From a bacterium (GTDB lineage Bacteria > Sysuimicrobiota > Sysuimicrobiia > Sysuimicrobiales > Segetimicrobiaceae), in assembly GCA_035295165.1 (NCBI GenBank), contig DATGJN010000004.1, positions 1-46,504 of the forward strand: DNA of 46,504 bases, read 5' to 3'. A program made the position numbers and the translations under genes. Shown in pieces: positions 1 through 46,504 of the stretch. Positions within the stretch are counted from its first letter, which is position 1; every line of letters starts with the position of its first letter. The notes below the pieces were generated by a model. That model worked only from the letters and a program-made list of their open reading frames with translations, searched no databases and was not told the origin of the DNA.

Positions 1-132
1 GTGGCTCCGCGTCCTCTGGCGCTGTTGGCAATCCTCGACCCCCTACCAACTCAGCCACCATACGACCGCACAAGGCCTCACCATCCCCGCGCCCAAACCG
101 GCTTGATGACTGGGGGCTTGACACAGGGTGTC

Positions 133-849
133 TCATGCCTCCAGCACGATCGGATCGCCGACGCGTACGTCACCGGGGGCCAGCACCGTCGCGTGGATGC
201 CCGCCACACCGCCGTGCTGCTGCGCCACCCAGCGCAGGATTCGGGGGTCGGCCTCGGTCGTCGCGGGGTCCAGGGTAATCATCACGCAGCGGTGGTCGGG
301 CTCCGTCACGGCCAGACGTGCGCGGTCACCGACGCGTAGGATCCGTCCCACCCACCCCATCTCGCCTGCGGGACCGCCGTCGGTGACGTCAACGAGCAGG
401 TTCGGCCGAAAGCGCCTGACATCGGACGCCGTGCCGCTCCCCGCGGCGATGCGCGCGATCGTTTGCCACGCGATGATGGAGACCGGCGACACGTCGTAGT
501 TGCCGCGGTAGTCGCGCATGAGAAACAGCGCACCACCGCACCCCGCTTCGAGCGCGCGTCGGAGACGGTCGTCGTTCACGTCGAGCGTGACGCCCTCCGG
601 CGTGGTGACCTGAACGCGCGGGTTGCTCGGGTCCGGGGCCAGCTCGACGCGCGGCTGGTACCGAAGCAGACCCGGGTACTGACGGCCGGTCAGCCACGGA
701 AAGGCGCTTCGGGAGCCCGCCTGAACGAACGCGTATCGACGGTCCTCCGCGAGGCCCTGGAACGTGAGCGAGGCCGTCTCGAGATCCTCGCCCCGCATCG
801 ACTTGACCGGGTACCGTGCGATCGCCCGAATCCGTGCCACAACGTCCAC
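133..849 (-). CDS. MOSC domain-containing protein
   Basis: A 238-residue protein with the two-part MOSC layout. The N-terminal beta-barrel part opens with RIRAIARYPVKSMRGEDLE (residues 6-24), a typical MOSC_N signature. The C-terminal MOSC domain carries DHRCVMITLDP, holding the conserved cysteine, and ends in GDVRVGDPIVLE. MOSC proteins are predicted sulfur carriers related to the C-terminal domain of Moco sulfurase, and some (mARC, YcbX, YiiM) reduce N-hydroxylated compounds with a molybdenum cofactor. The GTG start is supported by AAGGAGG six bases upstream. It is the last gene of a long minus-strand operon, 51 bp after a creatininase-family gene. That position suggests a role in processing an N-containing substrate brought in by the operon, but this is inference. 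The exact reaction cannot be told from sequence. Confidence 0.85.
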   Translation of the reverse strand: MDVVARIRAIARYPVKSMRGEDLETASLTFQGLAEDRRYAFVQAGSRSAFPWLTGRQYPGLLRYQPRVELAPDPSNPRVQVTTPEGVTLDVNDDRLRRALEAGCGGALFLMRDYRGNYDVSPVSIIAWQTIARIAAGSGTASDVRRFRPNLLVDVTDGGPAGEMGWVGRILRVGDRARLAVTEPDHRCVMITLDPATTEADPRILRWVAQQHGGVAGIHATVLAPGDVRVGDPIVLEA

Positions 850-900
850 CGCCGCCCTCCTTGCGCGCCGACCGCGCGCCCGCCACGATCGCCCCAGAGG

Positions 901-1731
901 TCAGGAGTGCCGCAGCGCCTTCGCCACGTCGATCTTCTGAAACTCTCTGGCGAATGCCGCGATGTGTTCGGTCTGGCGCTCGAGAATTTCCTCGCCGCGA
1001 CGCTGCAGCCCCGCCAGTTCGCTCCGCGGGGGATCTGGCGGGCTGTCAACATCGACGTCCCACGCGTCGACGGGGATGGTCACCGGCGCGCCGGCGTACT
1101 CGAACTCGCTGAAGCCGAGCGGCTTGATCTTCTCCCCGAACAGGGGGCGCACGGTGGGGTTGGAACCCCACTCTCCCCGGTACCCTTCGCCTCGGAGGTC
1201 CGCCACGCCCGGGCCGTCGATCGCCACCGCCACGGCCAACTCCGCAATCGCCACCCATGACGTGAAGTTGCCCTCGGAGAACTGCGCGGGCATCAGCGCG
1301 CGCTCAATGGATCCCCACCCCACGATCGCGACCAACATGCCGAGGGACCGCACATTCCGCCCGGTCCGCAGCAGCGGGTCGTGGTTCCCACCGTGCCCGT
1401 TGAGAAAGATGACGCGTGTGACGCCGTTGGCGTGCAGGCTGCGGCAGATATCCGTGTAATAGGCCACGAGCACGTCCGGGCTGATCGTGATCGATCCCGG
1501 GTACGCGTTCATTTTGTCGTTCTCGCCGTAGGCCACCACCGGCAAGACCATCAGGCCGGTCCGCTCGCCCACGCGATCGGCCAGCGCCTCGACCGAGCGA
1601 AAGTCGATCCCGATCGGCGTGGGCCCGTGTCCGTGCAGCGTGCCGACCGGCACGATGACGGTATCGGACCTCTTGAACGCCTCCTCCGCCTCCATCCAGG
1701 ACATGTCCCGCAGCCGGTACTTGTTCGCCAT
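901..1731 (-). CDS. Creatininase-family amidohydrolase (paralogue 1)
   Basis: A 276-residue member of the creatininase/creatinine amidohydrolase family, which are metal-dependent cyclic-amide or lactone hydrolases (creatininase, MftE, ArfB, IolN). The family hallmark FLNGHGGNHD is intact, and YPGSITISPDVL follows family spacing. The first metal motif, normally PVGSxEQHGPHLPLGTD, reads PVGTLHGHGPTPIGID: the metal-ligand Glu is His and one residue is missing. I started the gene at ATG 1731 (MANKYRLRDMSW), which has GGAGGCGG just upstream. The open frame continues 63 codons further, but that part is Arg-rich and overlaps the neighbouring gene. It lies 28 bp downstream of a second creatininase-like gene in the same operon as a peptide-type ABC transporter, so it probably hydrolyses the imported compound. 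The substrate is unknown. Confidence 0.86.
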   Translation of the reverse strand: MANKYRLRDMSWMEAEEAFKRSDTVIVPVGTLHGHGPTPIGIDFRSVEALADRVGERTGLMVLPVVAYGENDKMNAYPGSITISPDVLVAYYTDICRSLHANGVTRVIFLNGHGGNHDPLLRTGRNVRSLGMLVAIVGWGSIERALMPAQFSEGNFTSWVAIAELAVAVAIDGPGVADLRGEGYRGEWGSNPTVRPLFGEKIKPLGFSEFEYAGAPVTIPVDAWDVDVDSPPDPPRSELAGLQRRGEEILERQTEHIAAFAREFQKIDVAKALRHS

Positions 1732-1759
1732 CGTCCGCCTCCGTTGTCGGCAGGCCGCG

Positions 1760-2500
1760 TCACGCCGGCGGCCGCGCACCGAACTCACGCGCGATGAGAC
1801 CGAGAAGATGCTCGACGCACCGGTGCACGATCTCCCGACCGACCTCCGCGCTCCCGAGCGTGGCGTCGCCGAGAAATCCCTCGGGCGCCTGGTCGCGGTA
1901 GCGCCGCTGCACGTGCACACCGAGGGGCGGTCCGGCGCTGTCGGGGAGGAACCGGCCCGCGCGCTCCATCCGAACCAGCTCCGGGCGCAGGTACAGCATC
2001 GCCGCGGTCATGGCCTCCCCGGCGTGGCCGAACTTCCAGGACGGGCTGCGCAAGAGATCCGCCGTGAACGGCTGGATGAATCGCCACAGGTCGATCTGCG
2101 CGACGCGGCGCCCCTCGTCGGGTCGATCGTACGTGAGGGTGAGCTCCTGCAGGCAGGGCACGTTGCCGAGGTGCCCGTTCACGAACAGAATCGAGCGAAC
2201 GCCCCAGGGAAAGAGGCTCGTCACCAGTCCGTCGCAGTAGCCGCGCAGCACGTCCGGTCGGACGCTCAGCGTCCCGGGGAAACTCGCGAGCCCCTCGGAC
2301 CACCCGACCGGCACGAGCGGCGCCGCCAGGCAGCCCGCGCGCGCGGCGGCGCGCTCGCAGACCGCGGCGGCCACGATCCCGTCGGTGCCCTGCGGAAGGT
2401 GCGGCCCGTACACTTCGACGGCGCCGACGGGGACCAGGGCGCAGGGGTTGTGCCGCACCCGTTCTTCGATGTCCACCCACGATGCTTCCGCGATGTTCAC
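1760..2500 (-). CDS. Creatininase-family amidohydrolase (paralogue 2)
   Basis: A 246-residue creatininase-family protein, clearly paralogous in fold to the adjacent gene but well diverged. It has PVGAVEVYGPHLPQGTD near residues 24-40 and FVNGHLGN further on. Compared with the family, the Glu of the ExH metal motif is kept while the His is Tyr, and NGHGGN reads NGHLGN. The start is GTG 2500: an in-frame TGA lies two codons upstream, so no longer form is possible, and GGGGTGA precedes it. It follows the DppC-type permease by 75 bp and precedes the other creatininase gene by 28 bp. Two family members with different ligand sets side by side suggest two hydrolytic steps, or a heteromeric enzyme. 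Function beyond the family is not assigned. Confidence 0.85.
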   Translation of the reverse strand: MNIAEASWVDIEERVRHNPCALVPVGAVEVYGPHLPQGTDGIVAAAVCERAAARAGCLAAPLVPVGWSEGLASFPGTLSVRPDVLRGYCDGLVTSLFPWGVRSILFVNGHLGNVPCLQELTLTYDRPDEGRRVAQIDLWRFIQPFTADLLRSPSWKFGHAGEAMTAAMLYLRPELVRMERAGRFLPDSAGPPLGVHVQRRYRDQAPEGFLGDATLGSAEVGREIVHRCVEHLLGLIAREFGARPPA

Positions 2501-2575
2501 GCGTCACCCCCGTGCGTCGTGTGAGCTTACCGCCGATCCGACGACCGGCGGCTCCGTTCCCCCGGCTCGCTCTCC

Positions 2576-3403
2576 CTACCCGAGGCGCCTCCGCGGATCG
2601 AGATGGTCGAGGAGCGCGTCGCCGAGCGTGTTGATCCCGAGGATCGTCACGCTGAGCACGACGGACGGCCACAACACGTAGTAGGGCGTCTGGAACATGT
2701 AGTTACGCGCCGTGGCGATCATCAACCCCCACGACGGCGCCGGCGGCAGCACCCCGAGCCCGAGGAAGCTCAGGCCGGACTCGAGCAGCATCGCCGACGC
2801 CGCCGAGAGCGACGCCTGGATGACGATCGGCCCCACGACGTTCGGCAGGATCGCGCGCGCGAGGATGCGGCCGGTCGAGGCGCCGGCAGCGCGCGCCGCC
2901 TCCACGAACTCTCCCTGACGTACCGCGAGCGTTTGCGCGAACGCCAGCCGGCTGAACTGCGGCATATAGAGGAACCCGATGATCAGAATCAGGTGCCCCA
3001 CCCCCGCGCCGAGAAACCCGGCGACCAGCATCGCGAGCAGGATCGGCGGAAAACACAGTATGACGTCCGCCGACCGCATCGTGACCGCCTCCCACACCCC
3101 CGACCGGTAGCCACCCAGGACGCCGAGGAGCGTACCGACGGACCCGGCGAGCAGCACGGAACCCGCAGAAACCTCGAGCGAGGCCCGCGCCCCGTAGACC
3201 AGCCGCGCCAGGATGTCCCGGCCGAACTCGTCCGTCCCCAGCGGGTGCGCGCCGCCGGGCCCCGCGAACGGGGTCGACGGGTGCATCAGCAGCGGATCGC
3301 TACCGGTGAACAGCCAGGGCGCCGCGGCGGCGACCACGACCGCGGCCACAACCGCCGTACCGAGGGTCACACGGACGCGCTCCGCGGGGTGGCGGCGGCT
3401 CAC
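2576..3403 (-). CDS. DppC-type ABC transporter permease
   Basis: A 275-residue inner-membrane permease of the dipeptide/oligopeptide/nickel (BPD_transp_1) family. After one N-terminal membrane segment (about residues 12-30) comes the DppC signature HPLGTDEFGRDILARLVYGAR, then five more membrane spans. The EAA loop that contacts the ATPase reads EAARAAGASTGRILARAILPN, and GLSFLGLGVLPPAPSWG is typical of DppC. The start is GTG 3403, overlapping the TGA stop of the dppB-like gene by four bases (GTGA), a sign of translational coupling; a longer frame upstream is a shadow of that gene. It works as a heterodimer with the DppB-type partner and the SBP at 4426-5982. No ATP-binding subunit is encoded nearby. 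Confidence 0.95.
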   Translation of the reverse strand: MSRRHPAERVRVTLGTAVVAAVVVAAAAPWLFTGSDPLLMHPSTPFAGPGGAHPLGTDEFGRDILARLVYGARASLEVSAGSVLLAGSVGTLLGVLGGYRSGVWEAVTMRSADVILCFPPILLAMLVAGFLGAGVGHLILIIGFLYMPQFSRLAFAQTLAVRQGEFVEAARAAGASTGRILARAILPNVVGPIVIQASLSAASAMLLESGLSFLGLGVLPPAPSWGLMIATARNYMFQTPYYVLWPSVVLSVTILGINTLGDALLDHLDPRRRLG

Positions 3404-4374
3404 GCGCCGCCCTCGTACCGGATCCGCGGATCGAGCACTGCGTACGACAGATCGACGATCAGGTTGATCAGGATGAACAGCGCCGACGTCACGAGGACGA
3501 TCCCCTGGACCGTGGGGTAGTCGCGCCGTTGGATCGCGGTGAAGAGCAGCGTGCTGATGCCCGGCCAGTTGAAGATGTACTCCACCAGCACGGTGCCGCC
3601 GATGAGGATGCCGAACTGGACGCCGACAACCGTGACGATCGGGATCAACGCGGTGCGTAGGACGTGACGGACGAGCACACGGACCTCGCCGGCGCCCTTC
3701 GCGCGCGCGGTGCGCACGTAGTCCTGGTGCATCACCTCGAGGACACTGCCGCGCGTGATGCGTCCTACGACGCCGAGCAGGCTGAACGCCAACGTCGTCG
3801 CGGGCAGCGCGAGCTGCCGCAGGTACGCGGCGGGGTCGCGCGTGAACGGTACGAATCCGCCGATCGGCACCCACCGCAGTTCGACGCCAAACACGAGCAC
3901 CGCGAGGGTGCCGATGACGAACACGGGGATCGACAGCCCGCCGGCCAGCACGACGGACAGCACCACGTCGATCCACGTGCCTCGCCGGCGCGCCGCCGTG
4001 ATGCCGAGCAGCACGCCGGCGGCGACGGCGAGCGCCACGGCCACCGCGATCAGCTGCAGGCTCGTGGGGAGCCTGGCGAGGATGTCCACGGTCACGGATG
4101 TCGAGTCGTACAGCGAGGTCCCCAGGTCGAACCGGGCCAGCCGGCCCAGCCACAGCCCGTACTGCACCGGCACCGGGCGATCGAGGCCCAGCGCGTGACG
4201 GACCGCCGTGACCTGCTCGGGGCTCGGCGCCTGCGCCCCGGACTCCGAGCCCAAAATGATGAACACGGGGTCCCCGGGAAGCAAGTGCAGGAACGCAAAC
4301 ACCAGGGTCACAACCACCCACAGGAGGATGACGGCTGTGACGATCCGGCGGGATGTATACTTCAGCATCGGCAT
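3400..4374 (-). CDS. DppB-type ABC transporter permease
   Basis: A 324-residue permease with the classic DppB N-terminus: MLKYTSRRIVTAVILLW as first membrane span, then FLHLLPGDPVFIILG, then a conserved Gln/Pro region before LDRPVPVQYGLWLGRL. Five further membrane segments follow. The EAA loop is VRTARAKGAGEVRVLVRHVLRTAL, and the C-terminus has the usual VDLSYAVLDPRIRYE. It pairs with the DppC-type subunit, whose start codon overlaps its stop. The ATG at 4374 begins two bases after a 12-bp perfect stem-loop, and no Shine-Dalgarno sequence is visible outside that stem, so translation may depend on the hairpin or on the upstream SBP gene. An alternative ATG lies two codons in (4368). Confidence 0.95.
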   Translation of the reverse strand: MPMLKYTSRRIVTAVILLWVVVTLVFAFLHLLPGDPVFIILGSESGAQAPSPEQVTAVRHALGLDRPVPVQYGLWLGRLARFDLGTSLYDSTSVTVDILARLPTSLQLIAVAVALAVAAGVLLGITAARRRGTWIDVVLSVVLAGGLSIPVFVIGTLAVLVFGVELRWVPIGGFVPFTRDPAAYLRQLALPATTLAFSLLGVVGRITRGSVLEVMHQDYVRTARAKGAGEVRVLVRHVLRTALIPIVTVVGVQFGILIGGTVLVEYIFNWPGISTLLFTAIQRRDYPTVQGIVLVTSALFILINLIVDLSYAVLDPRIRYEGGA

Positions 4375-4375
4375 G

Positions 4376-4402
4376 GGCGGCCGGCGCGGTGCGCCGGCCG
4401 CC
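4376..4402 (-). terminator. GC-rich stem-loop between SBP and permease genes
   Basis: A perfect 12-bp inverted repeat (arms 4376-4387 and 4391-4402) with a 3-base loop. It begins 23 bases after the SBP stop and ends one base before the dppB-like ATG. There is no T-run, so it is not a classical intrinsic terminator. In transporter operons such hairpins commonly protect the upstream SBP mRNA and lower permease expression; that role is inferred here. Confidence 0.6.
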
Positions 4403-4425
4403 GCGCTCGCCGCGCGGAAACCCGC

Positions 4426-5982
4426 CTACCTGGCGACGGTGAACCCTTCCATCTCGTAGGCCGAGTAGAAAGCGAGGAACCCCGGCATGAGTCGGAACCC
4501 CTCGAGCCCTTTTCGGTATGCGTACCCCTGTTCGCGGTAAGTCAGGAAGATATATGGGGCGTCCGCGAGCGCCGTGCGCTGGACCTGCGCGTACAGCGAC
4601 TTGCGCTTAGCCGGATCCATCGCGGCCCGACCCTGCTCCAGGAGCACGTCCATCGTCGCGTTGTTGTAGCCCGCCGCATACGCGTAGTAGGTGGGACCGG
4701 AGTGCAGGAACAGCGAGAGGAAGTCGGGGTCGCTGTAGTCGCCGACCGTCCCCATCACCGCGAACTGATAGCGGCCCTCGTTCCCGGTCGCGACGCGGGT
4801 CGGCCAGTCCGGCAGGGACAGCGTGACGTGCTCGCCGATCGCGTTCAGGTTCTGCTGGACGACCTGCGCGGTGTCCTTGTGCATGCCGTACTGGGCCGTG
4901 CTCAGGAGGGTCGCGGTAAACCCGTTCGGGAAGCCGGCCTCCGCGAGGAGCTGCTTGGCCTTCGCGGGATCGTACGTGTAGTAGTGATCGAACGCCGGAT
5001 CGTACGCCAGATTCCCCTTCGCGATCGGCAGGCCGTAGATCGTCCCGCCGCGACCGAAGAACGCGGTCTTGATGATCGCGTCGCGGTCGATCGCGTACCC
5101 GATCGCGTGCCGCACGCGCACGTCGTTGAACGGCGCCTGGGTGACGTTGAACACGAGGTACATGAACGGCCCGTCCGTTCCCTGATAGCCGAACTGCGGG
5201 TTGGACTGGATCTGGGTGATCGCCTGCCACGGGACATACTCAATCATGTCCACCGACCCGGACTCGAGCGCCGCGACGCGCGAGTTGTCGTCAGGATAGA
5301 ACACGAACCGGATCTCCGGCGTCTTCACCGCTCCGCCATAGTAGTTGGGGTTCCGGGTGACTGTGAGCTGCACGCCGCGCTGCCAGTCGGCGAGCACATA
5401 CGGTCCCTCCCCCATCGTGACGGTCTTCAGATCGTCGTTGTGGGCGAGCGTGAACGTCTTCGACACGACCGCGGCCTGCGGGAGCCCCAGCAGCGTGATG
5501 AATACCGCGTCGGGCGCATGCAGCGTCACCTTGACCGTCTGCGGATCCAGCGCCTCCACGCTCTCGACACCGGCCAGGCGCTTCTGGAGGTACGCGCCGA
5601 CCTTCGGGTCCGCGATGCGCTCGAAGCTGAACACGACGTCCGCCGCGGTCAACGGCGAGCCGTCGCTGAACTTCAGGTTGGGGCGGAGGTGGAACACGTA
5701 GGTGGTCGGCGTCGGCTGGTCGTACGACGCGACGAGATCCTTCTGGATCCGGCCCCGGGAATCGAGCTTGAACAACCCGCGGTAGATCTGCATCTTCACG
5801 GTCTGCGCGGCCGCTCCGGCGCTGTTGTGGGGATCCAGATTGGGCGGTTCGGCGGACAGGCCGAACGTGAGCGACGCGGGGGCGGCCCCCGGCGCCGGCG
5901 TCGGCCCCCACGGCATCCCGGTCCCGAACAGCGCCGCCGCGGTGATCGCAACCGCCCAAATGCACGAACGCGCCCGTGTCAT
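4426..5982 (-). CDS. ABC transporter substrate-binding protein, family 5
   Basis: A 518-residue solute-binding protein of the SBP_bac_5 (DppA/OppA/NikA) family. A signal peptide covers about residues 1-32 (Arg-rich start, hydrophobic run AVAITAAALFG, Ala-rich cleavage region). It contains no cysteine suitable for a lipobox. The mature part begins with LTFGLSAEPPNLDPHNSAG, the usual family opening, and includes LKFSDGSPLTAADVVFSFERI, which is highly characteristic. I chose ATG 5982 because GGAGGAG lies five bases upstream; a GTG two codons earlier is less likely. It is followed by a strong hairpin and the permease pair. The ligand may be a peptide, but the metabolic genes around it (aldolase, dehydrogenase, creatininases) suggest a small amide or carboxylate. 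Confidence 0.95.
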   Translation of the reverse strand: MTRARSCIWAVAITAAALFGTGMPWGPTPAPGAAPASLTFGLSAEPPNLDPHNSAGAAAQTVKMQIYRGLFKLDSRGRIQKDLVASYDQPTPTTYVFHLRPNLKFSDGSPLTAADVVFSFERIADPKVGAYLQKRLAGVESVEALDPQTVKVTLHAPDAVFITLLGLPQAAVVSKTFTLAHNDDLKTVTMGEGPYVLADWQRGVQLTVTRNPNYYGGAVKTPEIRFVFYPDDNSRVAALESGSVDMIEYVPWQAITQIQSNPQFGYQGTDGPFMYLVFNVTQAPFNDVRVRHAIGYAIDRDAIIKTAFFGRGGTIYGLPIAKGNLAYDPAFDHYYTYDPAKAKQLLAEAGFPNGFTATLLSTAQYGMHKDTAQVVQQNLNAIGEHVTLSLPDWPTRVATGNEGRYQFAVMGTVGDYSDPDFLSLFLHSGPTYYAYAAGYNNATMDVLLEQGRAAMDPAKRKSLYAQVQRTALADAPYIFLTYREQGYAYRKGLEGFRLMPGFLAFYSAYEMEGFTVAR

Positions 5983-6076
5983 GCACACTCCTCCCCGGCG
6001 TGACGCGCCGGCCTCGACGTTTTCAGGAGGATTCGCGTCTTGCGCGCGGCACGCCTGCTGCGCGGGCCGCGGCCGG

Positions 6077-6850
6077 TCAGCTCCCCGCGCGCAGGGCCTG
6101 CACCGCCTCGCGCGCGGCGACCCACAACATGCGGATCTCGGCGGAGTACATCAGACACCGCATCCCGAGGTCCCGCCCGCGTTGCGCGACCTTGATGTCG
6201 CTGGGGTGGAGTCCGCCGGCGATGTCGTGGCGACGCGCGACCTCGACCACGCGCCGGTAGGCGTCCTCCATCTTCGGGTGCAGCAACTGTCCGGGGACGC
6301 CGAGCGCGATGCTGAGGTCCGTCGGTCCGACGAGCAGCACGTCAATGCCCGGCACCGCGGCGATCTCGTCCAGGTTGTCGAGGCAGCGCTGGCTCTCGAC
6401 CTGCGCCATCACCATCGTCTCCGCGTTGGACCACGCGATCGCGTCCGGAACCGATGCGCCCGAGTAATCGGTCACGGCGCTCCGGAGCCCGAACCCGCGC
6501 TCGCCGACCGGCGGGTACTTCGCGCACCGCACGATCGTGCGCGCGTCCTCGGCGGTTTCGACGTGCGGAACCATCAGGCCCAGCGCGCCGGCGTCCAGCG
6601 TGCGCGCGATCAGCGCGTAGCCGATCTCCGTCACGCGAACGAGCGGCGCGATGCCGGCGCCGCGCGCGGCCCGGCAGATCCGCTGGACCGTCTCCATGCT
6701 GGCTGACCCGTGTTCGGTGTCGACCACCAAGAAGTCGAAGCCGGAGGCCGCCAGCACATACGCGACCTCCTCGCTGCGCATCTCCGACACCATCGTGCCG
6801 AGCGCAGTTCCGCCCTGACGCAGCTTGGCCTTGGCCTGGTTGGTCGTCAT
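6077..6850 (-). CDS. HpcH/HpaI-family class II aldolase
   Basis: A 257-residue aldolase/citrate-lyase family protein of the HpcH/HpaI type, which splits 4-hydroxy-2-oxo acids to pyruvate plus an aldehyde using a divalent metal. Recognisable elements are FLVVDTEHGSASMETVQ with the catalytic His near residue 46, APLVRVTE with the pyruvate-binding Arg, MVMAQVES with a metal-ligand Glu, and LLVGPTDLSIALGVPG with a metal-ligand Asp. The length is normal for the family. The ATG at 6850 overlaps the stop of the upstream dehydrogenase gene by four bases (ATGA), so the two are translationally coupled. The pairing suggests consecutive steps on a 2-oxo/2-hydroxy acid. The SBP gene follows 94 bp downstream, probably in the same transcript. 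Confidence 0.93.
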   Translation of the reverse strand: MTTNQAKAKLRQGGTALGTMVSEMRSEEVAYVLAASGFDFLVVDTEHGSASMETVQRICRAARGAGIAPLVRVTEIGYALIARTLDAGALGLMVPHVETAEDARTIVRCAKYPPVGERGFGLRSAVTDYSGASVPDAIAWSNAETMVMAQVESQRCLDNLDEIAAVPGIDVLLVGPTDLSIALGVPGQLLHPKMEDAYRRVVEVARRHDIAGGLHPSDIKVAQRGRDLGMRCLMYSAEIRMLWVAAREAVQALRAGS

Positions 6851-7866
6851 CGCGCCGCTCCCCGTCCCACGAGCAGCCGGGCTGTCGGCTGCTCGCGCAC
6901 CGCCCGGTTCGCCAAATAGGTCGGCCACTCGCCCCGGAGCATCTGAATCACCTGGCGGCTGACCTTCGCGGCCAAGTCGCGCATCGCTTCGACGGTCGTC
7001 GACGCGAAGTGGGGCGTGAGCACGACGTTGTCCATCCCCAACAACGGATTGTCCTTGGACGGGGGCTCCGGGATCTGGACGTCGAGCCCTGCCCCGCTGA
7101 GGCGTCCGGTGCGGAGGGCCTCGATCAGGGCCGCCTGATCCACGACGCCGCCGCGGGACGTGTTGATGAGCACCGCGCCCGGTTTCATCCGCCCGAACGC
7201 CGCCGCGCCCATCATCCCGCGCGTCTCCGGCGTCAGCGGAGTGTGCAGGGAGACGATATCGGCCTGCGCCAGCAGATCGTCCAGGCTGACCTTTTCCACG
7301 CCCTCCGCGCGCATGGCCGCCGCATCCACATACGGGTCCGCCGCGACGATCCGGACGCCGAACCCGCGCGCGCGCTCGGCCACCTTCCCGGCGATGTGGC
7401 CGAACGCCACGAGCCCCAAGGTTTGGCCGCGGAGCGTATGCACCGGCATCACGGCGCCCGGCGACCACTCGCCCGCGCGAACGTGCCGGTCGGCCAACAC
7501 GACCCTGCGAGTTACCGCGAGAATCAGCGCCCAGGCGGTATCCGCGACCTCGTCGTAGCAGAAGTCCGGCACGTGTGAGATGCAGACGCCGTGCCGGGTC
7601 GCCGCCGGAATGTCCACCGTATCCAGGCCGATCCCGGTCCGCACGATGCCGACGAGGTGCGGCGCCCCCGCGTACACCGCGTCCGTGATCGCCGCGGCGC
7701 TCACCACCATCACGCGGGCGTCCCGTGCCGCCGCGATGCGCTCCGCTTCGTCCCGGCACCGCACCGAGCGGAACACCCCGCCGGCCCCCGCGATCCCGTC
7801 TGTGTCGACGCCGAACCTCGGACCGTCGTCACTCTCCGTCCACAACACCAGCTGCGGTTCTGCCAT
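6847..7866 (-). CDS. D-2-hydroxyacid dehydrogenase (NAD-dependent)
   Basis: A 339-residue member of the D-isomer 2-hydroxyacid dehydrogenase family, which interconverts 2-oxo and D-2-hydroxy acids with NAD(P)H. The nucleotide-binding fold has LGLVAFGHIAGKVAERARGF followed by acidic ADPYVD. The catalytic triad residues can be placed in LINTSRGGVVDQ (Arg), VQIPEPPSKDNP (Glu) and VVLTPHFAS (His). ATG 7866 is preceded by GGGAGG at five bases; an adjacent GTG (7869) is possible. It is the first gene of the transporter/creatininase operon. A gap of 162 bp separates it from the S9 peptidase gene, and no convincing promoter was seen there. Substrate unknown; the C-terminal extension past the His (about 60 residues) is slightly long. 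Confidence 0.92.
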   Translation of the reverse strand: MAEPQLVLWTESDDGPRFGVDTDGIAGAGGVFRSVRCRDEAERIAAARDARVMVVSAAAITDAVYAGAPHLVGIVRTGIGLDTVDIPAATRHGVCISHVPDFCYDEVADTAWALILAVTRRVVLADRHVRAGEWSPGAVMPVHTLRGQTLGLVAFGHIAGKVAERARGFGVRIVAADPYVDAAAMRAEGVEKVSLDDLLAQADIVSLHTPLTPETRGMMGAAAFGRMKPGAVLINTSRGGVVDQAALIEALRTGRLSGAGLDVQIPEPPSKDNPLLGMDNVVLTPHFASTTVEAMRDLAAKVSRQVIQMLRGEWPTYLANRAVREQPTARLLVGRGAAR

Positions 7867-8028
7867 CACGCCCTCCCGCCCGGGTGCCTGCCGGTCGTTT
7901 CCAAGGGATTCCGATGCGCGTCACGCAGTCTCCTCCGTCAGGCGCAGAGTCCCGCGAGGACCCGCGGCGCGGGCGCCATGAGCAGCCCCACGTGTTGACG
8001 GTGAGCTCGCGCTTCGGACCGGGATCGT

Positions 8029-9987
8029 CTAGGCGAGCCACCGGTCGAACCACAAGACCATGCGGCGGAGCAGGTCCCGTTGATGATTGCGTTCACGCAC
8101 CCCATGCGGTTCGCGAGGATAGGTCACAAGCTGCACCGGCACGCCGTTCTTCCGCATGGCCCGCTCGAACCCGGTCGCCTGGCCGACCGGGATTCGTTCA
8201 TCGGCCTTGCCGTGCAGGATCAAGAGCGGCGTCCGGACGTTCTTGGCGTACGTAATCGGAGAGCGGAGGTCGCCGCGCCGAGCGTCCGGACCGTCCCACG
8301 GACGGTCGCCGGCCAGGGTCCCCTCAAACGTCGGAAGGTCGCTGGTCAGGACCTCCGAGCCCCAGTGACTGATTCCCGCGCCCATCACGCCCGCTCGAAA
8401 TCGATCTGTCTGCGTCACCGCCCACGCGGTCATGAACCCGCCCTGGCTCCACCCGCCGATCCCGAGGCGGCGCTCGTCCGCGATGCCGCGGGCCACGGCG
8501 GCGTCAACCGCGGTCATGACGTCCACGAAATCCGGGCCGCCGATATTTCCCCGGACCGCGGCGGCGAACCGCTCGCCGTGCCCCATGCCGCCGCGATAGT
8601 TGGGGAACAGCACGGCATAGCCGAGCATCGCGAGCAGCTGTCCCCACGATAGGTGAAACCCGTTGCCGGCGCGTCCATGATATGGTCCGCCGTGGATCAG
8701 CACGATCGTCGGCCAGGGCCCGGGAGACCCGCCGACCGGCCGGATGAGTACGCCGTCGAGCGCAATCCCGTCGGCCGCCGTCCAGTAGAACGGCTCCTGT
8801 CGTCCAAACGACCATGCGGAGATGGGCGCGTGGTGGCAACTAACGGGGACGAGCGCACCGGGCGTCCCCACATGCACTTCGGGCGGCGCACTGCCGGAAC
8901 TTTGCACGACGGCCAGCAGGGGCGATCCGTTGTGCACGACGGCGGAAAACTCGTGAATCTCGCCGTCCGGCGCCTCCCACAGCACCTCCCGCGTCCCCGT
9001 CCTGGCATCGAGCCACTCCAGTCGGGTCGTCAGACCCTCGGCGAGGGCGACGACGACGCGCGCGTCGCCCGCGACATGCGCGAGGGCCACCGCGCAGCAG
9101 CCGTCGTCGGGGCCCGGGCCGACGAGACGCGGCTGGATCGCGCCGAGCGTCCCGGCGCCTCGGTCGTCGGGCGCGCGTGCCACATCGACGGCAAACACGG
9201 TAAACGCGGACTGTGGGCCGCCGCTGTGTGAACCAAGCCAGAGGATCGCAGACAGGGCCTGTGACCAGGTCAGAGCCTGCGCGCCGCCGACCGAACCTAC
9301 CCGTTTCAACGGCGTCCCATCCGCGGAGGCGATCAGCAACTCCATCCGGTGGCGCACCTCCCCCTCGGGCGTGGGCGCCGCCAACACCGCGATCGCCCTG
9401 CCGTCGGGTGCCCACGCCAAATCCACGACGTGCCGCTCCTCCGTGTCCCAGCGGACAACGGCCCCACGCGCGAGATCGAGCACATACAGGCGCGCGCACC
9501 GCCAGCGCTCTCCGTAGACGTCGGCGTCGTCGCGCTCCCGCGTTCGGCGTCTGTCCTCGTCGGTGGGCTCGTCTGGAGCGGTGAACGCGATCCGCGAGCC
9601 GTCCGGCGACCACGCGAACCGCTCGATCCCTTGCGCCTCTCGTCGGACCAGCAGCAGTGCTTCGCCGCCGTCCGGCGAGATGCGGTACAGCGACCTTGCG
9701 CCTCGGTTCAGGCGGTCCGAGAGAAAGGCGAGCGCCCGTCCGTCGGGGGACCACCGCGGGCTATCGTCGCGGGCGTTGCCCCGCGTGAACTGCCGCGCCG
9801 GCGCCGAGCCGTCGGCCGGCGCGACCCAGATGTCCCCCGCGGCGTAGTCCCCTTCCCACGCGAAAGGGATGCGCACGTACGCCACGTGGCGGCCGTCGGG
9901 GGACAGCTGCGGATCCGCGGGCCCGGAAAGCGACGTGATCGTGCCGATGAGGTCGTCGATGCGTGACCGTGCTGCTTCCGAGAGCAC
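8029..9987 (-). CDS. S9-family prolyl oligopeptidase-type serine peptidase
   Basis: A 652-residue acylaminoacyl-peptidase/prolyl-oligopeptidase-like enzyme. Residues 1 to about 390 form a beta-propeller with repeated WSPDG and LSPDGRHVAYV units that gates access for small peptides. The alpha/beta-hydrolase domain follows, with PTIVLIHGGPYHGRAGNGF (oxyanion region) and the nucleophile elbow GIGGWSQGGF with Ser514. The other triad residues are Asp596 in HGKADERIP and His628 in REPHGVRE. No signal peptide is visible, so it is probably cytoplasmic, where it would trim imported or waste peptides. It lies 43 bp downstream of uvrA on the same strand and may share its transcript, though no functional link is evident. 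Confidence 0.94.
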   Translation of the reverse strand: MLSEAARSRIDDLIGTITSLSGPADPQLSPDGRHVAYVRIPFAWEGDYAAGDIWVAPADGSAPARQFTRGNARDDSPRWSPDGRALAFLSDRLNRGARSLYRISPDGGEALLLVRREAQGIERFAWSPDGSRIAFTAPDEPTDEDRRRTRERDDADVYGERWRCARLYVLDLARGAVVRWDTEERHVVDLAWAPDGRAIAVLAAPTPEGEVRHRMELLIASADGTPLKRVGSVGGAQALTWSQALSAILWLGSHSGGPQSAFTVFAVDVARAPDDRGAGTLGAIQPRLVGPGPDDGCCAVALAHVAGDARVVVALAEGLTTRLEWLDARTGTREVLWEAPDGEIHEFSAVVHNGSPLLAVVQSSGSAPPEVHVGTPGALVPVSCHHAPISAWSFGRQEPFYWTAADGIALDGVLIRPVGGSPGPWPTIVLIHGGPYHGRAGNGFHLSWGQLLAMLGYAVLFPNYRGGMGHGERFAAAVRGNIGGPDFVDVMTAVDAAVARGIADERRLGIGGWSQGGFMTAWAVTQTDRFRAGVMGAGISHWGSEVLTSDLPTFEGTLAGDRPWDGPDARRGDLRSPITYAKNVRTPLLILHGKADERIPVGQATGFERAMRKNGVPVQLVTYPREPHGVRERNHQRDLLRRMVLWFDRWLA

Positions 9988-10030
9988 TCGATCAGCCTCT
10001 CGCGCGATGGTGACGCGCGCGCCCCATCGA

Positions 10031-13015
<2,985 letters not shown>

Positions 13016-13062
13016 GGCTACCCCTCTGTGTGTGCCGCCACCGGCGGCGATGAAAGGAAAAT

Positions 13063-13076
13063 CGAACGTGTGTTCG
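13063..13076. promoter_or_regulatory. LexA (SOS) box upstream of uvrA
   Basis: CGAACGTGTGTTCG is a perfect match, on both strands, to the CGAAC-RNRY-GTTCG operator bound by LexA/DinR of Firmicutes and Actinobacteria. It lies 48 bases upstream of the uvrA start, in the 172-bp gap after uvrB, and the downstream gene is a classic SOS member. Between box and gene is a 6-bp GC stem-loop (13034-13048). A clear -35/-10 pair could not be assigned. Confidence 0.85.
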
Positions 13077-13187
13077 CTGTAGCAGGTCCCGATCCCTCTC
13101 TGGTGCGGGTACGGCCAAACGCGTCCTCATGTCTAACGCCGGCGCCGAACGTTCCACTCCACGTCGTCGAGCCGCCCGCCGTGCTCT

Positions 13188-15353
13188 TTACCTCGGGTGC
13201 CTGCGTCCGCCGTCCCGGCGCGGCCTCGGGTGCGCCCCGCCCACCGGCGCGGGCGGCGGGCGACGCCCACGGCGGGATTTGGTCCCGCCGAAATACGGCT
13301 CTCCTAGCCCCCGCCGCAGCTCTTGGAGTTGGTCGCGCAGCGACGCGGCCTTCTCGAACTGCAGCTCGGCGGCGGCCTTTCGCATCTCGCGCTCAAGCGC
13401 CTCGATCGTGCCCTCGAGCTCCCCGGGGCTCAGCATCAGCAACCGAGCGATGTCCCACGGCACCTGCTTACCCTGCTCCGCCAAGCCGATCAATTCCTTG
13501 GCCGTCAGCACGGCGCCTTCGCCCGACTCTCCGGCGGTATAGGCTGCCGGCTCTTCCGCCGCCTCGATCTCGATCATGTCGCGAATCGGTTTCACAATGG
13601 TCGTCGGCGTGATGCCGTGCTCCTCATTGTAGCGCAGCTGGATCTCTCTGCGCCGGTTCGTCTCCGCAATCGCCCTGCGCATCGAGTCGGTGACCCCGTC
13701 GGCGTAGAGGATCACCCGCCCGCCCACGTTCCGTGCCGCCCGTCCCATCGTCTGGATCAGGCTCGTCTCCGAACGGAGGTATCCCTCCTTGTCGGCGTCG
13801 AGAATCGTCACGAGCGACACCTCGGGCAGATCGAGCCCTTCCCGAAGCAGGTTGATGCCAACGAGCACATCGTAGGTGCCTTCGCGCAGGTCCTTCAAGA
13901 TCTGAATCCGCTGTAGGACCTCGACCTCGGCGTGGAGGTAATGCACCTTCATGCCGAGCTCCTGAAGATAGTCGGACAGATCCTCCGCCATCCGCTTCGT
14001 CAGCGTCGTCACGAGGGTCCGCTCGCCCCGTTCGACCTGTGTCTTGATCTCGGCGATCAGGTCGTCGACTTGTCCCTTCGCCGGGCGCACCTCCACCTGC
14101 GGATCCACCAGCCCGGTCGGACGCACGATCTGCTCTAGGACCCGCGTGCTGACCGCCAGCTCGTACGGTCCGGGCGTCGCGGAGACAAAGACGACCTGCG
14201 GCACGAGCGCGTCAAACTCTTCGAACGTCAGCGGCCGGTTGTCGTAGGCGGACGGCAACCGGAACCCGAAGTCCACGAGGTTCTTCTTGCGCGCACGGTC
14301 GCCCTCGTGCATTCCGCGGACTTGCGGCACCGTCACGTGCGACTCGTCGATCACGACGAGGAAGTCCTTGGGGAAGTAGTCGAGCAGGCATCCCGGTCGC
14401 TCGCCCTCGGCGCGCCCGGAGAGATGGCGTGAGTAGTTCTCGATGCCGGGGCAGTAGCCGACCTCGCGCAGCATCTCGAGATCGTACTTCGTCCGGAACT
14501 CCAGCCGCTGCGCCTCCAACAGCTTGCCCTGGGCCTGGAACCACGCCACGCGCTCTCGCAGTTCGGCTTCGATCCGGTCCAGCGAGGCGCCGAGCTTCGC
14601 CGCGGTCGTGACCCAGTGCTTCGCCGGCCAGATCGCCACCGCGGGCTTGTCGACGAGGATCTCTCCGGTGAGCGGGTTGATCTCGTGGATGCGCTCGACC
14701 TCGTCGCCGAACAACTCGACGCGGACCGCTCGGTCCTCGTAGGCCGGGAAGATCTCGACGACGTCGCCACGCACGCGGAACCTGCCGCGGGAGAAGTCGA
14801 TGTCATTGCGCTCATACTGCACGTCCACCAGGCGGCGAAGAATCTCGTCACGCGACTTCCGCTCGCCGACGCGCAGGAACAGCATGACGTCCTGGTAGTC
14901 CTCGGGCGAACCCAAGCCGTAGATGCACGAGACCGAGGCGACGATGACGACGTCGCGGCGCTCCATCAGCGCCTTCGTGGACGCGTGGCGCAACCGATCG
15001 ATCTCGTCGTTGATCGACGCATCCTTCGCGATGTACAGGTCGGTCTGCGGCACGTACGCCTCGGGTTGGTAGTAATCGTAATACGAGACGAAGTACCGCA
15101 CCGCGTTGTCGGGAAAGTACTGCCGGAATTCCCCGTACAGCTGCGCGGCGAGCGTCTTGTTGTGGGCGAGCACGAGCGTTGGCCGCTGGATCTGCTCGAT
15201 CATCCGGGCAACCGTGTACGTCTTGCCCGATCCCGTGACCCCCAGGAGCGTCTGGAACCGGTCGCCGCGCCCGACGCTCTCAACAAGCCCGGCGATCGCG
15301 CTCGGCTGATCGCCGGCCGGCTGTTGGTCCGTCACCATCTTGAGCTGAGGCAT
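13188..15353 (-). CDS. uvrB: Excinuclease ABC subunit B
   Basis: UvrB, the helicase-like damage-verification subunit that receives DNA from UvrA and recruits UvrC. The family N-terminus [12 protein letters not shown] is followed by Walker [15 protein letters not shown], and the beta-hairpin region [18 protein letters not shown] is intact. Helicase motifs [29 protein letters not shown] and QTMGRAARN are all present. The C-terminal UVR domain ([22 protein letters not shown]) precedes an Arg/Pro/Gly-rich tail of about 35 residues. I used ATG 15353, giving 721 residues; a GTG at 15368 would add five. An extended -10 promoter lies about 40 bases upstream. No LexA box was found in front of this gene, in contrast to uvrA. 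Confidence 0.97.
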
Positions 15354-15393
15354 TGTTCGACAACCCACCGCGCGTTGAGGGATGTATCAGCCA

Positions 15394-15402
15394 ATTATAA
15401 CA
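15394..15402 (-). promoter_or_regulatory. Extended -10 promoter for uvrB
   Basis: On the minus strand this reads TGTTATAAT, an extended -10 (TGn plus perfect TATAAT), in an otherwise very GC-rich region. No good -35 is visible, as expected for extended -10 promoters. The predicted transcription start lies roughly 30 bases before the uvrB start codon. Confidence 0.6.
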
Positions 15403-15571
15403 TGGGGGGGCGAGCGCGCTCCATGGGTCGTGGGACACGCCGCGCGCGGCCGCAACCCCGTGAGGTGGCTTCTTGCGCGCCAGGAGATGTATGCAGCGCC
15501 ACGCCGCCTCACGCTGCGCGCAACGCGGTTCCGGGCGCCGGAACCCAGTGACGCGGAGCTCGATCAGGCGC

Positions 15572-15787
15572 CTAGTAGCGGAAAAGGTACATCCCGACGA
15601 CGGTGCCGGCCCCGATCAGAATCAACAACGGGGGGCTGCCGACGAAATAGGGAACGACCATGAGCACGCCGCCGCCGATGAGAAACGCCGTGTGGCCGAT
15701 CCGCCTGCCGTACATGAAGGCTCCAATCCCGATGAGGCTGAGGATGCCCCCGAGCACGAGCGTCGCGGCGCTTGGCAGATGCAGCAT
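15572..15787 (-). CDS. Small hydrophobic membrane protein
   Basis: A 71-residue protein made of three hydrophobic segments: LVLGGILSLIGIGAFMY, GHTAFLIGGGVLMVVPYFVG and PLLILIGAGTVVGMYLFRY. They are separated by short turns including GRRIGH. The pattern of a YGRR turn followed by GGGVLMVVPYFV resembles small uncharacterised membrane proteins found in many bacteria; no function is known. The start is uncertain. ATG 15787 begins the first membrane segment, but it overlaps a TATAAT sequence and has no good ribosome site, while the open frame extends upstream as low-quality Arg-rich sequence. It sits between coaE (106 bp upstream) and uvrB. Confidence 0.65.
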   Translation of the reverse strand: MLHLPSAATLVLGGILSLIGIGAFMYGRRIGHTAFLIGGGVLMVVPYFVGSPPLLILIGAGTVVGMYLFRY

Positions 15788-15893
15788 TATACTGTGAGTG
15801 TGCCCTTCGTGGTCTCCAACGAGACGTGGGAACATCCGTTGGGGGCCCAAACGCGCCCGGACCGGCGCGACCGAGCGGCTCGGCCGAGTCGCG

Positions 15894-16535
15894 CTACGTG
15901 GAGGGATGCCGGAGTTTGGCCTTCGCGGTGAGCGTCGCCCACAGGCGCTCAACCTGCCCCCGCGTCGCGTCGGGCGTGCCCCCGTTGTCGATCACCCAAT
16001 CGGCCGAGGCGACCTTGTCGCGGAGCGGAACCTGCGCAGCGAGCCGGCGACGCGCGTCATCGCGTGACACGCCGTCCCGAGCGACGAGACGGTCCACTTG
16101 GACCTCCTCCGGCGCGGACACGACGATGATGCCGTCGAGTCCGAGATCCCGGCCGTCGGTCGTGTCGAGCAGGAGCGGGATCTCGAAGACGATGACCTCG
16201 ACGCCAGGAGTGGCCGCGAGACGCGCCGCGTCGTCCGCCATGCGCCGGCGGATGTGCGGGTGGGTCAGCGCGTTGAGCCGCCGACGCGCCGCCGCGTCGT
16301 TGAAGATGCACGCCCCAAGCGCCTTGCGGTCGATCGCGCCGCCTGGGCCCACGATCCCGGGACCGAACTCCCTCACGACGTCGTCGTACGCCGGCCCGCC
16401 GCAAGCGACGACCTCGCGCGCGATCCGGTCGGCGTCGACCAGGGCCGCCCCGGCGTCCTGCAGCGCGGCGGCGACGGTGCTCTTCCCGCTCGCGATCCCC
16501 CCGGTAAGCCCGATTCTGAGCGGCGAGCGGCTCAC
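15894..16535 (-). CDS. coaE: Dephospho-CoA kinase
   Basis: CoaE phosphorylates the 3'-hydroxyl of dephospho-CoA with ATP, the last step of coenzyme A synthesis, in the cytoplasm. The 213-residue protein opens with the P-loop IGLTGGIASGKSTVAAAL, followed by DADRIAREVVA (substrate/metal Asp). HPHIRRRM and VIVFEIPLLLDTT, the CoaE core, come next, then VVSAPEEVQVDRLVARDG with lid residues. The length is typical. The start is GTG 16535, ten bases after the polA stop, with AAGGGC upstream, so it is very likely cotranscribed with polA; this neighbourhood is common in bacteria. Confidence 0.96.
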   Translation of the reverse strand: MSRSPLRIGLTGGIASGKSTVAAALQDAGAALVDADRIAREVVACGGPAYDDVVREFGPGIVGPGGAIDRKALGACIFNDAAARRRLNALTHPHIRRRMADDAARLAATPGVEVIVFEIPLLLDTTDGRDLGLDGIIVVSAPEEVQVDRLVARDGVSRDDARRRLAAQVPLRDKVASADWVIDNGGTPDATRGQVERLWATLTAKAKLRHPST

Positions 16536-16545
16536 GGCGGGCCCT

Positions 16546-19185
16546 TCATGGCAGTTCCGTCAGATCCTGCCAGTTGGGCCCCACCGCGAGATCGGCAACG
16601 AGCGGGGCAGCCAGCGGATACGCCTCCTCCATCACCTGCCGCACCCGCGGGCCGATGCGTTCGACAAGTTCCTGGGGGACCTCGAAGAGCAGCTCGTCGT
16701 GGATCTGCAAGATCATCTCCATCCCAGGCGCCTCGGGCAGCAGGTCTCGGTCCACCCGCAGCATCGCGATCTTGATGATGTCCGCGGCCGTGCCCTGAAT
16801 CGGCGCGTTGATCGCGATGCGCTCGGCGGCCTCGCGGATCACCCGGTTGCGGCTCAGGATATCCGGCAGGTAGCGGCGGCGGCCGAGAAGCGTCTTGACG
16901 TACCCGTCCCTCCGGGCCTGCTCGACGACCGTGCGCATGTACTCCGCGACGCGCGGGTACCGCGCGAAGTACGTATCCATGAAGACCCGCGCCTCGTCCC
17001 GACCGATCGAGAGTTGTGCGGCGAGCCCGAAGTCGCTGATGCCGTACGCGATGCCGTAGTTGAACGCCTTGGCGCGGCGGCGCATCTCGGCGGTCACCGT
17101 CTCCGCGTCCACGGAGAACACCTCGGCCGCGGTCACCGTATGGATATCTGCCCCCCGCCGGAACGCCTCGAGCAGTCCGGGGTCCTGGGTGGCCTCGGCG
17201 AGCACCCGCAGTTCGATCTGCGAATAGTCCGCAGAGAGCAGCACCGTACCCTCCCGCCCGGCGACGAACGCCCGTCGAATCTGCCGTCCCACTCCCGTCC
17301 GAATTGGAATGTTCTGCAAATTGGGGTCTGTGGTGATGACCCGCCCGGTGCTGGCGACGGCCTGATTGTACGTGGTATGGAGCCGGCCGGTCCGCGGATC
17401 GACCATCGCGGGAAGCACGTCCACGTACGTGCTGAGCAGCTTGCTCAGCTCGCGATGCTCCAGAATGCGGGCGACCACGGGGTGATGTGGCGCGAGCTGT
17501 TCGAGCACGTCGGCGTCGGTGGAGAACCCGGTCTTGGTGCGTTTGAGGGACGGAAGCTGGAGCTTCTCGAACAGGACGAACGCGAGTTGCTTCGGCGATC
17601 CGATGTTGAACTCCGAGCCCGCCAGCCGGTAAATATCGGCCGTCAGTGCCACGAGACGCTGCCGCAGCTCGTCGGAGAGCGCGCGCAGTGCCGGCACATC
17701 GATCGCGACGCCCACGTGCTCCATCCGCGCGAGCACGCTCGCAAGCGGCAGCTCGATCTCGTGGTAGAGACGGTCCACCTCGCGCGCGCGGAGCTGCGCC
17801 GCCATGACGTCGCGCAACCGGAAGATCAGGTCCGCCTCCTCGGCCGCGCGCTCCCCGGGGGCCGGACCGAGCGCCAGCTCGTCCGCGGCCGCGCTCTCCT
17901 CGTGCAGACGCCAGCCGAGGTGTTCCCACGCGCTGCTCGCCAGCGTGTGCGTTCGCTTCCCGGGGTCCAGCACGTACGACGCCAGCCCCACGTCAAACGC
18001 GAACCCCCGGAGCGTGAGCCCCGCGCTCTCCAGCAGCAACCGGTCGCGTTTGACGTCCTGGCTGAGCTTCGCCACATCCTCCCGCGCCAGCGCGTCGGCA
18101 AGCGCCGGAGGCACCCCGTCGTGAAGCTCGAGGTAGCTCGCCTCTCCGGCCCGTCGGGCCAGCGCGATGCCGATGAGGCGAGACTTGAGCGGCCCGTCAC
18201 CTTCGGCGACCGGCGCGATCGCCACCTCGGAGACCCCTTCCAAAAACGCCGCCGCGTGGTCGCGCGCGAGCGTCCCGTACGTGCCGCGCGCCTCCGTGAG
18301 TGGGACCTCGACGCCGAGCCGATCCAGCAGCGACTTGAACTCAAGGCGCGTGAACAGGTCACGGATCCGCGCGGTGTCCACCGGGCGGCGCCGGAGGAGA
18401 TCCCAGGATAGCGAGAGCGGGACGCCGGTCTGGATCGTGGACAGCGTCTTGCTCTGCAGGATCTGCGCGCGGTGCTCCTCGAGTCGTTGCCGGAGGCGCG
18501 CATCACGCCCCTCCGCCGGCGCCTCGAGCACCTCCTCGACCGTTGCTCCCCCTGCGAGCAGGCGGGCGGCGGTCTTGTCGCCCACACCTGGGACACCCGG
18601 AATGTTGTCGGTGGCGTCACCTTTGAGGCTCTTGAGATCGGGCACGCGTGCCGGCGCGACGCCGAGTTTGGCCTGCACCCCCGCTTCGTCGTACACCGTG
18701 GTCTCGCTGATCCCGCGGCTCGTCACCATCACGCGGGTGTGCGGGGAGACCAGTTGCAGCGCGTCGAGATCGCCCGTCACGATCACGACGTTCATCCCGC
18801 GGGCCTCCGCCAGGCGGGTCAGTGTCCCGATGACGTCATCGGCCTCGAACCCGGCGACCTCGAACACCGGTAGGTCGAACGCCTCGACGACCTCCTTCGC
18901 GAGCGCGATCTGCGGGCGGAGGTCGTCCGGCATCTTCTGCCGCGTGGCTTTGTACTCCGCGAACGCCTCGTGACGGAACGTCGGCCCCGGCTTGTCGAAC
19001 GCCACCGCGACGTACTGGGGGGCCACCTCGTCCAGCACCTTGAGGAGCATCGTCGTGAAACCGTAGACGGCGTTCGTCGGCTGGCCGTCGCGCGTCGTGA
19101 AGTAGGGAAGCGCGTAGAACGCCCGGTAGACGAGCCCGTTGGCGTCGAGGAGGAGGAGCGTGTCGCGCGCGGCCGGCGTGGTCAT
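16546..19185 (-). CDS. polA: DNA polymerase I
   Basis: An 879-residue family A polymerase for gap filling and Okazaki-fragment maturation. Residues 1-290 form the 5'-3' flap exonuclease (LLLLDANGLVYRAFYAL, AFDKPGPTFRHE, IVTGDLDALQLV, SLKGDATDNIPGVPGVG). Residues about 310-470 occupy the place of the 3'-5' proofreading domain but lack the metal-binding acidic motifs: VAIAPVAEG stands where an Asp/Glu pair is expected. The domain is therefore probably inactive, as in Taq or Bacillus Pol I. The polymerase domain carries motif A LLSADYSQIELRVLA, motif B RRRAKAFNYGIAYGISDFG and motif C LQIHDELLFEVP. The weak ribosome site AAAGG lies 11 bases before the ATG. coaE follows directly. Confidence 0.97.
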   Translation of the reverse strand: MTTPAARDTLLLLDANGLVYRAFYALPYFTTRDGQPTNAVYGFTTMLLKVLDEVAPQYVAVAFDKPGPTFRHEAFAEYKATRQKMPDDLRPQIALAKEVVEAFDLPVFEVAGFEADDVIGTLTRLAEARGMNVVIVTGDLDALQLVSPHTRVMVTSRGISETTVYDEAGVQAKLGVAPARVPDLKSLKGDATDNIPGVPGVGDKTAARLLAGGATVEEVLEAPAEGRDARLRQRLEEHRAQILQSKTLSTIQTGVPLSLSWDLLRRRPVDTARIRDLFTRLEFKSLLDRLGVEVPLTEARGTYGTLARDHAAAFLEGVSEVAIAPVAEGDGPLKSRLIGIALARRAGEASYLELHDGVPPALADALAREDVAKLSQDVKRDRLLLESAGLTLRGFAFDVGLASYVLDPGKRTHTLASSAWEHLGWRLHEESAAADELALGPAPGERAAEEADLIFRLRDVMAAQLRAREVDRLYHEIELPLASVLARMEHVGVAIDVPALRALSDELRQRLVALTADIYRLAGSEFNIGSPKQLAFVLFEKLQLPSLKRTKTGFSTDADVLEQLAPHHPVVARILEHRELSKLLSTYVDVLPAMVDPRTGRLHTTYNQAVASTGRVITTDPNLQNIPIRTGVGRQIRRAFVAGREGTVLLSADYSQIELRVLAEATQDPGLLEAFRRGADIHTVTAAEVFSVDAETVTAEMRRRAKAFNYGIAYGISDFGLAAQLSIGRDEARVFMDTYFARYPRVAEYMRTVVEQARRDGYVKTLLGRRRYLPDILSRNRVIREAAERIAINAPIQGTAADIIKIAMLRVDRDLLPEAPGMEMILQIHDELLFEVPQELVERIGPRVRQVMEEAYPLAAPLVADLAVGPNWQDLTELP

Positions 19186-19270
19186 CTCTGAGAAACCTTT
19201 CCGCGCGGGCGCACCGCCTCCTCCGGGCAGCGGTCGCCGCCCTACGGCCAGAGCGAACGCCGCCGCGTGC

Positions 19271-19300
19271 TTGAGCGCATGGAGACGAGTGTGGTACGAT
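19271..19300 (+). promoter_or_regulatory. Putative promoter of tRNA-Leu
   Basis: TTGAGC (19271-19276) and TACGAT (19295-19300), separated by 18 bases, form a sigma-70-type promoter on the plus strand. The predicted start is about 13 bases before the tRNA 5' end. Confidence 0.55.
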
Positions 19301-19319
19301 TAGGGTCGCCGATCAGCGC

Positions 19320-19403
19320 GCCGGAGTGTCGGAATCGGCAGACGATCGCGACTCAAAATCGCGTGGGCTCACGCCCGTGGGGGTTCGAGTCCCTCCTCCG
19401 GCA
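19320..19403 (+). tRNA. tRNA-Leu (anticodon CAA)
   Basis: An 84-base class II tRNA. The acceptor arms GCCGGAG (19320-19326) and CTCCGGC (19396-19402) pair perfectly, with discriminator A at 19403. The D-loop contains the AATCGGCAGA pattern typical of tRNA-Leu. The anticodon stem CGCGA/TCGCG encloses CTCAAAA, giving anticodon CAA (reads UUG). A long variable arm follows, and the T-arm loop is TTCGAGT. The CCA end is not encoded. It is the only RNA gene seen and lies on the plus strand in the gap between the second transporter operon and polA; the rest of that gap (19186-19270, 19404-19497) shows nothing else. Confidence 0.95.
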
Positions 19404-19497
19404 CATCCATTTGGAAGTCTACTCACATGTCCTGTCCATCCGTCTCTCGGCAGAGGTGTCCTCCCCCGGGTGTCACGGGGTCGCGCCAGTTCGAGAA

Positions 19498-20325
19498 CTA
19501 GCGGGCCCCCCGGAAGAGATGGGGATCCAACACGTCGCGCACGGCGTCCCCGACGATGTTGAGACACAGCACGACGACGGTGATCGCGAGGCCGGGAAAC
19601 ACGCTCAGCCACCACCCGTTCGGGAAATACTTTTGCGCATCGGAGAGCATTGCCCCCCATTCTGGCGACGGAGGCTGCGCGCCGAGGCCGATGAAGCTCA
19701 GCCCGGCCGCGGCGAGAATGATCGTCCCGGTGTCGAGGGTCACGAGCGCGAGCACCGGCGGGAGCGCGTTCGGCAGGAGGTACCGCAGCGCGATCCACAC
19801 GGGTGGCAGTCCCACGGCCACCGCGCCCTGGACGTAGTCGCGCTCCCGGATGCCGAGCGTCACGCCGCGAACGAGCCGCGCCACGCCGGGCGTCCCGCCG
19901 ATCCCGAGCGCGATCATCACGTTGAAGAGCCCCGGCCCGAGGAGCGCGACGACGAAGAGCGCGAGAATCAATCCCGGCATGCCGAGCATGATGTCGGTCA
20001 GGCGCATCACGATGAGATCCAGCCAGCCCCCGGCGTAGCCTGCCATCACGCCCACGGCGGTTCCTAGCGCGAATTCGATCGCGACCGCCACCAACCCGAC
20101 CGTCAGGGACAGCCGGCCCCCAAACAGCATCCGCGCCCACACGTCGCGTCCCATCCCGTCGGTGCCCAGCACGTGGGCGGGCGACGGGCCGCGCAGCCGA
20201 ACCGGGATGTTCATGACGAACGGGCTGATCCGGGCGAGCACCGGCGCGCCGATCACCGCAACGATGATCGCGGCCAGGACGAGGGCGGCCGCCCGCGTGG
20301 TGCGTCCGGTGTGCCAGAAGCGCAT
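19498..20325 (-). CDS. DppC-type ABC transporter permease
   Basis: A 275-residue permease of the peptide/nickel transporter family. The signature HVLGTDGMGRDVWARMLFGGR follows the first membrane segment. Five further spans come after it; the EAA loop reads VQGAVAVGLPPVWIALRYLLPNAL, and the C-terminal GLSFIGLGAQPPSPEWGAML is a DppC hallmark. It begins 13 bases after the stop of the DppB-type partner; ATG 20325 and the adjacent GTG 20328 are both possible, with GAGGA nearby. It is the last gene of the second uptake operon (SBP, CocE-type hydrolase, DppB, DppC). No ATPase gene follows; the next feature is the convergent tRNA-Leu. Confidence 0.95.
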   Translation of the reverse strand: MRFWHTGRTTRAAALVLAAIIVAVIGAPVLARISPFVMNIPVRLRGPSPAHVLGTDGMGRDVWARMLFGGRLSLTVGLVAVAIEFALGTAVGVMAGYAGGWLDLIVMRLTDIMLGMPGLILALFVVALLGPGLFNVMIALGIGGTPGVARLVRGVTLGIRERDYVQGAVAVGLPPVWIALRYLLPNALPPVLALVTLDTGTIILAAAGLSFIGLGAQPPSPEWGAMLSDAQKYFPNGWWLSVFPGLAITVVVLCLNIVGDAVRDVLDPHLFRGAR

Positions 20326-20338
20326 CACGGGGCGTCCT

Positions 20339-21256
20339 CTAGTCGAAGCGCACGCGGGGGTCCGTTAGCGTGTACGAGAGATCGACCACAAGATTCAGGA
20401 TGAGAAACACCGTCGAAGTGTAGAGCACAATGCCCTGGATGAGCGGGTAGTCCCGCGCAAAGATCGCCTGAACCGCGAGCGTGCCGATCCCGGGGCGGGA
20501 GAACACCTGCTCGACGATAATCGCGCCGCCCAGCAGGTTGCCGAACAACAGTCCGACGATGGTGACAATCGGATTCAGCGCGTTGCGGAGCGCATGACGG
20601 AGCAGCACCATGCGCTCGCCGAGCCCCTTCGCGCGGGCCGTCCGGATGTACTCCGTACGTAGCACCTCGAGCATGCCCGCGCGGGCGACGCGCGCCACGA
20701 TCGGCGCGCCCGTCGCGGCGAGCACGCCGGCGGGCATCACCAGCGACTGCCATCCGACCGCCCCGGCGACGGGCAGCCACCCGAGGTGGACGGAGAACAG
20801 GTAGATGAGCAGGATTCCCAGCCAAAAACCGGGCACCGACAAGAGCAGCAACGAGCCGATGAGGAGGGCGCGATCGAGCGACGACCCTTGACGGACCGCG
20901 GCGATGATCCCGAGCACGAGCCCCGCGGCCGTGCCGAGCCCGAGCCCCGTCAGCGCGAGCTCGAGCGTGTACGGAAACCGCTGGGCAAGCATCGGCCCCA
21001 CCGCCGTCCCGGATTGCCAGGAGTCTCCGAAGTTGCCGCGCACAGCGTTGAACAAGAAGGCACCGAGTTGCACAAGCAACGGGCGATCCAACCCCAGCCG
21101 ATGGTGCACCTCCTGCAGGGCGGCGACGCTCAGCGCGCCCCCGCCGTAGAGGGCCTGGGCTGGGTCACCCCCGATCAACCGCATCATCGCAAAGGTGAGC
21201 ACCGCCACGCCGATCCAGACCGGAACGAACAACGCGAGGCGTCGAAGCGCGTACAT
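20339..21256 (-). CDS. DppB-type ABC transporter permease
   Basis: A 305-residue permease. MYALRRLALFVPVWIGVAVL is the first span, followed by MMRLIGGDPAQALYG and the conserved LGLDRPLLVQL region. Five further membrane segments follow. The EAA loop is IRTARAKGLGERMVLLRHALRNAL, and the C-terminal VDLSYTLTDPRVRFD is typical. I chose ATG 21256, four bases after the stop of the CocE-type hydrolase gene; a longer TTG-initiated frame would overlap that gene by 23 bases. No strong ribosome site is visible, so translation is probably coupled to the upstream gene. Confidence 0.94.
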   Translation of the reverse strand: MYALRRLALFVPVWIGVAVLTFAMMRLIGGDPAQALYGGGALSVAALQEVHHRLGLDRPLLVQLGAFLFNAVRGNFGDSWQSGTAVGPMLAQRFPYTLELALTGLGLGTAAGLVLGIIAAVRQGSSLDRALLIGSLLLLSVPGFWLGILLIYLFSVHLGWLPVAGAVGWQSLVMPAGVLAATGAPIVARVARAGMLEVLRTEYIRTARAKGLGERMVLLRHALRNALNPIVTIVGLLFGNLLGGAIIVEQVFSRPGIGTLAVQAIFARDYPLIQGIVLYTSTVFLILNLVVDLSYTLTDPRVRFD

Positions 21257-21260
21257 GCGG

Positions 21261-22988
21261 TCAGGCCGTGCCGCGGGGCACAACCGGGATCAGCAGGTGG
21301 CTGGCGCGGCCATGCTCGTGCAGCACGACCTGTGCGGCGGGCCGCGCGACGGCATCGTCGCCTGGCGGCGCACCCGTGTTCGGGTTGCGATCGTAGGCGG
21401 GCCAGCGCGCCGACATCACGGCCACACGCACCCGGTGCCCGGGCAGGAACACGTTGCTGATCGCGACCAATTCGATGCGATAGGTGTATGGCCGCCCGGG
21501 GGCGAGCGGGGACGACTCCGGGCGACCGGAGTCGTTGCGGTAGGACGCGCGAACGATGCCGTCGCATAGTGCCATGCTTCTGCCGTCCGGAAACACGTCG
21601 TACAGTGTGGCGGCGAAGTCCGTGTCGGGGGCATCCGTGGCGGCCTCGAGGACCACGAGCGGATGACCGGTCACCTCCATGGGCTGCGCCAGCGCCTCCG
21701 AGGTGTAGACCAGCACGTCCTCGCGTCCCAACAACCAACGTTCGTCCAACCGGACCTCGGCGGGCGGATACACGTCCGGGGGCTCGCTCGATGGGGTCGG
21801 CGCGTCCGGATCGTATGTGTAGCGGTCCGGGGGCTCGCCCTCCGGCGGCGGCGCCGGTTCGAGTCGGCCGTCGCCGGAAACCGTGTTCGCACGGCCGCCG
21901 CTCCGAAAGCACCAGCGTTCGCCCACGGCGGCGGGCGGCGGCCACGTCGGATCGTCCCGCCAGCGATTCTCCCCCATGAGAAAGATCCGACTGCGGCACC
22001 CGCGGGCAAAATCCGTCGGCGCAGCGCCGCGGCCCTTCAGCCAGTAGTCGAACCACCGGAGGTGGATCGCGTTCATGTCGAGCATCGCCGCATCCCCGAA
22101 CTCGAGCCCGCCGAACCGCGGCTCGGGCGCCCGGGTGCCAGCGTGATCCCACGGACCGGCAAGCAGAAACTGGCGGTCGCGGGCCGGCGAGTGCACGGCC
22201 ATCTCGCGCCAATAGTAGAGCTGCCCGAGCTGGTCTCCGTCGAACCACCCGGTGATGTGCATCACCGGCAAGTCGAGTTGGGCGAAGCGGTTTAGCATAC
22301 CCATCTGTCGCCAGTAGTCGTCGAGCGTTGGATGCGCGAGCCACTCGCGCCACACCGTGTTGCGTCGACCGACGGCGAGGTCCACGTCCTTGGCAGGACG
22401 CGTGCGGATGACGCGCGGCCACTCGATCAACTCAGGGGGTTGCACCGTGCGACCCGCGACCATGTTCAACCACCACATCGCCCACGGCGGACGCAGCTTA
22501 CCATGTCGATACGGCAGTTCTTCCATCAATCGCCCCGCCGCCGCGGTGCTGACCAGCGTGGTAAGGTGCGGCGGTCCCTCGCGCGCCGCCAGCCACTGCA
22601 CGAGACCGCCGTACGAGCCCCCCATCATCCCCACGCGGCCGCTCGACCACGGCTGCCGCGCGATCCACTCCACCGTGTCGTAGCCGTCCTCGGCCTCGTT
22701 CATGAACGGGTGCCACACGCCGTCAGAGTCTCCCCGGCCGCGGACGTCCTGACTCACGAAGACGTAGCCGTGGGCCGCGAAGTATCGCGCCACCTCCACC
22801 CAATGGAATTTCGGGTAGAGACGACGGGCGTTGTCATAAGGGGTCCGCTGCAGGATCGCCGGCCACGTCGACAACGTTCCGCGCGGCGCGTCGGGCAGAA
22901 ACAGATCAACCGAGAGTTCCACCCCGTCGCGCATCGGAACGCGCACATCGAGCTGCATCACGACGGGAAGAAGTGCGTCGGGGTTCAT
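21261..22988 (-). CDS. CocE/NonD family hydrolase (X-Pro dipeptidyl-peptidase S15-like)
   Basis: A 575-residue alpha/beta-hydrolase of the CocE/NonD type, a family that includes cocaine esterase, alpha-amino acid ester hydrolases and Xaa-Pro dipeptidyl peptidases. Conserved elements are RVPMRDGVELSVDLFLP, VSQDVRGRGDSDGVW, the nucleophile elbow GMMGGSYGGL with Ser125, then ITGWFDGDQLGQ (Asp) and LLAGPWDHAGT (His). A jelly-roll C-terminal domain follows (about residues 330-575: HPLVVLEAATDAPDTDF, LPGHRVRVAVMSA). No signal peptide is evident. I started at ATG 22988 since the upstream 61 codons are Arg/Pro-rich and not family-like. It sits between the SBP and the permeases of the second uptake operon, so it probably acts on the imported ester, amide or peptide. 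Confidence 0.93.
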   Translation of the reverse strand: MNPDALLPVVMQLDVRVPMRDGVELSVDLFLPDAPRGTLSTWPAILQRTPYDNARRLYPKFHWVEVARYFAAHGYVFVSQDVRGRGDSDGVWHPFMNEAEDGYDTVEWIARQPWSSGRVGMMGGSYGGLVQWLAAREGPPHLTTLVSTAAAGRLMEELPYRHGKLRPPWAMWWLNMVAGRTVQPPELIEWPRVIRTRPAKDVDLAVGRRNTVWREWLAHPTLDDYWRQMGMLNRFAQLDLPVMHITGWFDGDQLGQLYYWREMAVHSPARDRQFLLAGPWDHAGTRAPEPRFGGLEFGDAAMLDMNAIHLRWFDYWLKGRGAAPTDFARGCRSRIFLMGENRWRDDPTWPPPAAVGERWCFRSGGRANTVSGDGRLEPAPPPEGEPPDRYTYDPDAPTPSSEPPDVYPPAEVRLDERWLLGREDVLVYTSEALAQPMEVTGHPLVVLEAATDAPDTDFAATLYDVFPDGRSMALCDGIVRASYRNDSGRPESSPLAPGRPYTYRIELVAISNVFLPGHRVRVAVMSARWPAYDRNPNTGAPPGDDAVARPAAQVVLHEHGRASHLLIPVVPRGTA

Positions 22989-23042
22989 CTCGACCGTTTG
23001 CTCCTCGGGCGCCCGCGAGCCGACCGGCCGGGGATTGCGGGC

Positions 23043-23081
23043 GGCTCGCGCGGCGCGAGGTCGCGAGTCGCCGCGCAAGCC
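23043..23081 (-). terminator. GC-rich stem-loop after SBP gene
   Basis: A 13-bp stem (arms 23043-23055 and 23069-23081, one G-T wobble) with a 13-base loop, 43 bases after the SBP stop and 54 bases before the hydrolase start. There is no T-run. It sits in the same relative position as the hairpins after the other SBP genes and probably stabilises SBP mRNA or reduces readthrough. Confidence 0.55.
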
Positions 23082-23124
23082 GCGACCGAAGCCTCCTGGC
23101 GCATGACGGTTGCCCGGGGGCGGA

Positions 23125-24747
23125 TCACTTGGCGACGTACGCGTTCTCGACCAGCAGCTCCCCCGTGGCACGGTTCAGGATGACGCCCCCGAACCCGCCC
23201 TGCACGACGCGACCGTTCACCTCCGCAGCGAGCATCGCCCAGGGCACGTCGCGCAAGAATTGCGCCTGGAGCCGCTGCATCAACTGAATGCGCACGGTGG
23301 GCGAGATCGTGGTCTGGTATAGACGCGACAGCTCGTTGAACGCCGGACTATCGTACGTCGAGAAGTCCAGCGAGCCACCCGTTTGCAGCACCAACCGGAG
23401 CACCAGCCCTGGGTCCGAATCCCACGCGTAGCTCGAAACGGAGACGTCGTAGTCGCCCGCCTTGAGCCGCGCCAGCGCGGTGCTGACCTCGTACGCCGTA
23501 ATCGTCGTCCCGATCCCCAGTTCCTGCAGCTGCGCTTGGACCACCTGGGCGAGATCGGTGAACGGCTGGTAGGACCGCGTCACCAAGCGCAGCGCGACCG
23601 GGCGCCCTCCCTTCTGCAACGTCCCACCTTGGTAGGTATACCCGGCCTCCGAGAGCAGCTGCCGAGCGTGCGCGAGATCGTGCCGGTAGGCGTTCTCCGA
23701 TCCCTTCCAGTACCCGGCCAGCAGCGGACTGAACGGCGCCCAATTGGCGACCGCGTGCCCGTTAAACACGCTAGCGACGATGGCGTTGCGATCCATCGCG
23801 TCGTTCAGCGCCTGCCGGACGCGCAGATCCTGAAACATGGCGTTCTTCAGGTTCAACTCGACGTAGTAGACGCGCGGACCCACCGTTTTGAAGAAATGAT
23901 ATTTCGGGTTCGTCGCGTAGGTGTCCCACTGCTCCGGCGGCACGCTGAGCAGCGCGGAGAGCGTGCCGGACTGGAACGCCGCCATCTGTGACGTGAGTTG
24001 CGGGATGACCCGAAACACCAACTCGTTGACGTACGGAGGTCCGGGGTGGTCGAAACTCGGCCCCCAGCGGTACGCGGGATTCCGCGCGAGGGTCACCGTC
24101 TGACCCGGGAGCCACTCCTTGAACATGAACGGACCGACGCTCGACGGATGCTGCGCGTACTGGTTCCCCCACTTCGCGACCGCGCTCGGATCGGTCGGTT
24201 GCAAATACCCCGGGCTGGCGAGCGTCTCGAGCAAGCCGCCGTCCGGGGCCTTCAGCCGCAAGACCAAGGTCGTACTGTCGGGGGCGTCAAACGAGGCCAC
24301 GGACGACAGAAAATCCCGATCGTAGGGGGACGCCGTGGCCGGATCGACGTCCCGTTCAAAGGTGGTCTTGACGTCCGCCGCAGTCATGGGTTTCCCGCTG
24401 TGGAACATGATCCCCGGCTTCAGGTGGAAGGTCAAGGTCTTCCCGTTCGGGCTCCATTCCCATCGATCGGCGAGCCACGGCACGACGCGGCCGTCCGGCG
24501 CGATCGCCGTCAGCGCGGCGCCGATGTAGTTCGAGATCTCATCTTCGTCGGCCAGCGTCATGCGAGGCGCGTCGAGCGTCTTGGGGTCCTGTTGAACGGC
24601 CAGCACGAACGCGCCCCCGACGCTCGGCCCGGCCGCGCCCAGGGCCGCGGAACGGCCTCCCCACGGAGTGAGCACGAGGGCGATGAGGGCGGCCGCGGCG
24701 TACCCCCGGCGAAGCCGCCTAGCGATTCGTCCTGACATTGGATCCAT
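23125..24747 (-). CDS. ABC transporter substrate-binding protein, family 5
   Basis: A 540-residue SBP_bac_5 protein. The N-terminus MDPMSGRIARRLRRG is followed by a hydrophobic stretch YAAAALIALVLTPWG and a small-residue cleavage region, i.e. a signal peptide without lipobox Cys. The mature domain includes FVLAVQQDPKTLDAPR, LTFHLKPGIMFHSGKPMT and VKTTFERDVDP, all family landmarks. ATG 24747 has AAGAGG upstream; ATG 24738 is an alternative. It is the first gene of the second uptake operon, followed by a hairpin, the CocE-type hydrolase and permeases. It is divergent from the MarR gene across a 458-bp region, so MarR may regulate it. It is not closely similar to the SBP pair at 41070-46504. Confidence 0.95.
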   Translation of the reverse strand: MDPMSGRIARRLRRGYAAAALIALVLTPWGGRSAALGAAGPSVGGAFVLAVQQDPKTLDAPRMTLADEDEISNYIGAALTAIAPDGRVVPWLADRWEWSPNGKTLTFHLKPGIMFHSGKPMTAADVKTTFERDVDPATASPYDRDFLSSVASFDAPDSTTLVLRLKAPDGGLLETLASPGYLQPTDPSAVAKWGNQYAQHPSSVGPFMFKEWLPGQTVTLARNPAYRWGPSFDHPGPPYVNELVFRVIPQLTSQMAAFQSGTLSALLSVPPEQWDTYATNPKYHFFKTVGPRVYYVELNLKNAMFQDLRVRQALNDAMDRNAIVASVFNGHAVANWAPFSPLLAGYWKGSENAYRHDLAHARQLLSEAGYTYQGGTLQKGGRPVALRLVTRSYQPFTDLAQVVQAQLQELGIGTTITAYEVSTALARLKAGDYDVSVSSYAWDSDPGLVLRLVLQTGGSLDFSTYDSPAFNELSRLYQTTISPTVRIQLMQRLQAQFLRDVPWAMLAAEVNGRVVQGGFGGVILNRATGELLVENAYVAK

Positions 24748-25008
24748 TCCCCCCTCTTCCCCAAGATGCATCGGGCTGGGCGAACGCTCGCGGTGACGGC
24801 CGCACCCGTCCCATCACGGATCCCTCGACACAGCGCATCGGTCGCTCCGAGCCCATCAGATCGAATCCGCCTGCCTGCCCAGCGAGTTCTCAGAGGCCGC
24901 TCCCGTCTCCTGCCGCCTTTCCACCACCGAGGCGCGCACATCCGGGCGTTCTGTCGCGCGCACCGATCGCGCCTCGGGCCGTCCGCGAGCGCGTCCGCCG
25001 GCGATCGC

Positions 25009-25036
25009 TTGATGAATTTGTAGACTTGAATATAAT
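25009..25036 (+). promoter_or_regulatory. Promoter of the marR-EVE operon
   Basis: TTGATG (25009-25014) and a perfect TATAAT (25031-25036), 16 bases apart, form the best sigma-70 promoter in the window. Transcription would start near 25043, leaving a leader of about 160 bases before marR. Confidence 0.65.
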
Positions 25037-25074
25037 AAATTGAGATATAAAGCCGGCCGATCGGAGGCTCCATT

Positions 25075-25176
25075 GTGCGGCTCATCAATACCCTGGTCGT
25101 CACAAGGCATGTTAAGCCCGTTTTGGGTCAAACTCGTGGCCCACAACGTTGCACGCGGGGCCGCACACGAGAATGA
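25075..25176 (+). CDS. Possible 33-residue leader peptide
   Basis: GGAGG (25063-25067) stands seven bases before GTG 25075, which opens a 33-codon frame ending with TGA at 25174-25176. It lies wholly inside the long marR leader. The product (VRLINTLVVTRHV at its start) is basic and matches nothing I know. The good ribosome site is the only support; it could be a regulatory leader ORF or chance. Confidence 0.25.
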   Translation: MRLINTLVVTRHVKPVLGQTRGPQRCTRGRTRE

Positions 25177-25205
25177 CGCGTTGGCCGCGTTCGCGAGGGC
25201 AGCGG

Positions 25206-25661
25206 ATGGCTGAGTCCGCGTTTGCCTTTGCCGCGCCCGAGAGCCCCGGGTTCCTCCTCTGGCAAACGACCGTCGTCTGGCAGAGGCAGATCAAAGAGGC
25301 GCTGGAGCCTTTCGAGATCTCTCATGCCCAGTTCGTGATCCTGGCGATCCTGTTGTGGTCGCAAGAGGCTGAAACGGAGCCGAACCAGACGCTGATCGCG
25401 CGTCAGTCCAAGCTCGACAAGATGACGGTGTCCACATCGCTGAAGAAATTGGGTGTGAAACGGTATGTCAGACGAACCGAAAGCGACCGGGACCCCCGGG
25501 CAAATTCGGTGCGCTTAACGGACAGAGGCAAACAGCTCGCAACGAAGCTGGTGCCGATCGTCGAAGGGATCGACAAGACGTTCTTCGGTGTGCTCACGCC
25601 AACCCGGCAGCGCGAACTCGTCACCACGTTGGCAAGTCTGTTGCGGGAGGAACGGGGATGA
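25206..25661 (+). CDS. MarR-family transcriptional regulator
   Basis: A 151-residue winged-helix regulator of the MarR family, which bind palindromic operators as dimers and usually repress until a small ligand or oxidant binds. The N-terminal dimerisation helices (FLLWQTTVVWQRQIKEALEP) and ISHAQFVILAILLW lead to the recognition helix region LIARQSKLDKMTVSTSLKKL. The wing is RTESDRDPRANSVRLTDRG. ATG 25206 has GAGGGC upstream; the frame is open further 5' but lacks family residues. Its stop overlaps the start of the EVE gene by four bases (ATGA), so the two are coupled. The divergent SBP operon is a plausible target besides its own promoter. Confidence 0.92.
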   Translation: MAESAFAFAAPESPGFLLWQTTVVWQRQIKEALEPFEISHAQFVILAILLWSQEAETEPNQTLIARQSKLDKMTVSTSLKKLGVKRYVRRTESDRDPRANSVRLTDRGKQLATKLVPIVEGIDKTFFGVLTPTRQRELVTTLASLLREERG

Positions 25662-26218
25662 ACAAGACACGCTACTGGATCGGCGCGGCGTCGAAAGACC
25701 ACGTGCGCATGGGAATCAAGGGGGGCTTTGCGCAGTTCTGCCACGGGAAGCTGGGTCCGGCCGAGAAACTCTCGAAAGGCGATTGGGTGATTCTCTACTC
25801 AAGCAAGCAGAGATTCGGCGAACCCACGGTCTGCCAAGAATTCACCGCGATCGGTCAGGTGGTTGACGCGGCGCCAACCCAAGTCGAGCAGGCCCCTGGG
25901 TTCAAACCCTACAGGCGCAAGGTCAGGTATCATAAGTCCCGGGCGGTCAACATACGGCCGCTGATTGAGAAACTCTCGTTCATACGAAACAGGGCGAGAT
26001 GGGGGATGGCGTTTCGATTCGGGTTTCTCGAAATCCGCCCGGACGATTTTGGCACGATTGCGACCGAGATGCTGTCGAACGCCGGGCGTGATCGAACGCC
26101 GCTGCCCGCGATACCCGCGCGTTTGCCGCGGGACCGCGCCCGTGCGCGCGCGCAAGGCGCCGGCCCCGATCAGCCTGCCACGACGACCCGATCTCGCCCT
26201 TCGGCCTTCGCCCGGTAG
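25658..26218 (+). CDS. EVE domain-containing protein
   Basis: A 186-residue protein whose first 143 residues match the EVE/UPF0310 family: YWIGAASKDHV, GFAQFCHGKLGPAEKLSKGDW, EFTAIGQVVDA, IEKLSFIRNRARWGMAFRFG. EVE domains are PUA-like folds that bind modified bases in DNA or RNA. Normal family members end near residue 143 (IATEMLSNAG). Here a 43-residue Arg/Pro/Ala-rich tail of no recognisable family follows, and its last 49 bases overlap the convergent GGDEF gene. A TGA in another frame at 26089-26091 sits exactly where the family normally ends, so a single-base deletion or sequencing error is likely. It is coupled to the MarR gene (ATGA overlap). Confidence 0.9.
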   Translation: MNKTRYWIGAASKDHVRMGIKGGFAQFCHGKLGPAEKLSKGDWVILYSSKQRFGEPTVCQEFTAIGQVVDAAPTQVEQAPGFKPYRRKVRYHKSRAVNIRPLIEKLSFIRNRARWGMAFRFGFLEIRPDDFGTIATEMLSNAGRDRTPLPAIPARLPRDRARARAQGAGPDQPATTTRSRPSAFAR

Positions 26219-28029
26219 AGGGCGGCGTCGACCGCTCGAAGCGAGGCCGCCATCGTCGACCCGTGTTCGGGAAAGACGACCACACCCGCAGACACGCTCA
26301 GCGGTCCCAACACGCGGCCGCCGTGGAGCACGGAGAGGTGTTTCACGCCCTCCCGGAGTTCTTGCGCGCGTTCGAACACGGCGGTGCCGTCGAACTCCGG
26401 TAAGATCAACACGAACTCCTCCCCGCCGTACCGGCACGGGATATCCTCCGCCCGCACCCGCGCGCGGAGAAACGCGCCGAACTCTCGCAGCACGGTGTCG
26501 CCCGCCTCGTGTCCGAACGTGTCGTTGAACGCCTTGAAGCGGTCAAGATCGAGCATGATGATCCCGACCGGGACACCCCGCCGCTGCGCGCGCCGCAATT
26601 CTCGATCTAGGGTCTCCTCCAGGTACCGCCGGTTGAACAACCCCGTCAACGGGTCGCGGATCGACTGGGCACGCAGCGAGTCCCGGAGGCGAAGGTTGGC
26701 GATCGCCGGGGCGATTCGCTGGGCGGCCGCGCCGGCCAAGCGCTGGACGGCGATCGGATCCGCACTCGTGTCGGGAACGCGCAGCACCAGCACGCCTAGG
26801 GTTTCGCCGTGCGCGGCCAGCGGGACGCACAGGCAGGTGTCCGACGATACGGCCGCAAGATGCCGACAGACCAGCGCCACGCCCGTCGGCCCGGCGCTGT
26901 GAATTCGCCCCTGTCGCAACGCCCAGCAGTCGTTTGGAGCAAACACGGAGTCGCCCGGCGGCGCCGCGCCCCAGACGCTCGTCGCCTCAACGGAGTCTCG
27001 CGACGCGCTGGTGACACACAGCGCCCCAGACGTTCCCGGCAGCAGCTCGGCGAGGCTGCGCGCCGCCGCGACATACGCTTCGTCGACGGTGGCACAGGCG
27101 AGGAGGAGGTCGCTCATACCGGCGAGGAACGAGATTTCATGTCGCTCGCGCTCCAACACGGCGGCGGATGCTTGAAGTTCCGCGTGCGCCTGTCGAACGG
27201 CCTCTTCCATCTTTCTGCGGCGGGTGATGTCCCGAATCGCGCCCTCGTAGACGGTCACGAGCCCGGCGGCATCGGCGACGCCACGAATCGTCTCGAGGAC
27301 CCACACCATGGTGCCGTCGCGTCGGCGTAGTTGCGTCTCGAAATCAAGCACGCGGTCGGCCGCCAGCTCGTTGGCCTCGCGGAACTTCTGCGCATCGACG
27401 TACAGGTCGCCGGGCTCGGCCGCGAGCAACGCTTCCCGACTCGAGTACCCGAGGATGCTTACGAGCGCCAGATTCACGTCGACGAAGGCGCCGTCGCGGC
27501 CGCGACGATAGAGGCCGATCGGGATCCCGTCAAACAACCCGCGGTATCGCCTCTCCGACTCTCGCACCGCTGCCTCGGCGCGCTTTTGGTCGGTGATGTC
27601 CTGCATCAGGGCGATCACCGCCTTACGACCGGCCCACCGCAGCACGTGGGTGAAGACGCTGACGGTGATGATTTGACCGTCCCTGCGGCGGTGCCGCCAC
27701 TCGCCCGTTGTCTGCAACCCCGGGCTCTGCTTCCGGACCGTGGCCAGCAGCGCCGGGACGTCCTCTGCGGGGCGAATGTCGCTGATGCGCATCGACAGAA
27801 ACTCCGCACGAGAGTACCCGTAGTGGAGGACCGCGGCCTCATTGACCGCAAGATACCGCAGTGTGTTGAAGTCGTAGATGCACATGGGCAGCGGGCTGGT
27901 TTCGAACAGCACGCGGAACGGAACGTCGCTGCGCGCGGACGGCGGCGGGACCCGGGCGTCTACCGTCGGCGAACGCCGGCCGCCTCCCCGGACGTTCCCC
28001 GATTTTGTGGGCTTCACCACGCCTCCCAT
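26170..28029 (-). CDS. Diguanylate cyclase with PAS-PAS-GAF sensor domains
   Basis: A 619-residue signalling protein making c-di-GMP from two GTP. PAS 1 covers about residues 37-150 (VLFETSPLPMCIYDFNTLRY) and PAS 2 about 160-285 (YRGLFDGIPIGLYRRG), each ending in a PAC-like segment (ALMQDITDQKRAE, GAIRDITRRRKMEE). A short coiled coil and a GAF domain (about 305-445) follow. The GGDEF domain starts at RDPLTGLFNRRYLEETL and has the active site RYGGEEFVLILP. RAED five residues before GGEEF is an intact inhibitory I-site, so product feedback is expected. No membrane segment is visible, so it is soluble. The HD-GYP gene lies upstream on the same strand; its 3' end overlaps the convergent EVE gene. 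Confidence 0.95.
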   Translation of the reverse strand: MGGVVKPTKSGNVRGGGRRSPTVDARVPPPSARSDVPFRVLFETSPLPMCIYDFNTLRYLAVNEAAVLHYGYSRAEFLSMRISDIRPAEDVPALLATVRKQSPGLQTTGEWRHRRRDGQIITVSVFTHVLRWAGRKAVIALMQDITDQKRAEAAVRESERRYRGLFDGIPIGLYRRGRDGAFVDVNLALVSILGYSSREALLAAEPGDLYVDAQKFREANELAADRVLDFETQLRRRDGTMVWVLETIRGVADAAGLVTVYEGAIRDITRRRKMEEAVRQAHAELQASAAVLERERHEISFLAGMSDLLLACATVDEAYVAAARSLAELLPGTSGALCVTSASRDSVEATSVWGAAPPGDSVFAPNDCWALRQGRIHSAGPTGVALVCRHLAAVSSDTCLCVPLAAHGETLGVLVLRVPDTSADPIAVQRLAGAAAQRIAPAIANLRLRDSLRAQSIRDPLTGLFNRRYLEETLDRELRRAQRRGVPVGIIMLDLDRFKAFNDTFGHEAGDTVLREFGAFLRARVRAEDIPCRYGGEEFVLILPEFDGTAVFERAQELREGVKHLSVLHGGRVLGPLSVSAGVVVFPEHGSTMAASLRAVDAALYRAKAEGRDRVVVAG

Positions 28030-28059
28030 CGCCCGGATCGCTCCCTCACCGCGAGCCGG

Positions 28060-28257
28060 CTACGGGACAACGGTTGGTGCGGGGGCGCGCTCGATGAGGG
28101 CCGCGTCAGATTCCGCGTCGGCGCCGGATACAGCCCGATCAGCGAACGCAACCATGGCAGGGCTCCCTTCCCGTTCCTCAGCGCCCGGTGTGGCTCTCAT
28201 GCAGGCGGACGCCATCGATTCTTCGCCGCCACCATGAGGGCGACGGGCGTCCGTCAT
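28060..28257 (-). CDS. Possible small hypothetical protein
   Basis: A 65-codon frame (MTDARRPHGGGEESMAS at its start) in the 284-bp gap between the HD-GYP and GGDEF genes. AGGG lies seven bases before the ATG. The product is Ala/Glu/Asp-rich with no recognisable family. It may be chance in GC-rich DNA; otherwise the gap holds nothing I recognise. Confidence 0.2.
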   Translation of the reverse strand: MTDARRPHGGGEESMASACMRATPGAEEREGSPAMVAFADRAVSGADAESDAALIERAPAPTVVP

Positions 28258-28313
28258 GTGCATACCCTGGTTGCCGCGGGGTTAGACGCCCGGGGGAGCG
28301 GACCGCGGGTCGG

Positions 28314-29903
28314 CTACTGCGCCGGCACGACGCGACAGAAGCATTCAACCACGCGAGGATCGAACTGCGTCCCGGCGCACCGGCGCAGTTCGGCGATCGC
28401 ATCGTCGTGCGACCGGGGTGAGCTGTAGACCCGGTCCTCCGTCATGGCGGCGTACGCGTCGACCACGCTCAGAATGCGCGCGCCCAACGGAATGGCCTCG
28501 CCGTGAATGCCGTCCGGGTACCCCGACCCGTCCCAATGCTCCTGATGGTGTCTCACGATGGCGCGGATCGGGATCATCCGCTCGCTTGTCGAGAGGATCG
28601 CCTCGCCCATAATGGGATGCCGCTCAAACAGCGCACGGTCCTCGGGGGTCAACGGACCTGTCTTCTTGAGAATCGCGTCGGGGATGCCCAGCTTGCCGAT
28701 GTCGTGCAGCAAGGCAGCCCACCCGATGGTCCGGACCTCCTCGGGGTCGCATCCCAGGACCCTCGCGACCGCCTCGGCCCACACCGCGACCCGTTCGCTG
28801 TGGCCGGCGGTCCGGTGATCCCGAACGTCCAGCGCGCGCACCAGCGCGCGCACCAGATCGAGGTCCGCGTCGGCCAGGCGCTGAAACAATCGCGTCCGCC
28901 GAATCGCGGTGCCCCCGATGTCCGCGATAGCGTTCAACAGGTTCACATCGCGCGGCGTGAACGGGCGGCGCTCAACGCTCCGTGCGAGCACGAGCACGCC
29001 CACCGTGGTCTTCTCCGCGCGCAACGGCACGATTGACATCGGCCCCCACATGCCGGCGGACGGATCGATCCACGCTGAGCCGTTGCCGGACCCCGGCGCC
29101 GCCAAGGCGAGGGTCGCGCCGCTCGCCACGGCCTCCCGCCACGTGGGGCACGGGATCGGCAGCGTGCTGCCGATCGGCAGGGTGCCGGGGCCGGCGCGAT
29201 GCACGAGCGTCACCGCCTCATGGTTCGCCTCCAGAAGAAGCACGCCGGCATAGTCTGCACGGAGAACCCGGGCTGCGTATCCGGCAAAAAGCGGATACAG
29301 CTCTTCCGGGGTCTGCGCCGCTCGCAGCGCGGCGCTCAGCCCGCGAAGCACCTTGAGGTCGGCCGCCTGCTGTTGCGTCTCGGTGAGCAGTCGAAGCCGA
29401 TCCACGGTGGTTCCAATCAGTCTCCCCGCGGTCTTCGCAAACCCGACCTCCACATCCGACCACAGCCTCGGCCGCGCGGACGCGACGACCAACCCGCCGA
29501 CCCGCCGCCGCCCGGCCCACATCGGAACTGTCAGCGTCGCGCGAAGACCGAGACCCGCCATGACGTCGGCCATCGCCTGCCCGGCTGGGCCGGCGACGCT
29601 TCGCCAGTCGTCCACGGCTCGGAGTTCGTGCATCGCTGCCCCGGCTCGTCTCGCGAGGGCGGCCACTGCCGTCCCCGCCTGCGGTGCGCCTCGGCTCACG
29701 ACGTGCTCCCCGACCCAGATGCCCCCGGCCTCGCACCGGCACGCACGCAGCATCTTGAGGAGCACGGCGGCGAGGAACGACCGCGGGTGCGTGGCGATCG
29801 CGGCATCCCCAGCGATCTCGTTGAGCGTCCGGAAGCACCCGGCGAGGTGTCGCGCGTCACGTGCGTCGCGGTGGGCGTCGCGCGTGAGTTGTCCAGGCGT
29901 CAT
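28314..29903 (-). CDS. GAF-GAF-HD-GYP c-di-GMP phosphodiesterase
   Basis: A 529-residue protein: two GAF-type sensory regions (about residues 35-180 and 200-350), then an HD-GYP domain (about 355-529). The HD-GYP part is complete: HRTAGHSERVAVWAEAVA, LLHDIGKLGIPDAIL, FERHPIMGEAIL, RHHQEHWDGSGYPDG and GARILSVVDAYAAMTEDR. HD-GYP enzymes hydrolyse c-di-GMP to GMP. The start is ATG 29903; the frame is open 92 codons further but that part has no domain character, so a longer form is possible but unlikely. It lies upstream of the GGDEF gene on the same strand, 284 bp away, giving a synthesis/degradation pair with GAF/PAS sensing. No membrane segments were seen. Confidence 0.93.
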   Translation of the reverse strand: MTPGQLTRDAHRDARDARHLAGCFRTLNEIAGDAAIATHPRSFLAAVLLKMLRACRCEAGGIWVGEHVVSRGAPQAGTAVAALARRAGAAMHELRAVDDWRSVAGPAGQAMADVMAGLGLRATLTVPMWAGRRRVGGLVVASARPRLWSDVEVGFAKTAGRLIGTTVDRLRLLTETQQQAADLKVLRGLSAALRAAQTPEELYPLFAGYAARVLRADYAGVLLLEANHEAVTLVHRAGPGTLPIGSTLPIPCPTWREAVASGATLALAAPGSGNGSAWIDPSAGMWGPMSIVPLRAEKTTVGVLVLARSVERRPFTPRDVNLLNAIADIGGTAIRRTRLFQRLADADLDLVRALVRALDVRDHRTAGHSERVAVWAEAVARVLGCDPEEVRTIGWAALLHDIGKLGIPDAILKKTGPLTPEDRALFERHPIMGEAILSTSERMIPIRAIVRHHQEHWDGSGYPDGIHGEAIPLGARILSVVDAYAAMTEDRVYSSPRSHDDAIAELRRCAGTQFDPRVVECFCRVVPAQ

Positions 29904-30366
29904 GCACGCACCGCGCCCGATGGCGACCGACGCGCACCACCCACGTTTCCGCGGCAACCGTCGAACATGCCGAGCGGAGTGCAAGCGGCCCCAGCCCCGT
30001 GGCGCCGCCGCACACTGTATAACGGCCTCGTCGGGAACGGAGCAGCGCGCCGCTGGCGAAGACCCGCCGTGACGTGCATTGACCCCTCCCTTGGCTGCAG
30101 AGTTCCCGCTACTTTGAGGCAAGTTGATACTCATTTCGATATAGATGAAGTATTCTCCTACGCCTATTTCTGAGTTCAATCGTATACGACTTATGAATGA
30201 TTCATACGCGCAAGATAAACCGCGGCCGAGGAGAAGAACACGCGCAGGCTACGGGACTGAGGTACGCGCGCAACGACCCCGGCGCCTCAATCCCTTGGCT
30301 GAACTCAGGGTGTTCACGGGTCTGGGCAACGATGGCGGAACGCGACGCGGTCATCCGACAAACGGC
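29904..30366. other. Intergenic region with AT-rich promoter-like island
   Basis: A 463-bp gap upstream of the HD-GYP gene. 30100-30240 is unusually AT-rich for this genome and contains a perfect 7-bp inverted repeat, TATGAAT-G-ATTCATA (30192-30206), next to GTATAC, which could be an operator. Several weak -35/-10 combinations exist on the minus strand, but none is convincing. 29904-30100 shows no conserved RNA motif; in particular I saw no c-di-GMP riboswitch core. Confidence 0.4.
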
Positions 30367-31446
30367 TTAGACGGATGCGGCTCCCGGCGCGAAAATCTTG
30401 AGGTAGTGTCCGAGCAAGATCCGGAGTGGTCCCGGCCTGGCCGCCCATCCCGCGACCGCCCCGAGTGCGCTCGCGGGGAGGACGAGCGAGGCCTTGGTGC
30501 CCCATTCGAGGATGCGGTACGACCGACGTGCACGCAGCGCGAACGCCCGGTAGCGTGCACGCGCGACATCGAGGCTGATCCGCCCAGCGAGCGCCTGGTC
30601 AATGAGCCGCCCGGCGACGCCGCCGGCACGAACGGCGAGCCGAATGCCTTCGCCGGTGAACGGCAAACACTGACCGGCCGCATCACCCACGACGAACACG
30701 CCGTCCACCACGGGCGGTCGGAAGCCGCCCCCGAGGAACCCGCCGTGCCTCGGCCCAGACGGCAGGCCCAGGCGGCACAAAAACACGTCCAACGCCGGCC
30801 CCACCTGTGTGCGTGCGCGGTAGCTGATGAGTCCCACACGCGAGGTGGTGCCCGCCGGGAACACCCAGAGATATCCGTCGGGCAGGATGTCCGGCCAGAA
30901 ATAGAAATGCAGGCCCGTGTCGAACGCGACCGGCACGGTGGCCTCGAGGCCGAAACCGACGTAGCCTCCGGGATGCCCAGGACGACGGGTCCCGCCGGAC
31001 AGGGCGGCCCTCCATCCGGTTGCATCGACCAGCACCCGCCCCGACACGTCTCCCGCGGTCGTGCGCACCAACGACTCCGCGCGCCCGTGGACGAAGGCGC
31101 GGATGATCGGGGCGTCCGCGCCCCGGAACACGGCAACGCAACACGCACGGTAGTCAAACGTGCAGAATGGCTCAGGCAGCGGCCACCGGACCGTTCGTCC
31201 GGGCGTGTGGATCACCAGATCGTCGTGCGACTCTTGGACGGCGGACGAGGCGCCGATCGATGCCAGCACGCTGATCGGCGTACCGCACGCTGACGTCTGT
31301 CCCTCGCCGACTGCCTGATGGTCGATCAGCACCGTTCGCCCGGGCAACTCCCGGGCAACGGCCAGTCCCGCGAACGAGGCGCCGGCGATGACGACGTCGG
31401 CCTCCGTCGTAGGCTGAGAGGCCGCGCTGGCGTCGGGCGAACGCAT
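30367..31446 (-). CDS. Geranylgeranyl-reductase-like FAD-dependent oxidoreductase
   Basis: A 359-residue flavoprotein of the geranylgeranyl reductase/halogenase-like superfamily. It has the N-terminal FAD Rossmann motif ADVVIAGASFAGLAVARELP, VLVDATGWRAAL in the middle, and the second FAD motif GVFVVGDAAGQCLPFTGEGI. GYVGFGLEATVP and YLWVFPAGTTSRVGL resemble archaeal-type geranylgeranyl reductases, which saturate isoprenoid chains. The C-terminus has a weakly hydrophobic helix (LVLPASALGAVAGWAA). ATG 31446 is preceded by GAGGGGGAG; an upstream ATG (31470) lacks a ribosome site. It is 38 bp downstream of the glutaredoxin-like gene, so likely part of the dnaE transcript. Substrate (quinone, lipid or other) not determined. 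Confidence 0.85.
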   Translation of the reverse strand: MRSPDASAASQPTTEADVVIAGASFAGLAVARELPGRTVLIDHQAVGEGQTSACGTPISVLASIGASSAVQESHDDLVIHTPGRTVRWPLPEPFCTFDYRACCVAVFRGADAPIIRAFVHGRAESLVRTTAGDVSGRVLVDATGWRAALSGGTRRPGHPGGYVGFGLEATVPVAFDTGLHFYFWPDILPDGYLWVFPAGTTSRVGLISYRARTQVGPALDVFLCRLGLPSGPRHGGFLGGGFRPPVVDGVFVVGDAAGQCLPFTGEGIRLAVRAGGVAGRLIDQALAGRISLDVARARYRAFALRARRSYRILEWGTKASLVLPASALGAVAGWAARPGPLRILLGHYLKIFAPGAASV

Positions 31447-31484
31447 CGACTCCCCCTCGGATGTCCGCATGCGCCGCGGACGCG

Positions 31485-31739
31485 CTATCTTCGGGCCGGC
31501 CGCGACGCCTGGTCGAGCGCCGCCCGCAGCCCGGCGATCGTCACCTGACCCCGCGCGATCTCCACGCCGTCCAGGGCGACGACCGGAATCACCTCGCGAT
31601 ATCGGGCGTGCAGATCGGGGTCGCGCGTGATGTCCGCGAGCCGTAGCTCAAACGAGAACTCCCGCCGCAGGCGCGCGGCGACCTGCTCCGCCTTCTCGCA
31701 GAGGCAACAGCCCGGCTTGCCGTAGATCGTGAGCGTCAC
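31485..31739 (-). CDS. Glutaredoxin-like protein
   Basis: An 84-residue thioredoxin-fold protein. LTIYGKPGCCLCEKAEQVAA gives a beta strand followed by a CxxC-type redox site (Cys-Cys-Leu-Cys), and the cis-proline region IPVVALDGVEIARGQVT is intact. It resembles the DUF836/glutaredoxin family of small thiol oxidoreductases. The GTG start at 31739 overlaps the TGA of the DUF881 gene by four bases (GTGA), which both fixes the start and implies translational coupling. The partner is unknown; the adjacent flavoprotein gene, 38 bp downstream, is one candidate. Confidence 0.85.
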   Translation of the reverse strand: MTLTIYGKPGCCLCEKAEQVAARLRREFSFELRLADITRDPDLHARYREVIPVVALDGVEIARGQVTIAGLRAALDQASRPARR

Positions 31740-32461
31740 GGCGACACCGGCCGGGCGAAGTGCAGCGAGGGTCGCGAGCGTGCTGCAGGCAGGGTCACGG
31801 CGTCGAGCGTTACAATGACGATGCGCAACCCGAGCCCTCGGAGTCCCTCCACCACACCGCCCCGGATGTTGAGGGCGCCGGCGAGCGCCTGCGGATCTCC
31901 GATCGCGACCACCGCGTACGGCGCTGACAACCGTTCCCCGTCGGCGATGATCGTCCCGCCGACCTGGCTGAACCCTGTGGTTGCGGTGACCCGGTGCCCG
32001 CTGACCGCGACCGCCTCCGCTCCGGCAGCCCACAACTCGTTTGCGACGCTGGCGAGGTCCACGTACTGCACGACCGCCGGCGCCTGCCCGGCCCCGGGAG
32101 CCTTGCCGTCGTCCATGGTCACGCGGACGCCGGGACCGATCAACGCGACGAAACCGGAAACGGTGCGGATCGCGTCGAGTTCCTGGACCAGTGCCTGGTC
32201 GGCACTGCGCCGTTGCGCGGCCGCGGACTCAAACTCGACGAGTCGGCGGGTGAGCCCGGCCACCTGAGCCTCCAGGCCCCGGCGCGCCTCGCGCTCCTGG
32301 CCGAGCATCGCCGCGAGCGCGTACACGTTCCGGGTCGGCACGCCCTCCTGGCCCGAGAGCGCCCGACCCGCACGCAATTGCACGACAACCAGGAACCCAA
32401 GCGCCATCAGCAGCACAGCGAGGAGTGCCTGCCACCACGCCGTGCTACTCTTCCCAGACAT
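31736..32461 (-). CDS. DUF881 family protein
   Basis: A 241-residue DUF881 (YlxW-like) protein. One N-terminal membrane anchor (WWQALLAVLLMALGFLVVVQL), a coiled coil at about residues 50-95 (LGQEREARRGLEAQV) and a globular domain with GPGVRVTMDDGK, LASVANELWAAGAEAVAVSG and RVTATTGF are all typical. The globular part would lie outside the cytoplasm. DUF881 genes usually neighbour cell-division genes in Firmicutes and Actinobacteria; their role is unclear. Here the gene overlaps the end of dnaE by 17 bases and the glutaredoxin gene by four, so it is coupled to replication rather than division genes. GCGAGG just upstream supports the start. Confidence 0.88.
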   Translation of the reverse strand: MSGKSSTAWWQALLAVLLMALGFLVVVQLRAGRALSGQEGVPTRNVYALAAMLGQEREARRGLEAQVAGLTRRLVEFESAAAQRRSADQALVQELDAIRTVSGFVALIGPGVRVTMDDGKAPGAGQAPAVVQYVDLASVANELWAAGAEAVAVSGHRVTATTGFSQVGGTIIADGERLSAPYAVVAIGDPQALAGALNIRGGVVEGLRGLGLRIVIVTLDAVTLPAARSRPSLHFARPVSP

Positions 32462-35400
32462 TCCCCTCGCCGAAGACCTGCTCGAGTTCCTGCTGGAGTT
32501 CGGCGGTGTCCGCGAGCCGGATCCGAACCGGGATGACGTGCTCGCCGGTGTCCGTGACGACGTGCGCGCAGACCTGTCGGTCGCCCGGGTGCGCCTCGAG
32601 ATACTGATACAACTGCTCGATCTCCTCGCGTGTTGTCACGCGGATCCGGAGCGGGGCACGCACGCCGCTGCTGCGGTCCGGCCTTGGGGGTTCCGGCGCC
32701 ACGCGCACGGCGGTGGCGGTCCCGGCGGCGCTCACCGGGGCGCTCGACGCGGCACGGACCGACGGCGCGCCGTTCCGAGCGGGCCGTCCGTTGCCGTACC
32801 GGTCCCCCCGCCCCCGCGGCGCCCGCGGCGGGACATGAAGGTCGGCTGCTTCCTCCGGCGTTGCCGGGAGCGGGATGACCTCGTCGCAGAGGAGCTTGGC
32901 GCCCTGCTCGTCGATGCCCACCTTGCCGCGGAGGAGCACCACCGCATCCCGCTTGAGCGCAAAGCCCTGCTGCTCGTACGCCCGCGGGAACACGAGCACC
33001 TCCACGCTGCCGGTCAGATCCTCCAGGGTCAGAAACGCCATCGCCGATCCCGACCGCGTAATGCTGCGCTTGACGGCCCCGACCAACCCTCCGACGACGA
33101 CCTCTTGGCGATCGCGCAGGTCGGGCAACTGAGCAATTGTGGTCGTCGCCTTACTGTTGATGAGAGGCTGCCACCGCCTGAGAGGATGGTCGGAGATGTA
33201 CAGTCCCAACATCTCCCGCTCCATCGTCAGGCGTTCCTCGGGGCTGAACTCCTGGACCGGGGCCGCCGCTTCCGGCAGGACGGGCGCGCTCGCGCCGAGG
33301 TCGAACAGACCGGTCTGCCCCTGGGCCCGCGCCCGCTGGCTGCGCTGCGCCTGCTCCAGCGTGTCATCGAGCGACTGCAGCATCTGCGCCCGCGACGCGC
33401 CGAGCGAGTCGAGCGCCCCCGCCTTGACGAGACTCGCGATCACTCGCTGGTTCACTTGGCGGGTGTCGACGCGCGCGCACAGGTCCGCGAGGGTTCGGAA
33501 CGGTGCGCCGGACGCCCGCGCCGCGATGATCGTGTCCACGGCCCCCACGCCGACGTTCCGGATCGCCGCGAGCCCGAACCGAATGGCCCCGCCCACGACG
33601 GTGAACGATGCCTCGCTCTCGTTGACGTCGGGGGGCAGGATCTGGATCCCCATGCGTTGGCACTCGCCGACCGCTTGGGCGATCCGCTCCATGTCCCCGG
33701 CGGTGCTGCTGAGCACCGCGGTCATGTACTCCGCGGAGTAGTGCGCCTTCAGGTAGGCGGTGTAGTACGCGATCAGGCCGTAGCACGCCGCGTGCGCCCG
33801 ATTGAAGCCGTAGCGCGCGAATGGCTCAAACTGCTCGAAGATCTGGTCGACGATCCTGGCCGGCACGCCGTTCTTGCGGGCGCCGGCGACGAATTTCTCT
33901 CGCTGGGCCAGCAGGCGATCCTTGATCTTCTTGCGGATCGCGTAGCAGAGCACGTCGGCTTCGGCCAGCGTGTACCCTGCGACCGCCTGCGCGACGGTCA
34001 TGATGTCCTCCTGGTAGACCATCACGCCGTAGGTCTCCTTGAGGACCGGCTCCAGCAACGGGTGGAGGTAGGTCACCGGCTCCTCGCTGTGCTTGCGCCG
34101 GATGTACGCGGGGATGTTCGCCATCGGGCCGGGCCGGAACAGGGCGACCATCGCCATCACGTCCTCGATCCGGTCCGGCCGCAACTCGCGAAGGTAGCGC
34201 GTCATGCCGCGACCTTCCAGTTGGAAGATCCCGGTCGTGTCGCCGGAGGCCAGCAGCGCGTACGTCGGTTGATCGTCGAGCGGCAGGCGTTTCAGATCGA
34301 TGTCGACCCCGTGCGTGTCACGGATCAGCGCGATCGCGGTATCGAGGATCGTCAGGTTGGTGAGCCCCAGGAAATCCATCTTGAGGAGCCCGAGCCGGGC
34401 GACGCTGTTCATGTCGTACTGCGTCATCAAGAGGTCGCCCTTGGTCGCCCGCTGCAGCGGGACATGATCGGTCAGCGGATCACGAGAGATGATGACGCCG
34501 GCCGCGTGCGTGCTGGCGTGCCGGGCGACACCCTCGAGTTTCTGGGCCATGTCAAGGAGCTGGCGGATCTGCGGCGAACCGTCGGCGGCCGCGCGCAGTT
34601 CGGGCTCCGCCGCGAGCGCGTCTTTGAGCGCGACGTTGGCGCCGGGCACCAGCTTGGCGATCCGATCGACGTCGCCGTACGGAAGCCCCATCACGCGCCC
34701 GACGTCGCGGATCGCGGCGCGGGCCCCCATCGTGCCGAACGTGATGATCTGGGCCACACGATCGGCTCCGTACCGGTCCACGACGTACTTGATCACCTCG
34801 TCGCGCCGGCTGTCCATGAAGTCCACGTCGATGTCCGGCATCGTGTAGCGCTCGAGGTTCAGAAACCGGTCAAACGGGAGGCGATACGCGAGCGGGTCGA
34901 CATCGGTCACGCCGCACGTGTACAGGACGAGGCTGCCGGCCGCGGAGCCTCGCACCGTCGTCAGAATGCCGCTGCGGCGAGCGAAGTTCACAAAGTCCTG
35001 CACGATCAGGAAGTACGCCGCGTAGCCCATCTTCGTGATGACGCCGAGCTCGTAGTCGAGCCGCTCGCGCACCGGCTGGGTCATCTGTCCGAAGAGCCGC
35101 ACGGCCCCCTGCTCGCAGAGACGGCGGAGGTACGACTCCGGGGTCTCGCCCTCGGGCACGACCACGTGCGGGAGCTTGAGCGTGTCGGTATCGAGCGTCA
35201 CTCGGCACCGCTCGGCGATCACGAGCGTGTTCCGGAGGGCCTCGGGCAGATCCGGGAAGCGCGCCGCCATCTCCTCCGGGCTCTTCAGGTAGAATTGCGG
35301 CGTGTCGCCCATCCGCGGCTTGTCGTGCTGGTCGAGGCTCATCCCCATCTGGATGCACATCAGCGCGTCCTGGGCGTCGGCCTCGTCCTGGGTCACGTAG

Positions 35401-36026
35401 TGCACGTCGTTCGTGGCGACGAGGGGCAACCGCATCTCGCGGGCGAGCTGGACGACGCCGCGTACGACGGTCTCTTGATCGGCCAGCCCGTGGTTTTGGA
35501 CCTCAAGGTAGAAATTGTCCGGCCCCAGGATATCGCGGTACGCCGCGGCCAGGTCACGGGCGGCCTTCATGTCGTCGCGCAGGATCGCCCGCGGGATCTC
35601 GGCTTGGAGGCATCCCGACAGGCCGATCAGGCCTTTCGCATGCCGGCTGAGCAACTCCCGGTCGATCCGCGGTTTGTAGTAGAACCCGTCGAGGTGCGCC
35701 GCGGTCGTGAGCTGCAGGAGGTTCCGGTAGCCCTCGTCGGTTGACGCGAGCAGCACCAGATGGAACGCCGATGCGTCCAGCCTCGGGTCTCGATCGGTCA
35801 TCCGGCGGGGCGCGACATACGCCTCGACGCCGATGATCGGGACGATGCCGTGCGCGCGCGCGCTCTCGTAGAACTCCACCGCGCCGTACATCACGCCGTG
35901 ATCGGTCACACCGAGCGCCGGAATCCCCAATGCCGCCGCGCGCTGCATCAGCGCGTCGATCCGGCTTTCTCCGTCCAGCAGGGAATACTCGGTGTGAAGA
36001 TGACAGTGGACGAACTCAGCGGGCAT
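32445..36026 (-). CDS. dnaE: DNA polymerase III alpha subunit
   Basis: The replicative polymerase, 1193 residues. The N-terminal PHP domain keeps all visible metal-site motifs (VHCHLHTEYSLLDGESRID, GVTDHGVMYGA, GVEAYVA, LIGLSGCLQAEIP, LEVQNHG, ATNDVHYV), unlike the decayed PHP of E. coli DnaE, so it may have Taq-type Zn-dependent proofreading. The catalytic core has PDIDVDFMDSRRDEVIKYV and GSAAGSLVLYTCG. The beta-clamp/HhH region is followed by an OB fold (VVVGGLVGAVKRSITRSGS) and a Pro/Arg-rich linker to the C-terminal domain. AAGGAG lies eight bases before the ATG. DUF881 overlaps its end. The upstream gap of 156 bp contains a hairpin but no clear promoter. Confidence 0.98.
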   Translation of the reverse strand: MPAEFVHCHLHTEYSLLDGESRIDALMQRAAALGIPALGVTDHGVMYGAVEFYESARAHGIVPIIGVEAYVAPRRMTDRDPRLDASAFHLVLLASTDEGYRNLLQLTTAAHLDGFYYKPRIDRELLSRHAKGLIGLSGCLQAEIPRAILRDDMKAARDLAAAYRDILGPDNFYLEVQNHGLADQETVVRGVVQLAREMRLPLVATNDVHYVTQDEADAQDALMCIQMGMSLDQHDKPRMGDTPQFYLKSPEEMAARFPDLPEALRNTLVIAERCRVTLDTDTLKLPHVVVPEGETPESYLRRLCEQGAVRLFGQMTQPVRERLDYELGVITKMGYAAYFLIVQDFVNFARRSGILTTVRGSAAGSLVLYTCGVTDVDPLAYRLPFDRFLNLERYTMPDIDVDFMDSRRDEVIKYVVDRYGADRVAQIITFGTMGARAAIRDVGRVMGLPYGDVDRIAKLVPGANVALKDALAAEPELRAAADGSPQIRQLLDMAQKLEGVARHASTHAAGVIISRDPLTDHVPLQRATKGDLLMTQYDMNSVARLGLLKMDFLGLTNLTILDTAIALIRDTHGVDIDLKRLPLDDQPTYALLASGDTTGIFQLEGRGMTRYLRELRPDRIEDVMAMVALFRPGPMANIPAYIRRKHSEEPVTYLHPLLEPVLKETYGVMVYQEDIMTVAQAVAGYTLAEADVLCYAIRKKIKDRLLAQREKFVAGARKNGVPARIVDQIFEQFEPFARYGFNRAHAACYGLIAYYTAYLKAHYSAEYMTAVLSSTAGDMERIAQAVGECQRMGIQILPPDVNESEASFTVVGGAIRFGLAAIRNVGVGAVDTIIAARASGAPFRTLADLCARVDTRQVNQRVIASLVKAGALDSLGASRAQMLQSLDDTLEQAQRSQRARAQGQTGLFDLGASAPVLPEAAAPVQEFSPEERLTMEREMLGLYISDHPLRRWQPLINSKATTTIAQLPDLRDRQEVVVGGLVGAVKRSITRSGSAMAFLTLEDLTGSVEVLVFPRAYEQQGFALKRDAVVLLRGKVGIDEQGAKLLCDEVIPLPATPEEAADLHVPPRAPRGRGDRYGNGRPARNGAPSVRAASSAPVSAAGTATAVRVAPEPPRPDRSSGVRAPLRIRVTTREEIEQLYQYLEAHPGDRQVCAHVVTDTGEHVIPVRIRLADTAELQQELEQVFGEGNVWEE

Positions 36027-36144
36027 CCGGCGTCTCCTTGAAGATCCTAGCTGCGTGCTCGCGCATCGGCGTGTTTGGAAGGCCCAACCTGCTTCGTTCT
36101 ACTTCTACCAAAAGCCGGTCTGCCCTCTTCGCGGCACCGCCGCC

Positions 36145-36173
36145 GGGACAGCGGAGTCCGATCGGGCTGTCCC
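36145..36173 (-). terminator. Stem-loop between TrmA-like gene and dnaE
   Basis: A perfect 8-bp inverted repeat (GGGACAGC 36145-36152, GCTGTCCC 36166-36173) with a 13-base loop that itself contains the palindrome CCGATCGG. It begins nine bases after the stop of the TrmA-like gene. There is no T-run; it may act as a weak or Rho-assisted terminator separating the gat cluster from dnaE. Confidence 0.4.
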
Positions 36174-36182
36174 TCCTCGCGG

Positions 36183-37547
36183 CTACCCTGCCTCGGCAAC
36201 CAGGAGGACGTTCACGTGACTCGTGTGCGGACTCGTGTCCACCGGTCGGGCTCGCACGATCCGGTACCCAGCCGCCTGCAGGACGTCCGCGTCTCCTCCG
36301 AGACACCGCAGCGACCGCCCCAGGTACACGATCCGTTCGACCCCGGCACGACGGAGGGCCGGCACGACCCCCGGCGTGAGCCCCGTCCCGTCCGGGCGCA
36401 GGAACGCGAGGCGCACGGGCGTCGCCCGCGCGGCCTTCTGCACCGCCCGCGCCGCGTCGCGGGTGTAGAAGGTGCAGTTCTCGATCCGGTTGTCGCGGAC
36501 GTTGGCGCGGGCGGCGTCGACCAACGGGCCGCTCGTGACGCCCACGGCGCGGCCGGCGGCAAGCGCGAGATGCAGCGTGTACGCGCCGATCCCGGCACCG
36601 ATCTCGATCACCGTATCGGACCCGGACGCGTCCAGCGCGGTCAGGATCAGCTCGATCACACCAGGCAGCGCCCGTGCGTTCGCCGGGAACTCCGCGAGCA
36701 GCGGGACGCCATAGCGCACCCCGGCGACCTCTTCCCGCACGCGGGTCCGCCCCCAGAGAAGCGACGGTCGCCGCCCGGCCGGCACGGGACCACGTCGCGG
36801 GACGCCGACCTCGAGGATCCCGACGAGCCCAGGGACACGGTCGAGAAGCGCACGCACGACCGCCGTGCGCGCCGCCGCACCGAGAGGTTCGGTGACGGTG
36901 AGCCCGAGCAGCACCTCGCCGGTTGCCGCGCCGACGCGACCGATCACGCCGCGGAACGGCGGGCCGTCCGCGAGCGCCGCCCACCCGTCGCGGACCGCCC
37001 CGAGGAGCGCGACATTCGCCGGGTGCTGGACCGGGCAGGTCTGGGCGTCGATCACGCGGGTCTCGCCCCAGGCGTAGAACCCCAGCACCGGCGCTCCGTC
37101 GGGCGGACCGGCGGTCGCTTCAAGCCGAGTCCGGAACCCCCACGGGGGACCCCATCCGATCGCCGGCTCCACCTCGACGGTCCGAAGGCCGGGACGCGCG
37201 AGCGCCTGGGCCACCAGCAGAGCCTTTTGCTCGAGCTGCGTGACGTAGTTCAGGTGCTGCCACTGGCAGCCGCCGCACTGCCCAAAGTATGGGCACAGCG
37301 GCGGCACTACCCCCTCGCCCGGCCGCCGGAGCGCCACCACCCGGCCGCGCGTCGACCCGCGGGCGGTCTTGAGAATCTCCACTGTGGCGACTTCGCCGGG
37401 CGCCGCATAGGGCACGGCCAGGACCCGGCCGCCGACGCGGCCGAGGGCCGTGCCGTCCGATCCCATCTGCTCAAACGCCACGATCACGTGGGCGCCGGGT
37501 ACCAGGGCCTTCGGCGGACGGACACGCGCTCGCGCCGGCGGCGGCAT
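36183..37547 (-). CDS. TrmA/RlmD-family RNA methyltransferase homologue lacking catalytic residues
   Basis: A 454-residue homologue of the m5U RNA methyltransferases TrmA/RlmC/RlmD. The TRAM domain and the Fe-S motif CPYFGQCGGCQWQH are intact, with a later Cys in DAQTCPVQ. The SAM fold is recognisable but altered: VIEIGAGIGAYTLHLA where the family has a DLYCGVG-type motif. In the active site, the SCNP motif holding the catalytic Cys reads VYLGRSLRCLGG, with Arg (codon 36315-36317) at the Cys position. The DPPRxG motif reads RPDGTG, and the general-base Glu of HxE is Asn in HTSHVN. The enzyme is therefore probably not an m5U methylase of the known mechanism. The start is uncertain: ATG 37547 has no clear ribosome site; GTG 37697 would add 50 Arg-rich residues. 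Confidence 0.82.
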   Translation of the reverse strand: MPPPARARVRPPKALVPGAHVIVAFEQMGSDGTALGRVGGRVLAVPYAAPGEVATVEILKTARGSTRGRVVALRRPGEGVVPPLCPYFGQCGGCQWQHLNYVTQLEQKALLVAQALARPGLRTVEVEPAIGWGPPWGFRTRLEATAGPPDGAPVLGFYAWGETRVIDAQTCPVQHPANVALLGAVRDGWAALADGPPFRGVIGRVGAATGEVLLGLTVTEPLGAAARTAVVRALLDRVPGLVGILEVGVPRRGPVPAGRRPSLLWGRTRVREEVAGVRYGVPLLAEFPANARALPGVIELILTALDASGSDTVIEIGAGIGAYTLHLALAAGRAVGVTSGPLVDAARANVRDNRIENCTFYTRDAARAVQKAARATPVRLAFLRPDGTGLTPGVVPALRRAGVERIVYLGRSLRCLGGDADVLQAAGYRIVRARPVDTSPHTSHVNVLLVAEAG

Positions 37548-37686
37548 CTTGCGCTTCGTGGCTGACGAACGTCCCTGGCCCGGACCCGACCGCGTCGACG
37601 GCTCCCGTTCGCGCTGGAAAAGGGATTCGTCTGGACCCGGCCGGCGCGCAGCGGCGCGCGCCTCCGGGCGGCGCCGGTCGCCGACG

Positions 37687-39144
37687 CTATCCCGCACCGA
37701 TCCGTTCCCGCAGCAGCCGGTTGACCATCTCGGGATTGGCCCGGCCCCGGGTCTTCTTCATCACCTGGCCGACGAGAAACGCGACGGCCCGATCCTTGCC
37801 CGCCCGGACGTCTCCGACGGGGCCGGGGTTGTCGGCGATCGCCGCGTCTACGAGGCGCACGATCTCCGCTTCGTCGCTGATCTGCACCAGCCCGCGGTCG
37901 CGGACGATCTCGTCCGCCGCGCGGCCGGTCCGGAGCATCTCCTCGAGCACCTCTTTCGCGGATCGCCCGCTGAGCGTCCCACGCTCGATCAGCGCGAGCA
38001 GCTCCGCGAGCGCGCCCGGGCCGATCTGTGCCTGCTCGATCTCGAGACCGGCCGCATTCAGGTAGGCCGCAACGTCGCCGACGAGCCAGTTGCCGACTGT
38101 TTTCGGATGCGGAAAGCGGCGCACCGTCTCCTCGAAGAATTCGGCCATCGGGCGGGTCTCGGTGAGCAGCCCCGCGTCGTGCTCCGGCAGCCCGTACGTC
38201 TCGATGTACCGGCGGCGGCGCGCGTCGGGGAGTTCCGGGAGGTCCGCGCGCACACGCTCGACCGACGACTCGTCCACGCGCACCGGCAGCAGGTCGGGTT
38301 CCGGGAAGTACCGGTAGTCCTGCGCCTCCTCCTTCTCCCGCGAGGCAAACGTGATCCCACGGTCCTCGTCCCAGTGACGCGTTTCCTGCACGACGGCCTC
38401 GCCCCGCTCGAGCAACGCGCGCTGGCGCGCTTCCTCGACGCGCAGGGCCCGCTCGACCGCGCGCAGCGAGTTCATGTTCTTCACCTCGGTCCGGATCCCG
38501 TGCGGCGCGCCCGGGGCGCGCAGCGACAGGTTCGCGTCACAGCGCAGGGTGCCTTCCTCCATGCGCCCCGTCGTCACACCGGCGTACTGGAGCACCGCAC
38601 GCAGCCGGGTGAGAAACGCGCGCGCTTCCTCCGGCGATCGCAGGTCGGGGTCGGACACGACCTCCATGAGGGGCGTGCCGCTCCGATTGTAATCGACGAG
38701 GCTGCGTCCCTCCGCGTGAACGAGCCTGCCGGTGTCCTCCTCAAGGTGCACGCGGCGGATGCCGACGCGACGCACCTCCCCGGCCAGATCCAACACCAGC
38801 GCTCCGGCGGTCGCCAGCGGCGGATGCCCGGTGTACTGATATTGGGAAATCTGGTAGTTCTTGGGGATGTCCGGATAGTAGTAGTTCTTGCGGTGGAACC
38901 GGCTCTCGGGGTGGATCGTGCACCCGAGCACGAGAGCCGTGCGCACCCCGAACTCCACGGCCTGCCGGTTGAGCACGGGCAGGGACCCGGGGAGACCGAG
39001 ACAGACCGGGCACGTCAGGGTGTTGGGTGGTGCCCCGAATGTAACCGCGCACCCGCAGAACATCTTGCTGGCCGTGTTGAGCTGAACGTGCACCTCCAGC
39101 CCGATGACCGTCTCGTACGCCGCCGGGGCGCGGGTCGCGTTCAT
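37687..39144 (-). CDS. gatB: Asp/Glu-tRNA amidotransferase subunit B
   Basis: GatB, the tRNA-binding kinase subunit of GatCAB. The complex converts Glu-tRNA(Gln) and/or Asp-tRNA(Asn) to the amide forms. The 485-residue protein opens with [20 protein letters not shown], followed by the zinc site residues CGCAVTFG and [29 protein letters not shown] and [14 protein letters not shown] are further landmarks, and the helical tail plus YqeY-like domain end in [20 protein letters not shown]. The ATG overlaps the gatA stop by four bases (ATGA). It is the last gat gene; the TrmA-like gene follows. Confidence 0.98.
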
Positions 39145-40643
39145 GCGCGGGTGCGCCGGCCCTCGGCCGCTGCGAGCGGCGGCCGGAAGGCGTGCGTCCC
39201 AATCGCCTGCTCGAGCGCGTGCGCGACGTTGAGCACCGTGGCTTCGTCAAACCGCCGGCCCGCAATCTGGAGTCCCACGGGGAGCCCCCCAACGACCCCG
39301 CACGGCACCGAGGCGCCCGGGAGCCCCGCCAGGTTGAGCGGAACGGTGAACACGTCGGCGAGGTACATCTGGAGCGGGTCCTCGACGCGCTCGCCGAGCG
39401 GAAACGCGGTCGTCGGCGCCACCGGCCCGACGAGGATGTCGACCGCGGCGAGCGCATCCTCCATCTCGCGCCGGATCACCTCGCGGACACGCTGCGCCCG
39501 CAGGTAGAACGCGTCGTAGTAGCCAGCGGAGAGCGCATACGTCCCCAGCATGATACGCCGCTTCACCTCCGCGCCAAACCCCTCATCGCGCGTCCGTGCG
39601 TACATGCCGATCAGATCGTCGGCGCGGTCGGTGCGGCGGCCGTACAGCACCCCCGCGTACCGGGCCAGGTTGCTGCTCGCCTCCGCCGGCGCAACGATGT
39701 AGTATGCGGGCAACGCGTAGGGCGCGTGCGGCAGCGACACGTCTACGCGCCGGGCCCCGAGCCCCTCGAGCGTTCGGATCGCGTCCCGGACCGCGTTCGC
39801 GACCCCGGCATCCACGCCGTCCTCCAGGAACTCGCGCACCACGCCGAGGCGGAGTCCGCGCACGCGCCCCGTCAGCAGCGCGGGATAGTCGGGCACCTCG
39901 ACGTCGGCCGACGTCGCGTCGGCCGGATCGCGCCCGGCGATCTCGCGCAGCAGCAGCGCGGCGTCGCGCGCATCGCGCGCGAACGGCCCGATCTGGTCGA
40001 GCGAGGACGCGAACGCGATGAGTCCGTACCGGGAGACGCGCCCGTACGTCGGCTTGAGACCGACGACACCGCAGAACGCGCCCGGCTCGCGGATGCTGCC
40101 GCCAGTGTCGCTGCCGAGCGCGAGCGTCGCCTCACCGGCGGCCACCGCCGCCGCCGACCCACCGCTGCTGCCCCCGGGGACCCGGGCCGGATCCCAGGGG
40201 TTCCGCGTGGGACCGAACGCGGAGTTCTCAGTGCTGCTCCCCATCGCAAACTCGTCGCAGTTCGTCTTGCCCAGCACGATCGCCCCCGCCTCACGCAGGC
40301 GCGTGACCACGGTCGCGTCGTACGGCGGCCGAAATCCCTCGAGGATACGCGAGCCCGCCGTCGTCGGCACGCCGCGCGTACAGAGGTTGTCCTTAAGCGC
40401 GACGGGCACGCCCGCGAGCGCCGGCGCGTCCTCTCGCCCGGCGGCCGCATCCCACCGCGCGGCGTCGCGGAGCGCGGCGTCGGCGTCGAGATACAGATAC
40501 GCGTGGATCCGCGGCTCCACCGCGTCGATCCGGTCGAGCACCGCCCGGACGACCTCGGTCGGGCGCATCTCTCCCCGACGGTAGCGCGCCCTGAGCTCCC
40601 ACGCGGGCAGGTCCGCGGGCGACGCGGACGGGGTGGGCGTCAT
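39141..40643 (-). CDS. gatA: Glutamyl/aspartyl-tRNA amidotransferase subunit A
   Basis: GatA, the amidase subunit that releases ammonia from glutamine. The 500-residue amidase-signature protein has the catalytic Lys in [17 protein letters not shown], the cis-Ser/Ser pair in [15 protein letters not shown] and [17 protein letters not shown], and [19 protein letters not shown], diagnostic of GatA. The length is normal. The ATG at 40643 overlaps the gatC stop by four bases, and its own stop overlaps the gatB start, so the three subunits are translationally coupled and made in equal amounts. Confidence 0.98.
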
Positions 40644-40975
40644 GGGGTGCCGGCGTCCTCCGCGCCCTCGATCACGGGCGGGACGACGACGTAGCCGTCT
40701 TCGACGGCCGGCGCGTTTGCGAGCGCCTGCTCCCGGGGCAGCGACGGCACGGCCCGGTCGTCGCGCAGCGCGCCGACCGCAGGATCCCCCTGGCCCGCCG
40801 CGGGTGTGTCCCCGAGATCGAGCTCGGTGAGCCGCTGGAACGACTCGAGGATGCCGCCGAGTTGCGCGCGGAACAGACGGCGCTCTTCGGGCGTGAGCTC
40901 AAGCCGGCTCAACCGGGCCACGTGCGCCACGGTGGCATCGTCGATCGTCGGTGCAGGCGACCGGTCGTCGGACAC
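40640..40975 (-). CDS. gatC: Asp/Glu-tRNA amidotransferase subunit C
   Basis: GatC, the small belt subunit that holds GatA and GatB together. The 111-residue protein has the family core [20 protein letters not shown] and [20 protein letters not shown], and ends with [12 protein letters not shown] chose GTG 40975 because a perfect AGGAGGG lies six bases upstream; a longer frame upstream is Arg-rich and overlaps the promoter. It is the first gene of gatC-gatA-gatB, with a likely promoter about 30 bases upstream. Confidence 0.95.
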
Positions 40976-41004
40976 GCGATCCCTCCTGACGTGTGGTCGC
41001 CGCC

Positions 41005-41034
41005 ATCGTAACACAGCGCGGGGGGCACGGTCTA
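41005..41034 (-). promoter_or_regulatory. Putative promoter of gatCAB
   Basis: On the minus strand, TAGACC (41034-41029) and TACGAT (41010-41005) are separated by 18 bases. The -10 is identical to that of the tRNA-Leu promoter. The predicted start lies about 25 bases before the gatC GTG. The -35 falls in the loop of the stem-loop that ends the upstream transporter operon. Confidence 0.45.
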
Positions 41035-41047
41035 CGCGCCCCCCGCG
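41017..41047 (-). terminator. GC-rich stem-loop ending the third transporter operon
   Basis: A perfect 10-bp stem (arms 41017-41026 and 41038-41047) with an 11-base loop, 22 bases after the SBP stop. There is no T-run. As the SBP is the last transporter gene here, this hairpin probably separates the operon from gatCAB, while resembling the hairpins after the other SBP genes. Confidence 0.55.
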
Positions 41048-41069
41048 TGCGTCGTCGTCCGTGCGGCCG

Positions 41070-42845
41070 CTACTGTTTGTAGAGAGTGTAGAAGTACTGC
41101 CCGGGGAAGATCGGGTTGTAGTACCACCCGTGCACCCACGAACGCATCGTGAAATACGTGGTCGGCTGCACGAGGAACAGGTATGGAAGATCGTTGTACG
41201 CGATCATCGAGACCTGCTTGTACAGCGCCTTGCGCTGGGCCGGATCGGTTACGCTGACCGCCTGATCGATCAGCCGGTCGGCGTCCGCACTGTGATACCC
41301 GCCGCGGACCGGGAAGTACCCGGCCGAGGCGAGGAACGGCTGCGCGAAATCATGCGGATCGGGATAGTCCGCGAACCACCCGAGGAAGTACATCGTCCCC
41401 TTGTGACTGAACAACAGGGAGTTGAGCGTGCTCGCCGGCACCGGGCGGAAGGCGATCTGGAACTTGGGGTTGAGGGCCTGCACGTCGTCGCGCACGATCT
41501 CGGCTCCGACCTGCCGCGCGGCGTTGCCGGCGGTGTACGGGATCGTGAACTTGAACCCGGTGTCCCAGGCCTTGCCGCCCATCGCCTCCTTGAACTCGGC
41601 GATCGCCTTGTCGCGGCTCGTCGCGTAGGTGGGGATCGACGGGTCGTACCCGAGCAGCCCCTGCACGATCGGGCCGTGCGGCAGGATGCCCTGCCCGGCG
41701 TAGGCGCTGTTCAGGTTCTGGGTGTAGTCGAACGCGTACGCGAACCCCCGGCGGACGTGGATATCCGCGAAGAAGTCCGGTGGAATCCCCTGCCCGTCGA
41801 GTTTGCCGCTGCCCGCGTCGGGGTTGCCATCGGTGTCGATCTTGAAGTTGAACTGGAGCGTCTGCACCGCGATCTGGGGCAGCTTGGTCTGCATCACCGT
41901 GTTGGGTAGGTTTCGCAACTGCGACTGTTCGTTCAGGGACGCCACGATCAGGTCCGCGTCGCCCTGCTGCAGCTGCAGGCGCCGCGTGGCCAGCTCCGAC
42001 ACCGACCGGATGATGACACGGGCGAGCGCCGCCGGCTTGCGCCAGTAGTGGGTGTTGCGGACCAGGATCACTTCCTTGGTCTGAGGATCCCACTGCTGCA
42101 GCATGAACGGCCCGGTGCCGTCCATGTGGTTGAATTGGTACCGGTCCTCGTTCTTCGGGTTGTTGAACTTCTGCCAGGTCGTCGCGCCCCCGTCCCAATC
42201 GTTGTGCGCCGCCGCCCACTTGCGCGGCATCACGCCGCCCCAGGCCGCCATGATCGTCAGAAATGGCGCAAACGGCTTCTTGAGATGGAAGACGACGGTA
42301 TTGCCCTGCGCGTACACGGCCTTCTGGACCTGGTCCCACGTCACCTGAATCTTGCCCTGGGCGTCCCGCGTGCTGTCGACGCCGAGGAGCGGGCTCAACA
42401 GCAGCCACGCGGGCCCGCCGGCTTGGTCCTGCAGCAGGAACCGCCGGAACGAGTACACGACGTCGTCCGTCGTCATCGTGGAGCCGTCGTGGAACTGGAC
42501 GCCCTGGCGGATCGGGAACGTGTACGTCAGCCCATCCTTGCTGATCAGGCCGTTCTCCAGGCTCGGGACTTCCGTCGCGAGCATCGGCGAAAACTTGTCG
42601 ATCGACGAGCCGCTGTAGATGATCAGCGTCTCGTACACGTTTGGCCAGATCGGTTCGGCGGAGTAGATGTCATAGGCGAGGTCGGGATCGAGGCTCGTGA
42701 CGTCGCCGAACTGCAGTTCAACGAAGGTGTCGGGATTCTTCACCGGCTCACCGGCACCCCGGGCGACGAGCACGCCGAGCGAGAGCATCAACACGACGGC
42801 GACCAACGCCGCCGCACCGCGGACGGTCCACGACGCGATACGCAT
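41070..42845 (-). CDS. ABC transporter substrate-binding protein, family 5 (paralogue B)
   Basis: A 591-residue SBP_bac_5 protein, longer than average. The signal peptide is MRIASWTVRGAAALVAVVLM and following hydrophobic residues to about 30; no lipobox Cys. Family landmarks include LQFGDVTSLDPDLAYD, TYTFPIRQGVQFHDGS and VVYSFRRFL. ATG 42845 has AGGAGGAGAG immediately upstream. It is strikingly similar throughout to the partial SBP at 44920-46504 (e.g. NGLISKDGLTYTFPIRQGV in both, and MRSWV-GWYYN near both C-termini), so the two arose by duplication. It lies downstream of the permease pair, 50 bp away, ending the operon. The two paralogues probably feed one permease with different ligands. 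Confidence 0.95.
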   Translation of the reverse strand: MRIASWTVRGAAALVAVVLMLSLGVLVARGAGEPVKNPDTFVELQFGDVTSLDPDLAYDIYSAEPIWPNVYETLIIYSGSSIDKFSPMLATEVPSLENGLISKDGLTYTFPIRQGVQFHDGSTMTTDDVVYSFRRFLLQDQAGGPAWLLLSPLLGVDSTRDAQGKIQVTWDQVQKAVYAQGNTVVFHLKKPFAPFLTIMAAWGGVMPRKWAAAHNDWDGGATTWQKFNNPKNEDRYQFNHMDGTGPFMLQQWDPQTKEVILVRNTHYWRKPAALARVIIRSVSELATRRLQLQQGDADLIVASLNEQSQLRNLPNTVMQTKLPQIAVQTLQFNFKIDTDGNPDAGSGKLDGQGIPPDFFADIHVRRGFAYAFDYTQNLNSAYAGQGILPHGPIVQGLLGYDPSIPTYATSRDKAIAEFKEAMGGKAWDTGFKFTIPYTAGNAARQVGAEIVRDDVQALNPKFQIAFRPVPASTLNSLLFSHKGTMYFLGWFADYPDPHDFAQPFLASAGYFPVRGGYHSADADRLIDQAVSVTDPAQRKALYKQVSMIAYNDLPYLFLVQPTTYFTMRSWVHGWYYNPIFPGQYFYTLYKQ

Positions 42846-42895
42846 CTCTCTCCTCCTCTGCGGTTGTCTTCGCTGCATCCTGCGCGAGCTCGGCG

Positions 42896-43849
42896 CTAGC
42901 GGCTCCCTTGCTGGCGCGGGTCGAAGATGTCCCGGAACGCGTCCCCGAGCAGGTTCCATCCCAGGACGAACAGGAAGATCGCCGTCCCGGGCACGGCGAG
43001 CGTGTACCAGAACTGGAACGGGTCACCGGCGGTGCCCAGGATCCAGTTGTGCGACAGGTTGATGAGCTGTCCCCAGTCCGCGTACCCCGGCGGGGCGCCA
43101 AGCCCGAGGAACGACAGCGCCGCGAAGGTGATCACGATCTGCCCCATGTCCAGCGACGCGAGGATCAGGATCGGGTAGATCGTGTTCGGAATCACGTGCC
43201 GGCCGATGATGACCAAATCGCGATCGCCGAGCGCCCGGGCCGCCTGCACGAACTCCATGTCCCGCACGCGGAGAAACTCCGCCCGCAGGAGACGCGTGTA
43301 CGTGGGCCACTGCACCGCGGCGATGGCGATCATGGCGTTGCGCACGCTCTGCCCGAGGACCGCCACGATCACGACCGCCAGGATCAGGCCCGGGAACGCG
43401 AGGAAAATATCGGTCACGCGCATGACCAGCTCGTCCATCCATCCGCCATAGTATCCGCTCAGGCTCCCGAGGACGAGCGACACGCCTATCCCGATCGCCA
43501 CGACGGTCAGCGCGACGAGGAGCGCGCTCCTCGTGCCCCACACGGCGCCGTAGTAGAGATCGAACTGCTCCTCGGTAGTCCCAAATGGGTGGCCCGGCCC
43601 GGGCGGGTGGGGATCGCTCGAGTACCCCTCGTGGGGAATCATGTAGGGGTTCCGCTCGGTGGGATGCGCGAGCAGCGGCGCGAGCAGCGCCACCACGCCG
43701 AAGAACACGACGATGCACAGACCGAGCATCGACAGCGGGTTCTGGCGGAACCGACGCACCGTGCGCTGCCACGTCGTCTGCTGCACGCGCGGCGCGGGCG
43801 CCGCGCCCGGCGCCACGAGCGGTGGCGAGGTCGTGCGCACCGCGCTCAT
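42896..43849 (-). CDS. DppC-type ABC transporter permease
   Basis: A 317-residue permease with an N-terminal cytoplasmic extension rich in Pro/Ala, then FRQNPLSMLGLCIVVFFGVVAL as first span. A periplasmic insert (HPTERNPYMIPHEGYSSDP) precedes GHPFGTTEEQFDLYY, a variant of the usual LGTDxxGRD signature with the Arg-Asp replaced. Five spans follow; the EAA loop is VQAARALGDRDLVIIGRHVIPN, then ALSFLGLGAPPGYADWG. ATG 43849 overlaps the stop of the DppB-type partner by four bases. It serves the paralogous SBPs on either side of the permease pair. No ATPase gene is seen. Confidence 0.95.
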   Translation of the reverse strand: MSAVRTTSPPLVAPGAAPAPRVQQTTWQRTVRRFRQNPLSMLGLCIVVFFGVVALLAPLLAHPTERNPYMIPHEGYSSDPHPPGPGHPFGTTEEQFDLYYGAVWGTRSALLVALTVVAIGIGVSLVLGSLSGYYGGWMDELVMRVTDIFLAFPGLILAVVIVAVLGQSVRNAMIAIAAVQWPTYTRLLRAEFLRVRDMEFVQAARALGDRDLVIIGRHVIPNTIYPILILASLDMGQIVITFAALSFLGLGAPPGYADWGQLINLSHNWILGTAGDPFQFWYTLAVPGTAIFLFVLGWNLLGDAFRDIFDPRQQGSR

Positions 43850-44871
43850 TTGAGGCGAATCCTCGGATCGACCACGGCATAGAGCACGTCTGCGCACAGG
43901 TTCCCGAGCACGAGCATCCCGGCGAACGCGAGCGCGAACCCCGTGACCGCGGGAATGTCGAGCTGCTGGCTCGCCGCCACTCCCCACCGCCCGATCCCCG
44001 GCCAGTTGAACACGGTCTCCGTGATCACGACGCCGGAGAGCAGGCCCACGAACAGCAAGCCCGCAAGGGTGATCACCGGGATCAGGGCGTTGCGGCGCGC
44101 ATGCTTATCGATCACCACCGACTGGTTCAGTCCTTTGGCCTCGGCGGTCCGGACGTAGTCGGCGCGCAGCGTCTCGAGCATGGACGACCGCGTGATCCGC
44201 ACGAGCACGGCCGTCAGGAAGTAGGTGAGCGTTGCCACCGGGAGCACCAAGTGGCGGAGCGCGTCCCAGAACAGCCACCACTGCCCGTTAAGGAGTGTGT
44301 CCACCGTCATGAGACCGGTGTACGGGTGAAACCGGCTGCTGCGGACGAACAGGTCCGCCTGAAGCCCGAGCCGCCCGGGCGGGAACCAGCCGAAGTGCCC
44401 GTAGAAGATCATCAGCAGCAGGAGGCCCCACACGAACGTCGGCAGCGATGCGCCGCTGATCGACGTGAACCGGCTGATGTGATCGACGAGCTGGTCCTTG
44501 CGGACCGCTGAGAGGGTGCCGAGCCAGATCCCGAGCGTGAGGATGCACGCGAAGGAGTAGAGCGCAAGTTCGAACGTCGCCGGGAAGTACCCTGCGATCG
44601 CGATGGCCACCGGCTCCCGTGCCGTCTCGGACCACCCGAGATCGCCGTGCAAGACCTGGCGCAGCCACTCCCAGTACTGGACGTACACGGGCTGGTCCAG
44701 ATGATACTTGCGGATGATGTCGGGCAGCGCGTTCAACTGCTTGGGGTCGGTGATGTAGAGGCTCGCCCGCATCGCCGGCGTGAGCAGCTGCGTTAGCGAA
44801 AAAATGAGCAGTGTCACCCCGACGGCCACGAACGGGAGCAACAACAGCCGGCGCGCGATGAACGTGCTCAT
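43846..44871 (-). CDS. DppB-type ABC transporter permease
   Basis: A 341-residue permease: MSTFIARRLLLLPFVAVGVT as first span, then IFSLTQLLTPAMRASLYI where DppB proteins usually have GDP. LDQPVYVQYWEWLRQVLHGDLGWSE follows, a common DppB block. The EAA loop is VRTAEAKGLNQSVVIDKHARRNAL and the C-terminus CADVLYAVVDPRIRLK is typical. Its ATG lies eight bases after a 26-bp perfect palindrome, and no purine-rich ribosome site is visible in between, as for the dppB-like gene at 4374. It is coupled to the DppC-type gene (ATGA overlap). Confidence 0.95.
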   Translation of the reverse strand: MSTFIARRLLLLPFVAVGVTLLIFSLTQLLTPAMRASLYITDPKQLNALPDIIRKYHLDQPVYVQYWEWLRQVLHGDLGWSETAREPVAIAIAGYFPATFELALYSFACILTLGIWLGTLSAVRKDQLVDHISRFTSISGASLPTFVWGLLLLMIFYGHFGWFPPGRLGLQADLFVRSSRFHPYTGLMTVDTLLNGQWWLFWDALRHLVLPVATLTYFLTAVLVRITRSSMLETLRADYVRTAEAKGLNQSVVIDKHARRNALIPVITLAGLLFVGLLSGVVITETVFNWPGIGRWGVAASQQLDIPAVTGFALAFAGMLVLGNLCADVLYAVVDPRIRLK

Positions 44872-44879
44872 CCGGCGGC

Positions 44880-44905
44880 GCCGGCCCGCCGCGCGGCGGG
44901 CCGGC
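44880..44905 (-). terminator. 26-bp perfect GC palindrome between SBP and permease genes
   Basis: A perfectly self-complementary GC-only sequence, able to form a 13-bp arm pairing with a tight loop. It starts 14 bases after the SBP stop and ends eight bases before the dppB-like ATG. There is no T-run. Position and composition match the hairpin at 4376-4402, suggesting the same function in tuning SBP versus permease expression. Confidence 0.6.
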
Positions 44906-44919
44906 GGGAGACCCCCGTG

Positions 44920-46504
44920 CTACTGTTTCGACATCGTGTAGAAGTCAAATCCCACATTGGCGAGGGGCGGCAGGATCGCGTTGTAATACCACCCGCGCAC
45001 CCATGACCGCATCACGACGAACTGAGTCGGTTGCGCCTCGAAGATACCGGGCACGTCTTCGTAAGCGAGCTTCGTGAGATCGCGGTAGATCTGCGTGCGC
45101 TTCGCGGGATCTGCGGTCTCCGCGCCCTGCCGGACCATCTGATCCGCGCGTGGATCGGAGAACCCGTTCCGCTTCGGGTAATCGCCGTTCGTCGCCAGGA
45201 ACGGTTGGGCGAAGTCATCCGGGTCGGGATAGTCGGCCGCCCACCCGAGGGCGTACAGCGTTCCCTTGTGCTGGACGGTGGCCTGGAGGAACGTGGACCA
45301 CTGGATGTTCCGGACGTCGATCTTGAACTTCGGGTTCAACGACTCCACCGAGTCCTTGATGATCTGCGCGCCAATCTGACGCGCCGCGTTGCCGGTGTTG
45401 TAGGTCTCGGTGAAGTGGAAGCCGGTGTCCCAGAGCTTCCCGCCCCACGCTTCCTTGAACTCCGCCGTTGCCTTCTGCTTGTCGAACGTGAACTTCGGCA
45501 GCGTCGGATCATAGCCGAGCAGTCCCTGGATGATCGGGCCGTTCGGTTGCAGCGCCTTGCCCCGGAACCCGTCGCGGATGAACGTGCCGTAGTCAAACGC
45601 ATACGAGAACGCCCGCCGGACGTGCACGTCCGAGAAGAAGTCGGGCGGGATCCCGTTGCCGTCGAGCTTGCCGCTCCCGACGTCGGGGTTCCCGGACGCA
45701 TCGATCTTCTGGTTGAAGTGCATCACCTGCACGACCAGCGTGGGGAGTCCGTCCTGGATCGCGACGTCGGCCATCCCCGTCACCTGGCTCTGGTCCGGCC
45801 GGTCCACCGAGATCACGTCCGCGTCGCCGCGCTGGAGTTGCAGCCGCCGTGCCGCGAACTCGGTGACGGTCCGGATCACGACGCGCGCGAGCGGGGCGGG
45901 AGCGCGCCAGTAGTGCTCGTTGCGGACCAGGATCAACTCCTTGGTCTGCCGGTCCCAGGTCTGCAGCGAGAACGGCCCCGTGCCGTTCGTATGATCGAAC
46001 TCGTAGCGGTCCTGCAGCTTGGGGTTGTTGTACTTCGCCCAGGTCGCGGCGCCGCCGTCCCAGTCCCCGTGCGCTGCCGCCCACTTCTGCGGGAGCACAA
46101 ACGACCAGGCGGCCAGGATGCTCAGGAACGCCGCGGAAGGGCGCTTCAGGTGGAACACGACGTTCTGGCCCTCGACCGTCACGGCTTTGGCCGCGTCGGC
46201 GTACTTGACCACGACGGCTCCCTTGCTGTCCCGCGTGCTGTCCGTGCCCAGCAGCGGCGTCAGCAGCAGCCACGACGGGCCACCGTCGCGGTCCTGCAAC
46301 ATGAACCGCAGCATCGAGTACTGGACGTCCGCCGGCGTCATCACGGTGCCGTCGTGGAAGTGGACGCCCTGGCGGATCGGGAACGTGTACGTCAGCCCGT
46401 CTTTGCTGATGAGCCCGTTCGCCACGCTCGGCACCTCGGTCGCCAAGCGCGGCACGTACCGGGAGAGCACGCTGCCGTCGTACGTGATCAGCGTCTCGTA
46501 GATT
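44920..46504 (-). CDS. ABC transporter substrate-binding protein, family 5 (paralogue A, partial)
   Basis: The C-terminal 527 codons of an SBP_bac_5 protein; the frame is open to the window edge, so the signal peptide and start lie beyond it. The visible part begins IYETLITYDGS, aligning with VYETLIIYSGS about 80 residues into paralogue B. It contains NGLISKDGLTYTFPIRQGVHF and GNPDVGSGKLDGNGIPPDFF, and ends in WYYNAILPPLANVGFDFYTM. It is the first visible gene of the third uptake operon and is followed by the palindrome and permease pair. Divergence from paralogue B is spread throughout, with ligand-site regions most changed, consistent with different ligands. Confidence 0.95.
   Translation of the reverse strand, partial: IYETLITYDGSVLSRYVPRLATEVPSVANGLISKDGLTYTFPIRQGVHFHDGTVMTPADVQYSMLRFMLQDRDGGPSWLLLTPLLGTDSTRDSKGAVVVKYADAAKAVTVEGQNVVFHLKRPSAAFLSILAAWSFVLPQKWAAAHGDWDGGAATWAKYNNPKLQDRYEFDHTNGTGPFSLQTWDRQTKELILVRNEHYWRAPAPLARVVIRTVTEFAARRLQLQRGDADVISVDRPDQSQVTGMADVAIQDGLPTLVVQVMHFNQKIDASGNPDVGSGKLDGNGIPPDFFSDVHVRRAFSYAFDYGTFIRDGFRGKALQPNGPIIQGLLGYDPTLPKFTFDKQKATAEFKEAWGGKLWDTGFHFTETYNTGNAARQIGAQIIKDSVESLNPKFKIDVRNIQWSTFLQATVQHKGTLYALGWAADYPDPDDFAQPFLATNGDYPKRNGFSDPRADQMVRQGAETADPAKRTQIYRDLTKLAYEDVPGIFEAQPTQFVVMRSWVRGWYYNAILPPLANVGFDFYTMSKQ

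Follow-up and report, generated by a model that had tools for sequence, protein, structure and literature searches.

RlmDx, a divergent RlmD-family paralogue of Sysuimicrobiota that keeps its Fe-S cysteines and has probably lost m5U catalysis

Why should a homologue of an RNA methyltransferase keep the ligands of an iron-sulfur cluster and part with the residues that catalyze methylation? The question is raised by an open reading frame in a 46,504-nucleotide stretch of contig DATGJN010000004.1 (GenBank assembly GCA_035295165.1), which we call the window and which comes from a member of the Sysuimicrobiota. A preliminary description of the window had noticed a TrmA/RlmD-family protein with altered active-site elements and had offered three readings: an RNA-binding Fe-S protein, a methylase with a new mechanism, or a regulator of rRNA/tRNA modification, possibly linked to translation through the neighboring gatCAB genes. 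We refer to the protein as RlmDx, our name for the second, divergent RlmD copy of Sysuimicrobiota (CSP1-3). The gene and the relevant parts of the protein are located as follows:

36183..37547, minus strand: RlmDx open reading frame, 454 amino acids, ATG at 37547, in-frame GTG at 37697 possible (from translation, ORF list, Pfam/NCBIfam and an alignment of 27 members)
37323..37484, minus strand: TRAM domain, residues 22-75 (approximate); Pfam PF01938 matches residues 22-71 at 8.2e-08, above the Pfam cut-off; model strands E20-28 to E65-75
37266..37295, minus strand: Fe-S motif C85-x5-C91-G-G-C94, residues 85-94, in 26/26 RlmDx rows covering the site
37035..37037, minus strand: fourth Fe-S ligand C171 (DAQTCPVQ), in 28/28 RlmDx and 35/35 canonical rows
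36573..36611, minus strand: VIEIGAGIGAYTL, residues 313-325, replacing SAM motif I (canonical VxDLYCGVGTFxL)
36381..36398, minus strand: RPDGTG, residues 384-389, in place of DPPRxG; Asp in 0/28 RlmDx, 35/35 canonical and 74/76 other rows
36315..36317, minus strand: Arg411 at the catalytic Cys position, YLGRSL for (Y)VSCNP; RlmDx rows have R18 H5 T2 Q1 S1 G1
36210..36212, minus strand: Asn446 (HVN) at the HxE general base position; Glu in 2/28 RlmDx rows, His the commonest (17)

The window protein is homologous to RlmD over its full length. It scores 194 bits against the NCBIfam RlmD model TIGR00479 (residues 30-445), passing the equivalog cut-off of 183.55, and matches the RumA structure 1uwv in phmmer at 2.1e-34; it aligns to RlmCD as well. 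As the NCBIfam model accepts RlmDx, annotation pipelines would misname it 'RlmD' although it is probably inactive. AlphaFold2 models were calculated for the window protein (P0002), which has a SAM motif (pLDDT 92.3, pTM 0.91), and for L046, a member from family f6 that has none (pLDDT 94.5, pTM 0.91); the input alignments include canonical homologues, and the models show a plausible fold, not filled pockets. Foldseek places the window model at a TM score of 0.90 to RlmCD (5xj1) and 0.84 to RumA (2bh2), and the two models behave alike (TM ∼0.9 to RlmCD, ∼0.8 to RumA). By both programs RlmDx has the TRAM, central and Rossmann-like parts of the family fold.

The Fe-S site is conserved throughout. 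The window protein reads C85-PYFGQ-C91-GG-C94-QWQH, i.e. C-x5-CGGC-xx-QH, and all four RumA-type cluster cysteines (C85, C91, C94, and C171) are kept in every RlmDx row covering them, in line with the preliminary description, which had reported the motif and the TRAM domain as retained. It had also read the SCNP Cys as Arg, DPPRxG as RPDGTG, the HxE Glu as Asn, and the SAM motif as unusual. These readings are correct, the last corresponding to EIGAGIGAY in place of DLYCGVGTF; the description gave no strand and did not mention the changes of FFQ to EFP and of GVE to GVT that we find in addition.

We compared active-site positions in 28 RlmDx rows, 35 canonical proteins of the phylum, and 76 proteins from elsewhere; control rows short of the full count mostly have a gap at the site, and two outside rows carry Asn for the DPPR Asp. 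Among rows covering the site, the catalytic Cys is found in none of the 28 RlmDx proteins, in 34/34 canonical proteins of the phylum and in 75/75 from other lineages, and the HxE Glu shows the same control counts (34/34 and 75/75) against two RlmDx rows. Both the Phe and the Gln of FFQ are absent from all 28 RlmDx rows and present in 35 canonical and 75 other proteins. The ribose-binding Glu of GVE (position 338) is likewise found in 0/28. The preliminary description had pointed to a Cys four residues on as a possible substitute nucleophile; this residue, C415, occurs in 1/28 rows and is rejected, and no alternative Cys is conserved in the clade. SAM motif I is partly kept in f1, the family of the window (AGIGAY), and lost in f2 (ACEDG) and in part of f6 (HATTP), so that its decay differs between families, whereas the Fe-S cysteines persist. 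The same substitutions as in the window protein recur in 27 relatives, which is beyond chance. Arg363 (36459-36461) is invariant in all 28 RlmDx rows at a position just before the adenine-contact residue, where canonical proteins mostly have Gly or Ala; it may serve a function specific to the clade or block the pocket.

Mutagenesis of RlmCD provides a measure of these losses. Wild-type RlmCD is strongly active and the E443Q mutant is not; D381A retains ∼10%, and F281A loses most of its activity (PMC5614603). In the window protein the corresponding residues are Asn446, Arg384, and Glu286, respectively (numbering via the phmmer alignment). Judged by these mutants and by the mechanism of the family, m5U formation by the known route is implausible, as nucleophile, base, methyl-side Asp, and ribose Glu are lost. 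RlmDx is thus almost certainly not an m5U methylase, and the reading of the window ORF as a probably catalytically dead RlmD/RlmCD-family paralogue is well supported.

A search of the genome for a second, canonical copy, as the preliminary description had advised, located a homologue with 32% identity to RlmDx at G000:C88:78632-79984. There FFQTN, DLYCGVGTF, DPPRSG, SCNP, and HVE are all intact, identifying it as canonical RlmD, which would cover the canonical m5U chemistry in this genome. Nearly every well-assembled genome with RlmDx also encodes canonical RlmD. Sysuimicrobiota has been described as a phylum (PMC11604079), and the relatives compared here are metagenome-assembled genomes of this uncultured phylum (soil). 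By count from the hit lists, RlmDx is present in 30/43 Sysuimicrobiota genomes and five of the seven families: in 12/12 genomes of f1, 7/10 of f2, and 9/11 of f6, and also in f5 and f7. The single f3 genome and the seven f4 genomes lack it, and several further absences fall in incomplete drafts. Given the eight f3 and f4 genomes, RlmDx is not essential to the phylum. A close member lies in VBAO01000199, deposited as 'Terrabacteria group bacterium ANGP1' and now Candidatus Segetimicrobium genomatis, also of the Sysuimicrobiota. TrmFO was found in none of the 43 genomes of the phylum, which makes a search for a correlation between RlmDx and TrmFO uninformative. Canonical RlmD is the sole PF05958 match above cut-off in the genome of the window, so that no dedicated tRNA m5U54 writer was found.

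Does RlmDx form a lineage of its own? The preliminary description had suggested a phylogeny to see whether the substitutions mark a conserved clade, and they do: in a mixture-model tree calculated without the active-site columns, 23/23 RlmDx rows form one clade (support 100/100), and the canonical RlmD proteins of the phylum form a separate one (100/99). A profile HMM gives full-length RlmDx members 494-652 bits, with partial members lower, and all proven canonical proteins ≤372 bits in 386 genomes. By this score gap no RlmDx was found in the 343 genomes sampled outside the phylum, where 20 homologues from among the best scorers all carry Cys, DPP, and HxE and nearly all of ∼50 further ones read as canonical. 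A contig scan returned only close Sysuimicrobiota members and unrelated canonical homologues. Two outside homologues are of a different kind: L125 (G102:C118) has lost the Fe-S cysteines and kept the catalytic Cys, the reverse of RlmDx, and L124 (G095:C18), a second and divergent homologue, has an unusual Fe-S spacing (CTTYRGVCTICP), and its catalytic site reads FCDIE. As to an origin by duplication within the phylum, an AU test disfavors RlmDx as the sister of the canonical RlmD found there (p 0.0127), a result that likely long-branch effects make unsafe. The best explanation of these sequence data is that RlmDx is an ancient, vertically inherited clade of Sysuimicrobiota.

The surroundings of the gene are conserved as well:

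37687..39144, minus strand: gatB, upstream neighbor, 139 bp before RlmDx (ORF; tblastn synteny in f1, f2, f5, f6, and f7)
39141..40643, minus strand: gatA (ORF, synteny)
40640..40972, minus strand: gatC (Pfam PF02686, 6.5e-14)
32445..36026, minus strand: dnaE, downstream neighbor (ORF, synteny), taken from its sequence to encode DNA polymerase III alpha

The order gatC-gatA-gatB-RlmDx, usually followed by dnaE, recurs in f1, f2, f5, f6, and f7, which supports vertical inheritance; synteny does not prove a GatCAB function. The link to gatCAB suggested by the preliminary description holds as far as gene order goes and is not obligatory: RlmDx sits away from gatB in genus g3 of f1, and dnaE follows gatB without an intervening RlmDx in f3 and in one f4 genome (G019). 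The g3 members L051 (G004), L052 (G007), and L053 (G009) have the most diverged RlmDx (branch length 1.57), with ATSPARL or similar in the Cys region and all four Fe-S cysteines kept. Upstream of gatC, positions 41070-46470 of the window hold peptide-type ABC transporter genes (two SBP_bac_5 proteins and two permeases), and related genes also lie near gatC in several other families. Directly after dnaE, positions 31485-32461 encode a DUF881 protein and a glutaredoxin-like (DUF836) protein; the DUF881 gene adjoins dnaE in other families too. Promoter/terminator and Rfam scans around the operon returned nothing useful.

RlmDx is under purifying selection, as the preliminary description had supposed. 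Pairwise dN/dS values are 0.12-0.33 for RlmDx, against 0.13-0.24 for canonical RlmD from the same genomes, and both halves of the protein are constrained. The ratio of RlmDx to canonical identity is 0.94 for residues 181-270, 0.61 for the methyltransferase domain, and 0.55 for the FFQ linker; relative to the canonical enzymes, constraint as read from these alignments is shifted off the active site. In the central domain, Asn140, Phe144, and His158, conserved in canonical enzymes, are lost, and an RNA target, if there is one, is therefore probably not bound as by RlmD. RlmDx is also more basic: the mean net charge of residues 18-450 is +13.7 versus +1.8 for canonical proteins, and RlmDx exceeds the RlmD of the same genome in 23/23 pairs, which are related, so that a p-value overstates their independence. 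As 3/61 outside homologues are equally basic, charge alone is not diagnostic, and it would be compatible with DNA or protein binding as well.

The basic shift, in a protein that retains the TRAM domain, the central domain, and the cluster ligands, points to RNA binding, and of the three earlier readings that of an RNA-binding Fe-S protein is best supported. We favor, with some reserve, the view that RlmDx is an RNA-binding chaperone or assembly factor. It would be a pseudo-methyltransferase in which the RlmD/RlmCD architecture is preserved in full, from TRAM domain and Fe-S lobe to the central RNA-recognition and Rossmann-like domains, around an active site probably unable to make m5U by the known mechanism: the nucleophilic Cys (which attacks C6 of uracil), the Asp close to the methyl group of SAM, the base, and the FFQ Phe and Gln are all gone, in several families together with the SAM glycine motif. 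Methylation would be left to the canonical RlmD encoded elsewhere in the genome, and the strongly basic RNA-binding parts of RlmDx might hold or refold structured RNA, either 23S rRNA in large-subunit assembly or tRNA. The [4Fe-4S] cluster would then be a structural element, and the stability of the protein may be tied to Fe-S supply. We infer cluster binding, RNA binding, the nature of the RNA, and the chaperone or assembly role.

Could RlmDx still be a SAM-dependent RNA modification enzyme of a Cys-free type (e.g. for N- or 2′-O-methylation), its pocket remodeled with Arg or His for Cys? Motif I is GxGxG-like in f1 and resembles KsgA (weak Pfam RrnaAD match, E 0.004), its acid is Glu or Asp in 28/28 RlmDx, and Arg or His at 411 (23/28) and Arg363 (28/28) are conserved in the clade. 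However, the ribose-binding acid is gone from every row, DPP(R) has no common replacement (His, Thr, Ser, Arg, Gln, Ala, or Glu), and motif I has broken down in f2 and in some members of f6, where the gene is nevertheless conserved and syntenic; Arg363, taking the place of the Gly ahead of the adenine contact, can be expected to crowd the pocket. With SAM-binding residues lost and their decay differing by family, the methylase with a new mechanism envisaged earlier is disfavored, and we regard such an enzyme as unlikely. That RlmDx is a degenerate, misassembled, or functionless pseudogene copy is extremely improbable. It does evolve faster than canonical RlmD in a number of pairs, chiefly in g3, but the frames are intact in nearly all members, and the 27 relatives, dN/dS, conserved synteny, and a single ancient clade rule out a pseudogene or an assembly error; relatives with the normal Cys and Glu, which would have spoken for a degenerate copy, were not found apart from the two rows with Glu.

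Two other readings assign RlmDx a partner. As a regulator or partner of canonical RlmD it might compete for, or present, the same 23S site; the two proteins share a fold and nearly always occur together in well-assembled genomes, and prozymes and pseudoenzymes provide precedent in other families. RlmD/RumA acts as a monomer, though, the two genes are unlinked, and RlmDx has not kept the central-domain residues that canonical enzymes conserve, so that we hold this to be rather unlikely. Alternatively, a tRNA-binding adaptor or chaperone for Glu-tRNA-Gln or Asp-tRNA-Asn could work with GatCAB in tRNA-dependent amidation, as the conserved gene order and the folding of tRNA by TrmA-type proteins (PMC11301382) might suggest. 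This we consider quite improbable: GatCAB occurs without RlmDx in f3 and f4 and unlinked from it in g3, and dnaE shares the synteny, which a conserved housekeeping cluster would explain.

Among the papers covered, a search for reports of an inactive RlmD paralogue returned none. Compared with RlmD/RumA, the 23S rRNA m5U1939 methyltransferase (PDB IDs 1uwv and 2bh2), RlmDx shares the architecture, the TRAM domain, and the four Fe-S cysteines at 26% identity over the fold alignment, and it lacks the catalytic Cys, DPPR Asp, FFQ, ribose Glu, and HxE Glu; its net charge is far above that of canonical RlmD from the same genomes. RlmCD from Streptococcus pneumoniae (SP_1029; PDB IDs 5xj1, 5xj2, and 5zq0), the best fold match (TM 0.90), is active and by alignment lacks the CxxxxxCGGC cluster motif, whereas RlmDx presents the reverse, with the motif kept and the active site gone. 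RlmDx looks like a natural case of separated functions in the RlmD family, in which catalysis was lost and the Fe-S site and RNA-binding body were kept for the age of the phylum, and it would make directly testable what the Fe-S cluster of RumA-type enzymes is for and whether a catalysis-independent role exists.

TrmA, a member of the same superfamily, methylates U54 and has no TRAM/Fe-S lobe. It has a second, methylation-independent RNA-folding activity, acting as a tRNA chaperone (PMC11301382), and in RlmDx only the non-catalytic part would be left. A parallel is found in the TrmFO-like proteins of Mollicutes, where both catalytic cysteines are lost and replaced by Tyr in a whole paralogue clade, a duplicate of an m5U methylase (PMC7226160), but in the flavin/folate family COG1206, not COG2265. 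METTL17/Rsm22, a mitoribosome assembly factor, is like RlmDx in combining a methyltransferase fold with four cluster cysteines that are better conserved than the SAM motif; METTL17, whose cluster is of the [4Fe-4S] type, binds rRNA in assembly (PMC11046306). It belongs to another family with another arrangement and acts on the small subunit in mitochondria, an analogy of logic and not homology. In that sense RlmDx might, as a rather doubtful extension of our favored view, be a bacterial counterpart of METTL17: an assembly factor or translation checkpoint that binds RNA, depends on Fe-S, performs no catalysis, and links Fe-S status to ribosome or tRNA maturation across the phylum.
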